Source: a virus
Length of the DNA stretch: 61,299 bases
Virus record (IMG/VR): IMGVR_UViG_3300007760_000655
Coordinates: 1-61,299 of that record
Reading direction: 5' to 3' (one strand)
Translations under genes and position numbers: made by a program
Notes under the pieces: model-generated
What the model saw: only the letters and a program-made list of their open reading frames with translations
What the model was told of the DNA's origin: nothing
The model's database searches: none
Shown: piece after piece, positions 1 through 61,299 of the stretch
Position numbering within the stretch: position 1 is the first letter of the stretch
Layout: every line of letters starts with the position of its first letter

Positions 1-3000
1 GATAATAATTTTCAACATTTAGTATTGAATAGCAACGGTACGATAGCTTTTCAACAAAGAACAACTGGTGGGGGTAATATCTTTTATGAATATACAACTC
101 CAGTGTATCGTGACCCTTCAGCTTGGTACCATATTCTTCTTGCAGTAGATACGACACAAGCAACAGATACTAATAGAGTTAAATTTTATGTTAATGGTGC
201 ACAGGTTACGGATTTAAGTTATTCTGGTTCAATTGATAATTATCCAGCCCAAAATTACGAAGGGTTTATTAATGATGCTTTAGAACACCGAATAGGTATA
301 TGGCAAGAAACTGGAGGGGGTGGTAGCCGAGGTGGTCATATGTATATGGCAGAAGTACATTTCATAGACGGACAAGCCTTAACCCCAGCTTCATTTGGAG
401 AAACAGGTACTTATGGTGAATGGAAACCTAAGGAAGTTACAGGTGTGACATACGGAAATAATGGATTCTATCTACCATTCAAGCAAGACTATACAGTAGA
501 GGGTTTTAGTACGGTTACTTGGAAAGGTAATGGAAACTACGGACATTATATTGGTGGTACTGGATTTAAACCAGATTTAATTTGGACAAAAAGACGAGAC
601 GGTTCAGTTTCTCATCAACTTGTAGATGTCATTAGAGGTGCTGGAAATAGACTAAATTCTAATAATACAAACTCAGAAGGTACATATATTGGTGTTAATT
701 CATTTAATTCTGATGGATTTTCATTAGGAACAGATGATGCTTACAATGGAAGCGGTTCATCTTATGTATCTTGGAACTGGGATATGGGTGCTAATAGTCC
801 TACTGGTTTTGGTTGTGTTATTTGGACAGGCAATGCGGTAGATAATCGAGAAATTTCAGGAGTTGGTTTTCAGCCTGATTTAGTTTGGCTTAAGTCTAGG
901 AGTGATGCAGACCATACTTATGTACAAGATTCTGTTAGAGGGGCTCAAAAACAATTAATTACTACTGAAACAGGTGCTGAAACAAGTTATACAAATGGTG
1001 TTAAATCTTTTACTCCTGATGGATTTACATTAGGCACTTCAAATTGGGCTGGTGAAGATAATCAAACAAGAGTTGCTTGGTGTTGGGATATGGGAGGTAC
1101 TACTGCTACTAATACAGATGGTAGTATTACTTCAACTGTAATGGCTAATCCTACTTATGGGCAATCTATAGTATCTTGGGAAGGTACAGAAGCTAATGCT
1201 ACTATTGGACACGGATTAAGTTCTGCACCTGAAATGATAATTGTAAAAAATCGTGATAGAGTTTGTAATTGGGAAGTTTATTATGGAGATAATACAGACT
1301 ACTTAAGATTAAATACAACAGATGCGACAGTTGATAATGTTAATAGATGGAATGATACATCACCAACATCATCTGTTATATCACTAGGAGCAGGAGCAAA
1401 TGTAAATGGTAATAATGAAAGTGTTATAGCATACTGTTTCCATAGTGTATCTGGCTACAGCAAGTTTGGAACTTATACAGGTGATGCTACAACTAACCAC
1501 TCTAATAGTGTAACTTTAGGATTTAGACCAGCATTTTTAATGGTTAAGAAAACAAGCGGTACTGGTAATTGGGTTATAGTTGATAATGTTCGTAATCCAA
1601 TGTCTAATGATGTTGATAAATATGTTAAAGCAGATACTACTGATGCAGAAGCTACACAGTCTGGAGAGTTATTTAAGTTTACTTCTACTGGATTTACAAT
1701 TGGAGCAAATTTAGGTGATGTAAATGCTAGTGGGGCAACTTATGTTTATATGGCATTTGCTGGTGGTATGGATAGTATCTCAGACTACAATGATACTGGC
1801 TCAATAGACTCTAGGGTTAAAGCAAATCCTACTTATGGACAGAGTATAGTTAAATATGTTGGTGACCAGACTTCTGCTCAAACAGTTGGACACGGACTTA
1901 GTTCCGCTCCAGAAATGATAATAGTTAAAGAATTAGAACTTGCTAAAAGTTGGGCTGTTTACCATACAGGTTTAGGAAATACACATTCATTAAAACTAAA
2001 TGATGATAGTGCTACTTATGATAATGTTAATAGGTGGAATGATACTACACCAACTAGCACAGTATTTTCAATAGGTACAAGTGATGAAACGAATTATACT
2101 GACGATAATCATATAGCCTACTGTTTCCATAGTGTAACTGGGTATAGTAAGTTTGATACATATACTGGTACAGCAGGTACTCATACAATTACAACAGGTT
2201 TTAATCCAGCGTTCATAATGATTAAGAGAACTAATACTACTGGTGAACATTGGTATATGTATGACAATACTCGTTTTCCTCATTCACAACAAAATAATGT
2301 AACTGCTAATAATGATAGTGCTGAAAGTGGTAATTCTTCTATGCTGATTAATTATCTTGCTACTGGATTTCAACTAGTTGGTACAAATGCTGGTATCAAT
2401 GCTTCAGGCGATACCTACATCTACGCAGCTTTCGCTGACAAACGAGAGTACGCTTATTGGTTAGACCAATCAGGCAATAATAATGACTGGGCAAGTAATA
2501 ACTTAACAGAGTCAGATATTATGGTTGATAGTCCTACGAATAACTTTGCTACAATGAATCCTTTAATAAATATGTCGGGTGAACAACCATCAAGTTATGC
2601 AGAAGGAAATTTAAAAGTTGTAACACCTGCCTCTGGTAATGGCTATACAAGTGGTACTATGGGTATGAGTAGCGGTAAGTGGTATTGGGAATTTTTAATG
2701 ACTGCCCATACTGGCTCTGCTGCTGCAAAAATTGGTATTACTAAGGGTATCTTAAATAATTCTGGTGCTGAAGCAGGGGATGTAGCAGATGAGTATATTT
2801 ATACTGCCTTAACTGGTTGGAAACAAAATGTTTCGGGTAGTGCTTATGGTGCTACTTGGACTACTGGCGATATTATTGGGGTTACTTATGATGCTGATGA
2901 TGGTGATTTAGTTTTTTATAAAAATAATGTTTCACAAGGAGATGCGTATACTGGATTAACTGGAACTTTCTTTCCAGTTATGTCAGATGCTAGTGGTGCT

Positions 3001-4176
3001 GCTCACGGTGTTACGATTAATTGGAACTTCGGTGCAGACTCAAGTTTCGCAGGTAACAAGACAGCACAAGGCAATCAAGATGGTAATAGTATAGGTGATT
3101 TCTATTATGAACCGCCTAGTGGTTTCTTAGCGTTATGTACATCTAACCTACCAGCAGCAACTGTTACACCTAGTGAGCATTTTAATACTGTGCTTTATAC
3201 TGGAACTACAGGTGGGCAGAGTATTACAGGAGTTGGGTTTCAACCAGATTTATTAGTAATAAAAAATTATCAAAATGCAGGATATAGCCATCAATGGTTT
3301 GATGTTCTTAGAGGTGTTACTAAGGATATTAATTCAAATAGTACTGAACAAGAACAAACTATTTCCGATTCTATGACTTCTTTTGATTCAGATGGATTTA
3401 CTTTAGGTGCTGATTCTAGTAATGCTGAAGTTAATAATAACACTAAGGGTTACATAGCTCACAGCTGGAAAGGTGGTGGTAGTGGTTCGGCTAATACTGT
3501 TGGTGATATAGATTCTACAGTAAGTGTTAATACAGATGCTGGGTTTAGTATTGTTAGTTATACTGGTGATGGTAATTCTCCTGCTACCATAGGACACGGA
3601 TTGTCTAAAGCACCAGAACTGATTCATATTAAGAATAGAACAGATGTTGATAGCTGGATTTCTTTTACCACAGTTATTGATGGCTCTCTTGATTATATGT
3701 ATCTTAATTTGACAAATGCTAAAGCAAACTTAGGTATCTCAACTCCAACATCTACTGTATTTAGTGTTGATGATGGCAACCAAATAAATGGTTCAGGTGA
3801 TGCACATATAGCCTACTGTTTTCACTCTGTAGATGGCTACTCTAAGGTCGGTTCATATACTGGTAATGGTAATGCTGATGGTACATTTGTGTACACAGGA
3901 TTCAGACCTGCTTATGTTTTAATAAAGCCATCAAGCCGAACTGGTCATTGGCATATAGTTAATAATGAATCAAGTCCTAGTAATGTGGTTGATAAAGTTA
4001 TATTTGCTAATGATAGTGCAGCAGAATATACAGACCCATCTGCTGATTGTAAAAAAGACTTTTTATCAAATGGTTTTAAGATAAGAACAACAGATGACAA
4101 CACCAATGAAAGTGGTTCGACATACATTTACATAGCATTTGCAGAAACACCTTTTAAATACGCAAACGCTAGATAG
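1..4176 (+). CDS. Tail fibre / receptor-binding protein, LamG-repeat-SPRY type (5' partial)
   Basis: The reading frame is open from base 1, so the true start lies upstream; comparison with its paralogue at 7278-10712 suggests roughly 75-90 residues are missing. The visible start is a LamG/concanavalin-A-like lectin fold (AWYHILLAVDTT, then YMAEVHFIDGQAL). Then come repeated modules with GHGLSSAPEMIIVK and AYCFHSV signatures, of the type called DUF7483 in marine phages (assigned from memory). A SPRY-like domain (SGKWYWEF, later GDLVFYKNN) sits near residues 870-990, followed by further copies of the repeat. The family role is host-surface binding by a virion fibre; this is inferred from domains and from neighbouring tail genes. 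Confidence 0.8.
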   Translation, partial: DNNFQHLVLNSNGTIAFQQRTTGGGNIFYEYTTPVYRDPSAWYHILLAVDTTQATDTNRVKFYVNGAQVTDLSYSGSIDNYPAQNYEGFINDALEHRIGIWQETGGGGSRGGHMYMAEVHFIDGQALTPASFGETGTYGEWKPKEVTGVTYGNNGFYLPFKQDYTVEGFSTVTWKGNGNYGHYIGGTGFKPDLIWTKRRDGSVSHQLVDVIRGAGNRLNSNNTNSEGTYIGVNSFNSDGFSLGTDDAYNGSGSSYVSWNWDMGANSPTGFGCVIWTGNAVDNREISGVGFQPDLVWLKSRSDADHTYVQDSVRGAQKQLITTETGAETSYTNGVKSFTPDGFTLGTSNWAGEDNQTRVAWCWDMGGTTATNTDGSITSTVMANPTYGQSIVSWEGTEANATIGHGLSSAPEMIIVKNRDRVCNWEVYYGDNTDYLRLNTTDATVDNVNRWNDTSPTSSVISLGAGANVNGNNESVIAYCFHSVSGYSKFGTYTGDATTNHSNSVTLGFRPAFLMVKKTSGTGNWVIVDNVRNPMSNDVDKYVKADTTDAEATQSGELFKFTSTGFTIGANLGDVNASGATYVYMAFAGGMDSISDYNDTGSIDSRVKANPTYGQSIVKYVGDQTSAQTVGHGLSSAPEMIIVKELELAKSWAVYHTGLGNTHSLKLNDDSATYDNVNRWNDTTPTSTVFSIGTSDETNYTDDNHIAYCFHSVTGYSKFDTYTGTAGTHTITTGFNPAFIMIKRTNTTGEHWYMYDNTRFPHSQQNNVTANNDSAESGNSSMLINYLATGFQLVGTNAGINASGDTYIYAAFADKREYAYWLDQSGNNNDWASNNLTESDIMVDSPTNNFATMNPLINMSGEQPSSYAEGNLKVVTPASGNGYTSGTMGMSSGKWYWEFLMTAHTGSAAAKIGITKGILNNSGAEAGDVADEYIYTALTGWKQNVSGSAYGATWTTGDIIGVTYDADDGDLVFYKNNVSQGDAYTGLTGTFFPVMSDASGAAHGVTINWNFGADSSFAGNKTAQGNQDGNSIGDFYYEPPSGFLALCTSNLPAATVTPSEHFNTVLYTGTTGGQSITGVGFQPDLLVIKNYQNAGYSHQWFDVLRGVTKDINSNSTEQEQTISDSMTSFDSDGFTLGADSSNAEVNNNTKGYIAHSWKGGGSGSANTVGDIDSTVSVNTDAGFSIVSYTGDGNSPATIGHGLSKAPELIHIKNRTDVDSWISFTTVIDGSLDYMYLNLTNAKANLGISTPTSTVFSVDDGNQINGSGDAHIAYCFHSVDGYSKVGSYTGNGNADGTFVYTGFRPAYVLIKPSSRTGHWHIVNNESSPSNVVDKVIFANDSAAEYTDPSADCKKDFLSNGFKIRTTDDNTNESGSTYIYIAFAETPFKYANAR

Positions 4177-4219
4177 TCTAGCAAATTTTTTAACAAACAA
4201 AGCAAATCAAGGAGACAAT

Positions 4220-4831
4220 ATGTGGTATTACAATTCACAGATTATTAAGACACCAAAAGCAATGACTATTGGTGACGTAACGTATCCGCCGGGCATTTTC
4301 CGAGATTCGGCGACCTTGACTTCCTTAGGCATTAAGCCTTACAGTCAAGTAACTCCAGATAGTAGATATTACTGGAATGGAGCTTTCACGGTGGATACAT
4401 CAGGAGCAGAAGTAGTGGGAACTTATGCAGGAACAGCTAGAGACGTAGCAACCTTAAAAACAGGTATGTTAGACAAAGCTGATAATCATGCAGCTGGTTT
4501 ACATAAAGCTATAGATTGGTATTGGTCTAGAGCCTCTAAAGGAGGTACAGCAGTACCAGCTAATATAGCTACTTATGCTACAACTTTATATAGTGAGCAT
4601 GAAACAATTAAGACAGCAATAGCTGCTCTTGATACTTTAGACAAAATTAAGGCTTACGAAAATAAGCCTCATACTGAAACTAGAAAAGTTAAGCATACAG
4701 CAGAGAATGGCGATGTTACTTATGGGCCAGATACAACTACTCATACTAGAGAGATAGATATGTGTACACACTTCACAGCTAATCCTACAGATGAGGTAGA
4801 CCCTGCATTTGTATCATTAGTAGCAGATTAA
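4220..4831 (+). CDS. Tail-associated protein of unknown function
   Basis: 203 aa. The start at 4220 (MWYYNSQIIKTP) was chosen because AAGGAGA lies just upstream; an in-frame start at 4139 would overlap the end of the previous gene and lacks a ribosome site. The N-terminus resembles short phage tail or fibre-chaperone proteins (residues that read GDVTYPPGIFRD), and the middle is a helical stretch around residues 85-145. Its place between fibre genes in one run suggests a structural or assembly role. No family was firmly recognised. Confidence 0.7.
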   Translation: MWYYNSQIIKTPKAMTIGDVTYPPGIFRDSATLTSLGIKPYSQVTPDSRYYWNGAFTVDTSGAEVVGTYAGTARDVATLKTGMLDKADNHAAGLHKAIDWYWSRASKGGTAVPANIATYATTLYSEHETIKTAIAALDTLDKIKAYENKPHTETRKVKHTAENGDVTYGPDTTTHTREIDMCTHFTANPTDEVDPAFVSLVAD

Positions 4832-4841
4832 GGAGTAAACT

Positions 4842-5078
4842 ATGGGCAAAGCAAGACAACTAGCAGAACTACTAGATAGTACAGGAGATGTTTTCGCAGA
4901 ATTTTTAGATAATACAGATGCAAATATTACAACTAAAGGTCTGTATGAACATGCCCATACTATTAGTACAGATTATACAATAGCTACAAATAAGAACGCT
5001 CTGACAGCAGGGCCGGTAACGATAGCTACAAGCGCCTCAGTAACGATTCCAACGGGATCGACCTGGGTAATAGCATAG
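4842..5078 (+). CDS. Short tail fibre-like protein
   Basis: 78 aa with AAGGAG upstream of the ATG. The first half carries a pattern common in marine phage fibres (LAELLDSTGDV, then NITTKGLYEHAHTIS); the C-terminus ends in a glycine- and threonine-rich beta segment (VTIPTGSTWVIA) typical of phage fibre tips. It lies 10 bases after the previous gene and 9 before the next, so it is probably co-translated with the tail cluster. The function is inferred from composition and context only. Confidence 0.6.
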   Translation: MGKARQLAELLDSTGDVFAEFLDNTDANITTKGLYEHAHTISTDYTIATNKNALTAGPVTIATSASVTIPTGSTWVIA

Positions 5079-5087
5079 AGGTAAATT

Positions 5088-6494
5088 ATGGCAATCACAA
5101 TTTCAGGTACAGGAATAACAAGTGCTCAAATACAGGCTGATGGAATAGATGGCAGTAAGATAGCTGATGATGTTATTAATAGTGAACATCTAGCGGCAGG
5201 TGGTATTGATAATGAACATTTAGCTACGGGTATTGATGCGGCTAAATTAACTGGTACTTTACCTGCTATAAGTGGGGCTAACTTAACTAACCTTAATTTA
5301 GAATCAATTAGAAGAGATATAGCAACTCTAGCACTACACTCTGCAATAGCAGATAACAAAGCTGCATTTAATCTTCCCAATTCTTTTATAGACCAGTTTG
5401 AAGATGATTCAGGACTTGGCACACAAACAGATGTAGATAGAAATACTACTAGTGAATATGTATCTTCAATAACTCCCGCTGTTGGAGTAAACAGTAATAC
5501 AAAAATACTGCTTCATATGGATGACACTTCTTTAACTGACAGTTCTGGAACATCTGTATCAACTACCGTTACTGGTACAACGAGAAGTTCTGCTCAATCT
5601 AAATTTGGTGGTTATTCGGCTTTATTTGATGGTTCTGAGTATATTACATTTGCTAATGTACCTGCAATAGGCAGTAGTTTATGGGGATTGGATTTTTGGT
5701 GGCGACCAACAAATGTAACTGGTTCTGGAAGGCAAACATTTTTTGCTGGAGTGACTGATGGTCAATGGTTTGCATTTGGTCTTTCTGAAAGTGATACTAA
5801 ATTACAATTAGAAGTAGCAGCTAGTGGAGGTAATTGGCAAAGTTTAGGTACTCCAAAAGGAGCAAAAAATAGTTGGAATACTGGTCAATGGTATCACATA
5901 GCAATAGCAAGAACTTCAGATACAAATATTTCGTGGTATGTTGATGGTACTTTAGATAAATCACAAACAATAGCATCTGGTTCAATTAGCACTACTGGTC
6001 AGCCAAGATTGAGTGAATGGGGTGGAAACCAAAGTTGGTATATTGATGGATATATAGACGAATATCGTATGCAAATTGGAGAAAATCCTTTAGCTGTGGC
6101 AGCTGACCCATTATATATTGCTAGCTCTACATTTACACCACCAACTACAGCTTATTCAGCAGAAGTAGCTAGTGCAACTGGAACATTAATTTCAACAGCA
6201 CAGACTGCTAATGCTGCTCAAACAAAAGTAAGTGGAGTTATTCTTTATAAGAATGAAGAAGGTACAGCTACTTTAGGAACAGATTTAAAAGTTTATTTCA
6301 CTTGCAACGGGGGAAGTAACTGGACTGAAAGTACTCCAGTTGCAGCTGGAACATTTAGTACAGGAATCTTAATGGCAAAATGTCCAGAAGTAACTTGTAC
6401 AAGCGGAACTGATGTTAGATATAAAGTTGTATGGGCAAATCAATCAAGTGGGTCAAAAGAAACACAACTTCATGGCATAGGAATGAATTATTAA
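5088..6494 (+). CDS. Tail fibre protein with LamG lectin domain
   Basis: 468 aa. The N-terminal ~65 residues contain repeated short motifs (DGSKIADDVINSEHLA, then DNEHLATGIDAAKLTG) common in phage fibre shafts. Residues about 145-340 form a LamG/concanavalin-A-like jelly roll (KILLHMDD, WYHIAIARTSD, WYVDGTLDKS), a fold that often binds surface glycans. The C-terminal part is beta-rich with two cysteines. The likely role is as a virion fibre subunit. Confidence 0.75.
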   Translation: MAITISGTGITSAQIQADGIDGSKIADDVINSEHLAAGGIDNEHLATGIDAAKLTGTLPAISGANLTNLNLESIRRDIATLALHSAIADNKAAFNLPNSFIDQFEDDSGLGTQTDVDRNTTSEYVSSITPAVGVNSNTKILLHMDDTSLTDSSGTSVSTTVTGTTRSSAQSKFGGYSALFDGSEYITFANVPAIGSSLWGLDFWWRPTNVTGSGRQTFFAGVTDGQWFAFGLSESDTKLQLEVAASGGNWQSLGTPKGAKNSWNTGQWYHIAIARTSDTNISWYVDGTLDKSQTIASGSISTTGQPRLSEWGGNQSWYIDGYIDEYRMQIGENPLAVAADPLYIASSTFTPPTTAYSAEVASATGTLISTAQTANAAQTKVSGVILYKNEEGTATLGTDLKVYFTCNGGSNWTESTPVAAGTFSTGILMAKCPEVTCTSGTDVRYKVVWANQSSGSKETQLHGIGMNY

Positions 6495-6530
6495 TATTAT
6501 GAAAACAAAGTACATAAAGGAGAGTAACTT

Positions 6531-7262
6531 ATGAGTACATTAAAGAGCTCATCTACCGATTTAACACTAAACGCAGATGGCGTCGGTAATGACATCATTT
6601 TTCAGTCAAATGCGGGACAAATCGGCTCCTTAACTGCCGAAGGTGTGTTAACAGCTACTACTTTTACTGGAGCTTCAACAGACTCTACTAAATTACCTTT
6701 AGCTGGTGGTACTATGACAGGTGACTTAAATCTTGGTGATAGTGTAGGAATGAATCTTGGTACTAGTAGCGATTTAAGATTGTATCACGATGGTAGTAAC
6801 TCCTATATCAAAGACCAAGGTACTGGTAATTTGAAAATTTATGGAAGTCAAATAGATATTATTGGAACTGATGAAACTATGGCTACATTTGTTGATGATG
6901 GTGCTGTAACTTTGTATCATAATAATGCTTCAAAAATTGCAACATCTGCAAACGGAGTAACTGTAACTGGTGCAGCAGTAGGAACAATGACCACAGATAA
7001 TGATGGTTCATTTGCCTTAAGTGCTAGTAATCACTTTAAGTGTACTCCATCAGGAAATTTCACATTAACTTTCACAAGTATTGTGTCACAATCTGGTAAC
7101 ATACTACTTGTTAATTCAGGTGGACATACCGTGTCAGCACATGCTAATACTAAAGTAGACGCTAATTTTTTATCAACAATATCTACAGCAGGAACATATT
7201 TATTAGCCTATTTTTCAGACGGTACTAACGTCTATATGACTAATTCAGCAATTTATACATAA
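6531..7262 (+). CDS. Tail fibre protein, beta-repeat type
   Basis: 243 aa preceded by AAGGAGAG. It has phage-fibre signatures, PLAGGTMTGDLNLGD around residue 60 and RLYHDGSNSYIKD about 35 residues later, which are widespread in phage tail fibres. The C-terminus is an Ig-like or beta-prism tip of unknown ligand. The arrangement with the neighbouring fibre genes suggests these proteins assemble together. Confidence 0.7.
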   Translation: MSTLKSSSTDLTLNADGVGNDIIFQSNAGQIGSLTAEGVLTATTFTGASTDSTKLPLAGGTMTGDLNLGDSVGMNLGTSSDLRLYHDGSNSYIKDQGTGNLKIYGSQIDIIGTDETMATFVDDGAVTLYHNNASKIATSANGVTVTGAAVGTMTTDNDGSFALSASNHFKCTPSGNFTLTFTSIVSQSGNILLVNSGGHTVSAHANTKVDANFLSTISTAGTYLLAYFSDGTNVYMTNSAIYT

Positions 7263-7277
7263 AGGAGTAATTATACA

Positions 7278-10200
7278 ATGTCTTTAATTCCAGCAACAGC
7301 CATACCTGCCTCCTCAGGAGATTTCACTTTAGACCAGAGTCTTAGGTTTGAAGATGGAGATAGTGTTTATTTAAGTAAGACACCAGCTAGTGCTAGTAAT
7401 CGTAGAACTTTTACTTTTAGTGTATGGTTTAAAAGAGGTAATATTTCCTATGGAGCACCACATTTATTTCAACCATTTACTGATGTTAATAATTATGATG
7501 CAATAATGATAAATAGTTCAGACCAAATGATTATAAAAGGACAAGTAAGTGGTAGTTCTTCTTATAATTATACAACAAATCAAAAATTTAGAGATACTTC
7601 TGCTTGGTATCATATAGTTGTTGCTTTTGATACTACAAATGGAACTGCTGGAAATAGAATTAGGCTATATGTAAATGGAACAGAAGTTACAAGTTTTGCA
7701 ACAGAAACAAATCCAAGTGAAAATTTAGACACTAGATATAATTTAGATGTACTCCACAGAGTAGGTGCAAATGGCAGTGGTGGAGAATTATATGATGGCT
7801 ATATGGCAGAGATGCACTTCATAGATGGTACTGCCTTAACACCATCTTCATTCGGAGAAACAGGTGATTACGGAGAGTGGAAACCTAAAGAAGTAAGTGG
7901 AGTAACTTATGGTACTAATGGATTCTATCTACCATTCAAGCAAGACTATGAAGTAGAAGGTTTTAGTGCTAATGTTTATACGGGTACTGGTGCTGCTGAT
8001 AACATAGTGCCAGGTGTAGGCTTTTCACCAGATTTAGTTTGGATTAAAAATAGAACAAATGGGGGTTATTGGGGCACTATATATGACCAAATTAGAGGAA
8101 CTGAAGAGGCTCTATATCCTAATGACTCATCCGCTGAATCTACTATATCCAGTACTTTAACAGCGTTTAATACTGATGGTTTTACAGTGGGTACTAATGT
8201 AGGTTTAAATACAGATGATAACCCACACGTTGCTTGGTGCTGGGATATGGGTGGCTCTAATGCTTCTAACACTAACGGAAGTATTACTTCAACTGTCAGA
8301 GCAAATACTACTTATGGACAGAGTATAGTTTCTTATACTGGTACAGGTTCTAATGCCACAGTAGGACACGGACTTAGTTCTGCACCAGAAATGATGATTA
8401 TTAAACGCAGAAGTTCAAGTCAAAGTTGGTTTGTATACCATGATGGAATAGCTGCTGATGCACAAACTGATGCAATAAAATTAAATTCAACTGCTGCTGC
8501 TTTTGATGACGATGGTGCGTGGAATGATACTGCACCAACAAATGCTTTATTTAGTTTAGGTTCTTCTGGTGGTGTTAATCAAAGTAGTGGAACATATATA
8601 GCCTACTGTTTCCATAGTGTAACTGGGTATAGTTCATTTGGAACTTATAGTGGTACAGGTGGCACAGGAAATGTTACTACAGTTGGATTTAGACCTGCGT
8701 TTATAATGGTTAAAAAATCAAGCGGTACTGGTGATTGGATGATATTTGATACTGCTAGACAACCTGCACCAGATGCCAATAAAACACATAAATATTTAAA
8801 GGCTAATGAACCAAATGCTGAATATACAGCAGGTGATGATGCAGCGGTTACTATAACTGATACATCATTTCAGATGTTTGGAAATATTGGTAATACTAAT
8901 ACTAATGGTCAAACTTATATCTATATGGCTTTCGCTGACAAACGAGAGTACGCATACTGGCTAGACCAAAGTGGTAACAATAATGACTGGACTTCTAATA
9001 ACCTAACAGAGTCAGATATTATGGTTGATAGTCCTACGAATAACTTTTGTACTTATAATCCTTTATCTTCAAATGAAGTATCAGTTCTAATGGAAGGTAA
9101 TTTAAAAAATTACGGAACTAATAATACAGCGACTAATGCTACTTTTGGTGTAACAACAGGAAAATGGTATTGGGAAGTTAGTTGGAACGCTGATATTGCT
9201 ACATCAACAGTTTCTTGGAATGGTGTTACAAGTCATTCACAGGAAAACGATGGCGATACTGCACCAACTATGGTTGGTACTGCTGGCAGGTCAGTATATA
9301 GAAATAAGGGTACTAATACCCAATATAAAGACTATACAGCAACTTCTAGTACAGACGATACTGATGTGGATGCTGGTGGTATTATGGGTTTTCGACTTGA
9401 TATGGATGGTGGTTCTCTCAAGTATTACCGTAATAATACGCTAGTTCATACTGATAGCACTATACCTACAGATGGTACAGTTATATATCCTGTTGCTATG
9501 AATAATAATTCTGGGGTTGCTCGTTATAATTCAAGGGTAGCAAACTTCGGACAAGACTCAAGTTTCGCAGGTACTCAGACAGCACAAGGCAATCAAGATT
9601 CTAATGGTATAGGTGATTTCTATTATGAACCACCTAGTGGCTTCTTAGCATTATGTACATCTAACTTGCCAGCAGTAGCTGTTACACCTAGTGAGCATTT
9701 TAATACTGTGCTTTATACAGCTAATGCTGGAACTAATGCTATTACAGGAGTTGGCTTTCAACCAGATTTAAGTTGGTTTAAGATTAGAAGTTCTACTGGT
9801 AGTCCAGTTTTGTTTGATGCAATAAGAGGTGTAAATAGTGGATTAGCATCTAATCAAACTGCTGCTGAATATATTGCTGCTTCTGATAAAGACCTTGTTT
9901 CTTTTGACTCTGATGGATTTACATTAGGTGCTGGAGAAGATTGGGCGTCTGTAAACCAAACAAACGGTACAACACACGTTGCTTGGAACTGGAAAGCAAA
10001 TGGTAGTGGTTCATCTAATACTAATGGTTCTATAAATACGACAGCAACTTCTGCTAATGTTGACGCTGGGTTTAGTATTGTTACTTGGGTTGGAAACGAA
10101 GGTGCTGATGAAACTGTAGGACACGGATTATCTAAAGCACCAGAAATAATAATTGCTAAAGTATATAGTGGTTTGACAGGCTCTTGGGCAACCTATGTAA

Positions 10201-10712
10201 AAAGCTTAGGCAATAATAAAAAATTGCACCTGAACGGCACTGATGCTGTAACTACAGATACAGATGTTTGGGCAGAAACCACACCTACAGCAAGTGTATT
10301 TTCAATAGGAACTGATACAGAAACAAACTGGGATGGTAGAAGTTACGTAGCCTACTGTTTCCACTCTGTAGATGGCTACTCTAAGGTTGGTTCATATAAA
10401 GGTAATGGAAATAATGACGGAACATTTATTTATACAGGGTTTAGACCTAAATGGGTATTAATTAAAGAATCAAGTCATTCTGGAGAAAATTGGAATATAT
10501 ATGATGGAGTAAGAGATACCTATAATTATGTAAGTAAAGCTTTATTTCCAAATACAAGTGGTGCTGAAACATCTGGTGTATCACAATCTTTAGATTTTGT
10601 GTCTAATGGTTTCAAAATAAGATACAACAATAATCATTATAACGATTCTGCAAGTACATACATCTACTTAGCCTTCGCAGAAACACCTTTTAAATATTCA
10701 AACGCTAGATAA
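7278..10712 (+). CDS. Tail fibre / receptor-binding protein, LamG-repeat-SPRY type
   Basis: 1144 aa with a complete N-terminus (MSLIPATAIPASSGDFTLDQ) and AAGGAG upstream. Domain order matches the first gene: LamG jelly roll (residues ~20-190), repeated GHGLSSAPEM modules, a SPRY-like region (TGKWYWEVSW, GGSLKYYRNN) near 600-750, and further repeats. Several blocks are nearly identical at nucleotide level to the gene at 1-4176 while the loops between differ. This is the pattern of duplication with diversifying or exchanged receptor-binding parts. It ends at 10712, directly against the convergent gene. Confidence 0.8.
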   Translation: MSLIPATAIPASSGDFTLDQSLRFEDGDSVYLSKTPASASNRRTFTFSVWFKRGNISYGAPHLFQPFTDVNNYDAIMINSSDQMIIKGQVSGSSSYNYTTNQKFRDTSAWYHIVVAFDTTNGTAGNRIRLYVNGTEVTSFATETNPSENLDTRYNLDVLHRVGANGSGGELYDGYMAEMHFIDGTALTPSSFGETGDYGEWKPKEVSGVTYGTNGFYLPFKQDYEVEGFSANVYTGTGAADNIVPGVGFSPDLVWIKNRTNGGYWGTIYDQIRGTEEALYPNDSSAESTISSTLTAFNTDGFTVGTNVGLNTDDNPHVAWCWDMGGSNASNTNGSITSTVRANTTYGQSIVSYTGTGSNATVGHGLSSAPEMMIIKRRSSSQSWFVYHDGIAADAQTDAIKLNSTAAAFDDDGAWNDTAPTNALFSLGSSGGVNQSSGTYIAYCFHSVTGYSSFGTYSGTGGTGNVTTVGFRPAFIMVKKSSGTGDWMIFDTARQPAPDANKTHKYLKANEPNAEYTAGDDAAVTITDTSFQMFGNIGNTNTNGQTYIYMAFADKREYAYWLDQSGNNNDWTSNNLTESDIMVDSPTNNFCTYNPLSSNEVSVLMEGNLKNYGTNNTATNATFGVTTGKWYWEVSWNADIATSTVSWNGVTSHSQENDGDTAPTMVGTAGRSVYRNKGTNTQYKDYTATSSTDDTDVDAGGIMGFRLDMDGGSLKYYRNNTLVHTDSTIPTDGTVIYPVAMNNNSGVARYNSRVANFGQDSSFAGTQTAQGNQDSNGIGDFYYEPPSGFLALCTSNLPAVAVTPSEHFNTVLYTANAGTNAITGVGFQPDLSWFKIRSSTGSPVLFDAIRGVNSGLASNQTAAEYIAASDKDLVSFDSDGFTLGAGEDWASVNQTNGTTHVAWNWKANGSGSSNTNGSINTTATSANVDAGFSIVTWVGNEGADETVGHGLSKAPEIIIAKVYSGLTGSWATYVKSLGNNKKLHLNGTDAVTTDTDVWAETTPTASVFSIGTDTETNWDGRSYVAYCFHSVDGYSKVGSYKGNGNNDGTFIYTGFRPKWVLIKESSHSGENWNIYDGVRDTYNYVSKALFPNTSGAETSGVSQSLDFVSNGFKIRYNNNHYNDSASTYIYLAFAETPFKYSNAR

Positions 10713-11177
10713 TTATTGTCTAACCCAAACCCAGTCAGATTTCTTTCTATCAGTTAGATAGTCGTCTAACTTTGCTAAATAAAACCCATCTGAAAAGTAA
10801 AAGTGCCTATAATCATTTATAGGCTCTTCTAAAAACGCACAAAACCACTTACTTCTATCGAACTTAAATACTAATAATGGGTGTTCTGCGTCATTCTCTT
10901 TAGTTTCTCTAATTGTTTGTTCCCACCATTCTACTACTTGTGGAGTTTTATTACTAAGCATTTTACTTGTAAGATGGTCATCTTTATAATGCTTTACCTC
11001 TACACAGTACTTATTCAATTCTTTAGGAATATATACATCACCTTTTAAACCATGTTTCACATCTAGTGAGCCAGACAAGGGTATTCTTTCCCAATTCCAC
11101 CCAGTAATAGGAGTTAAATACTTACAGAGAGCTAATTCTGCTCTGCTGCCTTTAGCCTTACTTTTATTTACTGCCAC
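10713..11177 (-). CDS. Hjc-like Holliday junction resolvase / PD-(D/E)XK nuclease (T5 D14-like position)
   Basis: 154 aa. The N-terminus has the Hjc-like layout KGSRAELALCKYL (catalytic-type Glu), then ERIPLSGS, GDVY (Asp) and CVEVKHYK (E-x-K), which together form a PD-(D/E)XK nuclease site. Family members cut branched DNA during phage recombination and packaging. It overlaps the SbcC-like gene by 10 bases and ends the replication operon, matching the position of D14 near D12-D13 in T5 as I recall it. The exact substrate is inferred. Confidence 0.6.
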   Translation of the reverse strand: MAVNKSKAKGSRAELALCKYLTPITGWNWERIPLSGSLDVKHGLKGDVYIPKELNKYCVEVKHYKDDHLTSKMLSNKTPQVVEWWEQTIRETKENDAEHPLLVFKFDRSKWFCAFLEEPINDYRHFYFSDGFYLAKLDDYLTDRKKSDWVWVRQ

Positions 11178-12970
11178 TCTATTCTCGAAATGTTTTCAGT
11201 TTTAATTACGTTTGCCTTACTTAAAAGAGGGTGTGACCAACCGTGACTTACTAAAAAGGTATTTAATTCATGTTCTTTTAGGAGAATTTCAATCAATTTC
11301 TCTCTACCTTCATCATCTAATACACCAATTACTTCATCTAAAAATAAAGCATTAATTCTAGACTTAGAAAGCGTACTCATTAATCTTCTAATAGCTAATA
11401 AAGTGGAAGTATTAACTCGTGCAAGCTCACCACTACTTAACGCGAGAATGTCTATATCTTTTCCTTCATCTGATATGACTACGTTTAATTTATCATTAGT
11501 TATAGCAAATTGAAGCCCAAAACGACCATCAGATAATTCTGCAAGATACTGGTTAACTAAATCTTCTAAATCTTTAACAAGATTTTCAATTTTATACGCT
11601 ACTAGTCCATTAGTGCTAAATGCTTTTTTAAGTACTTCTAAATTCGCATATACTTCATTATTTTTCTTTAAATTAGACTCTTCTGATAATAACTTTAATT
11701 TAAACTCTTTTACTTGGGAGATAAGATAATCTAATTCGGTATTAAATTTGGTTATAGCTGCATTTTCATTTGATATATCCCTAATCTCATTTTCTTTCTC
11801 AGAAATTTTTTCATTTAAAGAAGTAATTTTTCTGTCTAATTCGGTTTTGTCCTCAGTCGTAGTAGGTAAATTTTGGTCAACTAGGCTTGAAAATTTTTCA
11901 AATTTTTGAATTATTTTTTGGTGTTCTTCGTGTTCTTTCAACTGGGCTTTTTTAAAGATAAGAAAGTTTTTTATTTCACCTGACCTACGGTTATTTTTCT
12001 TAATAATAGCAGTTTGTTCTGCCTTTAATTCTAATACTTTTTCTTCTTTTATTTCTTGTAGACAAGTAGGACAGCTTGTTCCTAACTTATCTATTTTTTG
12101 TATAACTTGTGTTGCTTGAGCGGATAGATTTTTAAGTGTAGCATCTTCTGTTCTTAAATCTGCTATTCCTGCGGGTTCTATAGTTTCTTTAGTTAATTCT
12201 TCTGGATTAATTTCACTTAACTGACTTCTATACTGGTTATTTAAGTTAATTTTATTATTAATGTCCTTTATATTGTCTAATCTTTCCTGAATTAAAGCTC
12301 TTTCTGATATTAATTCTTCGGGCGAGTCTGGTAACTCTAAAAGTTCCTTCTTCGTGGTACTTGTTATCGGGTTATTCTTAATCCAGGAGTTAATAGTACT
12401 AATACTACCCTTTATTTCCGCAACATCTGAAGCTGCACTCTTGTGTGCTTCTTTAAAGTTATCAAATAACTTCAAATAGCTGTCTAAATTTAACAATTCA
12501 ATCAAAAATCGTTTCCTATTAGTATCTGTAGCCGTTAAAAACTGCAAAGAACTCGTTGTGCTTTGGTAAACCAACTGGCTAAACGTTTTAAAATCTAATC
12601 CTAGTACTTTTTCCACTGTTTTGAAGGTATTAGTTGCTGTATGAGAGGAAATGTCCTCTCCGTCACATAGAAGTACTACTTTAATACTTGCTTTTCTATT
12701 AACAGATATAGAATACTCTTTACCATCTACTTCAAAGTCTAAAATTATTTGGTAACCATCTTTAGGGTTATTTCTATTTACAATATCTACTTTTTTAACC
12801 CCTTTTGAGTTTTTATTGAATAAAGCTTCTTCTAATAATAGAGGAATAGTACTTTTACCAGCACCGTTCTCGCCTACAAGCTGTACTATAATATTACTTT
12901 GTAAGTCTAAGTGATTATCTCTCCCATAAGAAAAGCAATTAGACCATCTAAGGTTTTTAAGTATAATCAT
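11168..12970 (-). CDS. SbcC/Rad50-like recombination ATPase (T5 D13 / T4 gp46 type)
   Basis: 600 aa. Walker A GENGAGKST lies at residues 33-41, a zinc-hook CPTC near residue 300 within a long coiled coil, the ABC signature LSSGELAR near 510 and Walker B ALFLDEV near 540. It partners with the adjacent SbcD-like nuclease to process DNA ends in recombination-dependent replication. The ATG overlaps the end of the nuclease gene by 14 bases, consistent with translational coupling. It is much shorter than E. coli SbcC but close to phage homologues. Confidence 0.9.
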   Translation of the reverse strand: MIILKNLRWSNCFSYGRDNHLDLQSNIIVQLVGENGAGKSTIPLLLEEALFNKNSKGVKKVDIVNRNNPKDGYQIILDFEVDGKEYSISVNRKASIKVVLLCDGEDISSHTATNTFKTVEKVLGLDFKTFSQLVYQSTTSSLQFLTATDTNRKRFLIELLNLDSYLKLFDNFKEAHKSAASDVAEIKGSISTINSWIKNNPITSTTKKELLELPDSPEELISERALIQERLDNIKDINNKINLNNQYRSQLSEINPEELTKETIEPAGIADLRTEDATLKNLSAQATQVIQKIDKLGTSCPTCLQEIKEEKVLELKAEQTAIIKKNNRRSGEIKNFLIFKKAQLKEHEEHQKIIQKFEKFSSLVDQNLPTTTEDKTELDRKITSLNEKISEKENEIRDISNENAAITKFNTELDYLISQVKEFKLKLLSEESNLKKNNEVYANLEVLKKAFSTNGLVAYKIENLVKDLEDLVNQYLAELSDGRFGLQFAITNDKLNVVISDEGKDIDILALSSGELARVNTSTLLAIRRLMSTLSKSRINALFLDEVIGVLDDEGREKLIEILLKEHELNTFLVSHGWSHPLLSKANVIKTENISRIEWQ

Positions 12971-13892
12971 GAAACACTCCTAAGACTTCTTTAACTTTTT
13001 TCTCGTTTAAGCCTAAAATAAATTGTAAATACTCTGCTAATTCTTCTTCTAATGTCATTTCAGGTGTTAGAATTAGTGCAGAATCATTGTACCGTTTAAT
13101 AAGTTTCTTGTCTAGTAACTTATTATCTTTGTCTACCTTGACCAATTCAGATACGTCACCCTCTAACTCATAAATAGTATGATGATAGTGAGTTTCAATC
13201 ATTTGGTCTGGGTGACCTACGGTTTGTCGAATAAGTTGAGGTAATTTTAGTTTTAGCCACGACCAGTTCAAAGTACTACTATCAAATAGCAATACTCCTG
13301 TGTCTACAGGGTTTCTATGAAAGGAAGTGGTTACTGGACTGCCAGGATAAACTATATTACCTTGTGAATTTGAATGTGAATGTAAATCTCCTGCAATAAC
13401 TAGTTCCCAGCGTTTAAGTAGGTCTAAGTCAATTTCAGGAGTTACGTGTGGAGGTATTTCGCCTCTAACGTGTGTGAATAATGTTCGCCCACTAAAGTCT
13501 TTTGGGTCGAATATTTTTAATTTGTTGTATGGAATAAAATCCATATCTTCTAGTTTGTAGTAATCGTCTAGAATTGTTACTAAAGGATTAATAGCACGAG
13601 TTACGTCCTTTAAGTTAGAGAAAAAGGTCGTAGTTTTTCTTAGTGCCTCGTGATTTCCAGGGTATATAATAGTTTTTATACTTATACCCTTAATATACTG
13701 AAAGTATAAACTTAATTCGTCTAAAGTTGGTATTCTATCAAATAAATCTCCTCCAATTACATGAAGGTCTACAGTTTTTTCTAACTTGTACAATTCTTTG
13801 AATAGTAATTCGTACCTGTTAGTCGCCCATTTGCGTGGGACGCTTTTTTGTCCTAACTTGATGTGCCAATCAGCGCTGAATAGAATTTTCAT
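12957..13892 (-). CDS. SbcD/Mre11-like nuclease subunit (T5 D12 / T4 gp47 type)
   Basis: 311 aa metallophosphoesterase. The five motifs are visible: SADWHIKLG (D8, H10), GGDLFDR (D49), YPGNHEA (N80, H81), a later TLFTHVRGE, and AGDLHSHS. This is the nuclease partner of the following SbcC-like ATPase, acting on double-strand DNA ends. It lies downstream of the ssDNA-binding protein gene in the same minus-strand operon. Its start has no strong Shine-Dalgarno beyond GGAAAC. Confidence 0.9.
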   Translation of the reverse strand: MKILFSADWHIKLGQKSVPRKWATNRYELLFKELYKLEKTVDLHVIGGDLFDRIPTLDELSLYFQYIKGISIKTIIYPGNHEALRKTTTFFSNLKDVTRAINPLVTILDDYYKLEDMDFIPYNKLKIFDPKDFSGRTLFTHVRGEIPPHVTPEIDLDLLKRWELVIAGDLHSHSNSQGNIVYPGSPVTTSFHRNPVDTGVLLFDSSTLNWSWLKLKLPQLIRQTVGHPDQMIETHYHHTIYELEGDVSELVKVDKDNKLLDKKLIKRYNDSALILTPEMTLEEELAEYLQFILGLNEKKVKEVLGVFHDYT

Positions 13893-13949
13893 TGGTGTTT
13901 CCTAAAGGTGATAAAAAGCCCCAGTACCTGGGGCTGATTAGTGTGTAAA

Positions 13950-14588
13950 CTACAGTAGCTCTGAAACTTCGTCTGCGACTTCATCAGGAATATTATCTTT
14001 ACCAGTGTTCTCTAGAACTCTGCTTTCGATAAATTCTTTTTGTAATTCTGAAGTAGGGCGAGCGATTACGTCATCAATGCTCGGTAGTTCTTCAATTGCT
14101 TCCAACTGTTCTGCGTTTAAAGGTTCTGGCTTACACTTAAGAACCTGTAAAGTATACTCTACGTTAAACGGTAGAGGGCCAGTCTTTTGCTTTTTAAAGC
14201 ATAATGCCCAACCAGTTTCAATATCTGTAGGGTCGCCTAAATCTTCTGCGGCTACCATTACAGACTCAAATAGTTTCTTTTTAAGATTGAGAACTTTAAC
14301 TTTGTTGTCGTCATCAATACATTGAACTGCATATGCCCAAGAGCATTTAAGGTCTGGGAAGTAATGTCTTACCCAGTCTTTTTCAATGTTTGTAAACTGC
14401 TCTTTATCTCTGTCAAACCCAAGACATTCCATAGGAACTCTTTTGCCATCAGCAGTTGTTAACCAATATACGTATCTAGGAAGAACATCTCCCACCATAC
14501 GTATTTTGTTGTCTCCGTCTTTATAGGTGTAAGCTTCAACTGATGATTTTTTAGCTTTACCTTCAATATTTCCAAATTTAATTGCCAT
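13950..14588 (-). CDS. Probable ssDNA-binding protein
   Basis: 212 aa. The N-terminal part has a phage ssDNA-binding-protein look (KIRMVGDVLPRYVYWL, then ECLGFDRDKEQF), with aromatic and basic residues, and the C-terminus is strongly acidic (EVADEVSELL), as in SSBs that recruit replication partners. It lies between the helicase and SbcCD genes, as SSB-type proteins do in T5-like phages. No cysteine zinc site like that of T4 gp32 is clear. The role is inferred from composition and operon position. Confidence 0.55.
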   Translation of the reverse strand: MAIKFGNIEGKAKKSSVEAYTYKDGDNKIRMVGDVLPRYVYWLTTADGKRVPMECLGFDRDKEQFTNIEKDWVRHYFPDLKCSWAYAVQCIDDDNKVKVLNLKKKLFESVMVAAEDLGDPTDIETGWALCFKKQKTGPLPFNVEYTLQVLKCKPEPLNAEQLEAIEELPSIDDVIARPTSELQKEFIESRVLENTGKDNIPDEVADEVSELL

Positions 14589-14976
14589 TTTCTTTTTCCT
14601 CGTAATAAAATGTTATATTATCTTGACCATCTATACTTAAAAGGGGATTATCCTCTATAGCTGCCCGGTCTATCTCTGTGTATTTCAATGGTAACGTTTT
14701 AACGCCATACCATTTGTAATCTAAGTAATTTCTAAGACTCGCCAACTCAATATAGAGTGCCATGTTATTGAAAGTTACTTGTGCTGTGTTTTTAAATATC
14801 TCTCTAGGATTAATTAAGTAGCTATCGCCACTTAGATTATGGTTGTAAAATCGGCTTATGTTCTTATTACTTCGAGGCATCCTGATATTGTAGGTATGAA
14901 TAGCTAGGATTCTTACCACGTTCACGGATTTACCTCCACTCAGTTTTTGTACCTTTTTCCAATCAAAGAAAATCAA
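14578..14976 (-). CDS. Conserved replication-operon protein of unknown function (T5 D11-like position)
   Basis: 132 aa starting at TTG (MIFFDWKKVQKL) with GGGAG about 9 bases upstream; no better ATG explains the conserved-looking N-terminus. It is the first gene after a strong promoter at 15003-15031 and overlaps the ssDNA-binding gene by 11 bases. The sequence mixes aromatic and charged residues and shows no motif I recognise. Its position between the D10-like helicase and D12/D13 suggests a replication or recombination accessory role. Confidence 0.55.
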   Translation of the reverse strand: MIFFDWKKVQKLSGGKSVNVVRILAIHTYNIRMPRSNKNISRFYNHNLSGDSYLINPREIFKNTAQVTFNNMALYIELASLRNYLDYKWYGVKTLPLKYTEIDRAAIEDNPLLSIDGQDNITFYYEEKENGN

Positions 14977-15002
14977 CTTAAAAATCTCCCATTTAGAGTA
15001 AT

Positions 15003-15031
15003 ATTATACTATAAAATAACCACTTTGTCAA
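15003..15031 (-). promoter_or_regulatory. Sigma70-type promoter for the ssb-sbcD-sbcC-nuclease operon
   Basis: On the minus strand the -35 is TTGACA (15026-15031) and the -10 is TATAAT (15003-15008), with a 17-bp spacer. The first gene starts 27 bases beyond the -10. Confidence 0.8.
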
Positions 15032-15040
15032 GAGTTATTT

Positions 15041-16336
15041 TTAATTAGCTACAACCTTTATGTCGTAACCTTGTTTAATGTATACAGCTGAACGTGCTTT
15101 TGCTTGTCTGGTTGCTGTATTGCCCTTCAAGTGTATATCTACTATCACGGGCTGTAATTTACCTTCTTGTTTTCTAATAATTCTCCCTATCAATTGAATC
15201 AATAAAGGTTCATTATTAATTGGAGTTGCTAAGACCAAGGCAGAGAGTTCGTTAACAGAAATGCCCTCTCCGAAGATACTCTGAGAACCATATAGGATAT
15301 CAGCCTCTCCAGTTCGTAACTTATCTATTTCTCTATCTCTCGTTGCTTGGTCTAGCTCCCCAGTTATACATGTAGCGTTATCTCCCGTGAATTCAGCACA
15401 CCTTTTTAGAAGTTGTACTCTATCACTTACTACTAGTACCCTATGTCCTCTAGCGGCATAAACTGACGCTAGTTGGGCTACTATTCGTTGGTAACTTTCG
15501 TCATAAGCGACGGCGTTTACCCTTTTCGCCCAAGGAATTTTAGTACTATCAGGGAATCGGACATCTGACTTTACGATGGTTACTCTCGGTGTTATGTAAT
15601 TCTCTTTCGGGGGTTGATGTACGTCAAAACCGAAATAATCATTAAAGATTACATGTTTCCCATCTTTTCTTTGCAAAGTACCACTCAGACCTATTTTATA
15701 CCTTGCAGAGCACTTGTCAATTATCCCAGAGAATGTAGGAGCGCTTACGTGATGCATTTCGTCCAGAATAATTGTTCCAAACATTTTTGAAATTTCTTTT
15801 ATTCTTTTACTCAAAGTCTGTACGTTCGCTACAACGATTATCGGGTCGGTATTGAATTTTCCGCTTCCGATAATCCCTGGCTTAATACCCAGGCACTTCT
15901 CTACTTCTTCTTCCCACTGCTTTCTTAACGCCAATGTATGTACTACTATTAAAGTTTTCTGACCCAGTTTAGAAGCAACAGCCAGAGCTGTAAAAGTCTT
16001 ACCCCAACTTACAAATGCGTTTATAATTGCATTATCGTCGATAGATTTGAAAATTTTACTCTGACTATCCCTCAATCCAAATTTGAATTCTGGAAAATTT
16101 TCTGGAACTAATACTCTCTTATCAATAATTTCATGTCCTTCTGGAATTAGGTCGAATCTACCTACTGGTACTGTAACAAGGTCTTTACTTATTCTTCCCA
16201 TATTCTTAATTATTTGAGGTGGTTCCGTCGGATTATACGACGGAATCTTATAAGTAAGCTCTAAGTCTAACAGCTTCTGTCGTTTAGCGTCAGCTGTCAT
16301 ATAGATTCGATTTGAAATTACTGCTTTATCCTTCAT
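15041..16336 (-). CDS. SF2 DNA helicase, UvsW / T5 D10 type
   Basis: 431 aa. Helicase motif I has SWGKTFTAL, motif II is the DEMH box in IILDEMHH, motif III-like SGT follows in GLSGTLQRKDG, and motif VI is QLIGRIIRKQ. This family remodels branched DNA and R-loops in phage replication. Two-domain RecA architecture is complete. The ATG overlaps the stop of a 39-aa membrane peptide, and the gene ends just before the 15003-15031 promoter. Confidence 0.88.
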   Translation of the reverse strand: MKDKAVISNRIYMTADAKRQKLLDLELTYKIPSYNPTEPPQIIKNMGRISKDLVTVPVGRFDLIPEGHEIIDKRVLVPENFPEFKFGLRDSQSKIFKSIDDNAIINAFVSWGKTFTALAVASKLGQKTLIVVHTLALRKQWEEEVEKCLGIKPGIIGSGKFNTDPIIVVANVQTLSKRIKEISKMFGTIILDEMHHVSAPTFSGIIDKCSARYKIGLSGTLQRKDGKHVIFNDYFGFDVHQPPKENYITPRVTIVKSDVRFPDSTKIPWAKRVNAVAYDESYQRIVAQLASVYAARGHRVLVVSDRVQLLKRCAEFTGDNATCITGELDQATRDREIDKLRTGEADILYGSQSIFGEGISVNELSALVLATPINNEPLLIQLIGRIIRKQEGKLQPVIVDIHLKGNTATRQAKARSAVYIKQGYDIKVVAN

Positions 16337-16452
16337 CTGAAAAAGAAGCTTCTCATTATTTCATCTATATACATATAAAACCCAATGGATACAATTCCAA
16401 TTCCAACTAGAGCCGTAAGTATTATAATCCAGGTTAGTGCATTATCTCTCAT
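16333..16452 (-). CDS. 39-aa membrane peptide embedded in the replication operon
   Basis: MRDNALTWIIILTALVGIGI begins a single predicted transmembrane helix, followed by a short charged tail ending in FFFR. Both ends overlap neighbours by 4 bases (ATGA): its start overlaps the stop of the 174-aa gene and its stop overlaps the helicase start. Such tight coupling supports real translation. Function unknown. Confidence 0.6.
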   Translation of the reverse strand: MRDNALTWIIILTALVGIGIVSIGFYMYIDEIMRSFFFR

Positions 16453-16973
16453 ATTTTCCTTCTTGTGTCTTTTAGTTTCTGATTAGTTACTTCATAAAGC
16501 AAGTAACCTTTATCTATTTTTAGTACTCCAGCATATTTTGCGTGAAGGTTAAGCCTGCCTCTAACTTCAAAAGGACTATTTACTCCTTTTAATAAAAAGA
16601 CAGTTGAATTATCCGTATACCACCTATCTAGGATTTCTTTGTAAACTAATGGGTAGAAGGTCGTTTTTTTATATTTATAAATCTTGCCTTCATAATCTAT
16701 GAAACAAAGGTGTCCTGAACTTAATAAGTCTTTCAAAGACCATATAGCCTTAGTTAGTGGGTATAATGGATAATCTTTTAATTGTTTAGCTCGTAGTCGT
16801 CTTACTGTAAATTCTTCTTTACCAGGTAAGTCTATACGTCTAATACCTCTTTTGTCGGTAATTAGACCCCCCGCTATGGATTCGTGAGGTCTAATTATCC
16901 AAACAGGCCAGTGAATATTAGAGAAGTTCGGGGTATTGCTTTTCAAACTTTCCGAATGCATAATCATCTCCAA
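16449..16973 (-). CDS. Conserved hypothetical protein between polymerase and helicase
   Basis: 174 aa, overlapping the polymerase 3' end by 56 bases. It contains WPVWIIRPHESIAGGLI near the N-terminus and a lysine- and tyrosine-rich middle. No nuclease or binding motif was recognised. The start could be the second or third Met (MEMIMHSE). Its fixed place in the operon suggests a replication-related function. Confidence 0.6.
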   Translation of the reverse strand: MEMIMHSESLKSNTPNFSNIHWPVWIIRPHESIAGGLITDKRGIRRIDLPGKEEFTVRRLRAKQLKDYPLYPLTKAIWSLKDLLSSGHLCFIDYEGKIYKYKKTTFYPLVYKEILDRWYTDNSTVFLLKGVNSPFEVRGRLNLHAKYAGVLKIDKGYLLYEVTNQKLKDTRRKI

Positions 16974-19197
16974 TATCTAAGTCTACTCCTATTGGTTGCC
17001 CTGGAATAGAACATCCTCGGTCTTTTTGAGTTATTTTTGCCATCATATCTGAGACTTCCTCAACTTCCGATTCTTTCACTTCTAGCACTAACGAGTCATG
17101 AACTAGTGCTATTATTTTTGCGTCTTTCTTGTTGTCCTTTAACCATTGACTTAACTCTATTCCAGCCAAGAGGTTAATATCTGAAGCAACAGACTGAATA
17201 AGAAAGTTTATGCCACTTCTTACTTCATGCGACGCAATGCCTTTATCGTTACTGAATACATTAGGTAGTCTACGCTTTCTGCCTAGAATACTGTAAATGA
17301 ATCCGTCCGACTCGATTTGCTCTTTGGACTTTGTTAACCAAGTCTTTAACTTTCTAAAAGTTAAAAAGTACTTGGAAATTGTGTCCTTTGCTTGCTCAAT
17401 GGAGAAAAATTCTCCACTATCTTTAGTTACTGTTTCCGATACCTTTGCAGGCCCAGATCCATACATGATTCCGAAAGTAATAGCTTTTGCAGCTTGTCTT
17501 TCTTTCTTAGCATACACACTAATGTCTGCTGGGTCATGTGGAAGTTGGAAAACCATCTTCGCAACTGTGGAGTGCAAGTCTCCACCACTCTTAAACACAT
17601 TTTGAAGAGCCTTATCTTTACTAAGTACTGAAGCTACATATACTTCAGCTGTTGACAAGTCTTGTTGTAGTATCTTGTACCCTGGATTTGCTTTAATACA
17701 ACCTTTTACAGCAGAGTTATCTCTGGGTAACTGTTGCATATTAAGTTTTCCTGAACTAGATAATCTTCCCGACGTTGTCGAGGTAAGGTTGAATCCTGTA
17801 CGAATACGACTATCTTTATCTAGAGCAGGTATAACTTTATCCAAATAAGTGTTTTTAATTTTCGATTTTTGTCTTATATCTAAAATAACACCAGGTATAG
17901 GGTGTTCTTCTGACAGAGTTTTTAACACCTCCGCATCAGTAGATTGTGCTCCTGTACCCGTTAACTTACCCGTAGGGGTTAGCTTTAAAAAATCAAACAT
18001 TAGTACTCTTAATTGTTGTGTACTATTTGGATTAAATACTTTTCCTTGTGCTTCTTCAAACTTATGTACTTCTTCAAACTCATATAGCTTTTCTTTAGCT
18101 ACCTGAATTTCTGTTTCCATAAGTTTCTGAACTTTTAGTAACCTATCAAGGTCAAAGGGAACTCCCGCTTCCTCAACTTCTTTTAGAAATAGCATACCGG
18201 GAACCATAAGTTCTTTATAGACTTTGGTTAGTTCCACACTACTGATAATTTTCTTAGTGAATAACTGATATAATTCATAAGTAACAGCAGTATCAATAGC
18301 AGCGTACTTATAAAGAATATCAAAAGGAATTAAATCATAAGTGAAATCTCCCTTTAATATACGATTTTCTTTACAGTACTGATTTCTAAAGTTATCTAAG
18401 TCTTTATCATAATCCCCATACTCAGTATATTTTAAAGCTAAGAATTTAAGTCCGTGAGTCCCCTTCGATTCGTCTAAGATATAATGCATAAGCATTGTAT
18501 CTGAAACCTTGGGAAAAGTAAACCCAAAATGATACTCTAACATCTTGAGGTCAAATTTAGCGTTATGGAAAACAATCATTTTACTATCAAAAACCTTTTG
18601 AAATAGTTCTTCTATGTATGTAGTTATACATTCTGCCGATATATAAACTCCTTGTTGGGGTTTATGCGACATACTGATACCGAGAACGTATCCATCTCGG
18701 GGATATAAAGCCGTGGTTTCTGTATCGCAAGTAACAAATCTTATTGATTTATCTTCTATTATTCCTTCCAAATAACTTTCAGCATCTTCTTCGGTAGTTA
18801 TACCTACAAAGTCTCCTGAAAGAGAGGGAGGTAATTGTCCTGCTATATACCCGTGTAGCTTTTCACAAGCTCTATTAAATAGAGGTTTAGCTTCTGGTTT
18901 AAAATTTAACATAGCAGGACTAATCATAGGGATAAATTTCTTATCCACTAAATGTCCTGAAAATTCGGTTACTGATGTTATGCCTCCAATAAATTTGCAG
19001 GCTTCAGAACCTATAAGTACAATATAATCGTACTTATCTTCTTCAAAATCTACTAAGTCCACATCTTTTTTCAAAAGTTTTTTAATCCTTTTTGAAGAGA
19101 GGTGAAAATGGTCGAAATCAAATTTAAAATATGATTTGTAGTTTACCCCACTAGGGGCTTTGTCAACTACTGCTATCTTGCGTGATTGTGGTTCCAT
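16918..19197 (-). CDS. DNA polymerase, family A, with 3'-5' exonuclease (T5 D9-like)
   Basis: 759 aa. The proofreading domain has CDTETTALYPRDG (exo I), VFHNAKFDLKML (exo II) and YAAIDTAVTYEL (exo III). The polymerase domain has motif A DLSTAEVYVAS, motif B RQAAKAITFGIMYGSG and motif C ALVHDSLVLEV. The N-terminal ~115 residues (VLIGSEACKFIGG, FIPMISPAML) look like an inactive uracil-glycosylase-like fold seen in some phage polymerases; that part is an inference. It is the replicative polymerase and overlaps the primase gene by 35 bases. Confidence 0.93.
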   Translation of the reverse strand: MEPQSRKIAVVDKAPSGVNYKSYFKFDFDHFHLSSKRIKKLLKKDVDLVDFEEDKYDYIVLIGSEACKFIGGITSVTEFSGHLVDKKFIPMISPAMLNFKPEAKPLFNRACEKLHGYIAGQLPPSLSGDFVGITTEEDAESYLEGIIEDKSIRFVTCDTETTALYPRDGYVLGISMSHKPQQGVYISAECITTYIEELFQKVFDSKMIVFHNAKFDLKMLEYHFGFTFPKVSDTMLMHYILDESKGTHGLKFLALKYTEYGDYDKDLDNFRNQYCKENRILKGDFTYDLIPFDILYKYAAIDTAVTYELYQLFTKKIISSVELTKVYKELMVPGMLFLKEVEEAGVPFDLDRLLKVQKLMETEIQVAKEKLYEFEEVHKFEEAQGKVFNPNSTQQLRVLMFDFLKLTPTGKLTGTGAQSTDAEVLKTLSEEHPIPGVILDIRQKSKIKNTYLDKVIPALDKDSRIRTGFNLTSTTSGRLSSSGKLNMQQLPRDNSAVKGCIKANPGYKILQQDLSTAEVYVASVLSKDKALQNVFKSGGDLHSTVAKMVFQLPHDPADISVYAKKERQAAKAITFGIMYGSGPAKVSETVTKDSGEFFSIEQAKDTISKYFLTFRKLKTWLTKSKEQIESDGFIYSILGRKRRLPNVFSNDKGIASHEVRSGINFLIQSVASDINLLAGIELSQWLKDNKKDAKIIALVHDSLVLEVKESEVEEVSDMMAKITQKDRGCSIPGQPIGVDLDIGDDYAFGKFEKQYPELL

Positions 19198-20029
19198 AGA
19201 TGTTTTCCTTTATGTGTTTTATGTCCGTAGCGGACAGGTCTCCCGGATCGAGTCCATCCGGTAATTGTAGTTTAGTTTCTTCGTTTATTATAAATGTATC
19301 TGTTAGTAATCTGTGTGCAGAGTGTTCGGCTTTTCTTCCTGCCTCATCTCCATCAAACATGGTATAAATAGTATGCACACCTTGGAGCTTCAAGGCTTCT
19401 AATAACTCTAGTTGTACATTATTAGCTCCGAGCACTGCTACTGCGTTTACTAAGCCTTTGTCGATTAAATTAAGCGCATCAAATATGCCTTCGACTAAAA
19501 TTACTGAGCCTTCAATAGGAGATACTATAGCTGGAAATAACGGCAGCTCCGCTCCAGAAGGTCTTATCAGGTACTTCGGGTGTGCATTACTATTTATATA
19601 TCTTCCGATAAAAGCTCGAATTTTACCTGTAATATCAGGTAAGGGGAATACTATTCTCCCTTCAAACTCTTTATCATGGATAAATGCCCCAAAACGGGCT
19701 AAAGTTCTTTTATCAATATCTCTGAAATGTCTAGTATAAGGTATTGCCCCGTCTGGTAGTATTAAACCTGTAGAAGCAGCTCGGATTGCTGAAATTTTAT
19801 CTTTCAGTCTTTTTACTCGAACATCTTGCCAGTTTCTATCAACATTAAAGAACTTAAAAACGTTCCCTTTAAAACCACAACTAAAGCAGTGGAACGTGCC
19901 TTCTGCTTGGTCAATATGCATAGAAGGATGATTATCCTCATGGTCTGGACTTAAACAACGTACAACGAAGTCCTGTCCTTTAGGAGTAAACGTAATATTA
20001 TGTTTTGTTAATATCTCACTTACTACCAT
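19163..20029 (-). CDS. DNA primase with zinc-binding and TOPRIM domains
   Basis: 288 aa. The zinc module reads C-x-x-D-H...FHCFSCG (residues ~25-57) and the TOPRIM fold has VEGIFDALNL and a DGDEAGRKAE acidic motif. It makes RNA primers for the family A polymerase together with the helicase encoded just upstream. It is compact compared with DnaG and lacks an obvious helicase-interaction domain. Overlaps with both neighbours indicate one operon. Confidence 0.88.
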   Translation of the reverse strand: MVVSEILTKHNITFTPKGQDFVVRCLSPDHEDNHPSMHIDQAEGTFHCFSCGFKGNVFKFFNVDRNWQDVRVKRLKDKISAIRAASTGLILPDGAIPYTRHFRDIDKRTLARFGAFIHDKEFEGRIVFPLPDITGKIRAFIGRYINSNAHPKYLIRPSGAELPLFPAIVSPIEGSVILVEGIFDALNLIDKGLVNAVAVLGANNVQLELLEALKLQGVHTIYTMFDGDEAGRKAEHSAHRLLTDTFIINEETKLQLPDGLDPGDLSATDIKHIKENIYGTTITQDSSS

Positions 20030-21402
20030 AGCATATCCGACGCTTCTTTCTTAGGTGATTTTTTACCTACCTTTCTTGCGTCTGTTTCTTTTCCTAACGC
20101 AGATGGTTTAGGTTTTGCTTGAGGCCCTAACTTGAGGGTATCCCAATCCATTACACTAGTAAATTCTATATCTGGTCCACTTCTTACTTTAGTTGAAGTG
20201 AATGTAATAGCGTTATCTTCTTTAGAGTGTGCGTTAATTAAGAAAGCAGAGTCTGGACTATCTAATAGTCCTTTAGCAAACCTAGTTTGACCACTATCAT
20301 CAATTTGATAAGGGGTTACTAGTGCTATATCATACTTTCTAGCATACTCTTTCAGTTTCTTACTAGCATAAATTTGACTTTGCCAGTCATAAATTTCCTT
20401 TCCAAGACCTGTATCTACTTGGTTAACATAGTCAACCACTACAAGTCCTAGACTGTCGCCAAATTGTGCTTTAGCTTTTTGTAACTGTAAGTCAATACTT
20501 GTTAAAGATAAAGACCTATCATCAACAATTATTATTTGATTATCTTCTTTTAATTTACATTCTGAAGTTAATCTTCGTTCGAACTCTAGTGGGTTTCGTT
20601 TATCAAGAAATTCTTCATATACGCCCTCACTATGTTGGAACATTTCTGCACGAACCTTTGCTACTGCATTCATTTCTTTAGCATCTAATCTATTTTTACG
20701 AATACTAGCATAAGGAACTTTTGATAGCATACTTGTTATTCTATGGAAAGTTTCCATTGCTGTCATCTCGATAGTAAAGAATATAGCAGTTTTACCCATA
20801 TCATACTGGTTTGCTACCATATTCGCACATACTAGAGATTTACCTGCGCCTCTCTTACCACCTATTAGAATAAGTTCTTCTCTATAGGCTCCTCCGACCC
20901 TACTGTCAAAGTCATTATTTATACCAAGCGGAAGACAGGAGTGTTCTTCTATGCCCTGTTCTTGGAATATTAGTAAATCTCCCATACTAGACACTTTCTC
21001 GTCTGTATGGGTCTGTTCATCTAATTTCATTACTATATTGGATAGACTCTCTTTCACTTCTAAGCTATCCATCACAGTTATCTTATCTATATACTTATCT
21101 AATAAGCTAAGAGATTCGTTCTGTGAATACTGGTCGATTAAGGCGTCAATTGCTAGGTCTAGTTCAATTTCTGGTACTTCAAGTAAACGAAGTGCCGCTA
21201 AATCTTTTTGCGTTTTAATATCCCTTGTTACAGTATCTAACTGGTCAAAGGAAGGAATTCGATTGTACTCTTGGTAGAATCTATGAACGCTTGAATACAG
21301 AGAGCTATAGGACTCTTGAAAAAAGTCCTTTTTTACTCTTGCCCAGCCATCGAGACTTTGCTCCTTCATCAACATATGAAGAACTGTTGCCCCGATATCC
21401 AT
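20023..21402 (-). CDS. Replicative DnaB-like helicase
   Basis: 459 aa. Walker A is GGKRGAGKS (about residue 187), an Arg/Thr-rich helicase motif follows, and Walker B is GLVVVDYVNQV near residue 335. The N-terminus is a helical DnaB-like domain. The C-terminal tail is basic and low complexity (KKSPKKEASDMLW). It unwinds the replication fork with the primase whose gene overlaps its end. Confidence 0.88.
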   Translation of the reverse strand: MDIGATVLHMLMKEQSLDGWARVKKDFFQESYSSLYSSVHRFYQEYNRIPSFDQLDTVTRDIKTQKDLAALRLLEVPEIELDLAIDALIDQYSQNESLSLLDKYIDKITVMDSLEVKESLSNIVMKLDEQTHTDEKVSSMGDLLIFQEQGIEEHSCLPLGINNDFDSRVGGAYREELILIGGKRGAGKSLVCANMVANQYDMGKTAIFFTIEMTAMETFHRITSMLSKVPYASIRKNRLDAKEMNAVAKVRAEMFQHSEGVYEEFLDKRNPLEFERRLTSECKLKEDNQIIIVDDRSLSLTSIDLQLQKAKAQFGDSLGLVVVDYVNQVDTGLGKEIYDWQSQIYASKKLKEYARKYDIALVTPYQIDDSGQTRFAKGLLDSPDSAFLINAHSKEDNAITFTSTKVRSGPDIEFTSVMDWDTLKLGPQAKPKPSALGKETDARKVGKKSPKKEASDMLW

Positions 21403-21719
21403 TATTTTGCCTTATGTTCGTTGTCCTGAATTACCTCGTCTAACTCTGCTGTTAATCTCCCTAGTATTTCTGACCTCAATTCTTTCAATTTTATAGGATA
21501 GAGTGCACCCTCGTCAAAGAGTATGTTCAATTGCTCTCCAGTAACAATTTGTTGGAGTGCAAAGTACACTATATCCCAAGGGTCGTTCGTACTTGGGTAT
21601 GCTTTAATGTCTGTGTAATCGCCTAGAAGGTCTTTTGCTCGTCTAACCGCTTCAGTTGCAGTGAAGCTGTCCACGTCGTGGAATTTTGCTATCAATTTCA
21701 TACTTAAATTCTCCGACAA
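21402..21719 (-). CDS. Small acidic replication-operon protein, unknown function
   Basis: 105 aa, overlapping the helicase start by one base. The sequence is helical with ATEAVRRAKDLLGD and an acidic C-terminal half. A helicase-loading role is possible from position alone, but no loader motif is visible. A terminator precedes it. Confidence 0.55.
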   Translation of the reverse strand: MSENLSMKLIAKFHDVDSFTATEAVRRAKDLLGDYTDIKAYPSTNDPWDIVYFALQQIVTGEQLNILFDEGALYPIKLKELRSEILGRLTAELDEVIQDNEHKAK

Positions 21720-21752
21720 AAAAAGGGTAGCAACGTATGACTGCCACCCTTT
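21715..21752 (-). terminator. Rho-independent terminator after the D5-like gene
   Basis: On the minus strand an 11-bp stem (AAAGGGTGGCA pairing with TGCTACCCTTT, one mismatch) is followed by a run of T. It separates the abundant D5-like gene from the helicase operon. Confidence 0.8.
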
Positions 21753-21767
21753 GACTTAAATTACCAA

Positions 21768-22499
21768 TTAAGAAGCTGCTGCGTTTTTAGCTGCTTTCTT
21801 AGCACCGTCATGATTTGAACAAGACAAGCCACGGCGTGTTAACATAGTTTTAACACCACGTACCGTCTTATCAATAGACTCGGCTATCTGCTCTACAGTT
21901 AGACCAGAAATATCGCCTAGAGCTTCAAGAGCGTCCACGTTTGCTTTAGCACGTGACTCTTTCTGCTTTGGAATTGAAGTTATGTCGCCAGAACGTAGGA
22001 AAGATAATGCTTTACCACGAATTGAGTTAATAGACTTACCTAATTTTTCTGCTAGCTCTTCAACGAAAGCACCGTTAGCGTGCATTTCTAAGAAAGTAGC
22101 TTCTTCAGCAGGAGTGTAAGTACGAGCGACCTCGATTTTTTCTGCAGGTTTAACATGGTCAGTTAATTCCATAGAAAGAATTTTACCTTGAACTTGCTTA
22201 GCAGTAAAGTTACCACCTTCGAAGTTACCAGCAATATCTGCATATGTGTAAACGCCACTGTTACCAGTAACGAAGCTAGCCAAACTATCTGCTTGACTAT
22301 CAGTGAAGGCCTTTTTATGAGCAGAACTTGCTAGTTCTACGTCATGACCCATTTTACGTAGCTTAGAGCTAACAGAGCGAGTAGTTGTATCAAGCTCTAC
22401 TGCTGCTGAGGCTACAGTTTCTTGTGACACAGTGCCCATACCTTCAACTATTGCTGAAAGGATACGAGTACGGTCTTCTGTCCATCTTGGAGTTGTCAT
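21768..22499 (-). CDS. D5-like DNA-binding protein
   Basis: 243 aa. It has repeated helix-turn-helix-like units: TPRWTEDRTRILSAI with RSVSSKLRKMG, then KSINSIRGKALSFL, then KTVRGVKTMLTRRG. T5 D5 is a major DNA-binding and regulatory protein in the same genomic place (from memory), and this fits in length. Its own terminator suggests separate high expression. The repeats also resemble the short paralogues at 42.6-45.5 kb. Confidence 0.7.
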   Translation of the reverse strand: MTTPRWTEDRTRILSAIVEGMGTVSQETVASAAVELDTTTRSVSSKLRKMGHDVELASSAHKKAFTDSQADSLASFVTGNSGVYTYADIAGNFEGGNFTAKQVQGKILSMELTDHVKPAEKIEVARTYTPAEEATFLEMHANGAFVEELAEKLGKSINSIRGKALSFLRSGDITSIPKQKESRAKANVDALEALGDISGLTVEQIAESIDKTVRGVKTMLTRRGLSCSNHDGAKKAAKNAAAS

Positions 22500-23260
22500 A
22501 ATAAATGTTCCTTTAATATTTCTTTTATTGTTAAAATTGGAATACCATAGCTTTCAGCTTTAGTACTCTTACTTGATTTTCTTCCTTCTTCATCCACTAA
22601 GTAATCTGTTTTCTTAGTAACAGAGGAAGTAACGGTAAACCCTTTAGATTCTAAATACTCTTTTGCAAGAGTTCTATTTTTAAAATCGTTAAGTTTCCCT
22701 GTAATACAGACTGATTTTCCGATACTTTCAGCTGTTGGTTCTTGTACATCTGCCCTGAATGAAAAAGGCAAATACTCTAAGTTATCTTTAAATTGATTTT
22801 GATACCAATTGAGTAAGTTAGCACAGGATTTCGGCCCCAGTCCTGCTGCAGTAGCGCTGGTTGAAGTAATATCTTTCATGTTAGAGATTTTACTAAACAG
22901 TCGCTTGGAAGCAGTGTTGCCTATTAATGGAATGGAGAAAGCTGGAAGGAGAGTTCTCGCATCAACAGATTTACTATTTTCAATCTGCTTAAACAATTTC
23001 TCGCCCAGCTTTTCACCAATCTCAGTGGATATTTCCTTTTCTGTTATAGAATAAATATCCGATATAGAATTTAGAGGTAACTTTTCAATCGTTTTCGGCC
23101 CAAGCCCTTTAATTTTCAAGGTCTTTGCGAAATGCTCTATCAATTTGCTAGACTTAGCCTCACACTTGTTGTTCCTACAGAAAAGTTGGTCTTTCACCAA
23201 TTCTAATGTAGAGTCGCAAGTGGGACATGAGGTAGGTTCGTTAATAGTTGTTAAATTCAT
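22496..23260 (-). CDS. NAD-dependent DNA ligase, C-terminal subunit (LigB-like)
   Basis: 254 aa from the ATG at 23260 (MNLTTINEPTSCPTC). A longer in-frame extension was rejected because it would run through the promoter at 23291-23319. A Cys4 zinc finger (CPTC...CRNNKC) is followed by HhH helices (KIKGLGPKTIEKLP, AAGLGPKSCANLLN) and a BRCT domain (GKSVCITGKLND to the end). It completes the ligase begun by the adjacent upstream gene; the split arrangement is as in T5. Confidence 0.85.
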   Translation of the reverse strand: MNLTTINEPTSCPTCDSTLELVKDQLFCRNNKCEAKSSKLIEHFAKTLKIKGLGPKTIEKLPLNSISDIYSITEKEISTEIGEKLGEKLFKQIENSKSVDARTLLPAFSIPLIGNTASKRLFSKISNMKDITSTSATAAGLGPKSCANLLNWYQNQFKDNLEYLPFSFRADVQEPTAESIGKSVCITGKLNDFKNRTLAKEYLESKGFTVTSSVTKKTDYLVDEEGRKSSKSTKAESYGIPILTIKEILKEHLL

Positions 23261-23290
23261 CTTGTTATTTCTCAATTTTCTATATAATAT

Positions 23291-23319
23291 ATTATACTGA
23301 AGTTTTACCAAAAAGTCAA
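23291..23319 (-). promoter_or_regulatory. Promoter for ligB-like and D5-like genes
   Basis: Minus strand -35 TTGACT (23314-23319), -10 TATAAT (23291-23296), 17-bp spacer with GGTAAAA. It sits in the short gap between the two ligase genes. Confidence 0.8.
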
Positions 23320-23339
23320 GTGTTATTTTTTTCGATGTC

Positions 23340-24311
23340 TTAACTGACTCTTTCAATAATTCGGGGGATTATCTTGCCCGCCCTTATTACCTTTACTCGA
23401 CACCCTATTTCAAGATTCAAACTTTTGATGTATGCCATGTTGTTCAAGGTTGCCCTCGAAATGATAGCATCATCAATTTCAATAGGGTCTAGTATTGCTA
23501 CTGGAGTAACTTTTCCACTTTTACCTGTTTGCCATATTACATCTAATAATGTGGTTTCAATACCTTCTTCCCTAGTTTTAAGAGCATAAGCTCCTCTAGG
23601 GTGATGAGAAGTGAAACCTAACGTTATGTATTCTATATTGTCATTTACACGGAATACTTTCCCGTCAGTTGGGAACTCCTCCCAATCACTATCCATTGCT
23701 GTATTAAAACCAGAGTATTCTAAATGGCTCATATCGCCCTCATATGTAGAACTAATATTAGGTTCTATATTATACGCTATAAAAGTAAGGTTTCTTCTTT
23801 TAAACTCCTCAATATCTTTTAAGTTTAATGCTCCTGCTGCGTAATTCCGTGCATTCGGAATTTCTTTGGGAGCTACTATTTCACCTGTAACTTGTAATAG
23901 TCCTTGATTTTTAATATAGTGCCCTGTACCTGCAAATGTGTACTCGGGGTATAGCTTTTGAGGTACGATACTATTATTTAAAAATTTGTCTGTTACTTCT
24001 ATTCCTGCTTTACCATCTCCTCTAGTAATTACACTAGAAAGTTTTCCGTTTCTATACTGTATAGAAATTGCTGCCCCATCTAATTTAGGGGTTTCAATTA
24101 CTTTACTTTTGTATACGGGTGGAGTGTCTTCCCCTTCGAATACTTTTTGTAACGAGTACAAGGGAAACATATGTAACATTCTAGCGTCAGGATTGTATCC
24201 TACACGTTCATAGTCCTCTTTCTTAGCGAGGGAGTCAAATTCTTCGTCTGACAAAAAAGGCGAACCTTCGAAGTACGCCTTTGATGCCTTATCTAATAGT
24301 TCTTTAGTCAT
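23340..24311 (-). CDS. NAD-dependent DNA ligase, N-terminal adenylation subunit (LigA-like)
   Basis: 323 aa. The adenylation motif KLDGAAIS supplies the catalytic lysine, ITRGDGKAG is the conserved second motif, and GEIVAPKE is present. The N-terminal Ia-like helix (LLDKASKAYFEGSPFLSDEEFD) binds NAD. The C-terminus is an OB-fold (TPVAILDPIEIDD, GCRVKVIRAGKIIPRI). Zinc-finger, HhH and BRCT parts are encoded separately by the next gene, so the two products probably work as a heterodimer. Confidence 0.88.
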   Translation of the reverse strand: MTKELLDKASKAYFEGSPFLSDEEFDSLAKKEDYERVGYNPDARMLHMFPLYSLQKVFEGEDTPPVYKSKVIETPKLDGAAISIQYRNGKLSSVITRGDGKAGIEVTDKFLNNSIVPQKLYPEYTFAGTGHYIKNQGLLQVTGEIVAPKEIPNARNYAAGALNLKDIEEFKRRNLTFIAYNIEPNISSTYEGDMSHLEYSGFNTAMDSDWEEFPTDGKVFRVNDNIEYITLGFTSHHPRGAYALKTREEGIETTLLDVIWQTGKSGKVTPVAILDPIEIDDAIISRATLNNMAYIKSLNLEIGCRVKVIRAGKIIPRIIERVS

Positions 24312-24594
24312 ATAAATCTTTTAGTAAGTCTTTAAAGTGTTCTTGTATAATAGTTTTGCTTTCTGATAAGGATAGTAGTTCTACTAAACCTTCAAATAAG
24401 TTGGATAGACTGTTAAGTTCAAATGGAATACATACTCCCTCTTTCGTGGGTTTGTACTCCCCCTCAAAGTCTAAATAGTATTTTCTTATATGAACATACT
24501 CAACATCTCTGAAAGTAGATACAACTAACCTATATTGTATTTCTTTATCTTCTTGTTCTAGAATTATTTTTTCATAAACATCATCACCTGTCAT
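24304..24594 (-). CDS. Small protein of unknown function
   Basis: 96 aa, overlapping the ligase start by 8 bases and the next upstream gene by 4. It is acidic with alternating beta segments (YRLVVSTFRDVEYVHI). No family recognised. Confidence 0.5.
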   Translation of the reverse strand: MTGDDVYEKIILEQEDKEIQYRLVVSTFRDVEYVHIRKYYLDFEGEYKPTKEGVCIPFELNSLSNLFEGLVELLSLSESKTIIQEHFKDLLKDLYD

Positions 24595-24869
24595 GGTATT
24601 CTATTCCTTAAAATTGTTCCCAACGGTTGAATACTTGTAACTGCGTTGACGTTTATTTGTCTAAAAGAGTCTGTATCCCAACAAAATAGTAGAATACAAC
24701 CCTCTTTCACCGTTATATTTTTCTTTTGATTTTTCTCTTTAATGTAATTACACGAATCAAATTCTAAAGTGCATACATTGTACTTGAGTTTTTTGGAAAC
24801 TGGGCTTCTGTATGTAATAACTGCATCACCCGCCTCTTCCATTTTCTCTAAGAATAGGGATTTCATCAT
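24591..24869 (-). CDS. Small protein of unknown function
   Basis: 92 aa. It begins within the end of the 216-aa gene and contains a beta-rich middle (VKEGCILLFCWDTD). Tight overlaps on both sides support coupled expression with the ligase operon. Function unknown. Confidence 0.5.
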   Translation of the reverse strand: MMKSLFLEKMEEAGDAVITYRSPVSKKLKYNVCTLEFDSCNYIKEKNQKKNITVKEGCILLFCWDTDSFRQINVNAVTSIQPLGTILRNRIP

Positions 24870-25476
24870 TTATCTTTACTCCTAACTGTTGTAAATGTCG
24901 TAGACTGCCTAACTCATACCACGGAACGTAAGCATGTTTATAATAATCACCTAGCACCTGTATGCCGTAGCAAGGGTAGTGTAAATCATCTTTATCATGT
25001 CTTACAGTTATTTCCGCTGTATGGTTATATTGGGCAGACCATACTAGTTCACCTGGTTCGTAGTCCTCAGTAAGGACTTCGTCGGGGAGTAACTTTGGGT
25101 GAAAGTAACTATGGCTAGTAGAACGAACGGGGACGTTATTCCTTTCCATAATTCCTTTTATGAAAGCAGAGGAACGATACATAGACTCTGCAATCTTATA
25201 TAGAGGTTCTCCATCAAGATATTCCTCTATTGCTCGTACGGTTTCCTGCTCTGTTGCAGGTTTACCATAGTTTTTTGCTTTAAGTCGCTTTATAGTTGCT
25301 TCTCGTTCCTTAAAGCCTTTGATTATATTACCAAGACGAGTAGTATTATAAGAAATTCTTAATAAATTACACGCTTCTTTCTTAGTAATTGGTTTATCAC
25401 TTTCTAATAGGTCAATTACATGACGAATATTGCTAGGGTTTAGTTTTTCACTATCCTTTACTTTTACTCTTGCCAT
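24826..25476 (-). CDS. HTH-containing phage regulatory protein
   Basis: 216 aa. The N-terminal half contains helix-turn-helix-like segments (TKKEACNLLRISYNTTRLG; LYKIAESMYRSSAFIKGIM), as in homing- or transcription-associated phage proteins. The C-terminal half has a compact domain with GELVWSAQYNHTAEITVRH and YGIQVLGDYYKHAYVPWYEL. It is probably DNA binding; the target is unknown. Confidence 0.6.
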   Translation of the reverse strand: MARVKVKDSEKLNPSNIRHVIDLLESDKPITKKEACNLLRISYNTTRLGNIIKGFKEREATIKRLKAKNYGKPATEQETVRAIEEYLDGEPLYKIAESMYRSSAFIKGIMERNNVPVRSTSHSYFHPKLLPDEVLTEDYEPGELVWSAQYNHTAEITVRHDKDDLHYPCYGIQVLGDYYKHAYVPWYELGSLRHLQQLGVKINDEIPILRENGRGG

Positions 25477-25506
25477 GCAACCCCCTATTAGAAAATAATA
25501 AAATTT

Positions 25507-25878
25507 CTAAAGTTCGTAATCGCTTGTTTGACGAAGCTTACTGATTACATCTGATAAGTATTCAGCTGCCTTGCCTGTCATTTTGCCAATAATTTCCATA
25601 TCAGGTTCCAAACCTGCGGAAGTTATTTCAGCACATAACTTAGCGTGGGCTGCAACCTTTGATACTCTCTTACCTTTAGAACCATTCGTGGTAGCAGTAC
25701 TAGTAACATCTTTTTTAATGTATACTCCTGCTTTGGTAAGTATCATGCGAACACCGTTTGGGGACTCTCCCACATCTTCAGCTATTTCTTTTACTATTTC
25801 CATTGAAGTTTCAGGAGTAGGATTTGCACCTTCATATTGTGCAACTACTTCTGCTCTTTTGTCATCATCCCATGCCAT
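25507..25878 (-). CDS. Small DNA-binding-like protein, paralogue of the 42-45 kb family
   Basis: 123 aa. The core layout (VVAQYEGANPTPETSMEIV, then EDVGESPNGVRMILTKAG, then VYIKKD) matches the four proteins at 42.6-45.5 kb and a repeat of the D5-like protein, suggesting a homeodomain-like HTH. The basic linker after residue 60 fits nucleic acid binding. It starts the run ending with the small genes upstream of the ligase operon. Confidence 0.6.
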   Translation of the reverse strand: MAWDDDKRAEVVAQYEGANPTPETSMEIVKEIAEDVGESPNGVRMILTKAGVYIKKDVTSTATTNGSKGKRVSKVAAHAKLCAEITSAGLEPDMEIIGKMTGKAAEYLSDVISKLRQTSDYEL

Positions 25879-25880
25879 AA

Positions 25881-26105
25881 TTAGTTTCCTTTATTTGATT
25901 GTTGTGTTTTAGGATTCTTAGCTTTATCAATTATTTCTTGAAGCTTTTCCTCCTCTTTCTTTTGCTCTTTATCAGCAACATACTCTAGGGTAGCGATTAT
26001 TTGCTTTAATCCCTTTATGTTTTCATTAAGATTTTCTTGTTGTTCGTACAAGCGAGAGAGCTGTGCTCTTTGTTGTTGTACTTCTTCTTTATATTTGGTG
26101 GACAT
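25881..26105 (-). CDS. Short coiled-coil protein
   Basis: 74 aa, almost all charged heptad-like helix (LSRLYEQQENLNENIKGLKQ; EQKKEEEKLQEIID). It lies two bases before the preceding gene in the same operon and after a terminator. Function unknown. Confidence 0.55.
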   Translation of the reverse strand: MSTKYKEEVQQQRAQLSRLYEQQENLNENIKGLKQIIATLEYVADKEQKKEEEKLQEIIDKAKNPKTQQSNKGN

Positions 26106-26120
26106 TGAAATTCCTGTGAT

Positions 26121-26152
26121 AAAATAAAAAGCCCCATATTGCGGAATGGGGC
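26121..26152 (-). terminator. Rho-independent terminator
   Basis: Minus strand stem GCCCCAT / ATGGGGC with an 8-base loop, followed by TTTTTATTTT. It ends transcripts from the 26165 gene. Confidence 0.85.
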
Positions 26153-26164
26153 GAAACCGTCTTG

Positions 26165-26455
26165 TTATTTAAGATTTGTTAAACCAGCAATCACTTGGGA
26201 CATCTTGTCTTTTGTGAAATTGCGATAACAAGTTCCAAAACCATTATCACGTATCCACTTAGTCCTAGTTGTAAAAGCATCATCAACTCCCTTTTGTAAC
26301 TCTACTAAACCTTTTTCGAGTTTTACTTTATCCTCAAAGTCCAGTTCCGTAATGTCTAACGTTAAGTAGTTATTACTGGCAGGTGATAGTATAATTGCTT
26401 CTCTATTTGTGATATCTTCTGGTGTTTTGCGATATTGGAATTGAATTGTGTTCAT
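26165..26455 (-). CDS. Small conserved phage protein, unknown function
   Basis: 96 aa. It has a beta-rich N-terminus (IQFQYRKTPEDITN, YLTLDITELDFEDKV) and a helical C-terminus with TRTKWIRDNGFGTCYRN. It is a single gene between its own promoter and terminator, so it is independently expressed. Confidence 0.6.
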   Translation of the reverse strand: MNTIQFQYRKTPEDITNREAIILSPASNNYLTLDITELDFEDKVKLEKGLVELQKGVDDAFTTRTKWIRDNGFGTCYRNFTKDKMSQVIAGLTNLK

Positions 26456-26503
26456 CTTTTGCGTTCTCTATGTTAAAGTTAAATTTTCGATTTTTATATA
26501 AAT

Positions 26504-26532
26504 ATTATACTTAATTTTAAGTAAAAAGTCAA
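26504..26532 (-). promoter_or_regulatory. Promoter for the 26165-26455 gene
   Basis: Minus strand -35 TTGACT (26527-26532), -10 TATAAT (26504-26509), 17-bp spacer. Confidence 0.75.
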
Positions 26533-26565
26533 GAAATATTTTTTATTTGTTATGAGTTAAGGAGC

Positions 26566-26871
26566 TTAATGTAGTGTACTTTTTACCTCTTTTTGGTATT
26601 GTTTATATAGTTCTATTTCACCATTGTAGGCTTCATCTTCTTCAAAAACACCAGTATCTTGATACTGTTTCCAATGTATTAATTCATGGCATATTGCTAC
26701 TGATTGTTCTGCTCGAGAAAGGTTTTCATTAATTTCTATGTAAGCATTATCATAACAGTACCCGTCAGCATCTAATGGTACTAAGTTTATCATAACACTA
26801 CCTTCTATTCCCAGTTCTTTGTATACCCAGGAACCCACCTCTAGAGCTAAATGACTATTACTAAAGACCAT
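26566..26871 (-). CDS. Putative zinc-dependent peptidase-like protein
   Basis: 101 aa with an HExxH motif in VAICHELIHWKQYQ, the metal-binding helix of zincin peptidases, followed by an acidic segment (EEDEAYNGEIE) that could give the third ligand. The first half is a small beta domain. The protein may be a minimal metallopeptidase. Substrate unknown. Confidence 0.6.
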   Translation of the reverse strand: MVFSNSHLALEVGSWVYKELGIEGSVMINLVPLDADGYCYDNAYIEINENLSRAEQSVAICHELIHWKQYQDTGVFEEDEAYNGEIELYKQYQKEVKSTLH

Positions 26872-27125
26872 TAATGTACTTTAGTGTCGTCTATACCAAG
26901 AACTTGTCTAGCCCTCTCTGCCGTTTCTTCTAAAGACCACCCATTTTCTACTTCTAGTTGGGCGATTCTTTCTTCTTGTACTAATACTATATCCTTTAGT
27001 CTTATTACTAATTCTCCAAGCTCTACTGTTGCTTGAGATTGAGTATTAACTGTAGTATTGATTTTTTCAGCCATCTCTGCTACTTCTCCAATGAGAGTTG
27101 CTAATGTTTCTTTTTTAATCCACAT
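26871..27125 (-). CDS. Small helical protein, unknown function
   Basis: 84 aa, predicted coiled coil (TLIGEVAEMAEKINTTVNTQ, then VLVQEERIAQLEVE). It overlaps the MazG-like gene by 11 bases and abuts the peptidase-like gene. No family recognised. Confidence 0.55.
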   Translation of the reverse strand: MWIKKETLATLIGEVAEMAEKINTTVNTQSQATVELGELVIRLKDIVLVQEERIAQLEVENGWSLEETAERARQVLGIDDTKVH

Positions 27126-27612
27126 TATTTTTTCCTCCTTTCAATAACTTAAATAAGTCATAGTGTTTAGTTTCAACATCTTGACTATCTACCGTATCGG
27201 GAAGACTATCAAAATACTCTTTAGCAGATACTTGTTTGTTTCTGCCTGTTTCTTTGTCTTTAACATATATGTTATCGTTTTCTGATGAAGTTAATTTCTC
27301 GGGTAATCTATCATGCTCTTTAACGAATGTGCCATCAGACCTGAGGTATCCCTTTCTGTCTTTTATTTCATTGTAGGCTGCTTCTGCACAGGAAGTTAAG
27401 TCTATACCCTCTACTATGCATACTCCTCTAAGCGTAACATATATGTCGCCTACTGCATCTACTATCTCAAGCAAATTATTAGTATTTATTGCGTCAATTA
27501 ATTCAGTAGTTTCTTCTAAGGTTTTTATAGCCTGACTCATAGTTTTACCGTTTGCTACTATCCCCCTATCTTCAAACCATTGGTCAATTTTATCATCTAC
27601 TGTTTTGTGCAT
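27115..27612 (-). CDS. MazG-like nucleotide pyrophosphohydrolase
   Basis: 165 aa. The helical metal site reads EETTELIDAIN followed by EIVDAVGDIYVTL, as in the all-alpha NTP pyrophosphatases. The C-terminal 70 residues are an extra charged tail (YVKDKETGRNKQVSAKEYFD). Phage MazG proteins may change nucleotide or alarmone pools. It abuts the membrane protein gene at 27612. Confidence 0.7.
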   Translation of the reverse strand: MHKTVDDKIDQWFEDRGIVANGKTMSQAIKTLEETTELIDAINTNNLLEIVDAVGDIYVTLRGVCIVEGIDLTSCAEAAYNEIKDRKGYLRSDGTFVKEHDRLPEKLTSSENDNIYVKDKETGRNKQVSAKEYFDSLPDTVDSQDVETKHYDLFKLLKGGKNNVD

Positions 27613-27887
27613 TATGTTATTCCTCCTTTCATTAGAAACTTAACTACCCCTGTGAGGTATATAAATATCGCCATAGCATTAACAACTATTAATGCTCTAT
27701 CGTGCCATATAATGGCAACAAGAGCCCAACCAGCAACACCGATTAGGGAAATTATCATTTGTAGTAAAGGGTATTGGCCTCCTGCACTTATTAGTACCAT
27801 ACCAGCTAGACAGAATACATTAGCAATCCATTTTATATACCAGCTAAGTTCCCGTACAGGAGTTACCTTTTGATAGGCTATTTTCAT
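27612..27887 (-). CDS. Small membrane protein with about three helices
   Basis: 91 aa. Three hydrophobic helices are visible (WIANVFCLAGMVLISAGG; LLQMIISLIGVAGWALVAII; ALIVVNAMAIFIYLTGVV). It resembles small DUF6552-like proteins from memory, with low certainty. It is the first gene after the 27914-27942 promoter, with a leader of about 20 nt. Confidence 0.6.
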   Translation of the reverse strand: MKIAYQKVTPVRELSWYIKWIANVFCLAGMVLISAGGQYPLLQMIISLIGVAGWALVAIIWHDRALIVVNAMAIFIYLTGVVKFLMKGGIT

Positions 27888-27913
27888 GTTAAATTTTTGA
27901 TTTTTAAATGAAT

Positions 27914-27942
27914 ATTATACTATAATTTGAGGTTAATGTCAA
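27914..27942 (-). promoter_or_regulatory. Promoter for the membrane protein-MazG-peptidase operon
   Basis: Minus strand -35 TTGACA (27937-27942), -10 TATAAT (27914-27919), 17-bp spacer. Confidence 0.8.
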
Positions 27943-27961
27943 GTATTATTTTTAAACAATG

Positions 27962-28234
27962 TTAATTTTTGGAGTTTCTTTCAAGAAATCCTTGAGTTAA
28001 ACTGATTATAAAGTTTTTTCTGACTTTATCATTTAATATGGGATATATCAAGGCTGGAAGGGCTACTATAGCTAAGCTAGTCCATACTAGTCCTGATAAG
28101 ATTTGATTGCGTAACATAGGGTGATTACCTTCTGTTGCACGGGCTAATAACTGTACTGAAGGTCTAAAAATTGCCCACCAGGTTACTAAAGCACCTGATA
28201 TTGCAAACGTCGTATAATAATAAAACCATTCCAT
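27962..28234 (-). CDS. Small two-helix membrane protein
   Basis: 90 aa with hydrophobic helices near residues 6-25 (TTFAISGALVTWWAIF) and 47-68 (LSGLVWTSLAIVALPALIYP). The C-terminus is basic. It stands alone between two promoters. Function unknown. Confidence 0.55.
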   Translation of the reverse strand: MEWFYYYTTFAISGALVTWWAIFRPSVQLLARATEGNHPMLRNQILSGLVWTSLAIVALPALIYPILNDKVRKNFIISLTQGFLERNSKN

Positions 28235-28281
28235 TATGTTATTCCTTAAAAACCCTAGAAGTTACTACTACTTCTTTACAT

Positions 28282-28310
28282 ATTATAACAAATTTGACCA
28301 AAAAAGTCAA
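28282..28310 (-). promoter_or_regulatory. Promoter for the 27962-28234 gene
   Basis: Minus strand -35 TTGACT (28305-28310), -10 TATAAT (28282-28287), 17-bp spacer with GGTCAAA. Confidence 0.78.
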
Positions 28311-28332
28311 GGAATAATTTTCTTATCCATAC

Positions 28333-28356
28333 TAAAAAGCCCTCCGTAGAGGGCTT
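28333..28356 (-). terminator. Terminator after hsp20
   Basis: Minus strand 8-bp stem AAGCCCTC / GAGGGCTT with a TACG loop followed by TTT. Confidence 0.8.
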
Positions 28357-28363
28357 AGTCCGA

Positions 28364-28777
28364 CTATAATGAAATCCGTCTAGGCTTTAGTTCCTCAGGA
28401 ATATCGAGGCTTAAGTCTACTACTAGAACCCCGTTCTTTAAGTCAGCGTGAGTCACATTCATATGCTCTGCTAACTTGAACTCTCTTGTAAAAGCTCTAT
28501 TACCAATTCCTTTGTATACGAACTCGGTCTCTGTCATACTATCAGGTTTTGCACCTTTAATAGTTAGTTTACCGTTATGTTGTTCGATAGTAAGTTGGTC
28601 TTTTGACCATCCAGCCAAAGCTACCTCGATGGTATACTTCTCATCAGAGTGTTTTGCTATGTTGTATGGGGGGTATTTAAGATTGCCTGAAATTCTATCT
28701 GCGTGTGAGAAGAAGTCGTCGAATCCTATCATTAAATCCCTAAAAGGGAAGTCGTGTACTAATTGTGTTGCTACCAT
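28364..28777 (-). CDS. Small heat shock protein, Hsp20/IbpA family
   Basis: 137 aa. The alpha-crystallin domain is complete: YNIAKHSDEKYTIEVALAGW, then KLTIKGAK, GNRAFTREFKLAEHM, and the closing ADLKNGVLVVDLSLDIPEE. The C-terminal RRISL approximates the I-x-I anchor. Hsp20 genes are common in marine T4-like and pelagic phages, possibly stabilising host or virion proteins. It is alone in its transcript with a leader of about 115 nt and its own terminator. Confidence 0.9.
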   Translation of the reverse strand: MVATQLVHDFPFRDLMIGFDDFFSHADRISGNLKYPPYNIAKHSDEKYTIEVALAGWSKDQLTIEQHNGKLTIKGAKPDSMTETEFVYKGIGNRAFTREFKLAEHMNVTHADLKNGVLVVDLSLDIPEELKPRRISL

Positions 28778-28897
28778 TATAATTTCTCCTTATAAAGTAA
28801 GAATTGTGTGCTTATATTAAGCCACACGGGTTAAAAGTGGGCTAATGCCCGTCTATAATAGTTGGTAACCCCGAAGGCATTACTACTATTTATGTAT
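28778..28897 (-). other. Long structured leader of hsp20
   Basis: The transcript starting near 28890 has about 110 nt before the ATG. It contains AATGCC and GGGCATT complementary arms and a second hairpin (GGGCATTAGCCC). The ribosome site AAGGAGAAATT is downstream of these. A temperature-sensing role is possible but unproven. Confidence 0.35.
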
Positions 28898-28926
28898 ATT
28901 ATATCAAATTTCACCAAAAAAGTCAA
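28898..28926 (-). promoter_or_regulatory. Promoter for hsp20
   Basis: Minus strand -35 TTGACT (28921-28926), -10 TATAAT (28898-28903), 17-bp spacer with GGTGAAA. The -35 overlaps the last codons of the next gene. Confidence 0.8.
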
Positions 28927-29081
28927 GCACTATTTTCCTCATCTTCAAGTTCTATAATGCCCAGCCTTTCTAGACTATTAACTGCGTCTAGAATACCTTG
29001 TTTACGTCCTATATAATAAGAACTGCCTGTTGCAATAATTAAAAATATACCTACTAATATCTGTATATCAGATACTCCCAT
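28923..29081 (-). CDS. 52-aa membrane protein
   Basis: The start at 29081 (MGVSDIQILVGIFLIIA) was preferred because AGAGGTG lies upstream; the alternative ATG at 29129 has no ribosome site. One helix (ILVGIFLIIATGSSYYIG) is followed by an acidic tail (ELEDEENSA). It overlaps the end of the 46-aa basic gene by 14 bases. Confidence 0.6.
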   Translation of the reverse strand: MGVSDIQILVGIFLIIATGSSYYIGRKQGILDAVNSLERLGIIELEDEENSA

Positions 29082-29208
29082 TTTGACACCTCTTTGAGTT
29101 AGGGTGACGTTTACACCTGTATGTGCCATGACTATACATCTTTTTAGAAATTCTGTTTTTGTTGGCGTCCCTCTTTAATATAACGCCTGGTATTGCTCTC
29201 TTGCTCAT
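29068..29208 (-). CDS. 46-aa basic protein
   Basis: MSKRAIPGVILKRDANKNRI opens a basic protein with two cysteines near the C-terminus (RCKRHPNSKRCQ). A strong ribosome site, AAGGAGAGG, precedes the ATG. It overlaps the membrane-protein gene, and its composition suggests nucleic acid binding. A link to ribosomal proteins was considered but not supported. Confidence 0.55.
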   Translation of the reverse strand: MSKRAIPGVILKRDANKNRISKKMYSHGTYRCKRHPNSKRCQNGSI

Positions 29209-29233
29209 ATTCCTCTCCTTGAAATTTAATAAT

Positions 29234-29276
29234 TAAAAAATAAAAGCCCTTCTATTTATTTAGGGGACCGAAGGGC
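29234..29276 (-). terminator. Rho-independent terminator
   Basis: Minus strand 7-bp stem GCCCTTC / GAAGGGC with a 17-base loop followed by TTTTATTTTTT. It closes transcripts coming from the thioredoxin side. Confidence 0.8.
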
Positions 29277-29435
29277 GAGTCCCGCAGGATTGTTGTACTA
29301 TCACAATTTTAAGGGTTGGGAGGAGTATTTGCACCCACCTTATAAAGATTCCCTAAGACTTTTAGGTATATAAGGCACTTTGAATCCCTCGATAGTTAGG
29401 GTAGGTAGTCGACCTACTTTCCTTTTTCACAACAA
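29277..29435 (-). other. Gap with possible tiny ORFs
   Basis: Between the basic ORF and the terminator no ORF above 25 codons is convincing. A GTG-started 22-codon frame (VKKESRSTTYPNYRGIQSA) and an overlapping short frame (VPYIPKSLRESL) are visible. They may be minor peptides. Confidence 0.25.
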
Positions 29436-29570
29436 CTATTTACCCTGACCTCTATACTTCTTGAAACTTCTTCGTTTGGACTTATTCATAGTGGAAGTTT
29501 TTATCCACCTCCTGCCAATGCTCGTTTTCTTCCGAGTTGCGTATTCCCATTTCTTCTTTACCCAACTCAT
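29436..29570 (-). CDS. 44-aa very basic protein
   Basis: MSWVKKKWEYATRKKTSIGR then a tail NKSKRRSFKKYRGQGK. About 40% Lys/Arg, so nucleic acid or ribosome association is likely. An internal ATG (MNKSKRRSF) has GGAGGT some distance upstream and could be an alternative start giving 17 residues. Confidence 0.45.
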   Translation of the reverse strand: MSWVKKKWEYATRKKTSIGRRWIKTSTMNKSKRRSFKKYRGQGK

Positions 29571-29645
29571 TTTCTGAACCCGACTCTTTCACTAACTTTA
29601 AATATTGCCCTAGCTTGTGGGAACACACGTCTAGCGTGTTCTTTA

Positions 29646-29861
29646 TTAGGGGCTCGCAGGTTCTCTATACGGAGGTTCTGCTTGTATATTAAAAAGTTTT
29701 GAAACATTCTGTAATTTTAGTTTATTAAAAAGTTCTGAAGATAAAGTTGGTTTCCCAAAATATTCTACACATTGGTAAGTAATTCTTAAGGTTGGGTAAA
29801 TAGGACACCCATTATTGGCTTTGGTACAATGATTGCATAAATCAATCATCATAGTGTTCAC
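29646..29861 (-). CDS. Cysteine-containing small protein
   Basis: 71 aa. LCNHCTKANNGCPIY and a later CVEYF give four cysteines that may bind a metal. The start overlaps the end of the secreted protein gene by 20 bases. A hairpin (ACACG-CTAGA-CGTGT) follows its stop. Function unknown. Confidence 0.55.
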   Translation of the reverse strand: MNTMMIDLCNHCTKANNGCPIYPTLRITYQCVEYFGKPTLSSELFNKLKLQNVSKLFNIQAEPPYREPASP

Positions 29862-30192
29862 CTTCAGCTAATAGGTGTACTATATTCAACATTGTAAATC
29901 CTCTACGCAGTTTTTGACAAGTCATACTATTTGCTTGGTCATAACCTCTTGCGTAATAGGCATCTTGAGTATCTTCTGTAGAAAAACCATGTATCTCTAC
30001 TGCTTTTTCTATAAATTCTCCTCCTAGTACTGATATGCCACCACATCTTACGTGGTAGTTTGCCATAGCACCCAGTACTGCTCCTGTATAATCTCTATAC
30101 TCTAGAAGTAATTTTTCATTCCAGTTATCTCCTAGTTCTGAAAAACTACTTGTAGAACATATTAAGAGTAAAGTACATATTAGTTTTTTCAT
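29842..30192 (-). CDS. Secreted or periplasmic small protein
   Basis: 116 aa with an N-terminal signal peptide (MKKLICTLLLICSTSSFS). The mature region is helical with two cysteines (YHVRCGG and SMTCQKL) that could form a disulfide. It overlaps the thioredoxin gene end by 4 bases. No family recognised. Confidence 0.6.
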   Translation of the reverse strand: MKKLICTLLLICSTSSFSELGDNWNEKLLLEYRDYTGAVLGAMANYHVRCGGISVLGGEFIEKAVEIHGFSTEDTQDAYYARGYDQANSMTCQKLRRGFTMLNIVHLLAEGEHYDD

Positions 30193-30512
30193 ATTCCGTA
30201 GTCCTTTAACCAGTGTGCAAAAAATCCTTTATCTGTTACTCCTGTGTGTCTGGCAACCTCTGTGCCATTAACAAATAGAACTAGAGTAGGGATACTTCTA
30301 ATGTTATATCTTTCAGATAAATACTTGTTTTCATCTACATCTATCTTTACAACACCAAATTCACCGTAACCATCTCTTGCAACCTTCTCTAATATTGGAG
30401 CCATCTGCTTACAGGGTTCACACCAACTAGCATAGAAATCTACTATAACTAGACTTTTATTTAGTACATCATAATCAAATCTATTATCATCTGACGCTAT
30501 TACATAACTCAT
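30189..30512 (-). CDS. Thioredoxin
   Basis: 107 aa from the ATG at 30512 (MSYVIASDDNRFDYDVL), chosen because AGAGGAAA precedes it; an in-frame extension to 30602 would lie in the tmRNA region. Active site WCEPCK is intact, with KIDVDENKYL and the cis-Pro segment IPTLVLF. It could reduce the ribonucleotide reductase encoded at 32-36 kb or serve as a polymerase processivity factor as in T7. Confidence 0.88.
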   Translation of the reverse strand: MSYVIASDDNRFDYDVLNKSLVIVDFYASWCEPCKQMAPILEKVARDGYGEFGVVKIDVDENKYLSERYNIRSIPTLVLFVNGTEVARHTGVTDKGFFAHWLKDYGI

Positions 30513-30629
30513 ACAGTTTCCTCTTAAATTAAGTTGGAGGCTGTTGTAGGACAGCCTGCCTAAACCTGTTGCTCTTATACCAACCGAGGTGTTTTTCGTC
30601 ATGCCTCATCCGACTACAGGATATTTTCT

Positions 30630-31090
30630 CATTGAGGGGTCTTCCCGTGACCTATCCTTAGTTAAAGTCTAATCTATTTCAGCCCCATCAGGGTGACACT
30701 AACACACTAAATGTGTGGGAGGAGCATGTTAATGCCACATTGGTGGAGCTGGCTGGTACTGCCCCAGCGTGCTAAAACCATTGGATTTAATCCTTTCGCA
30801 GATATAGGCAAAAAAGTGGGGGGAGGTTTCCGCGTCTGACCTCACCCCCGCCTAGGCTACGTCTATTAGAATTTCTTTTCTCTCAAAGAGGGAAGTCGAT
30901 TCAAGGCACTAGTTTCCCATGACTTCAAGTCTCCTTATTTTAGGGCGTGAAAGACTCCTACGCCCCTAACTACATTTTTTTATCCTGCGATTCGTTTAGA
31001 ACTTGCAGTCTTAACTAGCTGGTTTGGTCTTCGCCCCTTTAGTTGCTAAGCCTTTATCCAACCACCAATCAGTACGGAATGCTATCAATA
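30630..31090 (-). ncRNA. ssrA: Circularly permuted tmRNA (acceptor end upstream of 5' end)
   Basis: On the minus strand, CAGCTCCACCA ends at 30741; it is preceded by a 5-bp T-arm stem (GCTGG/CCAGC, 30752-30768). After a 54-nt linker comes GGGGCTGA at 30686, which pairs with CAGCTCC exactly as in E. coli tmRNA. GATTAGAC resembles the conserved GATTCGAC. The P2 helix AGGATAGGT (30650-30658) pairs with GCCTATATCT (30800-30809) with one bulge. Pseudoknot-like stems lie at 30940-30969, 30892-30926 and 30816-30849. A candidate tag, ASSKRIAG plus stop, is at 31006-30980, about 240 nt before the CCA as in one-piece tmRNAs. A PK1-like helix pairs 31021-31027 with 31058-31063. The T-loop (GGCAGTA) lacks TTC. 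Outer ends are approximate. Confidence 0.78.
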
Positions 31091-31202
31091 CCCCCTCTGA
31101 CGAGTTTTCGGGTCAGTTGTTTCTGTTCCCCTACTTGATACTGAAGCCCTTATTTGACATTGGCTGTTAATTACTGGTTAAATTTCTCAATTTCTGAACT
31201 AT

Positions 31203-31231
31203 ATTATACTCGGAAATCACCAAAATGTCAA
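31203..31231 (-). promoter_or_regulatory. Promoter for the tmRNA
   Basis: Minus strand -35 TTGACA (31226-31231), -10 TATAAT (31203-31208), 17-bp spacer with GGTGATT. The transcript would begin near 31196, about 190 nt before the candidate tag. Confidence 0.8.
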
Positions 31232-31241
31232 GTTATATTTT

Positions 31242-31337
31242 TCAGAGAAGGATTAGGTAAGAAATCCAATATACCCAAGCGGCTATTAGTCCAACCACCA
31301 AAAATGCAAATATTAAATTGTTATGTATTGTTTTCAT
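31242..31337 (-). CDS. 31-aa membrane peptide
   Basis: MKTIHNNLIFAFLVVGLIAA followed by WVYWISYLILL: one long hydrophobic helix. The ATG overlaps the stop of the 48-aa gene by 4 bases (ATGA). Function unknown. Confidence 0.5.
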   Translation of the reverse strand: MKTIHNNLIFAFLVVGLIAAWVYWISYLILL

Positions 31338-31480
31338 TTTCTCCAATCGTTACGCCACAAAGGGCGTGGTTTAGTTTGTTCTTCCTCTCTTTTTTCTTTC
31401 TCTCTTTTTTCTTCCTGCAGTTTTAGGTACTGCATCATTGTTCTATCTACCTTTATTAAACCCATATTTTTAAGTTCCAT
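31334..31480 (-). CDS. 48-aa charged helical protein
   Basis: MELKNMGLIKVDRTMMQYLK then a Lys/Glu-rich helix and RPLWRNDWRK. It starts one base after the stop of the upstream small gene and is coupled to the next. Function unknown. Confidence 0.5.
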   Translation of the reverse strand: MELKNMGLIKVDRTMMQYLKLQEEKREKEKREEEQTKPRPLWRNDWRK

Positions 31481-31481
31481 A

Positions 31482-31643
31482 TTAGTAACAATTTATGTTT
31501 CTCCCTTCTGCTATGGCTTCTAATACATCTATACCATATAATACTGAGAGGCTTTGGCAGGAGTCTGCCACTATACTATAGCCTATGATTAAACCTAACC
31601 CTAGAGTTAAAACACCCCCTATGGTTAGTATAAATTTATTCAA
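31482..31643 (-). CDS. 53-aa membrane or secreted protein
   Basis: TTG start overlapping the end of the 151-aa gene. The N-terminus (MNKFILTIGGVLTLGLGLII) is a transmembrane helix or signal anchor; two cysteines follow (DSCQSL, NINCY). Chain overlaps with its neighbours support coupling. Confidence 0.45.
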   Translation of the reverse strand: MNKFILTIGGVLTLGLGLIIGYSIVADSCQSLSVLYGIDVLEAIAEGRNINCY

Positions 31644-32091
31644 AAGCTTCTATTCCTAACTTGTGTGAGTCTATACCGAATAATCGTATATACTCCGAGT
31701 CTTTTTTCCAACTTGTAGCGTCTGGAGTCCATTTTGTATTTACTTCATCAGCAATTTCAGTTCTGGCAACATTTGCCTCCAACGCTTTTTGTTTCAGTAA
31801 TTTTTCCTTGTCGCCTTTACTCTCGATAAGCTCATCTAGTTGCTTATCAAGACTTTGTTGCTGTTTTTTCTCTAAGCCTTTTTCGAATTGTTCCCAGAAA
31901 TCAATAGTTGAACGAAGAACTTCTTCTTCTGCTTGACACTCTGATAATCTTAATTCTGCTGCGATATATTCTTTGTCCGTAAGTTCAGGCCAATTAAATT
32001 TTTCTGCTATAGCCTCTTGCATACGTTCGTTTGCAACCAATTCTTCTTTGGCTTCATCTATTGTCATTTTGAACATAATTTTTGTAGACAT
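31636..32091 (-). CDS. Coiled-coil protein, unknown function
   Basis: 151 aa, largely charged helix (DFWEQFEKGLEKKQQQSLDK). The last third (TKWTPDATSWKKDSEYIRLF) looks globular. It is the first gene after the 32141-32169 promoter. Function unknown. Confidence 0.6.
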   Translation of the reverse strand: MSTKIMFKMTIDEAKEELVANERMQEAIAEKFNWPELTDKEYIAAELRLSECQAEEEVLRSTIDFWEQFEKGLEKKQQQSLDKQLDELIESKGDKEKLLKQKALEANVARTEIADEVNTKWTPDATSWKKDSEYIRLFGIDSHKLGIEAFE

Positions 32092-32140
32092 AATTTTTTA
32101 GTTTCCTTTTTTTAAGTTAAATTTCGATTTTATAATGAAT

Positions 32141-32169
32141 ATTATACCAAAGTTTTAGGTTTTTGTCAA
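32141..32169 (-). promoter_or_regulatory. Promoter for the 31242-32091 small-gene operon
   Basis: Minus strand -35 TTGACA (32164-32169), -10 TATAAT (32141-32146), 17-bp spacer. Confidence 0.8.
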
Positions 32170-32178
32170 GAATTATTT

Positions 32179-32508
32179 TTAAAGTAGTTGATTATTAATT
32201 TTTCCACTACAAACTCCTTTATCCATAGTTTCAAAACTAGAACCTAGCTCTGCTTTATAAACTTCCGTCATGAGGTCTTCTTCTGACTTTTCTTTGGTAT
32301 CAATTTTGTAATCGTATTTAGCAAAGTTCCAGTTAATATGTGCGATATTACTTAGAGAATGCCATTTTCCTCCTACATGTTTGTATCTTACTACTATCGG
32401 AATTCCTTTTATGTGTGCATCTATTATTTCTCTTGCTTTGTAACTAGCTTGTAAGTTCATTAATTTGTACTCCTCCGGGGTGTGATAGTCTAATTCCATT
32501 TGATGCAT
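32179..32508 (-). CDS. Small conserved phage protein
   Basis: 109 aa. The middle (VVRYKHVGGKWHSLSNIAHI, then NFAKYDYKI) has the W...P.W...Y.I pattern seen in short phage domains next to nucleotide metabolism genes. It overlaps the HIT-like gene by 65 bases. Start uncertain. Confidence 0.55.
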   Translation of the reverse strand: MHQMELDYHTPEEYKLMNLQASYKAREIIDAHIKGIPIVVRYKHVGGKWHSLSNIAHINWNFAKYDYKIDTKEKSEEDLMTEVYKAELGSSFETMDKGVCSGKINNQLL

Positions 32509-32812
32509 TTTCTTTACAGTCTCCTTTTTCTCTTGGGATAAAATGAATATGAGGCCACATTACGGATTGTCCTGCTGCCACACCTATATTCTGTCCTATG
32601 TTAACTCCATCTATTCCACCTACTAACATCCAGGTTTCTGCCCAGTCTAGGGCTTTTTTATATGCTTCTGCTATACATTCATTAGTGTTTTCTTTGGGGA
32701 TAAATAATAAGTGTGAAGTTACTACAGGGTGTCTATCTTTAAAGATTGCCACTCTTGTATCTTCCTGTAGGGGTTCGTCGTTGCTTACCCAAACTGTTTC
32801 TTCATATATCAT
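32444..32812 (-). CDS. HIT-family nucleotide hydrolase-like protein
   Basis: 122 aa. The family fold is seen in VVTSHLLFIPKE and GVAAGQSVMWPHIHFIPR, the latter giving H-x-H of the HxHxH motif with the first His replaced by Trp-Pro. HIT proteins hydrolyse nucleotide phosphoramidates or Ap4A. It overlaps the nrdB stop by 4 bases, linking it to nucleotide metabolism. Partial motif lowers certainty about activity. Confidence 0.65.
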   Translation of the reverse strand: MIYEETVWVSNDEPLQEDTRVAIFKDRHPVVTSHLLFIPKENTNECIAEAYKKALDWAETWMLVGGIDGVNIGQNIGVAAGQSVMWPHIHFIPREKGDCKENASNGIRLSHPGGVQINELTS

Positions 32813-34029
32813 AAATCCTCCAAAGTAAAATCCTCGTCTAATGAACTGTCTATAGCTGCAACATAATTTACTGACTCAATCTCTTGAGGAGCAGACTTAA
32901 TATGGCTAGAATCTAAGTAGTTATCCACCCACGGTAGTGGGTTGGTCTTTAGTTTTAGACCAATAATACTTGGATCCATACCTATATTGGTTATTCTTAC
33001 AGCGAATATATAATCCATATATTCTTTTAAGATAGTTTCGTTCATACCTATTAAAGGAGAGCCTTTGCTGAACAAGTGTTCAATCCAATCCATCTCTTCT
33101 TTGTGTGCAATTCTAAATAATTCATATATCTCATCTTCCATTTCTTCAACTACTTCAAAGAACCCTTCTTCTTTACTTGTTCTAAGAAGCTTTATTACCT
33201 TTTGAAAGACATCTAAATGAATCATCTCATCTCTTGCGATTAGTTTAAATATGTTAGAAGAACCTGCTAGTAATTTTTCTGGTTGTTCAGAAAAACTCCA
33301 TGCAGTAACAAAGGTTGCAAAGAACCTAATGCCTTCAAACATGTTTAAAATAATAGCACTCTTATAGATGCACTTCTTTATTAGTTTATCATTAATAAAC
33401 TCTTCACTATTGGCGGCTTTATGGAATACAGTATTCTGCCAGCCTGCATCCCACGCTGTTAGATTCGCCTCTCTACGGTCTAAGATATTAGTAACTTTAT
33501 CTAACTCTTTCAGTATGGAACTTGCTCTTTTTAGTACAAATTTATCAGTTATTATAGACTCAATAAAGTCATCAACATCATTGAAAATAGCTCGTACCAT
33601 TTCAGTATAAGACTCCGAATGTAATAACTCATTGTTCTGATGGTTAGTCAAGTATAATTCCCATTCTGGGTTGTTACTTAGTCCTCCTTCACTAAACAAT
33701 CTTAAAGGACTACGACCAGCACAACTATCTAAAGCTATACCAAACTTTAACCCTTTTTCAAATATGTGTCTACCTGCTTCACTTAATGAATCAAAATCCT
33801 TCTTCTCTTTAGACAAGTCTATTTCGTTCTTTGACCAGTTTCCAACAGCTCTTAATTCTTCAGCGAATTCTAAAAGCCAAGGGTATTTAGGGGCGTGATA
33901 AGTTTGTATGTTACGGTTACTAGAGTTTTCACCTAAGAATAGGCGAGTGTCTTTACTTCGTACAGTTTCTTCTGTATTGAATATTTTAGTTGTATTATCA
34001 CTTAATTTAATTACATCTTCGTGTATCAT
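32809..34029 (-). CDS. nrdB: Class I ribonucleotide reductase, beta subunit
   Basis: 406 aa. Di-iron ligands are visible in NNELLHSESY (Glu, His) and ARDEMIHLDVF (Glu, His). SEQPEKLLAGSSNIFKL lies before the second site. The subunit makes the radical used by NrdA to produce deoxynucleotides. It forms an operon with nrdA and is iron-dependent. Confidence 0.92.
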   Translation of the reverse strand: MIHEDVIKLSDNTTKIFNTEETVRSKDTRLFLGENSSNRNIQTYHAPKYPWLLEFAEELRAVGNWSKNEIDLSKEKKDFDSLSEAGRHIFEKGLKFGIALDSCAGRSPLRLFSEGGLSNNPEWELYLTNHQNNELLHSESYTEMVRAIFNDVDDFIESIITDKFVLKRASSILKELDKVTNILDRREANLTAWDAGWQNTVFHKAANSEEFINDKLIKKCIYKSAIILNMFEGIRFFATFVTAWSFSEQPEKLLAGSSNIFKLIARDEMIHLDVFQKVIKLLRTSKEEGFFEVVEEMEDEIYELFRIAHKEEMDWIEHLFSKGSPLIGMNETILKEYMDYIFAVRITNIGMDPSIIGLKLKTNPLPWVDNYLDSSHIKSAPQEIESVNYVAAIDSSLDEDFTLEDL

Positions 34030-34208
34030 CTATTCCACCATATTCCTGCTACCTTCTCTATATTACCAACTTTCCACTTTCTATACTCTTCTGAAAATTT
34101 AGTATGTTGTTCTAATGTAATGTCATGGATATTAACAGCTTTATAGTATGTTAACCATTCATCATATGTTATTCTATTCTTGTTAGACTTCGCATGCACC
34201 ACTTTCAC
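34026..34208 (-). CDS. Small protein between nrdA and nrdB
   Basis: 60 aa, basic and aromatic (YDEWLTYYKAVNIHDI, EEYRKWKVGN). It overlaps both nrdA (26 bases) and nrdB (4 bases). Not recognised as a glutaredoxin; function unknown. Confidence 0.5.
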   Translation of the reverse strand: MKVVHAKSNKNRITYDEWLTYYKAVNIHDITLEQHTKFSEEYRKWKVGNIEKVAGIWWNR

Positions 34209-36477
34209 AGCCCTCCTCTAATATTGTTTCACTTATATTTGATTTATCTTTACTTCTAATATAGTACAAACTCTTTAACCCATATTTATAGGCAGTAAGT
34301 ATATCTCTTTTCACCCTATTACTATCTAAAATTTTATTAGGTAGTTTAGTTAAATCGTACCATTGGTTTGTACTTATACCTTGGTCTATAAACTTTTGTA
34401 AGATAGCTATTAACTTTAAATACTCAGCTGAATTGTTACCAGGCATATCCCAGGCTTTCATATAGTAATCTTCCTTTTCGAAGTCAGGAACTAAAGATTT
34501 AACTGTGAAGTTAGAAGCCTCATAAGTGTCTGTTGTACTTTGAATAGGGTCTATTCCTTGTGTGCTATTAGATACTAGCGAAGAAGATGCTGTGGGAGGT
34601 ATAGCACTTAGAGTCATATTTCTAATCCCATACATTTGAGCTTTCTGCCCTAAGTCTGCCCAATCACACTTCAAATCATTAGGAGTTATAAGGTCTACAT
34701 TAATATTATAAGTATCTACAGGCATTATTCCTCTGGAATAAGCACTTCTATTTGAATACTCACATGCTCCTCTTTCAGCAGCTAAGTCTACTGAGGCACG
34801 AATTAGTCCATATTGGAATCTCTCTGCCCACTCATGTGTCAAGCGTTTAGCTTTATTTGAACCTAGAGGTGCTTCGTGTTTGGCTAAAAAGTGAGCAAAG
34901 TCACTTATACCTATACCCAAGAACCTATACCCTTTGGTAGGCCACTCTGTGGCGTCCATTGGGTACTTCTGAGCTTCTATTAAATTATCTAGAAATCTTA
35001 CCATAAGTCTAGTTAGTCTATCTAGTTCTTCTATCTTATTTAACTTGCCAAAGTTTATACAACCTAAAATACAGAGTGAAATCATACCGTCGTCTAGGTC
35101 ATACTCATCTATATCCTGATATTGAGTATTATTCAATCCTTCAAAAGTCATAGCTCTGGTAGGAAGAAATATTTCTGAGCAAAGGTTTGTTTGGGTTACT
35201 CTTTCATCAAACATACCTTGCTTGTTTACATTATCTACAAAGTGAATGTATATCCTACCTGTTCCTACTCGTTCCTTTACTAGTTTATTAAAGATAGTAT
35301 TAGCATCAAGCACTCTCTTACGAATTGACTCGTCTGCTTCATACTTTTCATATGCTATCGTAAATCGTACATCATCACCATAGTAGTCAAACAACTCAGG
35401 AACATCTTCTGAACTAAATAAAGTAAATGTGCCTTTCTGTAATACTCTTTCGATAAATAAGTTTGGAAGTCCAATAGAATAGTCTATAAATCTTGCTCTG
35501 TTTGTATTAGAACCTTGATTATTTTTATACTCAAGTACATCCATTATCTCCCAGTTAAATACTGGGTAGTTTACTACTGTAGCTCCAGTTCTAAGACTAT
35601 TTTGTGTGAATTGTTTTGAACTTGATTCTATTGCCTTTAATAGGGGTAACGCACCTGTGTGTTTAACAGTATTATTTTTAACGGGAGCAAGAATACCTCT
35701 TACTGGCCCCATATCTACACCTATGCCTGCTCTACGAGCCGTCATAAGACTTAGTGCATATTCAGATGCTAAAATAGATTCAGTATGGTCTCCCATTTTA
35801 ATTTTGCAACAAGAACTATACATTTTCATCTTAGTTCTTACTCCACTAATTATAGGAGTTGGAAGACTTATTAAATCGTCTTTTAATGCGTTATACATAT
35901 TTAAAATCCAACTCATTGGAGAATCCTCGTCAGCAAATATAACCATTGCTATCAACATAAAGGTTTCCTGAGGCATTTCTAACCTTCGATTAGTCTTTGA
36001 ATCCTTTATCAGATACTTACTATCCATTTGAACAATAGAAGAATAAGGTCTAGAAAAGTCGTTATTATAATCTATTTGAGTTCCCAAATAGTTTATTTCA
36101 TTTTCTGTGTATATTTCAACTATAGCTGGGTCGTATAAACCACTCTCTACATTTAACTTAATATACTCTAAGAATGGTAAAGGCTCGAAACTTCCGTAAA
36201 CTTCTTTTCTCATTTCAGTTACTAATAACCTTCCTGCAAATATAGAATAGTCAGGGGTTGCAGTACTAATATGCTCTGCAGCTGATTTGATGAGAGTTTG
36301 CTGTATATCAGATGTAGACATACCATCAGCAAACTTTATGTGTGCGTTGATAGCTGTGTCAGATACTGATACATCGAGTTCTCTACCCAAATCTTCTCTC
36401 TTACAATTTTCTAACATTCTATGAATGTTATCAATGTTTAGTTCTTCGAGGGAACCGTTTCTTTTTGTTACTCTCAT
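34183..36477 (-). CDS. nrdA: Class I ribonucleotide reductase, alpha subunit
   Basis: 764 aa. An ATP-cone-like N-terminus (MRVTKRNGSLEELNIDNIHR) precedes the catalytic barrel with VQMDSKYL, CCKIKMGDH and the active-site segment TNLCSEIFLP. The C-terminal CESGACEV supplies the redox-active cysteine pair that thioredoxin reduces. The enzyme makes dNTPs for phage DNA synthesis with NrdB. Confidence 0.93.
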   Translation of the reverse strand: MRVTKRNGSLEELNIDNIHRMLENCKREDLGRELDVSVSDTAINAHIKFADGMSTSDIQQTLIKSAAEHISTATPDYSIFAGRLLVTEMRKEVYGSFEPLPFLEYIKLNVESGLYDPAIVEIYTENEINYLGTQIDYNNDFSRPYSSIVQMDSKYLIKDSKTNRRLEMPQETFMLIAMVIFADEDSPMSWILNMYNALKDDLISLPTPIISGVRTKMKMYSSCCKIKMGDHTESILASEYALSLMTARRAGIGVDMGPVRGILAPVKNNTVKHTGALPLLKAIESSSKQFTQNSLRTGATVVNYPVFNWEIMDVLEYKNNQGSNTNRARFIDYSIGLPNLFIERVLQKGTFTLFSSEDVPELFDYYGDDVRFTIAYEKYEADESIRKRVLDANTIFNKLVKERVGTGRIYIHFVDNVNKQGMFDERVTQTNLCSEIFLPTRAMTFEGLNNTQYQDIDEYDLDDGMISLCILGCINFGKLNKIEELDRLTRLMVRFLDNLIEAQKYPMDATEWPTKGYRFLGIGISDFAHFLAKHEAPLGSNKAKRLTHEWAERFQYGLIRASVDLAAERGACEYSNRSAYSRGIMPVDTYNINVDLITPNDLKCDWADLGQKAQMYGIRNMTLSAIPPTASSSLVSNSTQGIDPIQSTTDTYEASNFTVKSLVPDFEKEDYYMKAWDMPGNNSAEYLKLIAILQKFIDQGISTNQWYDLTKLPNKILDSNRVKRDILTAYKYGLKSLYYIRSKDKSNISETILEEGCESGACEV

Positions 36478-36611
36478 TTTACTCCTTTATCCATACTTGC
36501 TTCTAATTCAGCAATTAATTTGCCTATTCGATACTTTTCCATTCCTACCATATTTTTGTGCATTTTCTTATAGGTTTCCAATAATAGTTCTTTAGTTTTT
36601 TGGCTTAGCAT
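36474..36611 (-). CDS. 45-aa helical protein
   Basis: MLSQKTKELLLETYKKMHKN then a Met- and Lys-rich helix ending ASMDKGVK. The ATG lies inside the exonuclease 3' end and the stop overlaps the nrdA ATG (ATGA). It may mainly couple translation. Function unknown. Confidence 0.5.
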   Translation of the reverse strand: MLSQKTKELLLETYKKMHKNMVGMEKYRIGKLIAELEASMDKGVK

Positions 36612-37434
36612 CGAGTTTCTCCCTTATGTCTTTAGCATTGTCTATTCCAACTGCGTCTTCACAGTAGGTTACTAAGTCCATTAACTCATAATTTCTCATT
36701 ATATTTTTTGCACCAAAATCATTTAAAGATTGTATGTATTTATACTTACCTTCTAAAGGCATGGCGTCGGCTACATCTAGTGCGCTACCATAAGTCTTTA
36801 TTAGACTTAGACCTCGTTTAGGTCCTACCCCAGGCACTCCAGGTACGTTATCTCCTGTATCTCCTGTTAAACATTTAAGACTAATAAACTCATCAGGCTC
36901 TACATCATAGTGTTCATACCAATTAGTCGCTGTTATTTCTTTTCTAGTAACATAACTAAATCTAGAAACTGTGGGCGATATAAGTAAATCCCAATCTTTA
37001 TCTGAAGATACTAACCATATATTATGATTGTGCTTTTTTATACGTACTATGTACGCAGCAATGTCATCAGCTTCTACTCCTAAATATCTAAATATAGGAT
37101 AATGGCACTCTAGTAATAGTAGAGTTTCTTCAAAATCCTCCATAAAATTAGCAAAATCCTCTGCTTCCTGCTCTGTTTGCTGAGCATACTTATCCTGCCT
37201 GTTTTGTTTATATTCAGGTAGTATCTTTCTTCTGTATGATGATGAGCCGAGGTCGGCTGTGATATATACACAACCTGCGTTATAGGAATTTGCTAGGCTT
37301 TGAACTGTTCTAAGATAATCTTCTGCGAAGTCTCTTTTCTTCTGATGTTTGTATCTAAAGGCTAAGTTTAGAGCATCAACTATTAGTATATTGTCATTTG
37401 TTTTACTAGCTATGTCTTTGAAGCTCTTTGCCAT
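36592..37434 (-). CDS. 5'-3' exonuclease / flap endonuclease (T5 D15-like)
   Basis: 280 aa. Acidic metal sites are IVDALNLAF, GVEADDIAAY, LVSSDKDWD and TGDTGDNVPG, followed by the helix-hairpin-helix GVPGVGPKRG. The helical-arch segment YRRKILPEYKQNRQ is present. It removes RNA primers and flaps. First gene downstream of the 37548-37576 promoter, heading the ribonucleotide reductase operon. Confidence 0.92.
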   Translation of the reverse strand: MAKSFKDIASKTNDNILIVDALNLAFRYKHQKKRDFAEDYLRTVQSLANSYNAGCVYITADLGSSSYRRKILPEYKQNRQDKYAQQTEQEAEDFANFMEDFEETLLLLECHYPIFRYLGVEADDIAAYIVRIKKHNHNIWLVSSDKDWDLLISPTVSRFSYVTRKEITATNWYEHYDVEPDEFISLKCLTGDTGDNVPGVPGVGPKRGLSLIKTYGSALDVADAMPLEGKYKYIQSLNDFGAKNIMRNYELMDLVTYCEDAVGIDNAKDIREKLDAKPKN

Positions 37435-37547
37435 GTTATTTACCTTCGGGGTTGGTTAGTTGAAAAAACAGAAAATACAGCACATTAGTACCTATACAGT
37501 ACCATTATACTCGTATTATTCTTACAATTTTTGATTTTATAATGAAT

Positions 37548-37576
37548 ATTATACCGAAGTTTTACCTTTTTGTCAA
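37548..37576 (-). promoter_or_regulatory. Promoter for exonuclease-nrdA-nrdB
   Basis: Minus strand -35 TTGACA (37571-37576), -10 TATAAT (37548-37553), 17-bp spacer with GGTAAAA. It is divergent from the 37619 promoter. Confidence 0.8.
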
Positions 37577-37618
37577 GGAATATTTTTAAGCATCTGAAGG
37601 GGCATAGAAAAATTCTTC

Positions 37619-37647
37619 TTGACATAAAACCCCACTTAGGGTATAAT
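37619..37647 (+). promoter_or_regulatory. Promoter for the outer-membrane protein gene
   Basis: -35 TTGACA (37619-37624), -10 TATAAT (37642-37647), 17-bp spacer. The ~80-nt leader contains two hairpins: GGAAT/ATTCC near 37661 and AAGTCGA/TCGACTT near 37681-37709. Confidence 0.8.
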
Positions 37648-37733
37648 ATAGATTATTGGAATGGAAATTCCGGTATAGGGAAAGTCGACCCCATTATTTA
37701 TCTTCGACTTAACGTTAAAAAGAGGACAAATTT

Positions 37734-38471
37734 ATGAATAAATTACTAATGGCGGCTGCAGCCGTCACTTTAGCTACTTCAGCTCATGCTGCAGTCAGCA
37801 TTTCTGGTGAATATGAGGGCACACTTACACAAGCAGGTGTATACTCTCAAACATTAGACTTAAAACTAGTAGGTTCAACACCATTTGGTTCAGTAACTAC
37901 TATTGTTGATGAGACTAATACTATCACAGATTTGTATGCTACAGCTAAGTTGCGTGGTGTAGATTTAACTCTAGGAACTGTAGAATCAGTAAGTACTATT
38001 AAGGCTTCAACTACTATAGGAGGTATGACGGTAACTATGTCTAAACCTTCCGCTGGTAAAGAATCTTTAGATATAAAAGGCAAATTTGGTGGAGTCGATG
38101 TAACAGTCGAGGACTTAACCAGAGATGACCGTGAAACTACTATTGGTACTACTGTAGCAGGTGTTACCTCTACTATGAGTTATCAAAAGACTACTGCTGG
38201 CACTGTATTGGATATAGATGCTAGTACTAAAGTTGGTAGCTTCACAGTTGCACTAGAGCACGATAAAGCAGCTGATGATACAAGTTCTAATGGTGGTTCT
38301 GTTTCTATGCCTTTAGGTATGGTAGGAACTGTTAAAGGTGGAGTATCTATAGCATCAACTGATGTCAAGACTTATTCTTTAGAAGTCACACAAGGCATAC
38401 TCACTGGGAAGTGGGAGAAGGTCGGTGACGCAGACGGAGTGGTTTCTGTAGTTGCGAAAATTAACTTCTAA
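37734..38471 (+). CDS. Outer-membrane beta-barrel-like protein with signal peptide
   Basis: 245 aa. The N-terminus (MNKLLMAAAAVTLATSAHA) is a clear Sec signal with an AHA cleavage site. The mature protein is alternating beta strands without cysteine and ends in VSVVAKINF; a terminal Phe is typical of the outer-membrane barrel insertion signal. It has its own promoter and terminator. It may resemble host porins and block receptor use by other phages; that role is inferred. Confidence 0.7.
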   Translation: MNKLLMAAAAVTLATSAHAAVSISGEYEGTLTQAGVYSQTLDLKLVGSTPFGSVTTIVDETNTITDLYATAKLRGVDLTLGTVESVSTIKASTTIGGMTVTMSKPSAGKESLDIKGKFGGVDVTVEDLTRDDRETTIGTTVAGVTSTMSYQKTTAGTVLDIDASTKVGSFTVALEHDKAADDTSSNGGSVSMPLGMVGTVKGGVSIASTDVKTYSLEVTQGILTGKWEKVGDADGVVSVVAKINF

Positions 38472-38494
38472 ACAATACTAAGTTAAAAACAATG

Positions 38495-38519
38495 AACCCG
38501 ACCTCGTGTCGGGTTTTTT
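38495..38519 (+). terminator. Terminator after the outer-membrane protein gene
   Basis: 8-bp stem AACCCGAC / GTCGGGTT with a 5-base loop followed by TTTT. Confidence 0.9.
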
Positions 38520-38744
38520 GTTCTGTTACTATATTTTTAGCGTATTTTTGAGTCTTGGAAACAGGCTCTACATATATTGGAAATTATTAAATCAAAACAC
38601 CAAAAGGTTAATTTTCAACCAAATTTTTTGATTTAAAACTTTTGGTTTCAAACTTCGCTATTTCATTATTGATACGGACAAGTCGCTATGAATTGGTAGG
38701 ATTCTACTCAATAAATTATATTGACAAGTGGTTGAAAAAACTTC
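38520..38744 (+). repeat. AT-rich gap with interleaved inverted repeats
   Basis: No ORF seen. AAATCAAAA and ACCAAAAG (about 38588-38607) are followed by TTTTTTGATTT and CTTTTGGTT (about 38626-38650) in the same order, so the two pairs interleave as in an H-type pseudoknot. A second TTGACA at 38721 lies upstream of the next promoter. It may be regulatory RNA or protein-binding DNA. Confidence 0.4.
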
Positions 38745-38773
38745 TTGACAAAATGGTTAAAATTCGGTATAAT
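38745..38773 (+). promoter_or_regulatory. Promoter for the 38822-41406 operon and the structured RNA
   Basis: -35 TTGACA (38745-38750), -10 TATAAT (38768-38773), 17-bp spacer with GGTTAAAA. Confidence 0.8.
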
Positions 38774-38821
38774 AATGTTTTAAAAATTTGGAAATTTAAC
38801 TAAAATTTAGAGAGGAACGAA

Positions 38822-39064
38822 ATGACAATGGTTACAAAATCAGTTACTAAACAAGAGGTTGACGGGTTTTTGGGTATAGATACTCAAATTAACTGCTCGG
38901 ATAACCCACTAGAGGAAGCAGTAGCGATACTCACTGATTTAATCAATGGTGATTATTCCGTAGACCAATTGCGTAGAGATATGCACGAATGGAAGGATAC
39001 ATGGACTGTTATTACACCTAAAGAGCGTCCAGCACCAATGCCACCAATGTCGCCGTTTGAGTAA
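38822..39064 (+). CDS. Small acidic protein of unknown function
   Basis: 80 aa preceded by AGAGAGGAACG. An N-terminal helical part (VTKQEVDGFLGID) is followed by EEAVAILTDLINGDYS and a proline-rich end (ERPAPMPPMSPFE). First gene after the promoter, just upstream of the large non-coding region. Confidence 0.6.
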   Translation: MTMVTKSVTKQEVDGFLGIDTQINCSDNPLEEAVAILTDLINGDYSVDQLRRDMHEWKDTWTVITPKERPAPMPPMSPFE

Positions 39065-39079
39065 TTACTGTTGCTAGTA

Positions 39080-39765
39080 ATTCACAATGGAAACGAGTAG
39101 AATAGGACATTATATTAAGGGAATGACTACAAACACCCGGCTCGTTTCAACAGACTGTGTCCAGAGCAGTCTTTAAATTCCAACTGGAGACGAGGAGTGC
39201 CACCCTCGCGTTAAATAATAGACTCAATGGTAGAACCTAAGTCTGGCAAGGAGGTTTTAGCATGACCTACCGCGTATAAGGAACTATCGACTGGTGAGTA
39301 ACCTACGACAAACTGATAGTCTATCGACTGGTGAGTAGTCTGAACGAGATGCCTGAAATATGGTAACTGAGAAGATGAGAAGCCTACGGCAAACTGATAG
39401 AGCGTGTGGACAAAGGAGGTTCCACCACCCTACTCTCCTTCAAATGCCTTAAGAGTACCAGTTTATCTGTTGTACCTAAAGAGCACGGAGACGGTAAAAG
39501 GATAAGATGCTGACTTATCGTGGATAAGTAGGACGAACCCCCCGACAACAGGGGGGTAAGCCCACTCCACAGATAATGCAACCAGACTTCACGAGGTCTG
39601 TATCCACGCTGGGTTTCGAGTAAATCAAGCCCCAGACAGGTGGGAACACAAGTAAACTCGTGCGTCCTCGAGCCATGACGGAAGTGAACAGGTGTAAGGC
39701 AGCAACCATCGAACTATCACTAGGGTATTAAACTGGCTCCCCTATTCTAACACACAACACATTTT
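39080..39765 (+). ncRNA. Large structured RNA candidate (about 650 nt)
   Basis: About 700 bases with no credible ORF, richer in GC than its surroundings. Hairpins include GAAACGAG/CTCGTTTC (39090-39148), AGACTG/CAGTCT (39152-39172), GATAAG/CTTATC (39501-39519), ACCCCCC/GGGGGGT (39537-39557) and CAGACTT/AGGTCTG (39583-39600). TAGAATAGG (39098-39106) is complementary to CCTATTCTA (39741-39749), joining both ends. Two modules repeat CTATCGACTGGTGAGTA (39284, 39321) and CCTACGRCAAACTGATAG (39302, 39383). The size and phage setting recall GOLLD or ROOL RNAs, but I cannot confirm family membership. Confidence 0.65.
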
Positions 39766-39776
39766 CAGGAGGGAAA

Positions 39777-40256
39777 ATGGCAATTAATTATCAAGTAAAA
39801 GTTAAACAACTCAATACTGTCGTATTTGACAACATTTCAGCGAACTCTGAGGAAGAGGCTATTAAAATAGCAGAGGAGAACGCTGAGTGCGAGTGGGCAG
39901 ATAAATTGAAGGAGTACAAGGTTACTTCCCAAGCGTTTGCTTTAGAGGACAGAAAGGTCTATATTGACACTTACGAGAAATCAAGACGAGATATTGGCGA
40001 CCCCGTTCGTCCGAACTATGCAAACATTTACGAGGTTCGTGCTGACTATGATGTACCAGAGGTTGGTGAAAACTACTACCAAATACGGTATTTTTCGCCT
40101 AGACTAACCCAAAACTACCAGATGGAAACTTGCTATCATGAGGAGAACTATCCTTATAAGAGTTTACAATATGTTAGGGACGCAGCTAGTAACTGGGAAA
40201 GAGGTATTAAGAAATTAGACCTTAAATTCGACAATGACGAAACGAGGTATTTCTAA
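39777..40256 (+). CDS. Conserved hypothetical protein
   Basis: 159 aa preceded by CAGGAGGG. The N-terminus has FDNISANSEEEAIKIAEENA, a pattern found in short phage beta-alpha domains. The middle is rich in Tyr and charge. It ends at the ATG of the next gene. Confidence 0.6.
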   Translation: MAINYQVKVKQLNTVVFDNISANSEEEAIKIAEENAECEWADKLKEYKVTSQAFALEDRKVYIDTYEKSRRDIGDPVRPNYANIYEVRADYDVPEVGENYYQIRYFSPRLTQNYQMETCYHEENYPYKSLQYVRDAASNWERGIKKLDLKFDNDETRYF

Positions 40257-40945
40257 TGGAAGAAGTACCTGCCGAGTGGAAAGTTTATGTTCTCAATAAG
40301 CAAAGAGATAACCTCAAGAAATTTCTAACAGAGAAAGGGTTTAATGACGACATGATTAAAGAAGTTGCAAAAACAGGTCGCACACCAGAACAAGCAATCA
40401 AAGAGAAGTATTCTACTACTCAGGAAAAGAATGATAAAGTTCGTTCCTACCTCAAGAACTACTGGGGTTACACTCATAGAATGATAGATGAGGTTATGAA
40501 AACAGGAGAAACTCCTCATAGAGCAGAATACTTAGACGATGGAACTATGGTACTAGGCAAAAAGCTTCTCACTACTACTGAGAAGAAGGCAAACTTGGAG
40601 AAATACCTATTAGATGTAATCGGTTATACCTACAAGATGGTAGAAGAAATCCAAGAAACTGGTCTTTTAGACCCAGCATTGCAACCATACCCATCAAAAG
40701 ATAACAACCCTATCTCACCACAACACTACCAACAAGGCAACATTCAAGTACTTGACTTCATTACTGACCAGAAATTCACTTATCTAGAAGGTAATATAGT
40801 CAAGTATATTAGTCGTTATAAGACTAAAAATGGTATCGAGGACTTACACAAAGCACAATACTACTTGAATGAACTTATACAACAAGTCTTTAAACAAGAC
40901 GATAAAATAGCAGACGAAATAGACGAGGAGATACTCTGTGGATAA
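40256..40945 (+). CDS. DUF3310-domain protein
   Basis: 229 aa. The C-terminal ~65 residues match DUF3310 (SPQHYQQGNIQVLDFI, then EGNIVKYISRYKTKNGIEDL, HKAQYYLNELI). DUF3310 is a phage domain of uncertain role. The N-terminal part contains three repeats of a ~50-residue unit (NLKKFLTEKGFNDDMIKEV; VRSYLKNYWGYTHRMIDEV; NLEKYLLDVIGYTYKMVEEI). Confidence 0.75.
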   Translation: MEEVPAEWKVYVLNKQRDNLKKFLTEKGFNDDMIKEVAKTGRTPEQAIKEKYSTTQEKNDKVRSYLKNYWGYTHRMIDEVMKTGETPHRAEYLDDGTMVLGKKLLTTTEKKANLEKYLLDVIGYTYKMVEEIQETGLLDPALQPYPSKDNNPISPQHYQQGNIQVLDFITDQKFTYLEGNIVKYISRYKTKNGIEDLHKAQYYLNELIQQVFKQDDKIADEIDEEILCG

Positions 40946-41243
40946 TATTATAAAAAACCAGTCTGATAAGGTTAAAGAACTAGAGCAACGAATATTAAAA
41001 CTAGAATCTAAGGTTGAAATCCTAAAAGAGGTACTAATGGAAAGTAAACCGAAAACCTTTAAATTCTACTCTGAAGAAGAAACAAAAGCACTGTTAGATG
41101 CACTAACAGGAGTACCCCTAGGCCCACAAGTGATGAAAACTTGTCAAAGGCTTATAGAACTCGGTTGGAACGACCGTTTCGACCAAAAACGCACAGCTTC
41201 CGCTCTGCGTTCCAAATATCTACGCTTAATAGGTGAAAAATAG
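40938..41243 (+). CDS. Coiled-coil plus helical domain protein
   Basis: 101 aa, overlapping the DUF3310 gene by 8 bases. The first 40 residues are a coiled coil (KVKELEQRILKLESKVEILK), the rest is SEEETKALLDALTGVPLGP to RTASALRSKYLRLIG, possibly a Myb/SANT-like helical domain. Confidence 0.55.
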   Translation: MDNIIKNQSDKVKELEQRILKLESKVEILKEVLMESKPKTFKFYSEEETKALLDALTGVPLGPQVMKTCQRLIELGWNDRFDQKRTASALRSKYLRLIGEK

Positions 41244-41406
41244 CGAAAACAAATGGTTTTGGCTGGACTACTGCTTTGGTGGTACTTTAGGCATAATTAT
41301 AGCTTCGCTCTTCACGTCCAATCACTATATAGCTGCAACTTGGTTCATAGTATCAGGGATAATTTTTAACATCTATATGAGCGATAGAAGAAATTCCCAA
41401 CAGTGA
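41233..41406 (+). CDS. 57-aa membrane protein
   Basis: GTG start overlapping the previous gene by 11 bases. Two hydrophobic helices: FGGTLGIIIASLFTSN and IAATWFIVSGIIFNIYM. No strong ribosome site beyond AATAG, so translation may be coupled. Confidence 0.45.
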   Translation: MKNSENKWFWLDYCFGGTLGIIIASLFTSNHYIAATWFIVSGIIFNIYMSDRRNSQQ

Positions 41407-41437
41407 ACTTCCAATTCATCCAACATATCAAAAATAG

Positions 41438-41468
41438 TTAACATATGTTGCTCAAAATATGATATAAT
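41438..41468 (+). promoter_or_regulatory. Weak promoter candidate
   Basis: TATAAT at 41463-41468 with TTAACA at 41438-41443; the 19-bp spacing is long. It would start transcription about 40 nt before the large hairpin. Confidence 0.35.
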
Positions 41469-41515
41469 TATAGTAATTTTTAAATACTTAAAAAATCTAT
41501 TTAGTTTTTACTACT

Positions 41516-41610
41516 GGGTAAAGAAATTTCCGAGATATCACTACATCTGACTGATGAGCCTAAAGCGAATCATGGCAGATGTGTTGATGATATTGAAGGA
41601 AATTTTACTA
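41516..41610 (+). ncRNA. Long stem-loop RNA candidate
   Basis: Three stacked helices fold one hairpin: GTAAA plus AATTTCC (41518-41531, small bulge) with GGAAATTTTAC (41598-41608); GATATCA (41534-41540) with TGATATT (41588-41594); ACATCTG (41543-41549) with CAGATGT (41576-41582). The 26-nt apical loop has CTGATGA and GCGAA, which resemble a hammerhead core but cannot form its third stem. No ORF overlaps. Family unknown. Confidence 0.5.
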
Positions 41611-41800
41611 AATAAATTTTTAATACGATAAATAGTCAAAGCCTATTACTGCGTTCTAAAGCCGTGTGATTATACTACTTTGAAGTTACACTACTATAAT
41701 AAGTCATATTTAAACTTTTAAAGCGTACCTAAATTTGAAGCAGAGCAGGACAATTTAATGAAGTTATATACTGCATCTTTAGTGAACTCCATCGCCGTCG
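41611..41800 (+). other. Non-coding gap
   Basis: AT-rich sequence between the long hairpin and the TTAGCGTAA repeats. No ORF, promoter or clear hairpin recognised. Confidence 0.5.
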
Positions 41801-42030
41801 TTTAGCGTAAACTACCTTTTCAAATCACCATTCTTCCTCGACAATTCTAGTCGATAAACCTCATTCTTAGCATAACTATGGGAAACAACTCTTAGCATAA
41901 CGGGGCAAAAATATCCTTTCAGGATAAAATTTGCCCAATTTAGCGTAGACTGATTTCCCAACTTAGCGTAAATTCTTTTAGACGAAAAAAATGCCACCCG
42001 AAGGTGGCACTTTGCTATCGTTTAGCGTAA
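41801..42030. repeat. Six copies of a TTAGCGTAA-like repeat interleaved with hairpins
   Basis: TTTAGCGTAA at 41801 and 42021, CTTAGCATAA at 41866 and 41891, TTTAGCGTAG at 41939 and CTTAGCGTAA at 41962. Between them lie hairpins TCGAC/GTCGA (41838-41854), GGGCAAA..ATCCT/AGGAT..TTTGCCC (41903-41936) and the terminator at 41985-42010. No credible gene covers them. Confidence 0.6.
41985..42010 (-). terminator. Terminator for the minus-strand operon from 43.2 kb
   Basis: Stem GGTGGCA / TGCCACC with a 4-base TTCG loop (TTCG/CGAA); on the minus strand it is followed by seven T, giving a strong terminator. On the plus strand the tail is weaker (CTTTGC). Confidence 0.85.
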
Positions 42031-42031
42031 A

Positions 42032-42109
42032 TTAACTAAGATAGGCTAAAAATAGTAGTGGAAAAAATACTATTAAAAACAATATATCAATCCAATCTAG
42101 GTGTTTCAT
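42032..42109 (-). CDS. 25-aa membrane peptide
   Basis: MKHLDWIDILFLIVFFPLLF followed by LAYLS. The ATG overlaps the stop of the 80-aa gene (ATGA). One transmembrane helix. Function unknown. Confidence 0.45.
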   Translation of the reverse strand: MKHLDWIDILFLIVFFPLLFLAYLS

Positions 42110-42348
42110 AATTTCCTCCAATGTTTCATTATAATTCCGTGAAATTCCTCTAGTGCAGTTACTATGTCTTGATAAACATCCCACCCATGCTCTTCCCATG
42201 CGTAGTGATTAGCATCTGCTTGCCCTAAATCGTCTAGTTTGCTAACTTCTTGTAAACTTAGGCGATATTCTTCGTACTCTTTGATTAACTCAAATAGCGT
42301 AAGGGTTTTTAACCACTCTCTATTACCAGAATTTGTATACTTATGCAT
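42106..42348 (-). CDS. Small acidic helical protein
   Basis: 80 aa, rich in Glu, Trp and Tyr (TLFELIKEYEEYRLSLQEVS; HYAWEEHGWDVYQDI). AGGAGGTCG precedes the start. Function unknown. Confidence 0.55.
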   Translation of the reverse strand: MHKYTNSGNREWLKTLTLFELIKEYEEYRLSLQEVSKLDDLGQADANHYAWEEHGWDVYQDIVTALEEFHGIIMKHWRKL

Positions 42349-42357
42349 ATCGACCTC

Positions 42358-42486
42358 CTAGTAATGTAGGTGAGTTCTGTTGTACCTTTCTTGTTGAAAG
42401 GCAGTTAATTTCTTGTCCTTGTCTTTCCGTCCTAAGAAAATTAGGGTAGAAAACAGAACAGTTACTATAATAAAAAATGTTGTCAT
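42358..42486 (-). CDS. 42-aa membrane protein
   Basis: MTTFFIIVTVLFSTLIFLGR, then a basic tail (KDKDKKLTAFQQERYNR). GGAGGAG lies upstream. One N-terminal helix. Function unknown. Confidence 0.5.
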   Translation of the reverse strand: MTTFFIIVTVLFSTLIFLGRKDKDKKLTAFQQERYNRTHLHY

Positions 42487-42500
42487 ACTTCTTGCTCCTC

Positions 42501-42599
42501 CTAGATGTGTAATTCCATTAGAATTACGAATTGTAATGTTAAAATAGCTATTGGGACTATCGTACGGACTACTTCCATACTTATACGGAAAGTTCTCAT
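42501..42599 (-). CDS. 32-aa membrane peptide
   Basis: MRTFRISMEVVRTIVPIAIL, then a second hydrophobic half ending MELHI. It begins two bases after the stop of the next gene upstream. Function unknown. Confidence 0.45.
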   Translation of the reverse strand: MRTFRISMEVVRTIVPIAILTLQFVILMELHI

Positions 42600-42600
42600 A

Positions 42601-42930
42601 CTAGAAACCCTCCTTTAAGTCCTCCACTAATACTTTCAGATATAATAATTCTGCTTTAGACGACTTCTCTAGCGTCTGTAAGCGTTCCTTATCGCCCCTT
42701 AACATATCAGCGATTTCCTCGACCATTTGTAACTTAGTAATGGGTTTTTCACCACGCTTAGTAACATAGTCTTTTTTAATGTAAACCTTTTCACGGGACA
42801 GTTTACCTATGACTGACTTAACAGTCTTACCCATTTCCATTGCCAACTTATCTACTGTTTCACGGCATGGATTTGATTGATATACCTCAATCATGTGCTT
42901 TGTTTGTTCGTCAGTATAATTCTTTGCCAC
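42601..42930 (-). CDS. HTH-like DNA-binding protein, paralogue A
   Basis: 109 aa. MAKNYTDEQTKHMIEVYQ, then RETVDKLAMEMGKTVKSVI and GKLSREKVYIKKD match the shared core of the three proteins nearby. The layout looks like a homeodomain-like HTH with a basic arm. Likely DNA binding; target unknown. Confidence 0.65.
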   Translation of the reverse strand: MAKNYTDEQTKHMIEVYQSNPCRETVDKLAMEMGKTVKSVIGKLSREKVYIKKDYVTKRGEKPITKLQMVEEIADMLRGDKERLQTLEKSSKAELLYLKVLVEDLKEGF

Positions 42931-43256
42931 TATACTAACTCCTTAATGCGCCCTAGTAATCCTTCTAGGTCTACTTTAGTCGCATTCTTTAGAGAACTTA
43001 GTCCATCAATACCTAAACGGTCTTGAATGTCTACTACTAGTTCATCTTTAGTAACCTGCTTTGGCTTAGCAGTTTTAGTACTTAGTTTGATGTAATGACC
43101 TACGGCAACTAATTTAGCACGAATAGAACCTACAGTCTTGCCCATTTCTTTAGCAAGTCTTTCAATTACTGCTCTGCGTTCGTCATCAGAGTTACCCTCG
43201 CCATACAACTTTATGATACGAGCGACTTGCTCGTCTGTATAATTTTTCTTCATATT
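42930..43256 (-). CDS. HTH-like DNA-binding protein, paralogue B
   Basis: 108 aa from 43256 (MKKNYTDEQVARIIKLYG), chosen because AAGGAGC precedes it; a longer frame to 43298 exists. Core: VIERLAKEMGKTVGSIRAKL, then GHYIKL. C-terminal part has SLKNATKVDLEGLLGRIKE, also seen in paralogues C and D. It overlaps the next gene by one base. Confidence 0.65.
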   Translation of the reverse strand, partial: NMKKNYTDEQVARIIKLYGEGNSDDERRAVIERLAKEMGKTVGSIRAKLVAVGHYIKLSTKTAKPKQVTKDELVVDIQDRLGIDGLSSLKNATKVDLEGLLGRIKELV

Positions 43257-43290
43257 CCTTGCTCCTTCAAGTTGTTGTAAGTAAAATCTC

Positions 43291-43482
43291 TCACCCATGA
43301 TAAATCCTCTCTACTGATAGGACATTCTTGTGGGCGAATTTCCTTGCAGATATATTCTTTGCACTTTTTAGATTACGAGCAAATACGTATTCGTTAGAAT
43401 GATTTACTCCATCGAAGGTGTGCAACTTGAATACATTGCTTCGGGTTTTGGTCTGGTTTTTTAGATAATTTTTCATTATCAT
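43291..43482 (-). CDS. 63-aa basic protein, possibly leaderless
   Basis: Basic and Lys/Arg-rich (VFARNLKSAKNISARKFA). The promoter -10 is at 43483-43488, so the third residue Met codon (43476-43474) lies at about the transcription start. The transcript may therefore be leaderless or start at a different codon. Function unknown. Confidence 0.45.
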   Translation of the reverse strand: MIMKNYLKNQTKTRSNVFKLHTFDGVNHSNEYVFARNLKSAKNISARKFAHKNVLSVERIYHG

Positions 43483-43511
43483 ATTATACTAAAATTTCAC
43501 CTTTTTGTCAA
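43483..43511 (-). promoter_or_regulatory. Promoter for the 42032-43482 operon
   Basis: Minus strand -35 TTGACA (43506-43511), -10 TATAAT (43483-43488), 17-bp spacer with GGTGAAA. Confidence 0.8.
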
Positions 43512-43579
43512 GAACTTTATTAACCGAAACTGCAAAATAAATCGCAAAATTACTTCTGGGCCGCGACCACGAAATCTTT

Positions 43580-43645
43580 GCCCGAATTGCCCCAACTTGG
43601 CCCCAATTCGGCTCAAACTGGTCATGAATTGCGTCAATTCGGGCT
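43580..43645. repeat. Phased A-tract / inverted repeat block
   Basis: AA-containing tracts recur at 43585, 43594, 43605, 43615, 43627 and 43636, about one helical turn apart. GCCCGAATTG (43580-43589) is the exact inverse of CAATTCGGGC (43635-43644). It is a GC-rich island about 65 bp upstream of the next promoter and could bend DNA or bind a protein. Confidence 0.45.
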
Positions 43646-43710
43646 GAAAGCCCACCGTTACGCCCAGTTGGGCAGAATTTGATTAAATTGGTCTTTTTCG
43701 AAAATAATTC

Positions 43711-43739
43711 TTGACAATTTGCCAAAATTCATGTATAAT
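43711..43739 (+). promoter_or_regulatory. Promoter P1 of the non-coding array
   Basis: -35 TTGACA (43711-43716), -10 TATAAT (43734-43739), 17-bp spacer. No ORF follows; the next strong terminators are at 43877-43942. Confidence 0.8.
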
Positions 43740-43876
43740 ATATGTTATAATGGGGAAATTTGTGTCGCCCGCGGTCGGCGCAGATTAGTACTTAGGTGGG
43801 AGGCCGATTCGGTGCAAAATGGTACTTAGCTCTCGGCGCAGGGAACAAGGTTTTGGCGCATATCAGTACTTAGGTC

Positions 43877-43896
43877 GGTGCAAAGCACCATTTTTT
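43877..43896 (+). terminator. Short terminator
   Basis: GGTGC-AAA-GCACC followed by ATTTTTT. Confidence 0.5.
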
Positions 43897-43908
43897 GTGC
43901 TGCACACA

Positions 43909-43942
43909 AAAAAGCCCCAAATCACCGTAGTGTGGGGCTTTT
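43909..43942. terminator. Bidirectional terminator
   Basis: GCCCCA / TGGGGC stem with A-rich and T-rich flanks on both sides (AAAAAAGCCCCA ... TGGGGCTTTT), so it may work in both directions. Confidence 0.65.
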
Positions 43943-44070
43943 CGAGGGCATCTTCTATCTTTAGTCTGCCATGCTCATGTCCTAGAGAGTCGCAGAGGTC
44001 AATTTTAACCACCTTTCCGAGTGGCCTCTCAGGGGGTTTTTCTTACCCGACCCCGAGAGAGGGGGTCTTA
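43943..44070. other. Short non-coding gap
   Basis: Contains the hairpin GACCCC/GGGGTC (44049-44067) next to the stop of paralogue C, without a T run. No ORF on either strand is convincing. Confidence 0.4.
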
Positions 44071-44397
44071 CTAACCTAAGTTGTCAACAAGGTTTTGGAG
44101 GTCAACTTTAGTCGCTTTGACTAGAGAAGGCATCTCGAAACCGAAGTGGTTTTCGATTTGTCCTACCAAAGTGCCTTTGGATACAACTGGTAGACCTGTC
44201 TTAGTGACTTTTGCCTCTGTCACATAGAGGTTTAGTGAAACTAACTTGGCGACTATGGACTTAGTAGAGCGACCTAGTTCTTTTGCCATCTCGGTTACGA
44301 ACTCTTTGTTAGTACCTTCTTTTGTAGCATATCCTGATACCAAAGTAGCGACCATTTCGTCAGTGTAGTTCTTTTGTGCGATCTTTTCCAATTTCAT
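44071..44397 (-). CDS. HTH-like DNA-binding protein, paralogue C
   Basis: 108 aa. KNYTDEMVATLVSGYATKEG is followed by FVTEMAKELGRSTKSIVAKL and SLNLYV, the same core as paralogues A, B and D. The C-terminal MPSLVKATKVDLQNLVDN nearly matches paralogue D. It is expressed from 44445-44473. It may act on the promoter array beside it. Confidence 0.65.
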   Translation of the reverse strand: MKLEKIAQKNYTDEMVATLVSGYATKEGTNKEFVTEMAKELGRSTKSIVAKLVSLNLYVTEAKVTKTGLPVVSKGTLVGQIENHFGFEMPSLVKATKVDLQNLVDNLG

Positions 44398-44444
44398 TCT
44401 CCTTAAATGGTGGGTTAAACAATATTTCTCAATTTCTAGATATA

Positions 44445-44473
44445 ATTATACGCCGATTTCACCGAAATGTCAA
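44445..44473 (-). promoter_or_regulatory. Promoter for paralogue C
   Basis: Minus strand -35 TTGACA (44468-44473), -10 TATAAT (44445-44450), 17-bp spacer with GGTGAAA. Confidence 0.8.
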
Positions 44474-44541
44474 GATATTTTTTTCGAAAGTTTGGTATAA
44501 ATTCATAATATGAAAAAATCAAATAAATTTGAAAAAAAGTC

Positions 44542-44570
44542 TTGACAAATAATCAAAAATCTGGTATAAT
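44542..44570 (+). promoter_or_regulatory. Promoter P2 of the non-coding array
   Basis: -35 TTGACA (44542-44547), -10 TATAAT (44565-44570), 17-bp spacer. A CGGCGC sequence follows directly at the expected start. Confidence 0.8.
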
Positions 44571-44586
44571 CGGCGCGGCCGGCCAC

Positions 44587-44632
44587 TTCGGCGCAGATGC
44601 GCACTTAAAAATCGGCGCTGCCGCGCACTTAG
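44587..44632 (+). repeat. Two more 21-nt repeats
   Basis: TCGGCGCAGATGCGCACTTA (from 44588) and TCGGCGCTGCCGCGCACTTA (from 44612) match the repeats downstream of P1. The shared core is TCGGYGCN, five to six variable bases, then GYACTTA. Confidence 0.55.
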
Positions 44633-44641
44633 GCGCAGAGC

Positions 44642-44660
44642 GCGAATGATAATCATTCGC
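44642..44660. promoter_or_regulatory. Fur-box-like palindrome 1
   Basis: GCGAATGATAATCATTCGC is a perfect 9-1-9 inverted repeat and matches the E. coli Fur box GATAATGATAATCATTATC at 15 of 19 positions. It lies about 65 bases downstream of the expected P2 start. Confidence 0.65.
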
Positions 44661-44667
44661 AAATGCG

Positions 44668-44686
44668 AATGAGAATCATTCTCATT
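44668..44686. promoter_or_regulatory. Fur-box-like palindrome 2
   Basis: AATGAGAATCATTCTCATT is a perfect 9-1-9 inverted repeat of the Fur-box class, 7 bases after the first and 43 bases before the -35 of P3. Confidence 0.65.
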
Positions 44687-44729
44687 TGGAGAGTTGAATT
44701 TAATTCAATCTAAGTTGAATATTTTTCTC

Positions 44730-44757
44730 TTGACAATGTCCCAAAATGTGGTATAAT
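44730..44757 (+). promoter_or_regulatory. Promoter P3 of the non-coding array
   Basis: -35 TTGACA (44730-44735), -10 TATAAT (44752-44757), 16-bp spacer. The upstream block TTGAATTTAATTCAA plus AAGTTGAATATTTTTCTC is repeated upstream of P4. Confidence 0.8.
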
Positions 44758-44833
44758 TATGTTATGGTCGGGAATCCGTCTGCCCGTCGGCGCAAAGTTG
44801 AATTGAATTCAAGTTAAGTTGAATATTTTTCTC

Positions 44834-44862
44834 TTGACAATCGTGGTGGTGTAGTGTAAAAT
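44834..44862 (+). promoter_or_regulatory. Promoter P4 of the non-coding array
   Basis: -35 TTGACA (44834-44839), -10 TAAAAT (44857-44862), 17-bp spacer. Its upstream 35 bases repeat those of P3, including a TTGAATTGAATTCAA palindrome. Confidence 0.7.
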
Positions 44863-44870
44863 CGGCGCGC

Positions 44871-44897
44871 AAATGCGAATGAGAATCATTCGCATTT
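44871..44897. promoter_or_regulatory. Fur-box-like palindrome 3 over the P4 start
   Basis: Arms AAATGCGAATGA and TCATTCGCATTT (12 bp each) flank GAA. The core is a Fur-box-like 19-mer at 44875-44893. It covers the first bases after the P4 start, a usual place for repression. The same arms would also form a hairpin in RNA. Confidence 0.6.
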
Positions 44898-45119
44898 GAG
44901 TGTAGTTATAATATTGTGTTGAATGGTGCGACAGTTAGAAGTATTCCAACCATAGCAAAGATATATAATCCAACACACCCCAAACAAAATCCAATTATAT
45001 ATTTTGGTTTCATAAGTTCATACCCCTGAAAAAGCACCAAGCGATAGCAAGGTTAGAAAATAGAATTGCACCAAGTAAAATTGTAATATGTTCTAGTTTG
45101 TATTCGGTATAGTCCATAA
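44898..45119. other. Gap with possible very small membrane ORFs
   Basis: On the minus strand ATG codons at 45117 and 45015 open hydrophobic stretches (start MDYTEYKLEHITILLGAI). I could not follow either beyond about 20 codons with certainty. No RNA structure was seen. Confidence 0.25.
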
Positions 45120-45148
45120 TAAAATATTGGGGTGATTGCTCACCCCAA
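45120..45148 (-). terminator. Terminator after paralogue D
   Basis: Minus strand 9-bp stem TTGGGGTGA / TCACCCCAA, 4-base loop, followed by TATTTTATT. Confidence 0.75.
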
Positions 45149-45162
45149 GTCCTAGTTAAAAG

Positions 45163-45474
45163 TTAGAGATTAGTAACCATTTTTTCTAAATCTTCTTTGG
45201 TTGCCTTGACCAATGATGGCATTTCAAGATTGTAATGCTCATTGATAATTTTAACCAAATCTGATTTTGAAATAACAGGTTTGCCGTTTTTGGTCTTGCG
45301 TTCTATCTTCTTATATACACCAAGTTGAGATAGTTTTGCAGTAACAGACCTTACAGATTTTCCCAAATCTTTTGCCAATTTCTCGACAGTTTCACGATTT
45401 GGATTTTCTCTATATTCATTCAGAAGTTTTGCAACATCATCTTGATTATAGTTTTTAGGTTGAAGATTTTTCAT
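45163..45474 (-). CDS. HTH-like DNA-binding protein, paralogue D
   Basis: 103 aa from 45474 (MKNLQPKNYNQDDVAKLL), where AAAGGAACG gives the ribosome site; a longer frame to 45519 overlaps the upstream gene. Core ETVEKLAKDLGKSVRSVTAK and LGVYKK matches A-C. C-terminal MPSLVKATKEDLEKMVTN matches C closely, suggesting a recent duplication. Confidence 0.65.
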   Translation of the reverse strand: MKNLQPKNYNQDDVAKLLNEYRENPNRETVEKLAKDLGKSVRSVTAKLSQLGVYKKIERKTKNGKPVISKSDLVKIINEHYNLEMPSLVKATKEDLEKMVTNL

Positions 45475-45502
45475 AATCGTTCCTTTAAAATTATCTATGG
45501 TG

Positions 45503-45766
45503 TCAAACACCGACACCATAGATTGTTGCTAGTAAAATCAGATTACCAATTATACCGATAGTATTTCCAACAGTATATAAAGTATCTGATGCCTTTATTG
45601 ACCTAACCAAATATAGAAATAATCCGATTAGAGTCAATGCCACAGTGCCGACAGGAGTTGTCGAACCTGTTTCGATAGATGACATAATCGCTGGAACAGA
45701 GTTGAATTGTAAGCAACCAAGTCCAACCCAACCAGCGACCTCACCATAGTTAAGTTTTATTTTCAT
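45503..45766 (-). CDS. Small membrane protein with about three helices
   Basis: 87 aa from 45766 (MKIKLNYGEVAGWVGLG), with AAAGGAG upstream. Three hydrophobic segments, the last IGIIGNLILLATIYGVGV. It resembles SemiSWEET- or PQ-loop-like small proteins only in general layout. Function unknown. Confidence 0.55.
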   Translation of the reverse strand: MKIKLNYGEVAGWVGLGCLQFNSVPAIMSSIETGSTTPVGTVALTLIGLFLYLVRSIKASDTLYTVGNTIGIIGNLILLATIYGVGV

Positions 45767-45796
45767 ATTTTCTCCTTTCTTATTAACCATACATAT

Positions 45797-45824
45797 ATAA
45801 TACCAGATTGCTACCTAAAGTCAA
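45797..45824 (-). promoter_or_regulatory. Promoter for the 45163-45766 operon
   Basis: Minus strand -35 TTGACT (45819-45824), -10 TATTAT (45797-45802), 16-bp spacer. Confidence 0.65.
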
Positions 45825-46011
45825 GCAAAAAAGCAACTATTTTACACATTATTTTCTTCTTTTTTTCACCCCATAGGGGGGATAAAAGACCAAGTTTCTT
45901 CTGCAACTGCTGGGCACCCCCGCACGTACTACTTGGGAAATATTCAAGAATCGTAAACGGTGTATTGAAAAAATTTTTTTAATTTTTTTAATGACCTTGG
46001 AAAAATAAGAC
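45825..46011. other. Divergent intergenic gap
   Basis: Region between the leftward small-gene operon and the rightward late operon. It has a short hairpin (CCCCATAGGGG) and A/T runs but no ORF. Confidence 0.4.
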
Positions 46012-46040
46012 TTGACTTCGTGCTAAAACTTTGATATAAT
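46012..46040 (+). promoter_or_regulatory. Promoter for the late operon starting with the small terminase
   Basis: -35 TTGACT (46012-46017), -10 TATAAT (46035-46040), 17-bp spacer. Confidence 0.75.
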
Positions 46041-46062
46041 ATCGAGATAATTGGAGAAATAT

Positions 46063-46533
46063 ATGAATAATTTAGCAAAAATTGAAGAAGCACACATTTC
46101 TCCAGAAGGCCTGGAGATTGCGAACACTTACTTAAAGACCACGTCTGTCTCAGAAACAGCCCTTTCCTTAGGCGTGCCTGAGGACGAAGTAAGCAGATAC
46201 TTAAATCAACGTGAAGTGAAGAAATACGTTGACACAGTATTTCTAGACGTTGGCTACAGAAACCGATTCAAGTTAGCAGCAACTTTAGATGAAATTATCG
46301 AAAAGAAGCTGGAAGAGTTGGATGAAGCAGACATGACGTCAAACAAAGACATTGCAGAATTACTTCAATTAGCTCATAAAATGCGTGTTGACGAAATGAA
46401 AATTCAAACAGACGCAGCCAAAGCCGAACAGTCTAGTATCAAACATCAAACTAATGTTCAAATAAATGATAACTCTACTTTCGGTGAGGGTAATTATGGT
46501 GAGCTAATGAAAAAGTTATTGGAGTCAGGTTAA
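46063..46533 (+). CDS. Terminase small subunit-like protein
   Basis: 156 aa from 46063 (MNNLAKIEEAHISPEGLE), preceded by TGGAGAA. It has a small-terminase-like layout: an HTH (SVSETALSLGVPEDEVSRYL), helices with an oligomerisation segment, and an acidic/polar end. In phages it recognises the packaging site. No large terminase is in this window. Confidence 0.7.
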   Translation: MNNLAKIEEAHISPEGLEIANTYLKTTSVSETALSLGVPEDEVSRYLNQREVKKYVDTVFLDVGYRNRFKLAATLDEIIEKKLEELDEADMTSNKDIAELLQLAHKMRVDEMKIQTDAAKAEQSSIKHQTNVQINDNSTFGEGNYGELMKKLLESG

Positions 46534-46751
46534 TGAATCAAAGTAAATTTGAAGCAATAAAGAAGGCTTCCTTAGAATATACAGAGGAGCAGTATCGTAC
46601 TGCGTATCCTCAACTTACTGAGGAACAGATTTTAATTTTAATAAAAGGAGAGGCGGATGAGCCAAGCAGAGAGAGCGTACAAAGTTCTACAACAACTAAC
46701 AAACGACAAGGAAGCTCCAAGTGGGGAAGATTTCGACAGTTGGACACTTAG
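46533..46751 (+). CDS. Small acidic protein overlapping the next gene
   Basis: 72 aa, starting on the stop of the terminase gene (TAATG). The first 41 residues (KKASLEYTEEQYRTAYPQLT) look structured; the rest is low complexity and overlaps the next gene by 95 bases in another frame. Function unknown. Confidence 0.5.
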   Translation: MNQSKFEAIKKASLEYTEEQYRTAYPQLTEEQILILIKGEADEPSRESVQSSTTTNKRQGSSKWGRFRQLDT

Positions 46752-46830
46752 GGTAATAGAAGCAATAGCTGAAAAACTTAAGAGTTTAGAACTTAAAGTA
46801 GCCAAGTTGACAGTTAAAGGAAACAAATGA
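46657..46830 (+). CDS. 57-aa helical protein
   Basis: AAAGGAGAGG precedes ATG. MSQAERAYKVLQQLTNDKEA leads into a Lys/Glu-rich helix (IAEKLKSLELKVAKLTV). It lies in another frame inside the end of the previous gene and overlaps the next by 4 bases. Both overlapping readings are plausible. Confidence 0.5.
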   Translation: MSQAERAYKVLQQLTNDKEAPSGEDFDSWTLRVIEAIAEKLKSLELKVAKLTVKGNK

Positions 46831-46991
46831 ACGCAGACAAAATTAAACGCAAAATAGCGGAAGGACACACAGATGAAGAAATAGCCGCTATGGCAGGTAT
46901 AACAGCAGACGAGGTTAACAAAATCCGTACTCCTGCACCAAAACCGGCACCCAAAGCTGCACCAAAGAAAGCAGCCCCAAAAAAGAAGTAA
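46827..46991 (+). CDS. 54-aa HTH plus histone-like tail protein
   Basis: MNADKIKRKIAEGHTDEEIA and MAGITADEVNKIR form an HTH-like head. The tail (PAPKPAPKAAPKKAAPKKK) is a Pro/Ala/Lys repeat like histone H1. ATG overlaps the previous stop. Likely DNA binding. Confidence 0.55.
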   Translation: MNADKIKRKIAEGHTDEEIAAMAGITADEVNKIRTPAPKPAPKAAPKKAAPKKK

Positions 46992-47001
46992 GGGGAGGAC
47001 T

Positions 47002-47265
47002 ATGGGAGCGCCTGAAAAATGGCACTTATCTAAAGCGATAAGTGTAAGTCATCTTGCAACTACATTTGCCTTAATACTGGCAGGTGTTATATACATTACA
47101 GGTATTGAAAAAGACGTTGCAGTCTTAGAAGCTAATATAGCTAACATGCAAAAACAAATCATTCAGATTGAAACAGACAATAAAGCAATGTTTGAGAAGA
47201 TTGATAAAAAACTCGATCAAATGATTGAAATAATTCACCAGTACCAATTAAAGAGGGATAGCTAA
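47002..47265 (+). CDS. Small membrane-anchored coiled-coil protein
   Basis: 87 aa. A transmembrane helix (TFALILAGVIYITGIEK) is followed by a long coiled coil (VLEANIANMQKQIIQIETDN, KKLDQMIEIIHQY). The layout resembles XhlA-like lysis accessory proteins, but no lysis partner is certain. Confidence 0.55.
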   Translation: MGAPEKWHLSKAISVSHLATTFALILAGVIYITGIEKDVAVLEANIANMQKQIIQIETDNKAMFEKIDKKLDQMIEIIHQYQLKRDS

Positions 47266-47472
47266 ATGCAATTAAATGATAGGTGGGTAACATTATTATA
47301 CGAAAGTTGTTCGGAAGCAGTCTCACATCTCCAACCCAGGAGAAGACTACTAAGCCAGGATGAAGAAGGACTACTAAATCTTAGTGAGGCAGTTGTTTTT
47401 CTATATGACGAACTTCACAAAGATCCACGCTATCAATTACCTTCAGAGGAAACCTCTAGGGTACTTCACTAA
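47266..47472 (+). CDS. Small protein of unknown function
   Basis: 68 aa, directly after the previous stop. WVTLLYESCSEAVSHLQPRR and LSEAVVFLYDELHKD suggest helices. Function unknown. Confidence 0.5.
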   Translation: MQLNDRWVTLLYESCSEAVSHLQPRRRLLSQDEEGLLNLSEAVVFLYDELHKDPRYQLPSEETSRVLH

Positions 47473-47542
47473 TTTAAGCATCATAAATGTGATACTTAGA
47501 TACTGTATTAAAAACTTTCGGGGAGTTTTTATACTTTTATTC

Positions 47543-47566
47543 TACCCTCTTCGAAAGAAGGGGGTA
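47543..47566 (+). promoter_or_regulatory. GAAA-tetraloop hairpin overlapping a ribosome site
   Basis: TACCCTCTTC-GAAA-GAAGGGGGTA forms a 10-bp stem with one G-T pair. The 3' arm holds the GGGGG ribosome site of the lipoprotein at 47575, so the hairpin could limit its translation. A weaker AAAAACT/AGTTTTT stem lies at about 47507-47529. Confidence 0.5.
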
Positions 47567-47574
47567 AACTTATT

Positions 47575-47706
47575 ATGAAAATAACTACTATACTTATCAT
47601 TATATTACTATCGGGTTGTAGTATGTTTTCTGAACAACTGGAGGAACTTCAACGATTAAAATGCGAAGATTCCTCTTCATCTTTATGTGCAGGATTTAAC
47701 GATTAA
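47575..47706 (+). CDS. 43-aa lipoprotein
   Basis: MKITTILIIILLSGCSMFSE has the lipobox LSGC at its end. Two more cysteines lie near the C-terminus. It overlaps the next gene by one base (TAATG). Short outer-membrane spanin (Rz1-like) is a possibility from size and lipobox only. Confidence 0.5.
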   Translation: MKITTILIIILLSGCSMFSEQLEELQRLKCEDSSSSLCAGFND

Positions 47707-48152
47707 TGACAAAAGAAATTCTAGCAGGCGTGTTAGCCCTATCCTTATCAGGATGTTCGTTATTCGGGCTTAACTCTTTAGAGCCTGGAAACCTTATTAA
47801 AACTACCGCCGCTTCAACTGTAGCTTACGTTACAGGTGGGCCTGTACCTGCACTCTCAGTTTTATTAACCTCAGTAGCAGTCGATGAAGTCTTACCCGAA
47901 GATAAACCCGATGTTACTCAAATTGAAGAAGGAAATAAAGAACAAATGATAGCTTATATAGCACAAAATATTATGTCAAACATCCTATATGTTATTATAG
48001 GATTTTTAGTTTTTACAAACGTTATCGGCCCCTGGGCAGCACAACGCAGAGCTAGACGCAAAGCAGAAGCTGCGGCAGAGGACGCAAGACGTAAACACAA
48101 GTACGATACAATGAAAGCAGAACTTAACGCTCGAAGATTGAACGATAAGTAA
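47706..48152 (+). CDS. Lipoprotein with an internal transmembrane helix
   Basis: 148 aa. Lipobox LSGC near residue 17, an unusual Ala/Pro-rich segment, and a hydrophobic helix (ILYVIIGFLVFTNVIGP) followed by a very basic Ala/Arg/Lys tail (AAQRRARRKAEAAAEDARR). Two membrane anchors in one protein recall a fused spanin, but this is speculative. Confidence 0.5.
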   Translation: MTKEILAGVLALSLSGCSLFGLNSLEPGNLIKTTAASTVAYVTGGPVPALSVLLTSVAVDEVLPEDKPDVTQIEEGNKEQMIAYIAQNIMSNILYVIIGFLVFTNVIGPWAAQRRARRKAEAAAEDARRKHKYDTMKAELNARRLNDK

Positions 48153-48247
48153 TGAAAAAGCGGAAGCTATCTACCAAACAACGGCAGATAGCATATTGGA
48201 TGTTATTGGTGGGAATGACAATAATTTTATTTTGGAATGGTACATGA
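48152..48247 (+). CDS. 31-aa membrane peptide
   Basis: MKKRKLSTKQRQIAYWMLLV begins a basic head followed by a hydrophobic helix ending FWNGT. ATG overlaps the previous stop and its stop overlaps the next ATG. Confidence 0.45.
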   Translation: MKKRKLSTKQRQIAYWMLLVGMTIILFWNGT

Positions 48248-48447
48248 ATAAAATCACTAGAAGAAATGAACGTAAGGCAGCTCAACTAGAACATACAAAA
48301 AAGAAACTAAAAGAAATAAAAATAAAACCAAAAAGTGGGCAATCAAAATATAAGAAAGCCTACAAGAAGAAACTAAGTCTAGTTAAGAGCTTAAAGAATT
48401 TACAGAAAAGGATTATTAGGAAGGAAGTAAAAAATGCACGAATATAA
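48244..48447 (+). CDS. 67-aa highly basic protein
   Basis: MNKITRRNERKAAQLEHTKK, then a Lys-rich helix (KSGQSKYKKAYKKKLSLVKS). It was started at 48244 because ATGA overlaps the previous stop. It overlaps the nuclease gene by 14 bases. Likely nucleic acid binding or scaffolding. Confidence 0.5.
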   Translation: MNKITRRNERKAAQLEHTKKKLKEIKIKPKSGQSKYKKAYKKKLSLVKSLKNLQKRIIRKEVKNARI

Positions 48448-48916
48448 ATGCACAATTTTAAGGGTAATTGATGGAGATACCGTTGATGTCGATATTGACT
48501 TAGGTTTTGGTATATGGATACACAAAGAAAGAGTCAGAGTAATGGGCATAGATACCCCTGAGAGCCGAACTAGAGATTTGGTAGAAAAAGCTTTCGGACT
48601 AGCAGCCAAAGAGCGACTACAGCAACTATTACCCGTGGGCTCACCTAGAGTACTTAAAACAGAAGTGGATAAGAAAGGTGGGGACGCTAAAGGTAAGTTC
48701 GGTCGCATACTAGGGGACTTCTTCGTTGAAATGAACAATGCTGGTCCAAAACGAGTAACAGATGTACTAATTAAAGAGGGGCATGCAGTACCTTACTTCG
48801 GAGGTTCTAAAGATGACTTAGAAGAAGCTCATCAAGCAAATAGAAGAATGTTAGTAAGAACCGGCAAAGTTAGTTTACCCCCAGGCACTTTACCAGAGGG
48901 ACAATTACGATTATGA
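48434..48916 (+). CDS. Staphylococcal nuclease-like protein (SNase domain)
   Basis: 160 aa. The OB-fold SNase motifs are RVIDGDTVDVDIDLGF, RVRVMGIDTPESRT and GKFGRILGDFF, with catalytic-type Asp, Arg and Glu equivalents in place. No signal peptide, so it likely acts in the cytoplasm, possibly on host DNA or RNA. Confidence 0.8.
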   Translation: MHEYKCTILRVIDGDTVDVDIDLGFGIWIHKERVRVMGIDTPESRTRDLVEKAFGLAAKERLQQLLPVGSPRVLKTEVDKKGGDAKGKFGRILGDFFVEMNNAGPKRVTDVLIKEGHAVPYFGGSKDDLEEAHQANRRMLVRTGKVSLPPGTLPEGQLRL

Positions 48917-49209
48917 TAATAATTTATAATTACGAAGGCAATGTTGGTGTAATAACCCCTAAGAAAAGTTATAAAGATTTGTTTTCTGGTTCAGAAGAGG
49001 AAAAACTAATCCAAATTGCAAACGCAGAATTACCCAATGGTACTAAATTTGAGGTCAGCCCTTTTGATACCGTTGAAATGGAAGATAGAACTATAGGTGC
49101 GGATTGGAAGTATAAAGGTACAGGGCGAGAAAGAACCTCTGTTGCTTTAAGTGCAGAAGACCAAACTGCTTATGAAACGCAACGAGATTCATACGAGGAC
49201 GCATTATGA
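48913..49209 (+). CDS. Conserved hypothetical protein
   Basis: 98 aa, overlapping the nuclease gene by 4 bases. MIIIYNYEGNVGVITP starts a small beta domain; DTVEMEDRTIGADWKYKGTG resembles phage tail or assembly accessory proteins. Function unknown. Confidence 0.55.
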   Translation: MIIIYNYEGNVGVITPKKSYKDLFSGSEEEKLIQIANAELPNGTKFEVSPFDTVEMEDRTIGADWKYKGTGRERTSVALSAEDQTAYETQRDSYEDAL

Positions 49210-49310
49210 TATTTGCAGCATTTATGATTGGCTTCATTGTGGGATGGATAGTCAATGAAAAATTAGAAAAAGGAATCGGCAACTTAAATCCTTGGAAAAA
49301 TAGGAAATGA
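49206..49310 (+). CDS. 34-aa membrane peptide
   Basis: MIFAAFMIGFIVGWIVNEKL then a short charged tail. Overlaps both neighbours by 4 bases (ATGA at its stop and the cyclase start). Confidence 0.5.
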   Translation: MIFAAFMIGFIVGWIVNEKLEKGIGNLNPWKNRK

Positions 49311-51136
49311 AGAAGCTAGCTGTAATAGTGCCATTATTATTGGCATTGTTACTTACATTCGTACACTATAACGGTGGCAAGGTTGTAGAAACGGCCAAGC
49401 TTAAACAGTTCGATTTACTTCAACAAACAGATGAACCCGTACTATCTCAGGATATTGGAGTTCTCACAATAGATGAGGAAGCTATAGAGAAGTATGGTCA
49501 ATGGCCTTGGTCTAGAGAAATACTAGGTGATTTAATTTGGAACTTACGCGAGGCGGGAGCAGGCATAATAGTTGTTCCAATCCTTTTTTCGGAAGAAGAT
49601 AGGCTAGGTGGAGACGAGTTATTTGTATCCGCACTACCAAACAACGGTGTAGTTATTGCACAGGTTGGTTCTAGCCAAATAAATAAGAATGGTGTACCTA
49701 GAGGTGTAGCGAAAATAGGAGACCCAATTCCGTTCCTCTTTGAGTGGGGCGGTATGCTTGGGCCGATACCCTTATTAGGACTGAATGCAGATGGAGTTGG
49801 AGTACTAAATACGGTACCCGAGATTGACGGAGTTGTACGTCGATTGCCTCTTATGATGCGCATAGGAGAAGAAGTATATCCTTCAATAGCGGTGGAAGTA
49901 CTTAGAGTTGCAACTGGTAATCCTTCATATCAGGTTAAGGCTAACGCGGGCGGTATAAGCGCAGTACGTGTTAAAGGTTTCCCAGTTATGAAGACTGACC
50001 AGAATGCTCGAATCTGGCTGAGGTGGAATAAGAAATTTGATACAGTTTCTGCCGCCTCTACCGATTTATCTTCTTTTGAAGGGAGAACAGTATTAATAGG
50101 AGCAACGGCGGAAGGTGTTGGTGGTAAGATTGGCTCACCAACTGGCCCACAACATAACTTCATCCCTGCTGCAGTTTCTTTACAAACACTAATAGAGGGA
50201 GAAACTATACAGAGGCCGTACTGGGCTCATACTGCGGAATTACTAACAACATTACTACTTGGATTATTTATTGTTGTTTTAGTAAGGTTTGCTCCGTACT
50301 GGTTAATTGGATTATTCTTTGCAGTAGATATAGGTGCGCTTGTTTACGGTACATTGTACGCATGGCAGAACTACTTATATTTACTGAATATGACAATGGC
50401 TCTGACTACTACTTTAATAGTAGGACTCGTAGCAGTATTTGGCAGATTTATAATAGAATTTAAAGCCAAACAACTTATTAAGAAACAGTTTGAGCACTAT
50501 CTCGACCCACGACAGGTCGCTATACTGCAAAAGAACCCAGAGATGCTTAAGTTGGGTGGCGATAGGAAAGAAATGTCGTTTTTGTTTTCTGACATTGTAG
50601 GGTTTACCCCAATTTCAGAACATTTTAAAAATAATGATGACCCAGAAGGGTTGTGTGAATTAATTAATGACTACCTGGATAGAATGACCAAAATTATTAA
50701 CGATAATGGTGGTTGTGTAGATAAATATATGGGTGACTGTATTATGGCGTTTTGGAACGCACCTATACCATGTGAGAACCACGCCGAGATGGCTGTAAAG
50801 AGTTCTATGGAGATAGCAGTCGAGACAGAGAAGCTTAAAGCCGAACTAGCTGCTAAAGGGTTACCAGAAATAAAAATAGGCTCTGGTGTGAATACTGGAG
50901 ATTGTATTGTTGGTAATATGGGTTCCAAGACTAGGTTTGATTATTCTTGTATCGGTGACGCAGTTAACTTAGCCGCTAGACTTGAGGCACAGACTAGACA
51001 ATATCCTAACTGTACTACTTTATACTCATCTTACACAATGGAACAATTACCTAATAATATGAAGTCAGTAGAAATTGATAAAGTTAAGGTGAAAGGTAAA
51101 GATGAACTAGTTACTATATATTCACCAACGGAGTAA
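49307..51136 (+). CDS. CHASE2-domain adenylate cyclase
   Basis: 609 aa. A first transmembrane helix (LAVIVPLLLALLLTFV), a CHASE2-like sensory region (~30-300) with PWSREILGDLIWNLR and VLIGATAEGVGG, three more helices (~310-385), then a class III cyclase. Catalytic metal aspartates are D429 (FLFSDIVGFT) and D477 (KYMGDCIMAFW); DYSCIGDAVNLAARLEAQT is also conserved. The first helix places CHASE2 outside the membrane and the cyclase inside. It would make cAMP in response to an extracytoplasmic signal. CHASE2 cyclases and FecR proteins often occur together in bacteria (from memory), and here a FecR gene lies 4 kb downstream. Confidence 0.88.
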   Translation: MKKLAVIVPLLLALLLTFVHYNGGKVVETAKLKQFDLLQQTDEPVLSQDIGVLTIDEEAIEKYGQWPWSREILGDLIWNLREAGAGIIVVPILFSEEDRLGGDELFVSALPNNGVVIAQVGSSQINKNGVPRGVAKIGDPIPFLFEWGGMLGPIPLLGLNADGVGVLNTVPEIDGVVRRLPLMMRIGEEVYPSIAVEVLRVATGNPSYQVKANAGGISAVRVKGFPVMKTDQNARIWLRWNKKFDTVSAASTDLSSFEGRTVLIGATAEGVGGKIGSPTGPQHNFIPAAVSLQTLIEGETIQRPYWAHTAELLTTLLLGLFIVVLVRFAPYWLIGLFFAVDIGALVYGTLYAWQNYLYLLNMTMALTTTLIVGLVAVFGRFIIEFKAKQLIKKQFEHYLDPRQVAILQKNPEMLKLGGDRKEMSFLFSDIVGFTPISEHFKNNDDPEGLCELINDYLDRMTKIINDNGGCVDKYMGDCIMAFWNAPIPCENHAEMAVKSSMEIAVETEKLKAELAAKGLPEIKIGSGVNTGDCIVGNMGSKTRFDYSCIGDAVNLAARLEAQTRQYPNCTTLYSSYTMEQLPNNMKSVEIDKVKVKGKDELVTIYSPTE

Positions 51137-51139
51137 TAG

Positions 51140-51421
51140 ATGGGCGAATATTTAGCACTTGTAACGGACGTAGGTTTCCCTATAGTAGCATCTTTAGCTG
51201 GTGGTTACTTTGTATTCTTAACACTTAACTTTATTTTAGATGGTGTATTAGATGATATTAAGCAACAACGTATGTTTTCTAAAGCTCTTGATAATAGAGT
51301 GAAAACAATGAATAACGAGATTATTCGTATTGACCTTAAAATGTGTAGGGCTTTTGGCGTAAGACCAGATTTAGACAGGGTAGCAAGAGCTGATGGACAG
51401 AAAGATGCGAGAAAGGATTGA
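51140..51421 (+). CDS. Small membrane coiled-coil protein, paralogue 1
   Basis: 93 aa. A transmembrane helix (GFPIVASLAGGYFVFLTLNF) and a helical tail (KALDNRVKTMNNEIIRIDLK). It resembles the 95-aa protein at 52234 (GFPIIAAGGLGYF, then IRMLDNDLIRLNAK), so the two are paralogues. They lie either side of the 2OG-oxygenase gene. Confidence 0.6.
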   Translation: MGEYLALVTDVGFPIVASLAGGYFVFLTLNFILDGVLDDIKQQRMFSKALDNRVKTMNNEIIRIDLKMCRAFGVRPDLDRVARADGQKDARKD

Positions 51422-52023
51422 TGATAGAACATATCTTTCCAATATCTGTAGGAGTGAAATTTTTTGATAAACACTCTGAATATGAGGAACATTTAACTAA
51501 AAAATGTTTTGAGTTAGAAAAGACAGTATCTTTAGGTGAGTCTTGGTTACAGAATAATACTTATAATACTATGGGTAGTTATGATTTGAGCAAAGATGCA
51601 GACTTTAATCCAATAACAGAATTTATAGTAAAAGAGGTTAAAGAATATTGTAAAAAATTAGGGCTAGACCCGAATTGTATGGAAGAAACCCCTAGACAAC
51701 CTTGGTTTAATATATACAGAAAGGGAGACTACCAGGATTATCACTATCATGCAAATACTTTGTTTTCTTGTGTGTACTTTTTAAGTGGTAACCCTACAAT
51801 AGGTGCAAAATTATTTCTAAAAAGTCCTATAAAAGATTTTTTAGCTCCCAGAGTAACTAATAATCAATGGGAGAATGATGATAGGTTCTTTTATGCTCCT
51901 GACCCAGGTAAACTTATAATTATGAGAGGGTACGTTGAACATGCAGTAGAGCAGCACGGGGACGATAAGCCTAGAATATCTTTAGCATACAATTTTGTAA
52001 GGAAGGGTCATGAAAGCGAATAA
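51421..52023 (+). CDS. 2OG-Fe(II) oxygenase-like protein
   Basis: 200 aa from ATG 51421 overlapping the previous stop. Double-stranded beta-helix motifs: NIYRKGDYQDYHYHAN (His in the H-x-D/E region), then SCVYFLSGNPTIGAKLF, and GYVEHAVEQHGDDKPRISLA (distal His and Arg). Family members are iron and 2-oxoglutarate dependent hydroxylases; the substrate is unknown. Confidence 0.65.
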   Translation: MIEHIFPISVGVKFFDKHSEYEEHLTKKCFELEKTVSLGESWLQNNTYNTMGSYDLSKDADFNPITEFIVKEVKEYCKKLGLDPNCMEETPRQPWFNIYRKGDYQDYHYHANTLFSCVYFLSGNPTIGAKLFLKSPIKDFLAPRVTNNQWENDDRFFYAPDPGKLIIMRGYVEHAVEQHGDDKPRISLAYNFVRKGHESE

Positions 52024-52234
52024 AGAATCAATTTGGCATTTTACTTGTGACCATTGTAGTGGGTTTTGGAGTATTGCCACAATGGATGCTTGGTATCCAA
52101 AAGAATTGTATTGTCCACATTGTGGAACACTAAATAAAAATGATAGATGTTCATGTGGGCATAAAATAGGAGAGTGTGACTGTAAAGCAGGATGTAGTTG
52201 CGAATGTAATAAAAGATACTTAGGTGCATATTAA
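52010..52234 (+). CDS. Zinc-ribbon cysteine-rich protein
   Basis: 74 aa with eleven or more cysteines: CDHCSGFW, YCPHCG, CSCGHKIGECDCKAGC, then CECNK. The first part is a zinc ribbon; the last may bind another metal. Its ends overlap both neighbours. Confidence 0.55.
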   Translation: MKANKESIWHFTCDHCSGFWSIATMDAWYPKELYCPHCGTLNKNDRCSCGHKIGECDCKAGCSCECNKRYLGAY

Positions 52235-52521
52235 TGGAATTAGGTGAAATAATCAATAAGTATGGTTTCCCTATTATCGCAGCAGGTGGTTTAGGTTATT
52301 TTATATACTTTATATGGAGATGGGTAACTGAGAAAGTAGACCCGATTATTGGTGAGAGTCATATGACTCTTATTGCTCTAATTGATAGAATACGAATGTT
52401 AGATAATGATTTAATCAGACTTAATGCTAAATTAGATATGATTATACAGCAAAAGGAAGAAGCGAATGAAATTAAAACTAACGATATTACTACTTCTAAG
52501 TCTAACGGCTCAGGCGGGTAA
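52234..52521 (+). CDS. Small membrane coiled-coil protein, paralogue 2
   Basis: 95 aa. Helix GFPIIAAGGLGYFIYFIW is followed by a polar helical tail (LIALIDRIRMLDNDLIRLNA) and a Ser/Gly end. Similar to the 51140 gene. It overlaps CsgF by 56 bases. Confidence 0.6.
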   Translation: MELGEIINKYGFPIIAAGGLGYFIYFIWRWVTEKVDPIIGESHMTLIALIDRIRMLDNDLIRLNAKLDMIIQQKEEANEIKTNDITTSKSNGSGG

Positions 52522-52951
52522 TCTAAATTTCAGTTTTAGTAACCCATCATTTAGTGGGGAAGGGTACTCAAGCCACGTACTGTCGATTGAGCAACTGCAA
52601 CACAATAGAGAACAAGGTGTACTAGATGACGCAACCGCAGCAGAGAAAGCCGCGGATAGAGCAGCTAAGAACACTACTTTAGCTAAGTTTGTAACTAATG
52701 TTGAAAGTCGTATATTTGCAAATCTTTCTAAGCAGATGGTGGATAATATGTTTGGTACTAATTGTACTCCATCTGATGATGAAATAGCAGATGACGTAGA
52801 ATGTCCTACCTCAGGTTCAGCAACTTTACCAGATGGGTCTACCGTACATTGGATAAAGGATGAAACAGCAGAAACTATTACATTAACAGTTACCGATGCT
52901 TCTGGAAGTATAACTCAATTGATTGTACCAGTGGGTGATTTTAAATTTTAA
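52466..52951 (+). CDS. csgF: CsgF-like curli assembly factor
   Basis: 161 aa. Signal peptide MKLKLTILLLLSLTAQA ends at an A-x-A site, and the mature start GNLNFSFSNPSFSG lines up with E. coli CsgF GTMTFQFRNPNFGG, the part that inserts into the CsgG pore. The C-terminal half (DETAETITLTVTDASGSITQ, then LIVPVGDFKF) resembles the CsgF end. Two cysteines lie in the middle. It precedes csgG directly, as in curli operons. CsgF anchors curlin at the outer membrane channel. Confidence 0.8.
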   Translation: MKLKLTILLLLSLTAQAGNLNFSFSNPSFSGEGYSSHVLSIEQLQHNREQGVLDDATAAEKAADRAAKNTTLAKFVTNVESRIFANLSKQMVDNMFGTNCTPSDDEIADDVECPTSGSATLPDGSTVHWIKDETAETITLTVTDASGSITQLIVPVGDFKF

Positions 52952-52961
52952 GGTGATTAAT

Positions 52962-53858
52962 ATGGAGTACCTAGCAATAGCTTTATTATCCTGTGTAGTG
53001 GGAGCTTGTTCTGTTAATCAAAAAACAGAAGCAATACAGGGCGATATGCCTTTTGTACAAGGAACTCCAACTAAAACCTTGTTACAAGAGATGCCAGAGC
53101 TGATAAACGTGCCGACAGATGGCGAGGGTAACCCAGTAAAGATTACGGTAGCTGTTTACAAGTTCCCTGATGTTACAGGACAGAGAAAGCCAGTTGGATT
53201 ATCGACAGCAGTTTCACAAGGAGCTGATGTATGGGTTATACAGGCTTTAATGGCAGTTAGTAATGGAGAATGGTTCACAGTTGTCGAAAGAGCGAGTTTA
53301 GACTCTTTAGTTAAAGAAAGACAACTTATAAGGAGTACTAGAGAATTATATGACGGCACAGACGCAGGAGATGCGTTACAGCCTATGTTATTCGCAGGTT
53401 TAATATTAGAAGGCGGTATTGTTGGTTATGATACTAACACAACAAGTGGGGGTGCTGGAGCAAGATATTTTGGTTTAGGTTCACATGAAGAATATAGAAC
53501 AGACCAAGTAACAATATCTTTAAGACTCGTTGCTGTACAGACAGGAGAGATTCTACTGACTGTATCATCAACTAAAACAATAGCAAGTATCAGTAATGGA
53601 GCAGATGTATTTAGATTTTTAGATTTGGGTACAAGAGCTTTAGAAATAGAATCAGGCAATGCAGCGAATGAGCCAGTTAACTATGCTATTCGAACTGCAA
53701 TTGAATACGGAATTTTACAAATGCTTTACGACGGTAAAGAAAAAGGGCTATGGGAGTGGGAAGAATCAACAACCGCAGAAGTTGTTGAGAACGTAGTCGA
53801 TTATGAATTAGTAGACGGTTGGGCACAACACCCAATTTCTGAAAAACAAGGGGAATAA
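52962..53858 (+). CDS. csgG: CsgG-like curli secretion channel
   Basis: 298 aa from 52962 (MEYLAIALLSCVVGACSVNQ), with AAGGTGA upstream; lipobox VGAC. Match to E. coli CsgG is extensive: VAVYKFPDVTGQRKP, VERASLDSLVKERQLIRS, GGAGARYFGLGSHEEYR, VSSTKTIAS, VFRFLDLGTRALE. It would form the outer-membrane nonameric pore with CsgF. The constriction loop is shorter: E. coli KPYPASNFSTAV versus KPVGLSTAV, so the Tyr-Asn-Phe residues that narrow the pore are missing. Confidence 0.88.
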   Translation: MEYLAIALLSCVVGACSVNQKTEAIQGDMPFVQGTPTKTLLQEMPELINVPTDGEGNPVKITVAVYKFPDVTGQRKPVGLSTAVSQGADVWVIQALMAVSNGEWFTVVERASLDSLVKERQLIRSTRELYDGTDAGDALQPMLFAGLILEGGIVGYDTNTTSGGAGARYFGLGSHEEYRTDQVTISLRLVAVQTGEILLTVSSTKTIASISNGADVFRFLDLGTRALEIESGNAANEPVNYAIRTAIEYGILQMLYDGKEKGLWEWEESTTAEVVENVVDYELVDGWAQHPISEKQGE

Positions 53859-53875
53859 GAATATGGGAGAGTAGT

Positions 53876-54991
53876 ATGAAACTTATAACATTCTTTATCA
53901 TGTTAATGATGAGTTTGCCCTCTATGGCAACAAATAAGATTTATGTAACCCAAGCAGGTGCATCACTTGTATTTGATGTGTTACAAGACGGCGATGGCAA
54001 CATGATAGGTAATAGTACTACAGCTTCCACCGCCAGTGGTTCAGCAACAAATTTTAATATAGACCAGGTTGGTAATAGTAATATAATTACTTTTGATATT
54101 CATGGTGATAGCTTTACCGGTGTGTGGAGTACAACAGGTAATAGTAACAATATTGATTTTAACTGTGATTCGGCGGATGCTACTTCAGGATGTGATAGTG
54201 TTAATGCTACAATCACCTTTACAGGTAACTCACAAGATATTGATATAGATGTGGGTCTTACCTCATCAAAGTCAGGTGATAGCGCTGATATTGATGTTGT
54301 TGGTCAATCAGGTACGGACAGTACTGTTGTTGCTGCTACAATTGATGGCACAAGTGCAATATTAAGATTAACAATTGATGGTGATACTAATAACTATCTA
54401 ATCGATATTGACGATAATGGAGATGTTAACGGTCATACTTTAATTATGACACAGACGGGAATTACAGCAGATGTTGATGTAGTTCAATCGGGTTCTTACG
54501 ATAATATAGCAACAGTAACAACAACAGGTGACTCACAAAATATTGATATCAATCAGACTGCTGGAGGTTCAATAACAGCAACAACTACTGGAAGTACATC
54601 ATCTGCAGTTAAAACACTAAATATTAACCAGACAGGACATGCAACATTTAATACAGATGGTACTATTCTTGGGCAAACATCTTCTGGTTTAGCTGGTGCT
54701 GGTGGTACTTATGATATAGATCAAACAAGTACTGGTACAATCAATTTAGATGTCAATGGTGCAAGTGCGAATGTCAGTATTGAACAAACAAGTACAGGCA
54801 CAGTTCACATAGATGCTGCGGGTTCAAGTTTTACAGCTGATATAGACCAAGATAATGCAAGTACAATTTCATTACACCATGACGGGGCAAGTGCAGATTA
54901 CGTTATTTTGCAGACTGGCGGTAGTGGTGACATCTTAACTTTAACAGTAAATGGTGCAAGCGCAAATGTGGACATTATTCAGAGGGATTAG
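53876..54991 (+). CDS. Curlin-like amyloid subunit 1
   Basis: 371 aa. Signal peptide (MKLITFFIMLMMSLPSMA), then curlin-type repeats with Q-x-G-x-x-N features: KIYVTQAGASLVFDVLQDGD, NFNIDQVGNSNIITFDIHGD, DIDVVQSGSYDNIATVT, SVEIEQ-like units (VSIEQTSTGTVHID, FTADIDQDNASTISL). The pattern of alternating beta strands and glycine turns matches CsgA-like amyloids, but the protein is much longer. It overlaps the FecR gene by 26 bases. Confidence 0.75.
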   Translation: MKLITFFIMLMMSLPSMATNKIYVTQAGASLVFDVLQDGDGNMIGNSTTASTASGSATNFNIDQVGNSNIITFDIHGDSFTGVWSTTGNSNNIDFNCDSADATSGCDSVNATITFTGNSQDIDIDVGLTSSKSGDSADIDVVGQSGTDSTVVAATIDGTSAILRLTIDGDTNNYLIDIDDNGDVNGHTLIMTQTGITADVDVVQSGSYDNIATVTTTGDSQNIDINQTAGGSITATTTGSTSSAVKTLNINQTGHATFNTDGTILGQTSSGLAGAGGTYDIDQTSTGTINLDVNGASANVSIEQTSTGTVHIDAAGSSFTADIDQDNASTISLHHDGASADYVILQTGGSGDILTLTVNGASANVDIIQRD

Positions 54992-56072
54992 TCTATTACT
55001 AATTAGTACTTCAATTCTAGCTAATATAGGTTTAGTAACAAAATTTAGTGGAAGTGCTGCGATAGAGCGCGATGAAGGTTTTGAAGTATACGAGGTAGAG
55101 AAAGACCTTGGGGTGGAAATGCTAGATGTTGTTGCGACAGCAAAAGGTAAAGTACAAATAGACTTCATTGACGAAACCAGGGTTGATGTAACAGAGCACA
55201 GTCGTTTAGTAATTGATGACTTTGTGTACGACCCAGCTTCCCAAGAGGGTTCTCTTTCACTAAAAGCTAGCCTCGGTACTATAAGATACGCAAGTGGGCA
55301 GATAGCAAAGACTAGCCGTCAGAATGTTAAGATTACTACTCCTAGTGCTGTAATTGGTGTTCGTGGAACAGATTTTACAATGACAGTAGACGAGATTGGC
55401 GGTTCTACTATTATTTTGTTGCCTTCTTGTGATACAAATGGTAATTGTTTTGTGGGAGAGATTTCAGTTGAGTCTGATGCAGGTATGGTTATCATGAATC
55501 AAGCGTTTCAGGCTACTACTGTAGCTACAAGCGCAAGTAGACCATTAAAACCAGTAGTTCTAGATTTAGAGGAAAGTTTAATTAGTAATCTATTAATTAT
55601 ATCTAAACCTAGAGCAATTGCAGAGGCGGAACAAACTCAAGAACTAAATAAGGTTGCCACTGCGTTAGATATTGATTTCTTAAAGTTTGAGGACTTAGAT
55701 ATAGATTTTCTAGCAGAAGAAGAGGATACTTGGAAAACTGCTCTTGATACAGATTTCTTAGACCAAAACTTTTTAGGCGATATTTTAGCCCAATTGAATT
55801 TACAACTAGCTTTACAAATGAGAAGCGAGTTTGAGAAGCAGAAGAAAGTGGGAGATTTAAAATTAGGTAAAGATTCAGAAACAGGAATAACTTTATTAGA
55901 TGAAGACCCCGAATGGTATTGGCATAGGGAAGCCGCAAGTGGCAGTGTTATAGAATTCAGACTTGAAAAAGAAAATAGTTACATTATAAATATAGTGCAA
56001 GGCGATTTTGAGTTAATTGACTTCGAGCTAGGGGGTACAGAAAGTGAAATCACTATTTACCAAAGTCAGTAG
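54966..56072 (+). CDS. FecR-domain envelope protein
   Basis: 368 aa from 54966 (MWTLFRGISLLLISTSILAN), with a signal peptide. FecR-domain core: KGKVQIDFIDETRVDVTEHS, SLGTIRYASGQ and TPSAVIGVRGTDFTM. The C-terminal half has Asp/Glu-rich helices and ends GGTESEITIYQSQ. FecR domains sense or bind envelope ligands and signal inward. Here it sits between two curlin-like genes and downstream of the cyclase. Confidence 0.8.
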   Translation: MWTLFRGISLLLISTSILANIGLVTKFSGSAAIERDEGFEVYEVEKDLGVEMLDVVATAKGKVQIDFIDETRVDVTEHSRLVIDDFVYDPASQEGSLSLKASLGTIRYASGQIAKTSRQNVKITTPSAVIGVRGTDFTMTVDEIGGSTIILLPSCDTNGNCFVGEISVESDAGMVIMNQAFQATTVATSASRPLKPVVLDLEESLISNLLIISKPRAIAEAEQTQELNKVATALDIDFLKFEDLDIDFLAEEEDTWKTALDTDFLDQNFLGDILAQLNLQLALQMRSEFEKQKKVGDLKLGKDSETGITLLDEDPEWYWHREAASGSVIEFRLEKENSYIINIVQGDFELIDFELGGTESEITIYQSQ

Positions 56073-56838
56073 TATTTTATTATTATGTTTACCTGTATTT
56101 GCTAATAATGAAATATACATCACCCAAGTTGGTACAAGCAATAGTTTCACCCTTGACATCTTACAAGATGGTGATGATAATGTAGTACAAATTTCTGTAT
56201 CACATGACAGTAATAGTATTGATATTGACCAAGAAGGAAACAATAATACAATTAGTTGGGTTTCTTACTGGGGGTCTGGTCAAGGTTGGGGTGGTGATTT
56301 AGATGGTTCAAGTAATACTTTAAAATTTGAACAATATAATACAACAGGCACAGATGCAAATAAGATAGGGTTTCATATACCAAGTAGTAATAATACTATT
56401 CATCTTTGTCAAGGTAAAACATTTGATAACTCATCTGATACAACTTGCGAACCAACCACATCATCTGAATATGGTGGACATACAATTGATTTAGATATTC
56501 ATTCTGGCGGCACAGATTTAAAAGGCTCACAAGAAACTGGCACGGGCAATGCAGACCACTATGCAAGAGTTTATACTTACAACGGTGATAATAATGACAT
56601 TTTCTTTAAACAATCAGGTAATGGAGATAAATGGTTATCATTAATCGTTAGAACCGATAACGGGGAGCAAGAGATTATACAGGCGGGTAATGGTGACCAC
56701 ACAGCAACAGTAGATTTAACTGGTGCTTATACAACAGATTTATCATTGACTCAAAATAGTAGCTCAGATAAAACATACACATTAACAAATAACTGCCAAA
56801 CATCATCAGGGTGCAGTATTACAGTAACACAGAATTAA
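56044..56838 (+). CDS. Curlin-like amyloid subunit 2
   Basis: 264 aa, GTG start, signal peptide (MKSLFTKVSSILLLCLPVFA). Mature part starts NNEIYITQVGTSNSFTLDIL then QDGDDNVVQI, very similar to subunit 1; further repeats include SIDIDQEGNNNTISW and IFFKQSGNGDKWLSLIV. Four cysteines are placed in the middle and end. It overlaps FecR by 29 bases. Two related subunits may play the CsgA and CsgB roles. Confidence 0.75.
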   Translation: MKSLFTKVSSILLLCLPVFANNEIYITQVGTSNSFTLDILQDGDDNVVQISVSHDSNSIDIDQEGNNNTISWVSYWGSGQGWGGDLDGSSNTLKFEQYNTTGTDANKIGFHIPSSNNTIHLCQGKTFDNSSDTTCEPTTSSEYGGHTIDLDIHSGGTDLKGSQETGTGNADHYARVYTYNGDNNDIFFKQSGNGDKWLSLIVRTDNGEQEIIQAGNGDHTATVDLTGAYTTDLSLTQNSSSDKTYTLTNNCQTSSGCSITVTQN

Positions 56839-56840
56839 TT

Positions 56841-57134
56841 ATGACTGAAAGAGAAATAAGTACAATGAGATGGCGATGGTCGGCATTGATTTTATATCTT
56901 GTGATATGTTTTTATGACTTTATGTTTGTACCTATATGGTACGGGCTTAATAGACCTGACATAGCACAATTTATTGATATACTTAACACTGTGGAAGACC
57001 CTTTGATACAGTTAGAACTGATGAAGAAATTGACAGGACAACACAATCCATTTACTCTTATGGGCGGTGGGTTGTTTCATTTAGCATTTGGTGCAATACT
57101 TACAGGTAGTGCATTTGGAATAGGAAAAGATTAA
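56841..57134 (+). CDS. Holin-like membrane protein
   Basis: 97 aa from 56841 ([18 protein letters not shown]). Two hydrophobic segments ([34 protein letters not shown]) flank an acidic loop. The size and topology are holin-like, near lysis-type genes, but no family proof. Confidence 0.5.
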
Positions 57135-57289
57135 TGAGAGTAAACATACGAATGCAATCAACAGAGTCTCCGCACTACTATACATGTACGAAGAATAAAA
57201 GGTTGCACCCTGAAAATATGAGGTTAAAGAAGTTTGACCCTGTTGTGCGAAAGCATGTACTTTATACAGAAAAGAAACTTAAAAAGTAA
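57134..57289 (+). CDS. rpmG: Ribosomal protein bL33
   Basis: 51 aa. [20 protein letters not shown] then [20 protein letters not shown] and [11 protein letters not shown]. This lines up with E. coli L33 (HFYTTTKNKR...[18 protein letters not shown]). One Cys replaces part of a zinc site, i.e. a zinc-free type. It overlaps the stop of the previous gene by one base and ends one base before the next ATG. Phage ribosomal proteins may replace or compete with host copies. Confidence 0.88.
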
Positions 57290-57502
57290 ATGGCTAGACA
57301 TAAAAATGATTTTATATTTGATAAAGATTTCGATACTAGATATTTTAAAAGTCCTTGTATAAGTGTTTGTACTTATAATGGGGAAGACTATTGTATTGGG
57401 TGTAAAAGGCACATGACAGAAATATATGATTGGTATGACTATAGTGATACAATGAGAAATGCCATCTTAAAGGATTTGAAAACAAGGAGAGTAGATGTTT
57501 GA
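57290..57502 (+). CDS. DUF1289 protein
   Basis: 70 aa. SPCISVCTYNGEDYCIGCKR followed by HMTEIYDWYDYSD is the DUF1289 signature with four cysteines, probably metal or Fe-S binding. Found in Alpha- and Gammaproteobacteria as small housekeeping-like proteins. It overlaps the next gene by 8 bases. Confidence 0.85.
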   Translation: MARHKNDFIFDKDFDTRYFKSPCISVCTYNGEDYCIGCKRHMTEIYDWYDYSDTMRNAILKDLKTRRVDV

Positions 57503-57752
57503 AGATACATTATGGATTTATACAAGTATAGTTGGAGCCTTATTAGGCGCAGCTTTCTTGTTTTATATAAAGGATACTAGAGTAGGTCTTTGGGGCTACT
57601 CACAGTTTGATAAAACAGTAGACTACTGTAGGGATTATTTAGGTTGGACATGGCTAAACCAAGACCCAGATGCTTGGAAGAAGGTAAACCCTAAGATAGC
57701 TGCAAAGATTGGGGAGTTGGAAAAGCGCCTCGAAGTGCTAGAGGAGAAGTAA
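57495..57752 (+). CDS. Small membrane protein
   Basis: 85 aa. One hydrophobic helix (TSIVGALLGAAFLFYIK) and a helical, charged C-terminus (IAAKIGELEKRLEVLEEK). It overlaps its neighbours. Function unknown. Confidence 0.55.
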   Translation: MFEDTLWIYTSIVGALLGAAFLFYIKDTRVGLWGYSQFDKTVDYCRDYLGWTWLNQDPDAWKKVNPKIAAKIGELEKRLEVLEEK

Positions 57753-58525
57753 TGACTATATCCGAAATGAATTTAAAGCAAAGAAGTCTGCTCTTTGCAA
57801 GATTATCAGCAGATGCTTACGGAAAGGAGTCAGCAGTTAGGGAGGCAGTAAAAGAGTACGGATTTAAAGATATAGAATTTTATAATCTTCATGGAGCTCA
57901 AGCTTATCGATTTGAGAATAAAACTGATATTGTAATTGCCTGTCGTGGAACGCAACCTACAGAATTTAATGACTTAAAAGCAGACCTTAAAGCGTTCCCA
58001 GTAGTAGCTGAAACAGTCTCAAGAGTACATAGAGGCTTTAAAGCAGAGGTCGATGAACTTTGGCCTGAAGTTAGAAAAGATACTTTTACAAGTAAAAAGC
58101 TGTGGTTTTGTGGGCACTCTTTAGGAGCAGCAATGGCTACTATTATGGCTTCTCGTTGTATGGATGACCCAGCTTTAGCAAACCCAATTCAGTTATATAC
58201 TTATGGTTCACCACGAGTTGGTTGGCCTAAATATGTAAGGTCATTAAAAGTAGACCACATAAGGTGGCAAAATAATAATGATATAGTTACTCGTGTACCT
58301 TTAAAAATTATGAATTATAGGCATCATGGTAAATTACATTATATTAGTAGTACAGGAAAGATAAACTCTACTGGCAGGTCTAACTGGTTTAGTAGATTTA
58401 AAGATAGATTAAATGGTATGTGGTTAGGCTTAAAGAAGGGACAAATTGACAACTTCTCTGACCACGCTATGGTAGGTTATATTGACTATTTAAAGAAATG
58501 GAATGGTTTTTATAAAGAACTTTAA
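57752..58525 (+). CDS. Lipase class 3 family protein
   Basis: 257 aa. Nucleophile elbow GHSLGAAMA, IACRGTQP (oxyanion), TYGSPRVG, and NDIVTRVP give a Ser-Asp-His type triad. No signal peptide is obvious, so it may reach the membrane after holin action, or act on inner phospholipids. Overlaps the previous stop by one base. Confidence 0.85.
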   Translation: MTISEMNLKQRSLLFARLSADAYGKESAVREAVKEYGFKDIEFYNLHGAQAYRFENKTDIVIACRGTQPTEFNDLKADLKAFPVVAETVSRVHRGFKAEVDELWPEVRKDTFTSKKLWFCGHSLGAAMATIMASRCMDDPALANPIQLYTYGSPRVGWPKYVRSLKVDHIRWQNNNDIVTRVPLKIMNYRHHGKLHYISSTGKINSTGRSNWFSRFKDRLNGMWLGLKKGQIDNFSDHAMVGYIDYLKKWNGFYKEL

Positions 58526-58526
58526 C

Positions 58527-58580
58527 TAGTACAACGAAGTACTAACACTTGAGACAACGAAGTCCTTTTATTAAAAAGGA
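58527..58580 (+). promoter_or_regulatory. Double hairpin before glutamine synthetase
   Basis: TAGTAC/GTACTA (58527-58544) encloses AACGAA, and TCCTTTT (58563-58569) pairs with AAAAGGA (58574-58580), covering the ribosome site of the next gene. ACAACGAAGT occurs twice (58531 and 58554). It does not match the glutamine riboswitch as I know it. Confidence 0.45.
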
Positions 58581-58585
58581 ATAAA

Positions 58586-59587
58586 ATGAATAAATTCGAT
58601 TATGTATGGTTAGATGGCTATTTGCCTGAACCTAACCTAAGAAGTAAAGTAAAAATAGGTAAAACTGCAGATGTGTGGTCATTTGATGGCTCATCTACTA
58701 AGCAAGCTACAGGGGATAAATCAGATTGTATCTTAAACCCAGTAGCACATTATAAAACAATTGACAGAATTCGTCCTGACGCTACACGTACGGGTCCAGG
58801 GTTGGGTGGTACTTATGTAATGTGTGAAGTTTTAGACGCAAACTATGAGCCGCATGAAAGTAATACTAGAACATACTGTGAAGGTATAAGTGAGGATTGG
58901 TGGTTTGGGTTTGAACAAGAATACTTTATGTATAAGAATGGGCGCCCACTAGGGTGGCCTAGTGAGCTGAGAGGAGACCCAGAACCGCAAGGAGAGTACT
59001 ACTGTGGCGTCGGTACGGGTAATGTAGTGGGCAGAGCAATTGTTGATAGACATACTGAAGCTTGCATGAATGCAGGAATAGGTATAACAGGTACTAATGC
59101 TGAAGTTGCCTTAGGGCAATGGGAGTATCAGGTATTAGGTAAAGGAATAAAGGCGGGAGACGACTTATGGATGTCCCGTTATATTCTTATTAAGATTGCA
59201 GAGAAACACGGTGTAGAAATCAATTTCCACCCCAAACCTCAGCAAGGTGATTGGAATGGGTCTGGTATGCATACTAACTTCTCTAATAGTTTCATGAGGA
59301 ACGAAGGGGGAGAAATGGAACTGCTAAGCATGTGCCATAAATTAAGTTTAAACCACGAAGTAGCTATGGTATTATATGGTTCTAATAACAACTTAAGATT
59401 AACAGGGAAGCATGAAACCCAATCTATAGATAAATTTAGTTACGGAGTTAGTGACAGGGGAGCAAGTATACGTATCCCTGCTATAGTAGCTACTGAATGG
59501 AAAGGGTACTTAGAGGATAGGAGACCCGCTTCAAATGCAGACCCTTACAAAGTAATGCGACATATTGTCGAAGCATTAGAAGAATAG
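58586..59587 (+). CDS. glnA: Glutamine synthetase, type II (eukaryote-like GSII)
   Basis: 333 aa. GSII signatures: [74 protein letters not shown], and the latch region [15 protein letters not shown]. It makes glutamine from glutamate and ammonia. GSII is the decameric plant and some-bacteria type, not the usual GlnA dodecamer. Confidence 0.9.
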
Positions 59588-59588
59588 A

Positions 59589-59909
59589 ATGACATTAACA
59601 AAACAAGCCGCACACGTAATGCTAGACCGACTTAAGAATAGAGGTTCGGGGTTAGGTATTCGAGTGGGGGTGAGAACCGCAGGATGTTCTGGGTATGAAT
59701 ATGCCTTAGAATATGTAGATTCACTAAATAGTGATGATACTGTATTTAAAAATAGAGGAGTAAATCTTATTGTTGATTCTAAAAGTCTATTGTACTTGTC
59801 AGGTACAGAATTAGACTATCAAAGACAGGGTCTTAATGAGGGGTTTGAATTTTACAACCCAAATGTTAAGGCAGCGTGCGGGTGCGGGGAGTCAGTAACA
59901 TTTAATTAA
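59589..59909 (+). CDS. iscA: A-type iron-sulfur carrier (IscA/HesB-like)
   Basis: 106 aa. Family layout with three cysteines: [14 protein letters not shown] and the C-terminal [11 protein letters not shown]. It carries Fe-S clusters to target proteins. It begins one base after glutamine synthetase's stop and lies just upstream of the iscU-like gene. Confidence 0.85.
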
Positions 59910-59918
59910 GGATAAAAA

Positions 59919-60440
59919 GTGGTAACAATAATAGATGAGTTTTTGGAACCGAGTTTACATAATTGGATATGTAAAGGAATTATAGAAAATAAATATTTTC
60001 CCTGGTACTTCCAACCAGTTACTGTACCTAACCCATTAATAAAACCTACTTTCAATACCTATTATGAACCTCAATCTAGTTACAATCATTTAATATATTT
60101 AGAGGAGTGGAGTGACTGGGGGCATTTAGTTAAGCCTATAATAGATAAGCTGGAAGTAGATAGAGTTTCTAGAATAAAGGTAAACTCTGTAATTAAAAGA
60201 AAACAACCTACTTTACATGGTTGGCATTTAGACCAAGCAAGGGAAGGAGAAAGTAAAGAAGATTTAAAAATAGCAATATATTATTTAAATACTACTAATG
60301 GGTACACTCTTTTAGAAGATGGTACTCGGATAGCTTCAGTAGCAAATAGACTTGTTATGTTTAATAATACTATGTTACATACTTGTGTTTCACAAACAGA
60401 TGTATATAGAAGAGTTGTAATAAATATAAACTATTACTAA
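59919..60440 (+). CDS. 2OG-Fe(II) oxygenase, second copy type
   Basis: 173 aa, GTG start with AAGGATA. HGWHLDQ provides His and Asp; then TNGYTLLEDG, ASVANRLVMFNNTMLHTCV (distal His) and RRVVININYY (Arg for 2-oxoglutarate). Jelly-roll dioxygenase of the P4H-like type. It is unrelated in detail to the copy at 51421. Confidence 0.72.
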   Translation: MVTIIDEFLEPSLHNWICKGIIENKYFPWYFQPVTVPNPLIKPTFNTYYEPQSSYNHLIYLEEWSDWGHLVKPIIDKLEVDRVSRIKVNSVIKRKQPTLHGWHLDQAREGESKEDLKIAIYYLNTTNGYTLLEDGTRIASVANRLVMFNNTMLHTCVSQTDVYRRVVININYY

Positions 60441-60449
60441 GGAGAAATT

Positions 60450-60830
60450 ATGGCATATAGCGCAGCAGTACTAGATCATTATAATAATCCACGTAATGTG
60501 GGTAAAATGGATATGGAAGATAGAAACGTTGGAACAGGGATGGTCGGCGCTCCCTCTTGTGGAGATGTAATGAAGTTACAAATCAGAGTAAAAGATGACA
60601 TTATTGAGGATGCCAAATTTAAATGTTATGGTTGTGGCTCTGCAATAGCTTCTTCTAGTATTATTACTGAGATGCTTAAAGGTATGACCGTTAATGAAGC
60701 AAAAGAAATAAAAAATGTAGAGGTAGTCGACCAGCTTAACTTACCCCCAGTAAAAATACATTGTTCAGTACTAGCAGAGGATTCCATTAAGGCCGCTATT
60801 GCTGATTATAAATCAAAACAACATAGGTAA
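60450..60830 (+). CDS. iscU: IscU-like iron-sulfur scaffold
   Basis: 126 aa. AYSAAVLDHYNNPRNVGKMD, GAPSCGDVM (Cys and Asp), KCYGCGSAIASSS (Cys), then LPPVKIHCSVLAEDSIKAA (Cys) cover the three cluster cysteines. The LPPVK motif for HscA interaction is intact. AAGGAGAAA precedes the ATG. It would assemble Fe-S clusters for host or phage enzymes with the nearby IscA-like protein. Confidence 0.92.
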   Translation: MAYSAAVLDHYNNPRNVGKMDMEDRNVGTGMVGAPSCGDVMKLQIRVKDDIIEDAKFKCYGCGSAIASSSIITEMLKGMTVNEAKEIKNVEVVDQLNLPPVKIHCSVLAEDSIKAAIADYKSKQHR

Positions 60831-60835
60831 AAATA

Positions 60836-61024
60836 ATGGCACAAACAGAAGACGAGGGCAAACTAGAAATGTCACTTCGCATCTTAGGAAATGAAATAAT
60901 TGGATTCAAGATGGTAGTAGATGACTTTAAAATGAAATGGATGTTACTAGGCATAATAGCTCTAGCAGCAATTAGTTTTGTTATGGTTCAGTTCGGCCCA
61001 CAATTAATGGAGACATTCTCATGA
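60836..61024 (+). CDS. Small membrane protein
   Basis: 62 aa. A polar N-terminus (MAQTEDEGKLEMSLRILGNE), then a hydrophobic helix (WMLLGIIALAAISFVMVQFG). It overlaps the next gene by 4 bases. Function unknown. Confidence 0.55.
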   Translation: MAQTEDEGKLEMSLRILGNEIIGFKMVVDDFKMKWMLLGIIALAAISFVMVQFGPQLMETFS

Positions 61025-61299
61025 ACCCAAATGACTTCGGATTACAAATCGCAGACTTAATTACCCCATTCATGGCAATGATGATAGGTATTATTGTCGC
61101 TTTATGGATAAAAGATTTTGCTACGAAAGTAGCTGCTGGTATGAGTTTTAAGTATTTTGGTCCTTTTAAAGAAGGAGACATTGTCCAGCTTGATGGCAAG
61201 AAAGCTATGGTTATTAAAATAGGATTGATGATGACAGTTTTTGGGCATAAAGATGTTGAACGGGGTTATATATGGAGATACGTTCCCAATGAAAAAATA
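61021..61299 (+). CDS. MscS-like membrane channel fragment (3' partial)
   Basis: 93 codons before the window ends. A helix near the start (FMAMMIGIIVALWIKDFATK) is followed by FGPFKEGDIVQLDGKKAMVI and RGYIWRYVPNE, resembling the beta-domain region of MscS channels (GD, then I-x-x-R/V-PN). The C-terminus is outside the window, so family assignment is provisional. Confidence 0.55.
   Translation, partial: MNPNDFGLQIADLITPFMAMMIGIIVALWIKDFATKVAAGMSFKYFGPFKEGDIVQLDGKKAMVIKIGLMMTVFGHKDVERGYIWRYVPNEKI

What the first reader, a model, noticed from the sequence alone, without database searches (positions are those of the whole stretch)
30630..31196. Circularly permuted tmRNA, possibly with a new break point and an unusual T-loop
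The minus strand has CAGCTCCACCA, then a 54-nt linker, then GGGGCTGA, which pairs with it exactly as in tmRNA. GATTAGAC, the P2 helix and pseudoknot-like stems support this. In known two-piece tmRNAs the tag is expected in the piece that begins with the 5' end. Here I find no convincing tag there; a candidate (ASSKRIAG, 31006-30980) is upstream of the acceptor. This would mean the break lies before the tag. The T-loop is GGCAGTA rather than TTCRANY.
Basis: partly seen in the sequence, partly recalled or inferred. Interest (0 to 1): 0.9.

Follow-up and report, generated by a model that had tools for sequence, protein, structure and literature searches.

The report
Phage split tmRNA missing usual tag
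A T5-like marine phage carries a circularly permuted ribosome-rescue RNA (tmRNA) cut at the usual place, but in its small clade the usual protein-destruction tag cannot be found and about 390 bases of new folded RNA sit between the promoter and the gene, so it may rescue or jam ribosomes rather than mark proteins for destruction.

Summary
On the minus strand, CAGCTCCACCA (30751-30741), a 54-nt hairpin spacer and GGGGCTGA (30686-30679) form the tRNA-like domain of a circularly permuted tmRNA. Rfam finds it just below its cut-offs (45.3 bits against 47; 43.0 against 50). Two related phage contigs (L003, L012) share the arrangement, and the acceptor stem covaries. The T-loop is not unusual: GGGGC[AG]GTACC is the alphaproteobacterial consensus, found in over 100 viral contigs.

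A new break point is not supported. Related T5-like phages carry ordinary permuted tmRNAs with tags such as ANANTYALAA downstream of the spacer, and the window's downstream piece is homologous to theirs. The proposed upstream tag ASSKRIAG sits on a hairpin whose frame breaks in L003.

Two things are odd in this three-member clade. No tag ending in Ala-Ala is found, whereas 87 of 93 candidate viral permuted tmRNAs have one. And a covarying, pseudoknotted insert of about 390 nt, found nowhere else, lies between a perfect sigma-70 promoter and the acceptor piece.

Most likely a phage two-piece tmRNA lost its degradation tag and acts by ribosome rescue without tagging, or by sequestering SmpB. That function is inferred.

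The parts
31203..31231 (-). sigma-70 promoter TTGACA-17-TATAAT
   Evidence: 12 of 12 match; conserved at the same distance in L003 and L012
30797..31196 (-). structured RNA domain between the promoter and the acceptor piece; absent from relative L047
   Evidence: covariation across window, L003, L012; promoter to CCA 462/451/462 nt here against 73 nt in L047
31085..31144 (-). stem Ha with inner hairpins Hb, Hc
   Evidence: Ha: 2 pairs changed on both sides; Hb: 1
31016..31064 (-). hairpin Hd (UGGUUGG/CCAGCUA) with He
   Evidence: G-C to A-U compensatory change plus single-sided changes
   Evidence: frame interrupted in L003; Hf itself is invariant, not covarying
30926..30966 (-). H-type pseudoknot: S1 GGGGCGU/ACGCCCU, S2 GAGUCU/AGACUU
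   Evidence: S2 is AAACAU/AUGUUU in L003; 4 pairs changed on both sides; no such helix in 60 column shuffles
30892..30926 (-). hairpin Hi GAAGUC/GACUUC
   Evidence: 2 pairs changed on both sides
30797..30854 (-). pseudoknotted hairpin: Hj UAGGC/GCCUA, Hk 10 bp, loop CGCGGA pairs with UCUGCG (30802-30797); Hk is followed by ACUUUUUU
   Evidence: Hj 3 and Hk 7 pairs changed on both sides; Hl one G-U to G-C change
30772..30784 (-). 3' strand of P2 (CCAATGGTTTTAG), imperfect
   Evidence: sequence; about 9 pairs with mismatches against 30667-30656
30752..30768 (-). T-arm GCTGG-GGCAGTA-CCAGC, alpha-type T-loop
   Evidence: Rfam alignments
30741..30751 (-). 3' acceptor strand plus CCA end
30687..30740 (-). 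intervening sequence, folds as a long hairpin; 50 nt identical in L003 and L012 apart from an 11-nt deletion in the window
30680..30686 (-). mature 5' end, acceptor strand GGGGCTG
30656..30674 (-). GATTAGAC D-loop motif and 5' strand of P2
30604..30658 (-). possible PK1: AGGATA/TATCCT with CCTCA/TGAGG
   Evidence: read from the sequence; not conserved in L003/L012, which have another small pseudoknot
30575..30583 (-). possible end of a vestigial tag (TTG GTA TAA)
   Evidence: same stop context GGTATAAGAGCA as L003; weak
30533..30564 (-). 3'-terminal hairpin of the coding piece
   Evidence: homologous to L041 and L002
30189..30512 (-). thioredoxin gene downstream
   Evidence: PF00085, E 1.2e-26

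Best explanation
This is a phage-encoded, circularly permuted, two-piece tmRNA with the conventional break: acceptor piece first, then a hairpin spacer that tRNA-processing enzymes remove, then the piece with the mature 5' end. In this small clade the degradation tag has been lost or cut to a few residues without the Ala-Ala end. The transcript also gained about 390 nt of structured RNA (two pseudoknots) between its promoter and the acceptor piece. Shown: the permuted tRNA-like domain, its homology to tagged tmRNAs of related phages, the missing standard tag, and the structured insert. Inferred: processing into two pieces, charging with alanine, and an action that rescues or blocks stalled ribosomes, or ties up host SmpB, without marking proteins for proteolysis.
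For: Rfam RF04321 and RF01849 hits. Covarying acceptor stem, T-stem and spacer hairpin. Same arrangement in L003 and L012. Related phages have full permuted tmRNAs with tags ANANTYALAA, ANANTYAIAA, ANANTYSLAA or ANDNVYAIAA. The coding-piece 3' end is homologous. 87 of 93 distinct viral candidates have a tag ending in Ala-Ala; two more end in LVA or VAV and one is not a tmRNA, leaving only the window, L003 and L012. Structured insert: 23 of 83 pairs changed on both sides, 264 of 272 cells paired, tRNA-like stems included; 4 covarying helix placements against 0 in 60 column shuffles. Promoter 12 of 12; L047 has a similar promoter 73 nt before CCA against 462 here. A tag-less phage tmRNA of the tRNA-like domain only is known (DS6A), and a similar molecule inhibits tmRNA (PMC4131195).
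Against: Rfam scores are below the gathering cut-offs. Only three sequences carry the insert. P2 is imperfect. Very short, non-standard tags remain possible at the normal place (L003 AGT CTA CTG GTA TAA; L012 AGT CCG CTA CTT AAG TGC TAG). A small upstream frame ending in Ala-Gly-stop is partly shared. No RNA data. The set was scanned with one tag rule and not curated by hand apart from the misses.
Confidence: 0.66

Rival explanations
1. One reading: the break moved, and PK1, tag (ASSKRIAG) and PK2-PK4 now lie upstream in the acceptor transcript, with only the tRNA 5' half and P2 downstream.
For: The order hairpin - candidate tag - pseudoknot - hairpin - pseudoknot - P2' - T-arm resembles a one-piece tmRNA; a frame ending in Ala-Gly-stop is shared by the window and L012 and, for its last codons, L003.
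Against: In L003 the frame is stopped 5 codons before the end; the conserved letters are explained by hairpin stem Hf; no Ala-Ala end; no pseudoknot directly upstream (Hd/He are nested); the downstream piece is homologous to tag-bearing pieces.
Confidence: 0.1
2. The insert is a separate cis-regulatory leader or free-standing ornate RNA, and the tmRNA is expressed by read-through. Hk followed by ACUUUUUU looks like an intrinsic terminator, so the leader could switch tmRNA synthesis. (Compatible with the tag loss in the best explanation.)
For: Terminator-like hairpin and U-run at 30849-30812; a glutamine riboswitch is reported with the permuted tmRNA of phage Melnitz (PMC9004378); ordinary relatives have short structured-looking stretches there too.
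Against: L003 has only four U's; Hj and pseudoknot Hl pair across the U-run and covary, so the read-through form is selected; no known riboswitch matches.
Confidence: 0.3
3. A decaying tmRNA pseudogene: tag and P2 are eroding and nothing is made that works.
For: Tag unrecognisable; coding piece folds no better than shuffles; 11-nt deletion in the spacer.
Against: Acceptor stem stays fully paired through compensatory change; the spacer still folds after the deletion; the insert covaries; the promoter is a perfect consensus in all three.
Confidence: 0.1

Closest known systems
Permuted two-piece tmRNA (Rfam RF04321; RF01849 alpha, RF01850 beta)
   Same: Order acceptor - spacer - 5' piece, acceptor stem, T-arm, D-loop motif, P2, coding-piece 3' hairpin
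   Different: No tag ending in Ala-Ala found; acceptor side carries about 390 nt of extra structured RNA; score just below the Rfam cut-offs
Permuted tmRNAs of related T5-like phages (L041, L045, L047, L055, L056)
   Same: Same kind of phage (NrdB about 69-76% identical); in L047, L041 and L055 close downstream of NrdB and before a thioredoxin-fold gene; homologous coding-piece end (L041, L056)
   Different: They have clear tags (ANANTYALAA and kin) and none of the insert
Mycobacteriophage DS6A tmRNA (tRNA-like domain only)
   Same: Phage tmRNA without a tag frame; a similar molecule inhibits host tmRNA (PMC4131195)
   Different: Listed as little more than the tRNA-like domain, without an extra structured domain
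Phage Melnitz permuted tmRNA with glutamine riboswitch (PMC9004378)
   Same: Marine phage, permuted tmRNA with a structured RNA element attached
   Different: No Rfam riboswitch here; loss of the tag is not reported there

Membership tests
permuted two-piece tmRNA | acceptor 3' strand with CCA lies upstream of the mature 5' end and the strands pair | tested here: met
   7 of 7 pairs; compensatory C-G to A-U
permuted two-piece tmRNA | T-arm and GA-rich D-loop motif of the tRNA-like domain | tested here: met
   Rfam alignments
permuted two-piece tmRNA | score above the Rfam gathering cut-off | tested here: not met
   45.3 against 47; 43.0 against 50
permuted two-piece tmRNA | P2 joins the two pieces | tested here: inconclusive
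   about 9 pairs with U-U mismatches; little variation
permuted two-piece tmRNA | tag reading frame in the 5' (coding) piece, hydrophobic Ala-Ala-type end | tested here: not met
   none in window, L003, L012; 87 of 93 viral candidates have one. Tag-less tmRNAs are known (mitochondria, DS6A), so this marks a variant rather than an exclusion
permuted two-piece tmRNA | PK1 upstream of the tag | tested here: inconclusive
   plausible pseudoknots, but different in window and relatives
permuted two-piece tmRNA | cleavage into two pieces, alanine charging, SmpB binding | not testable with these tools
   no RNA or protein data; phage record lacks smpB
   frame stopped in L003
tmRNA interrupted by a group I intron | intron core in the T-loop | tested here: not met
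   T-loop is intact; no RF00028 match at E up to 5

The most novel reading that the evidence does not exclude
A phage has remodelled a two-piece tmRNA into a tag-less RNA with a large pseudoknotted domain of its own, used to capture stalled ribosomes or SmpB and shut down or redirect host trans-translation during infection.
Probability: 0.3. Interest if true: 0.75.

Novelty: new variant of a known kind. Interest (0 to 1): 0.52.

Why it matters
Phages often carry tmRNAs and their role is not established. A clade that keeps the tRNA-like domain but drops the degradation tag separates ribosome rescue from protein tagging and gives a direct test of what phages gain from tmRNA. The covarying insert of about 390 nt is a structured RNA found in three phage contigs and in no Rfam family.

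Tried and rejected
New break point with an upstream tag (frame broken in L003). Unusual T-loop (it is the alpha consensus). Known RNA family for the insert: nothing at E up to 5 besides the tmRNA. More relatives of the insert: patterns in viral contigs and GTDB genomes, blastn against phages, covariance models R1/R2 over 21 whole records and 66 loci: only the window, L003 and L012 (R1 matches at E 0.06-0.08 in G010, G011, G013 are weak). First helix script used a wrong offset and stopped; the MAFFT alignment misplaces Hj/Hk, so these were counted on a hand alignment, which favours the structure. MFE of the whole insert in the window is no better than shuffles (z 0.0; L003 -2.3, L012 -1.6), so energy gives no support for structure in the window; the case rests on covariation. 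Own smpB: none. L081 in the tag survey is not a tmRNA.

Full report
What is there. The window is a 61,299-base virus record; its closest annotated polymerase relatives are T5-like phages. On the minus strand a perfect sigma-70 promoter, TTGACA-17-TATAAT, lies at 31231-31203. Some 450 nt downstream comes a T-arm, CAGCTCCACCA (30751-30741), a 54-nt spacer, and GGGGCTGA with GATTAGAC (30686-30667). Permissive Rfam search gives tmRNA_permuted 45.3 bits, E 2.8e-7, and alpha_tmRNA 43.0 bits, E 2e-10, both just under their cut-offs; default searches and ARAGORN miss it. The T-loop fits the alpha_tmRNA consensus and is common in viral permuted tmRNAs, so it is not unusual.

Relatives. Two contigs, L003 and L012, share the whole stretch from promoter to thioredoxin gene. 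The acceptor stem changes by compensation (GGGGCTG/CAGCTCC against GGGGATG/CATCTCC). The spacer folds as a strong hairpin in the window (z -5.0) and in L003 (z -5.7), although the window lacks 11 nt of it. More distant relatives found through NrdB carry ordinary permuted tmRNAs with tags ANANTYALAA (L047), ANANTYAIAA (L045), ANANTYSLAA (L041, L055) or ANDNVYAIAA (L056). In L047, L041 and L055 the gene lies close downstream of NrdB and before a thioredoxin-fold gene, as in the window. L056 fits the beta_tmRNA model end to end. L047 has a promoter of the same type only 73 nt before the CCA end.

Where the tag should be. In those phages the tag follows GTAAAC in the downstream piece. The window's downstream piece keeps their 3' hairpin (TTTAGGCAGG...CCTCCAAC, better than all 500 shuffles against L041 and L002), and L012 also keeps the post-tag stretch GGATTGAATACGCCCGA...AAAATTTGTT of L056. 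The break is therefore conventional. But no standard tag is left: 87 of 93 distinct viral candidates have a tag frame ending in Ala-Ala; of the six without, L132 ends in ALVA, L149 in LVAV, L081 is not a tmRNA, and the other three are the window, L003 and L012. At the normal place L003 offers SLLV and L012 SPLLKC; in the window only an end ..LV-stop can be proposed. None is conserved across the three.

The insert. Between promoter and acceptor piece lie about 390 nt that L047 lacks. Alignment of the three sequences supports stems Ha-Hl with two H-type pseudoknots. With the tRNA-like stems included there are 83 pairs, 23 with changes on both sides, and 264 of 272 cells paired, on a hand alignment. 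An unbiased scan of the MAFFT alignment found four covarying helix placements (two distinct helices) and none in 60 column shuffles. Free energy alone does not show structure in the window (z 0.0). Patterns and covariance models found the element nowhere else. The last pseudoknot sits directly upstream of P2', the position of PK4 in one-piece tmRNA, which in alphaproteobacteria is reduced to one helix (PMC1168896). Typical two-piece tmRNAs keep PK1 and PK2 in the coding piece (PMC3985003).

How it may work (inferred). The transcript would be cut at both ends of the spacer, as in other permuted tmRNAs. The tRNA-like domain could be charged with alanine, bind host SmpB (the phage record has no smpB) and enter stalled ribosomes. 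Without a degradation tag it would either release ribosomes after a few codons, or block them or titrate SmpB, as suggested for a molecule like the tRNA-like-domain-only tmRNA of phage DS6A (PMC4131195). The insert may stabilise the RNA, act as an enlarged pseudoknot domain, or be a regulatory leader: hairpin Hk followed by ACUUUUUU resembles a terminator, and phage Melnitz has a glutamine riboswitch associated with its permuted tmRNA (PMC9004378). These options are not separated by the data.

Verdict. The permuted tmRNA is real; the new break point and the odd T-loop are not supported. The tag loss and the covarying RNA domain are the interesting parts, resting on three sequences and no experiment.

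Noticed in passing
window 30740-30687; L003, L012: About 50 nt of the spacer are identical in three phages whose flanking RNA differs by 17-24%; the reason is unknown.
   Followed up: partly
window 49307-51136 (+): Phage gene for a CHASE2 domain plus class III adenylate/guanylate cyclase catalytic domain, unusual in a phage.
   Followed up: partly
window 52923-56838 (+): CsgG curli-pore homologue, a FecR-domain protein and two repeat-rich proteins that look like curlin-type repeats (repeats by eye). Melnitz and pelagimyophages also carry curli pore genes (PMC9004378).
   Followed up: partly
window 58586-59587 (+): Glutamine synthetase (catalytic and beta-grasp domains), next to a class 3 lipase at 57752-58525.
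   Followed up: no
window 31242-31337 (-): 31-residue membrane-like peptide ORF just before the tmRNA promoter; similar sequence in L003 and L012.
   Followed up: no
L041, L045, L055, about 70-290 nt upstream of CCA: A shared structured-looking stretch (GAACCACTTT...CGAGTGCTTCC) upstream of ordinary phage tmRNAs, with no Rfam match in L055 or L059 (the L045 contig); L056 has another. Variable RNA elements seem common there.
   Followed up: partly
L051/L060: Permuted tmRNA with an unusually long spacer (about 170 nt) and tag VTANNNDYSSYMALAA; the spacer seems to encode a short basic protein.
   Followed up: no
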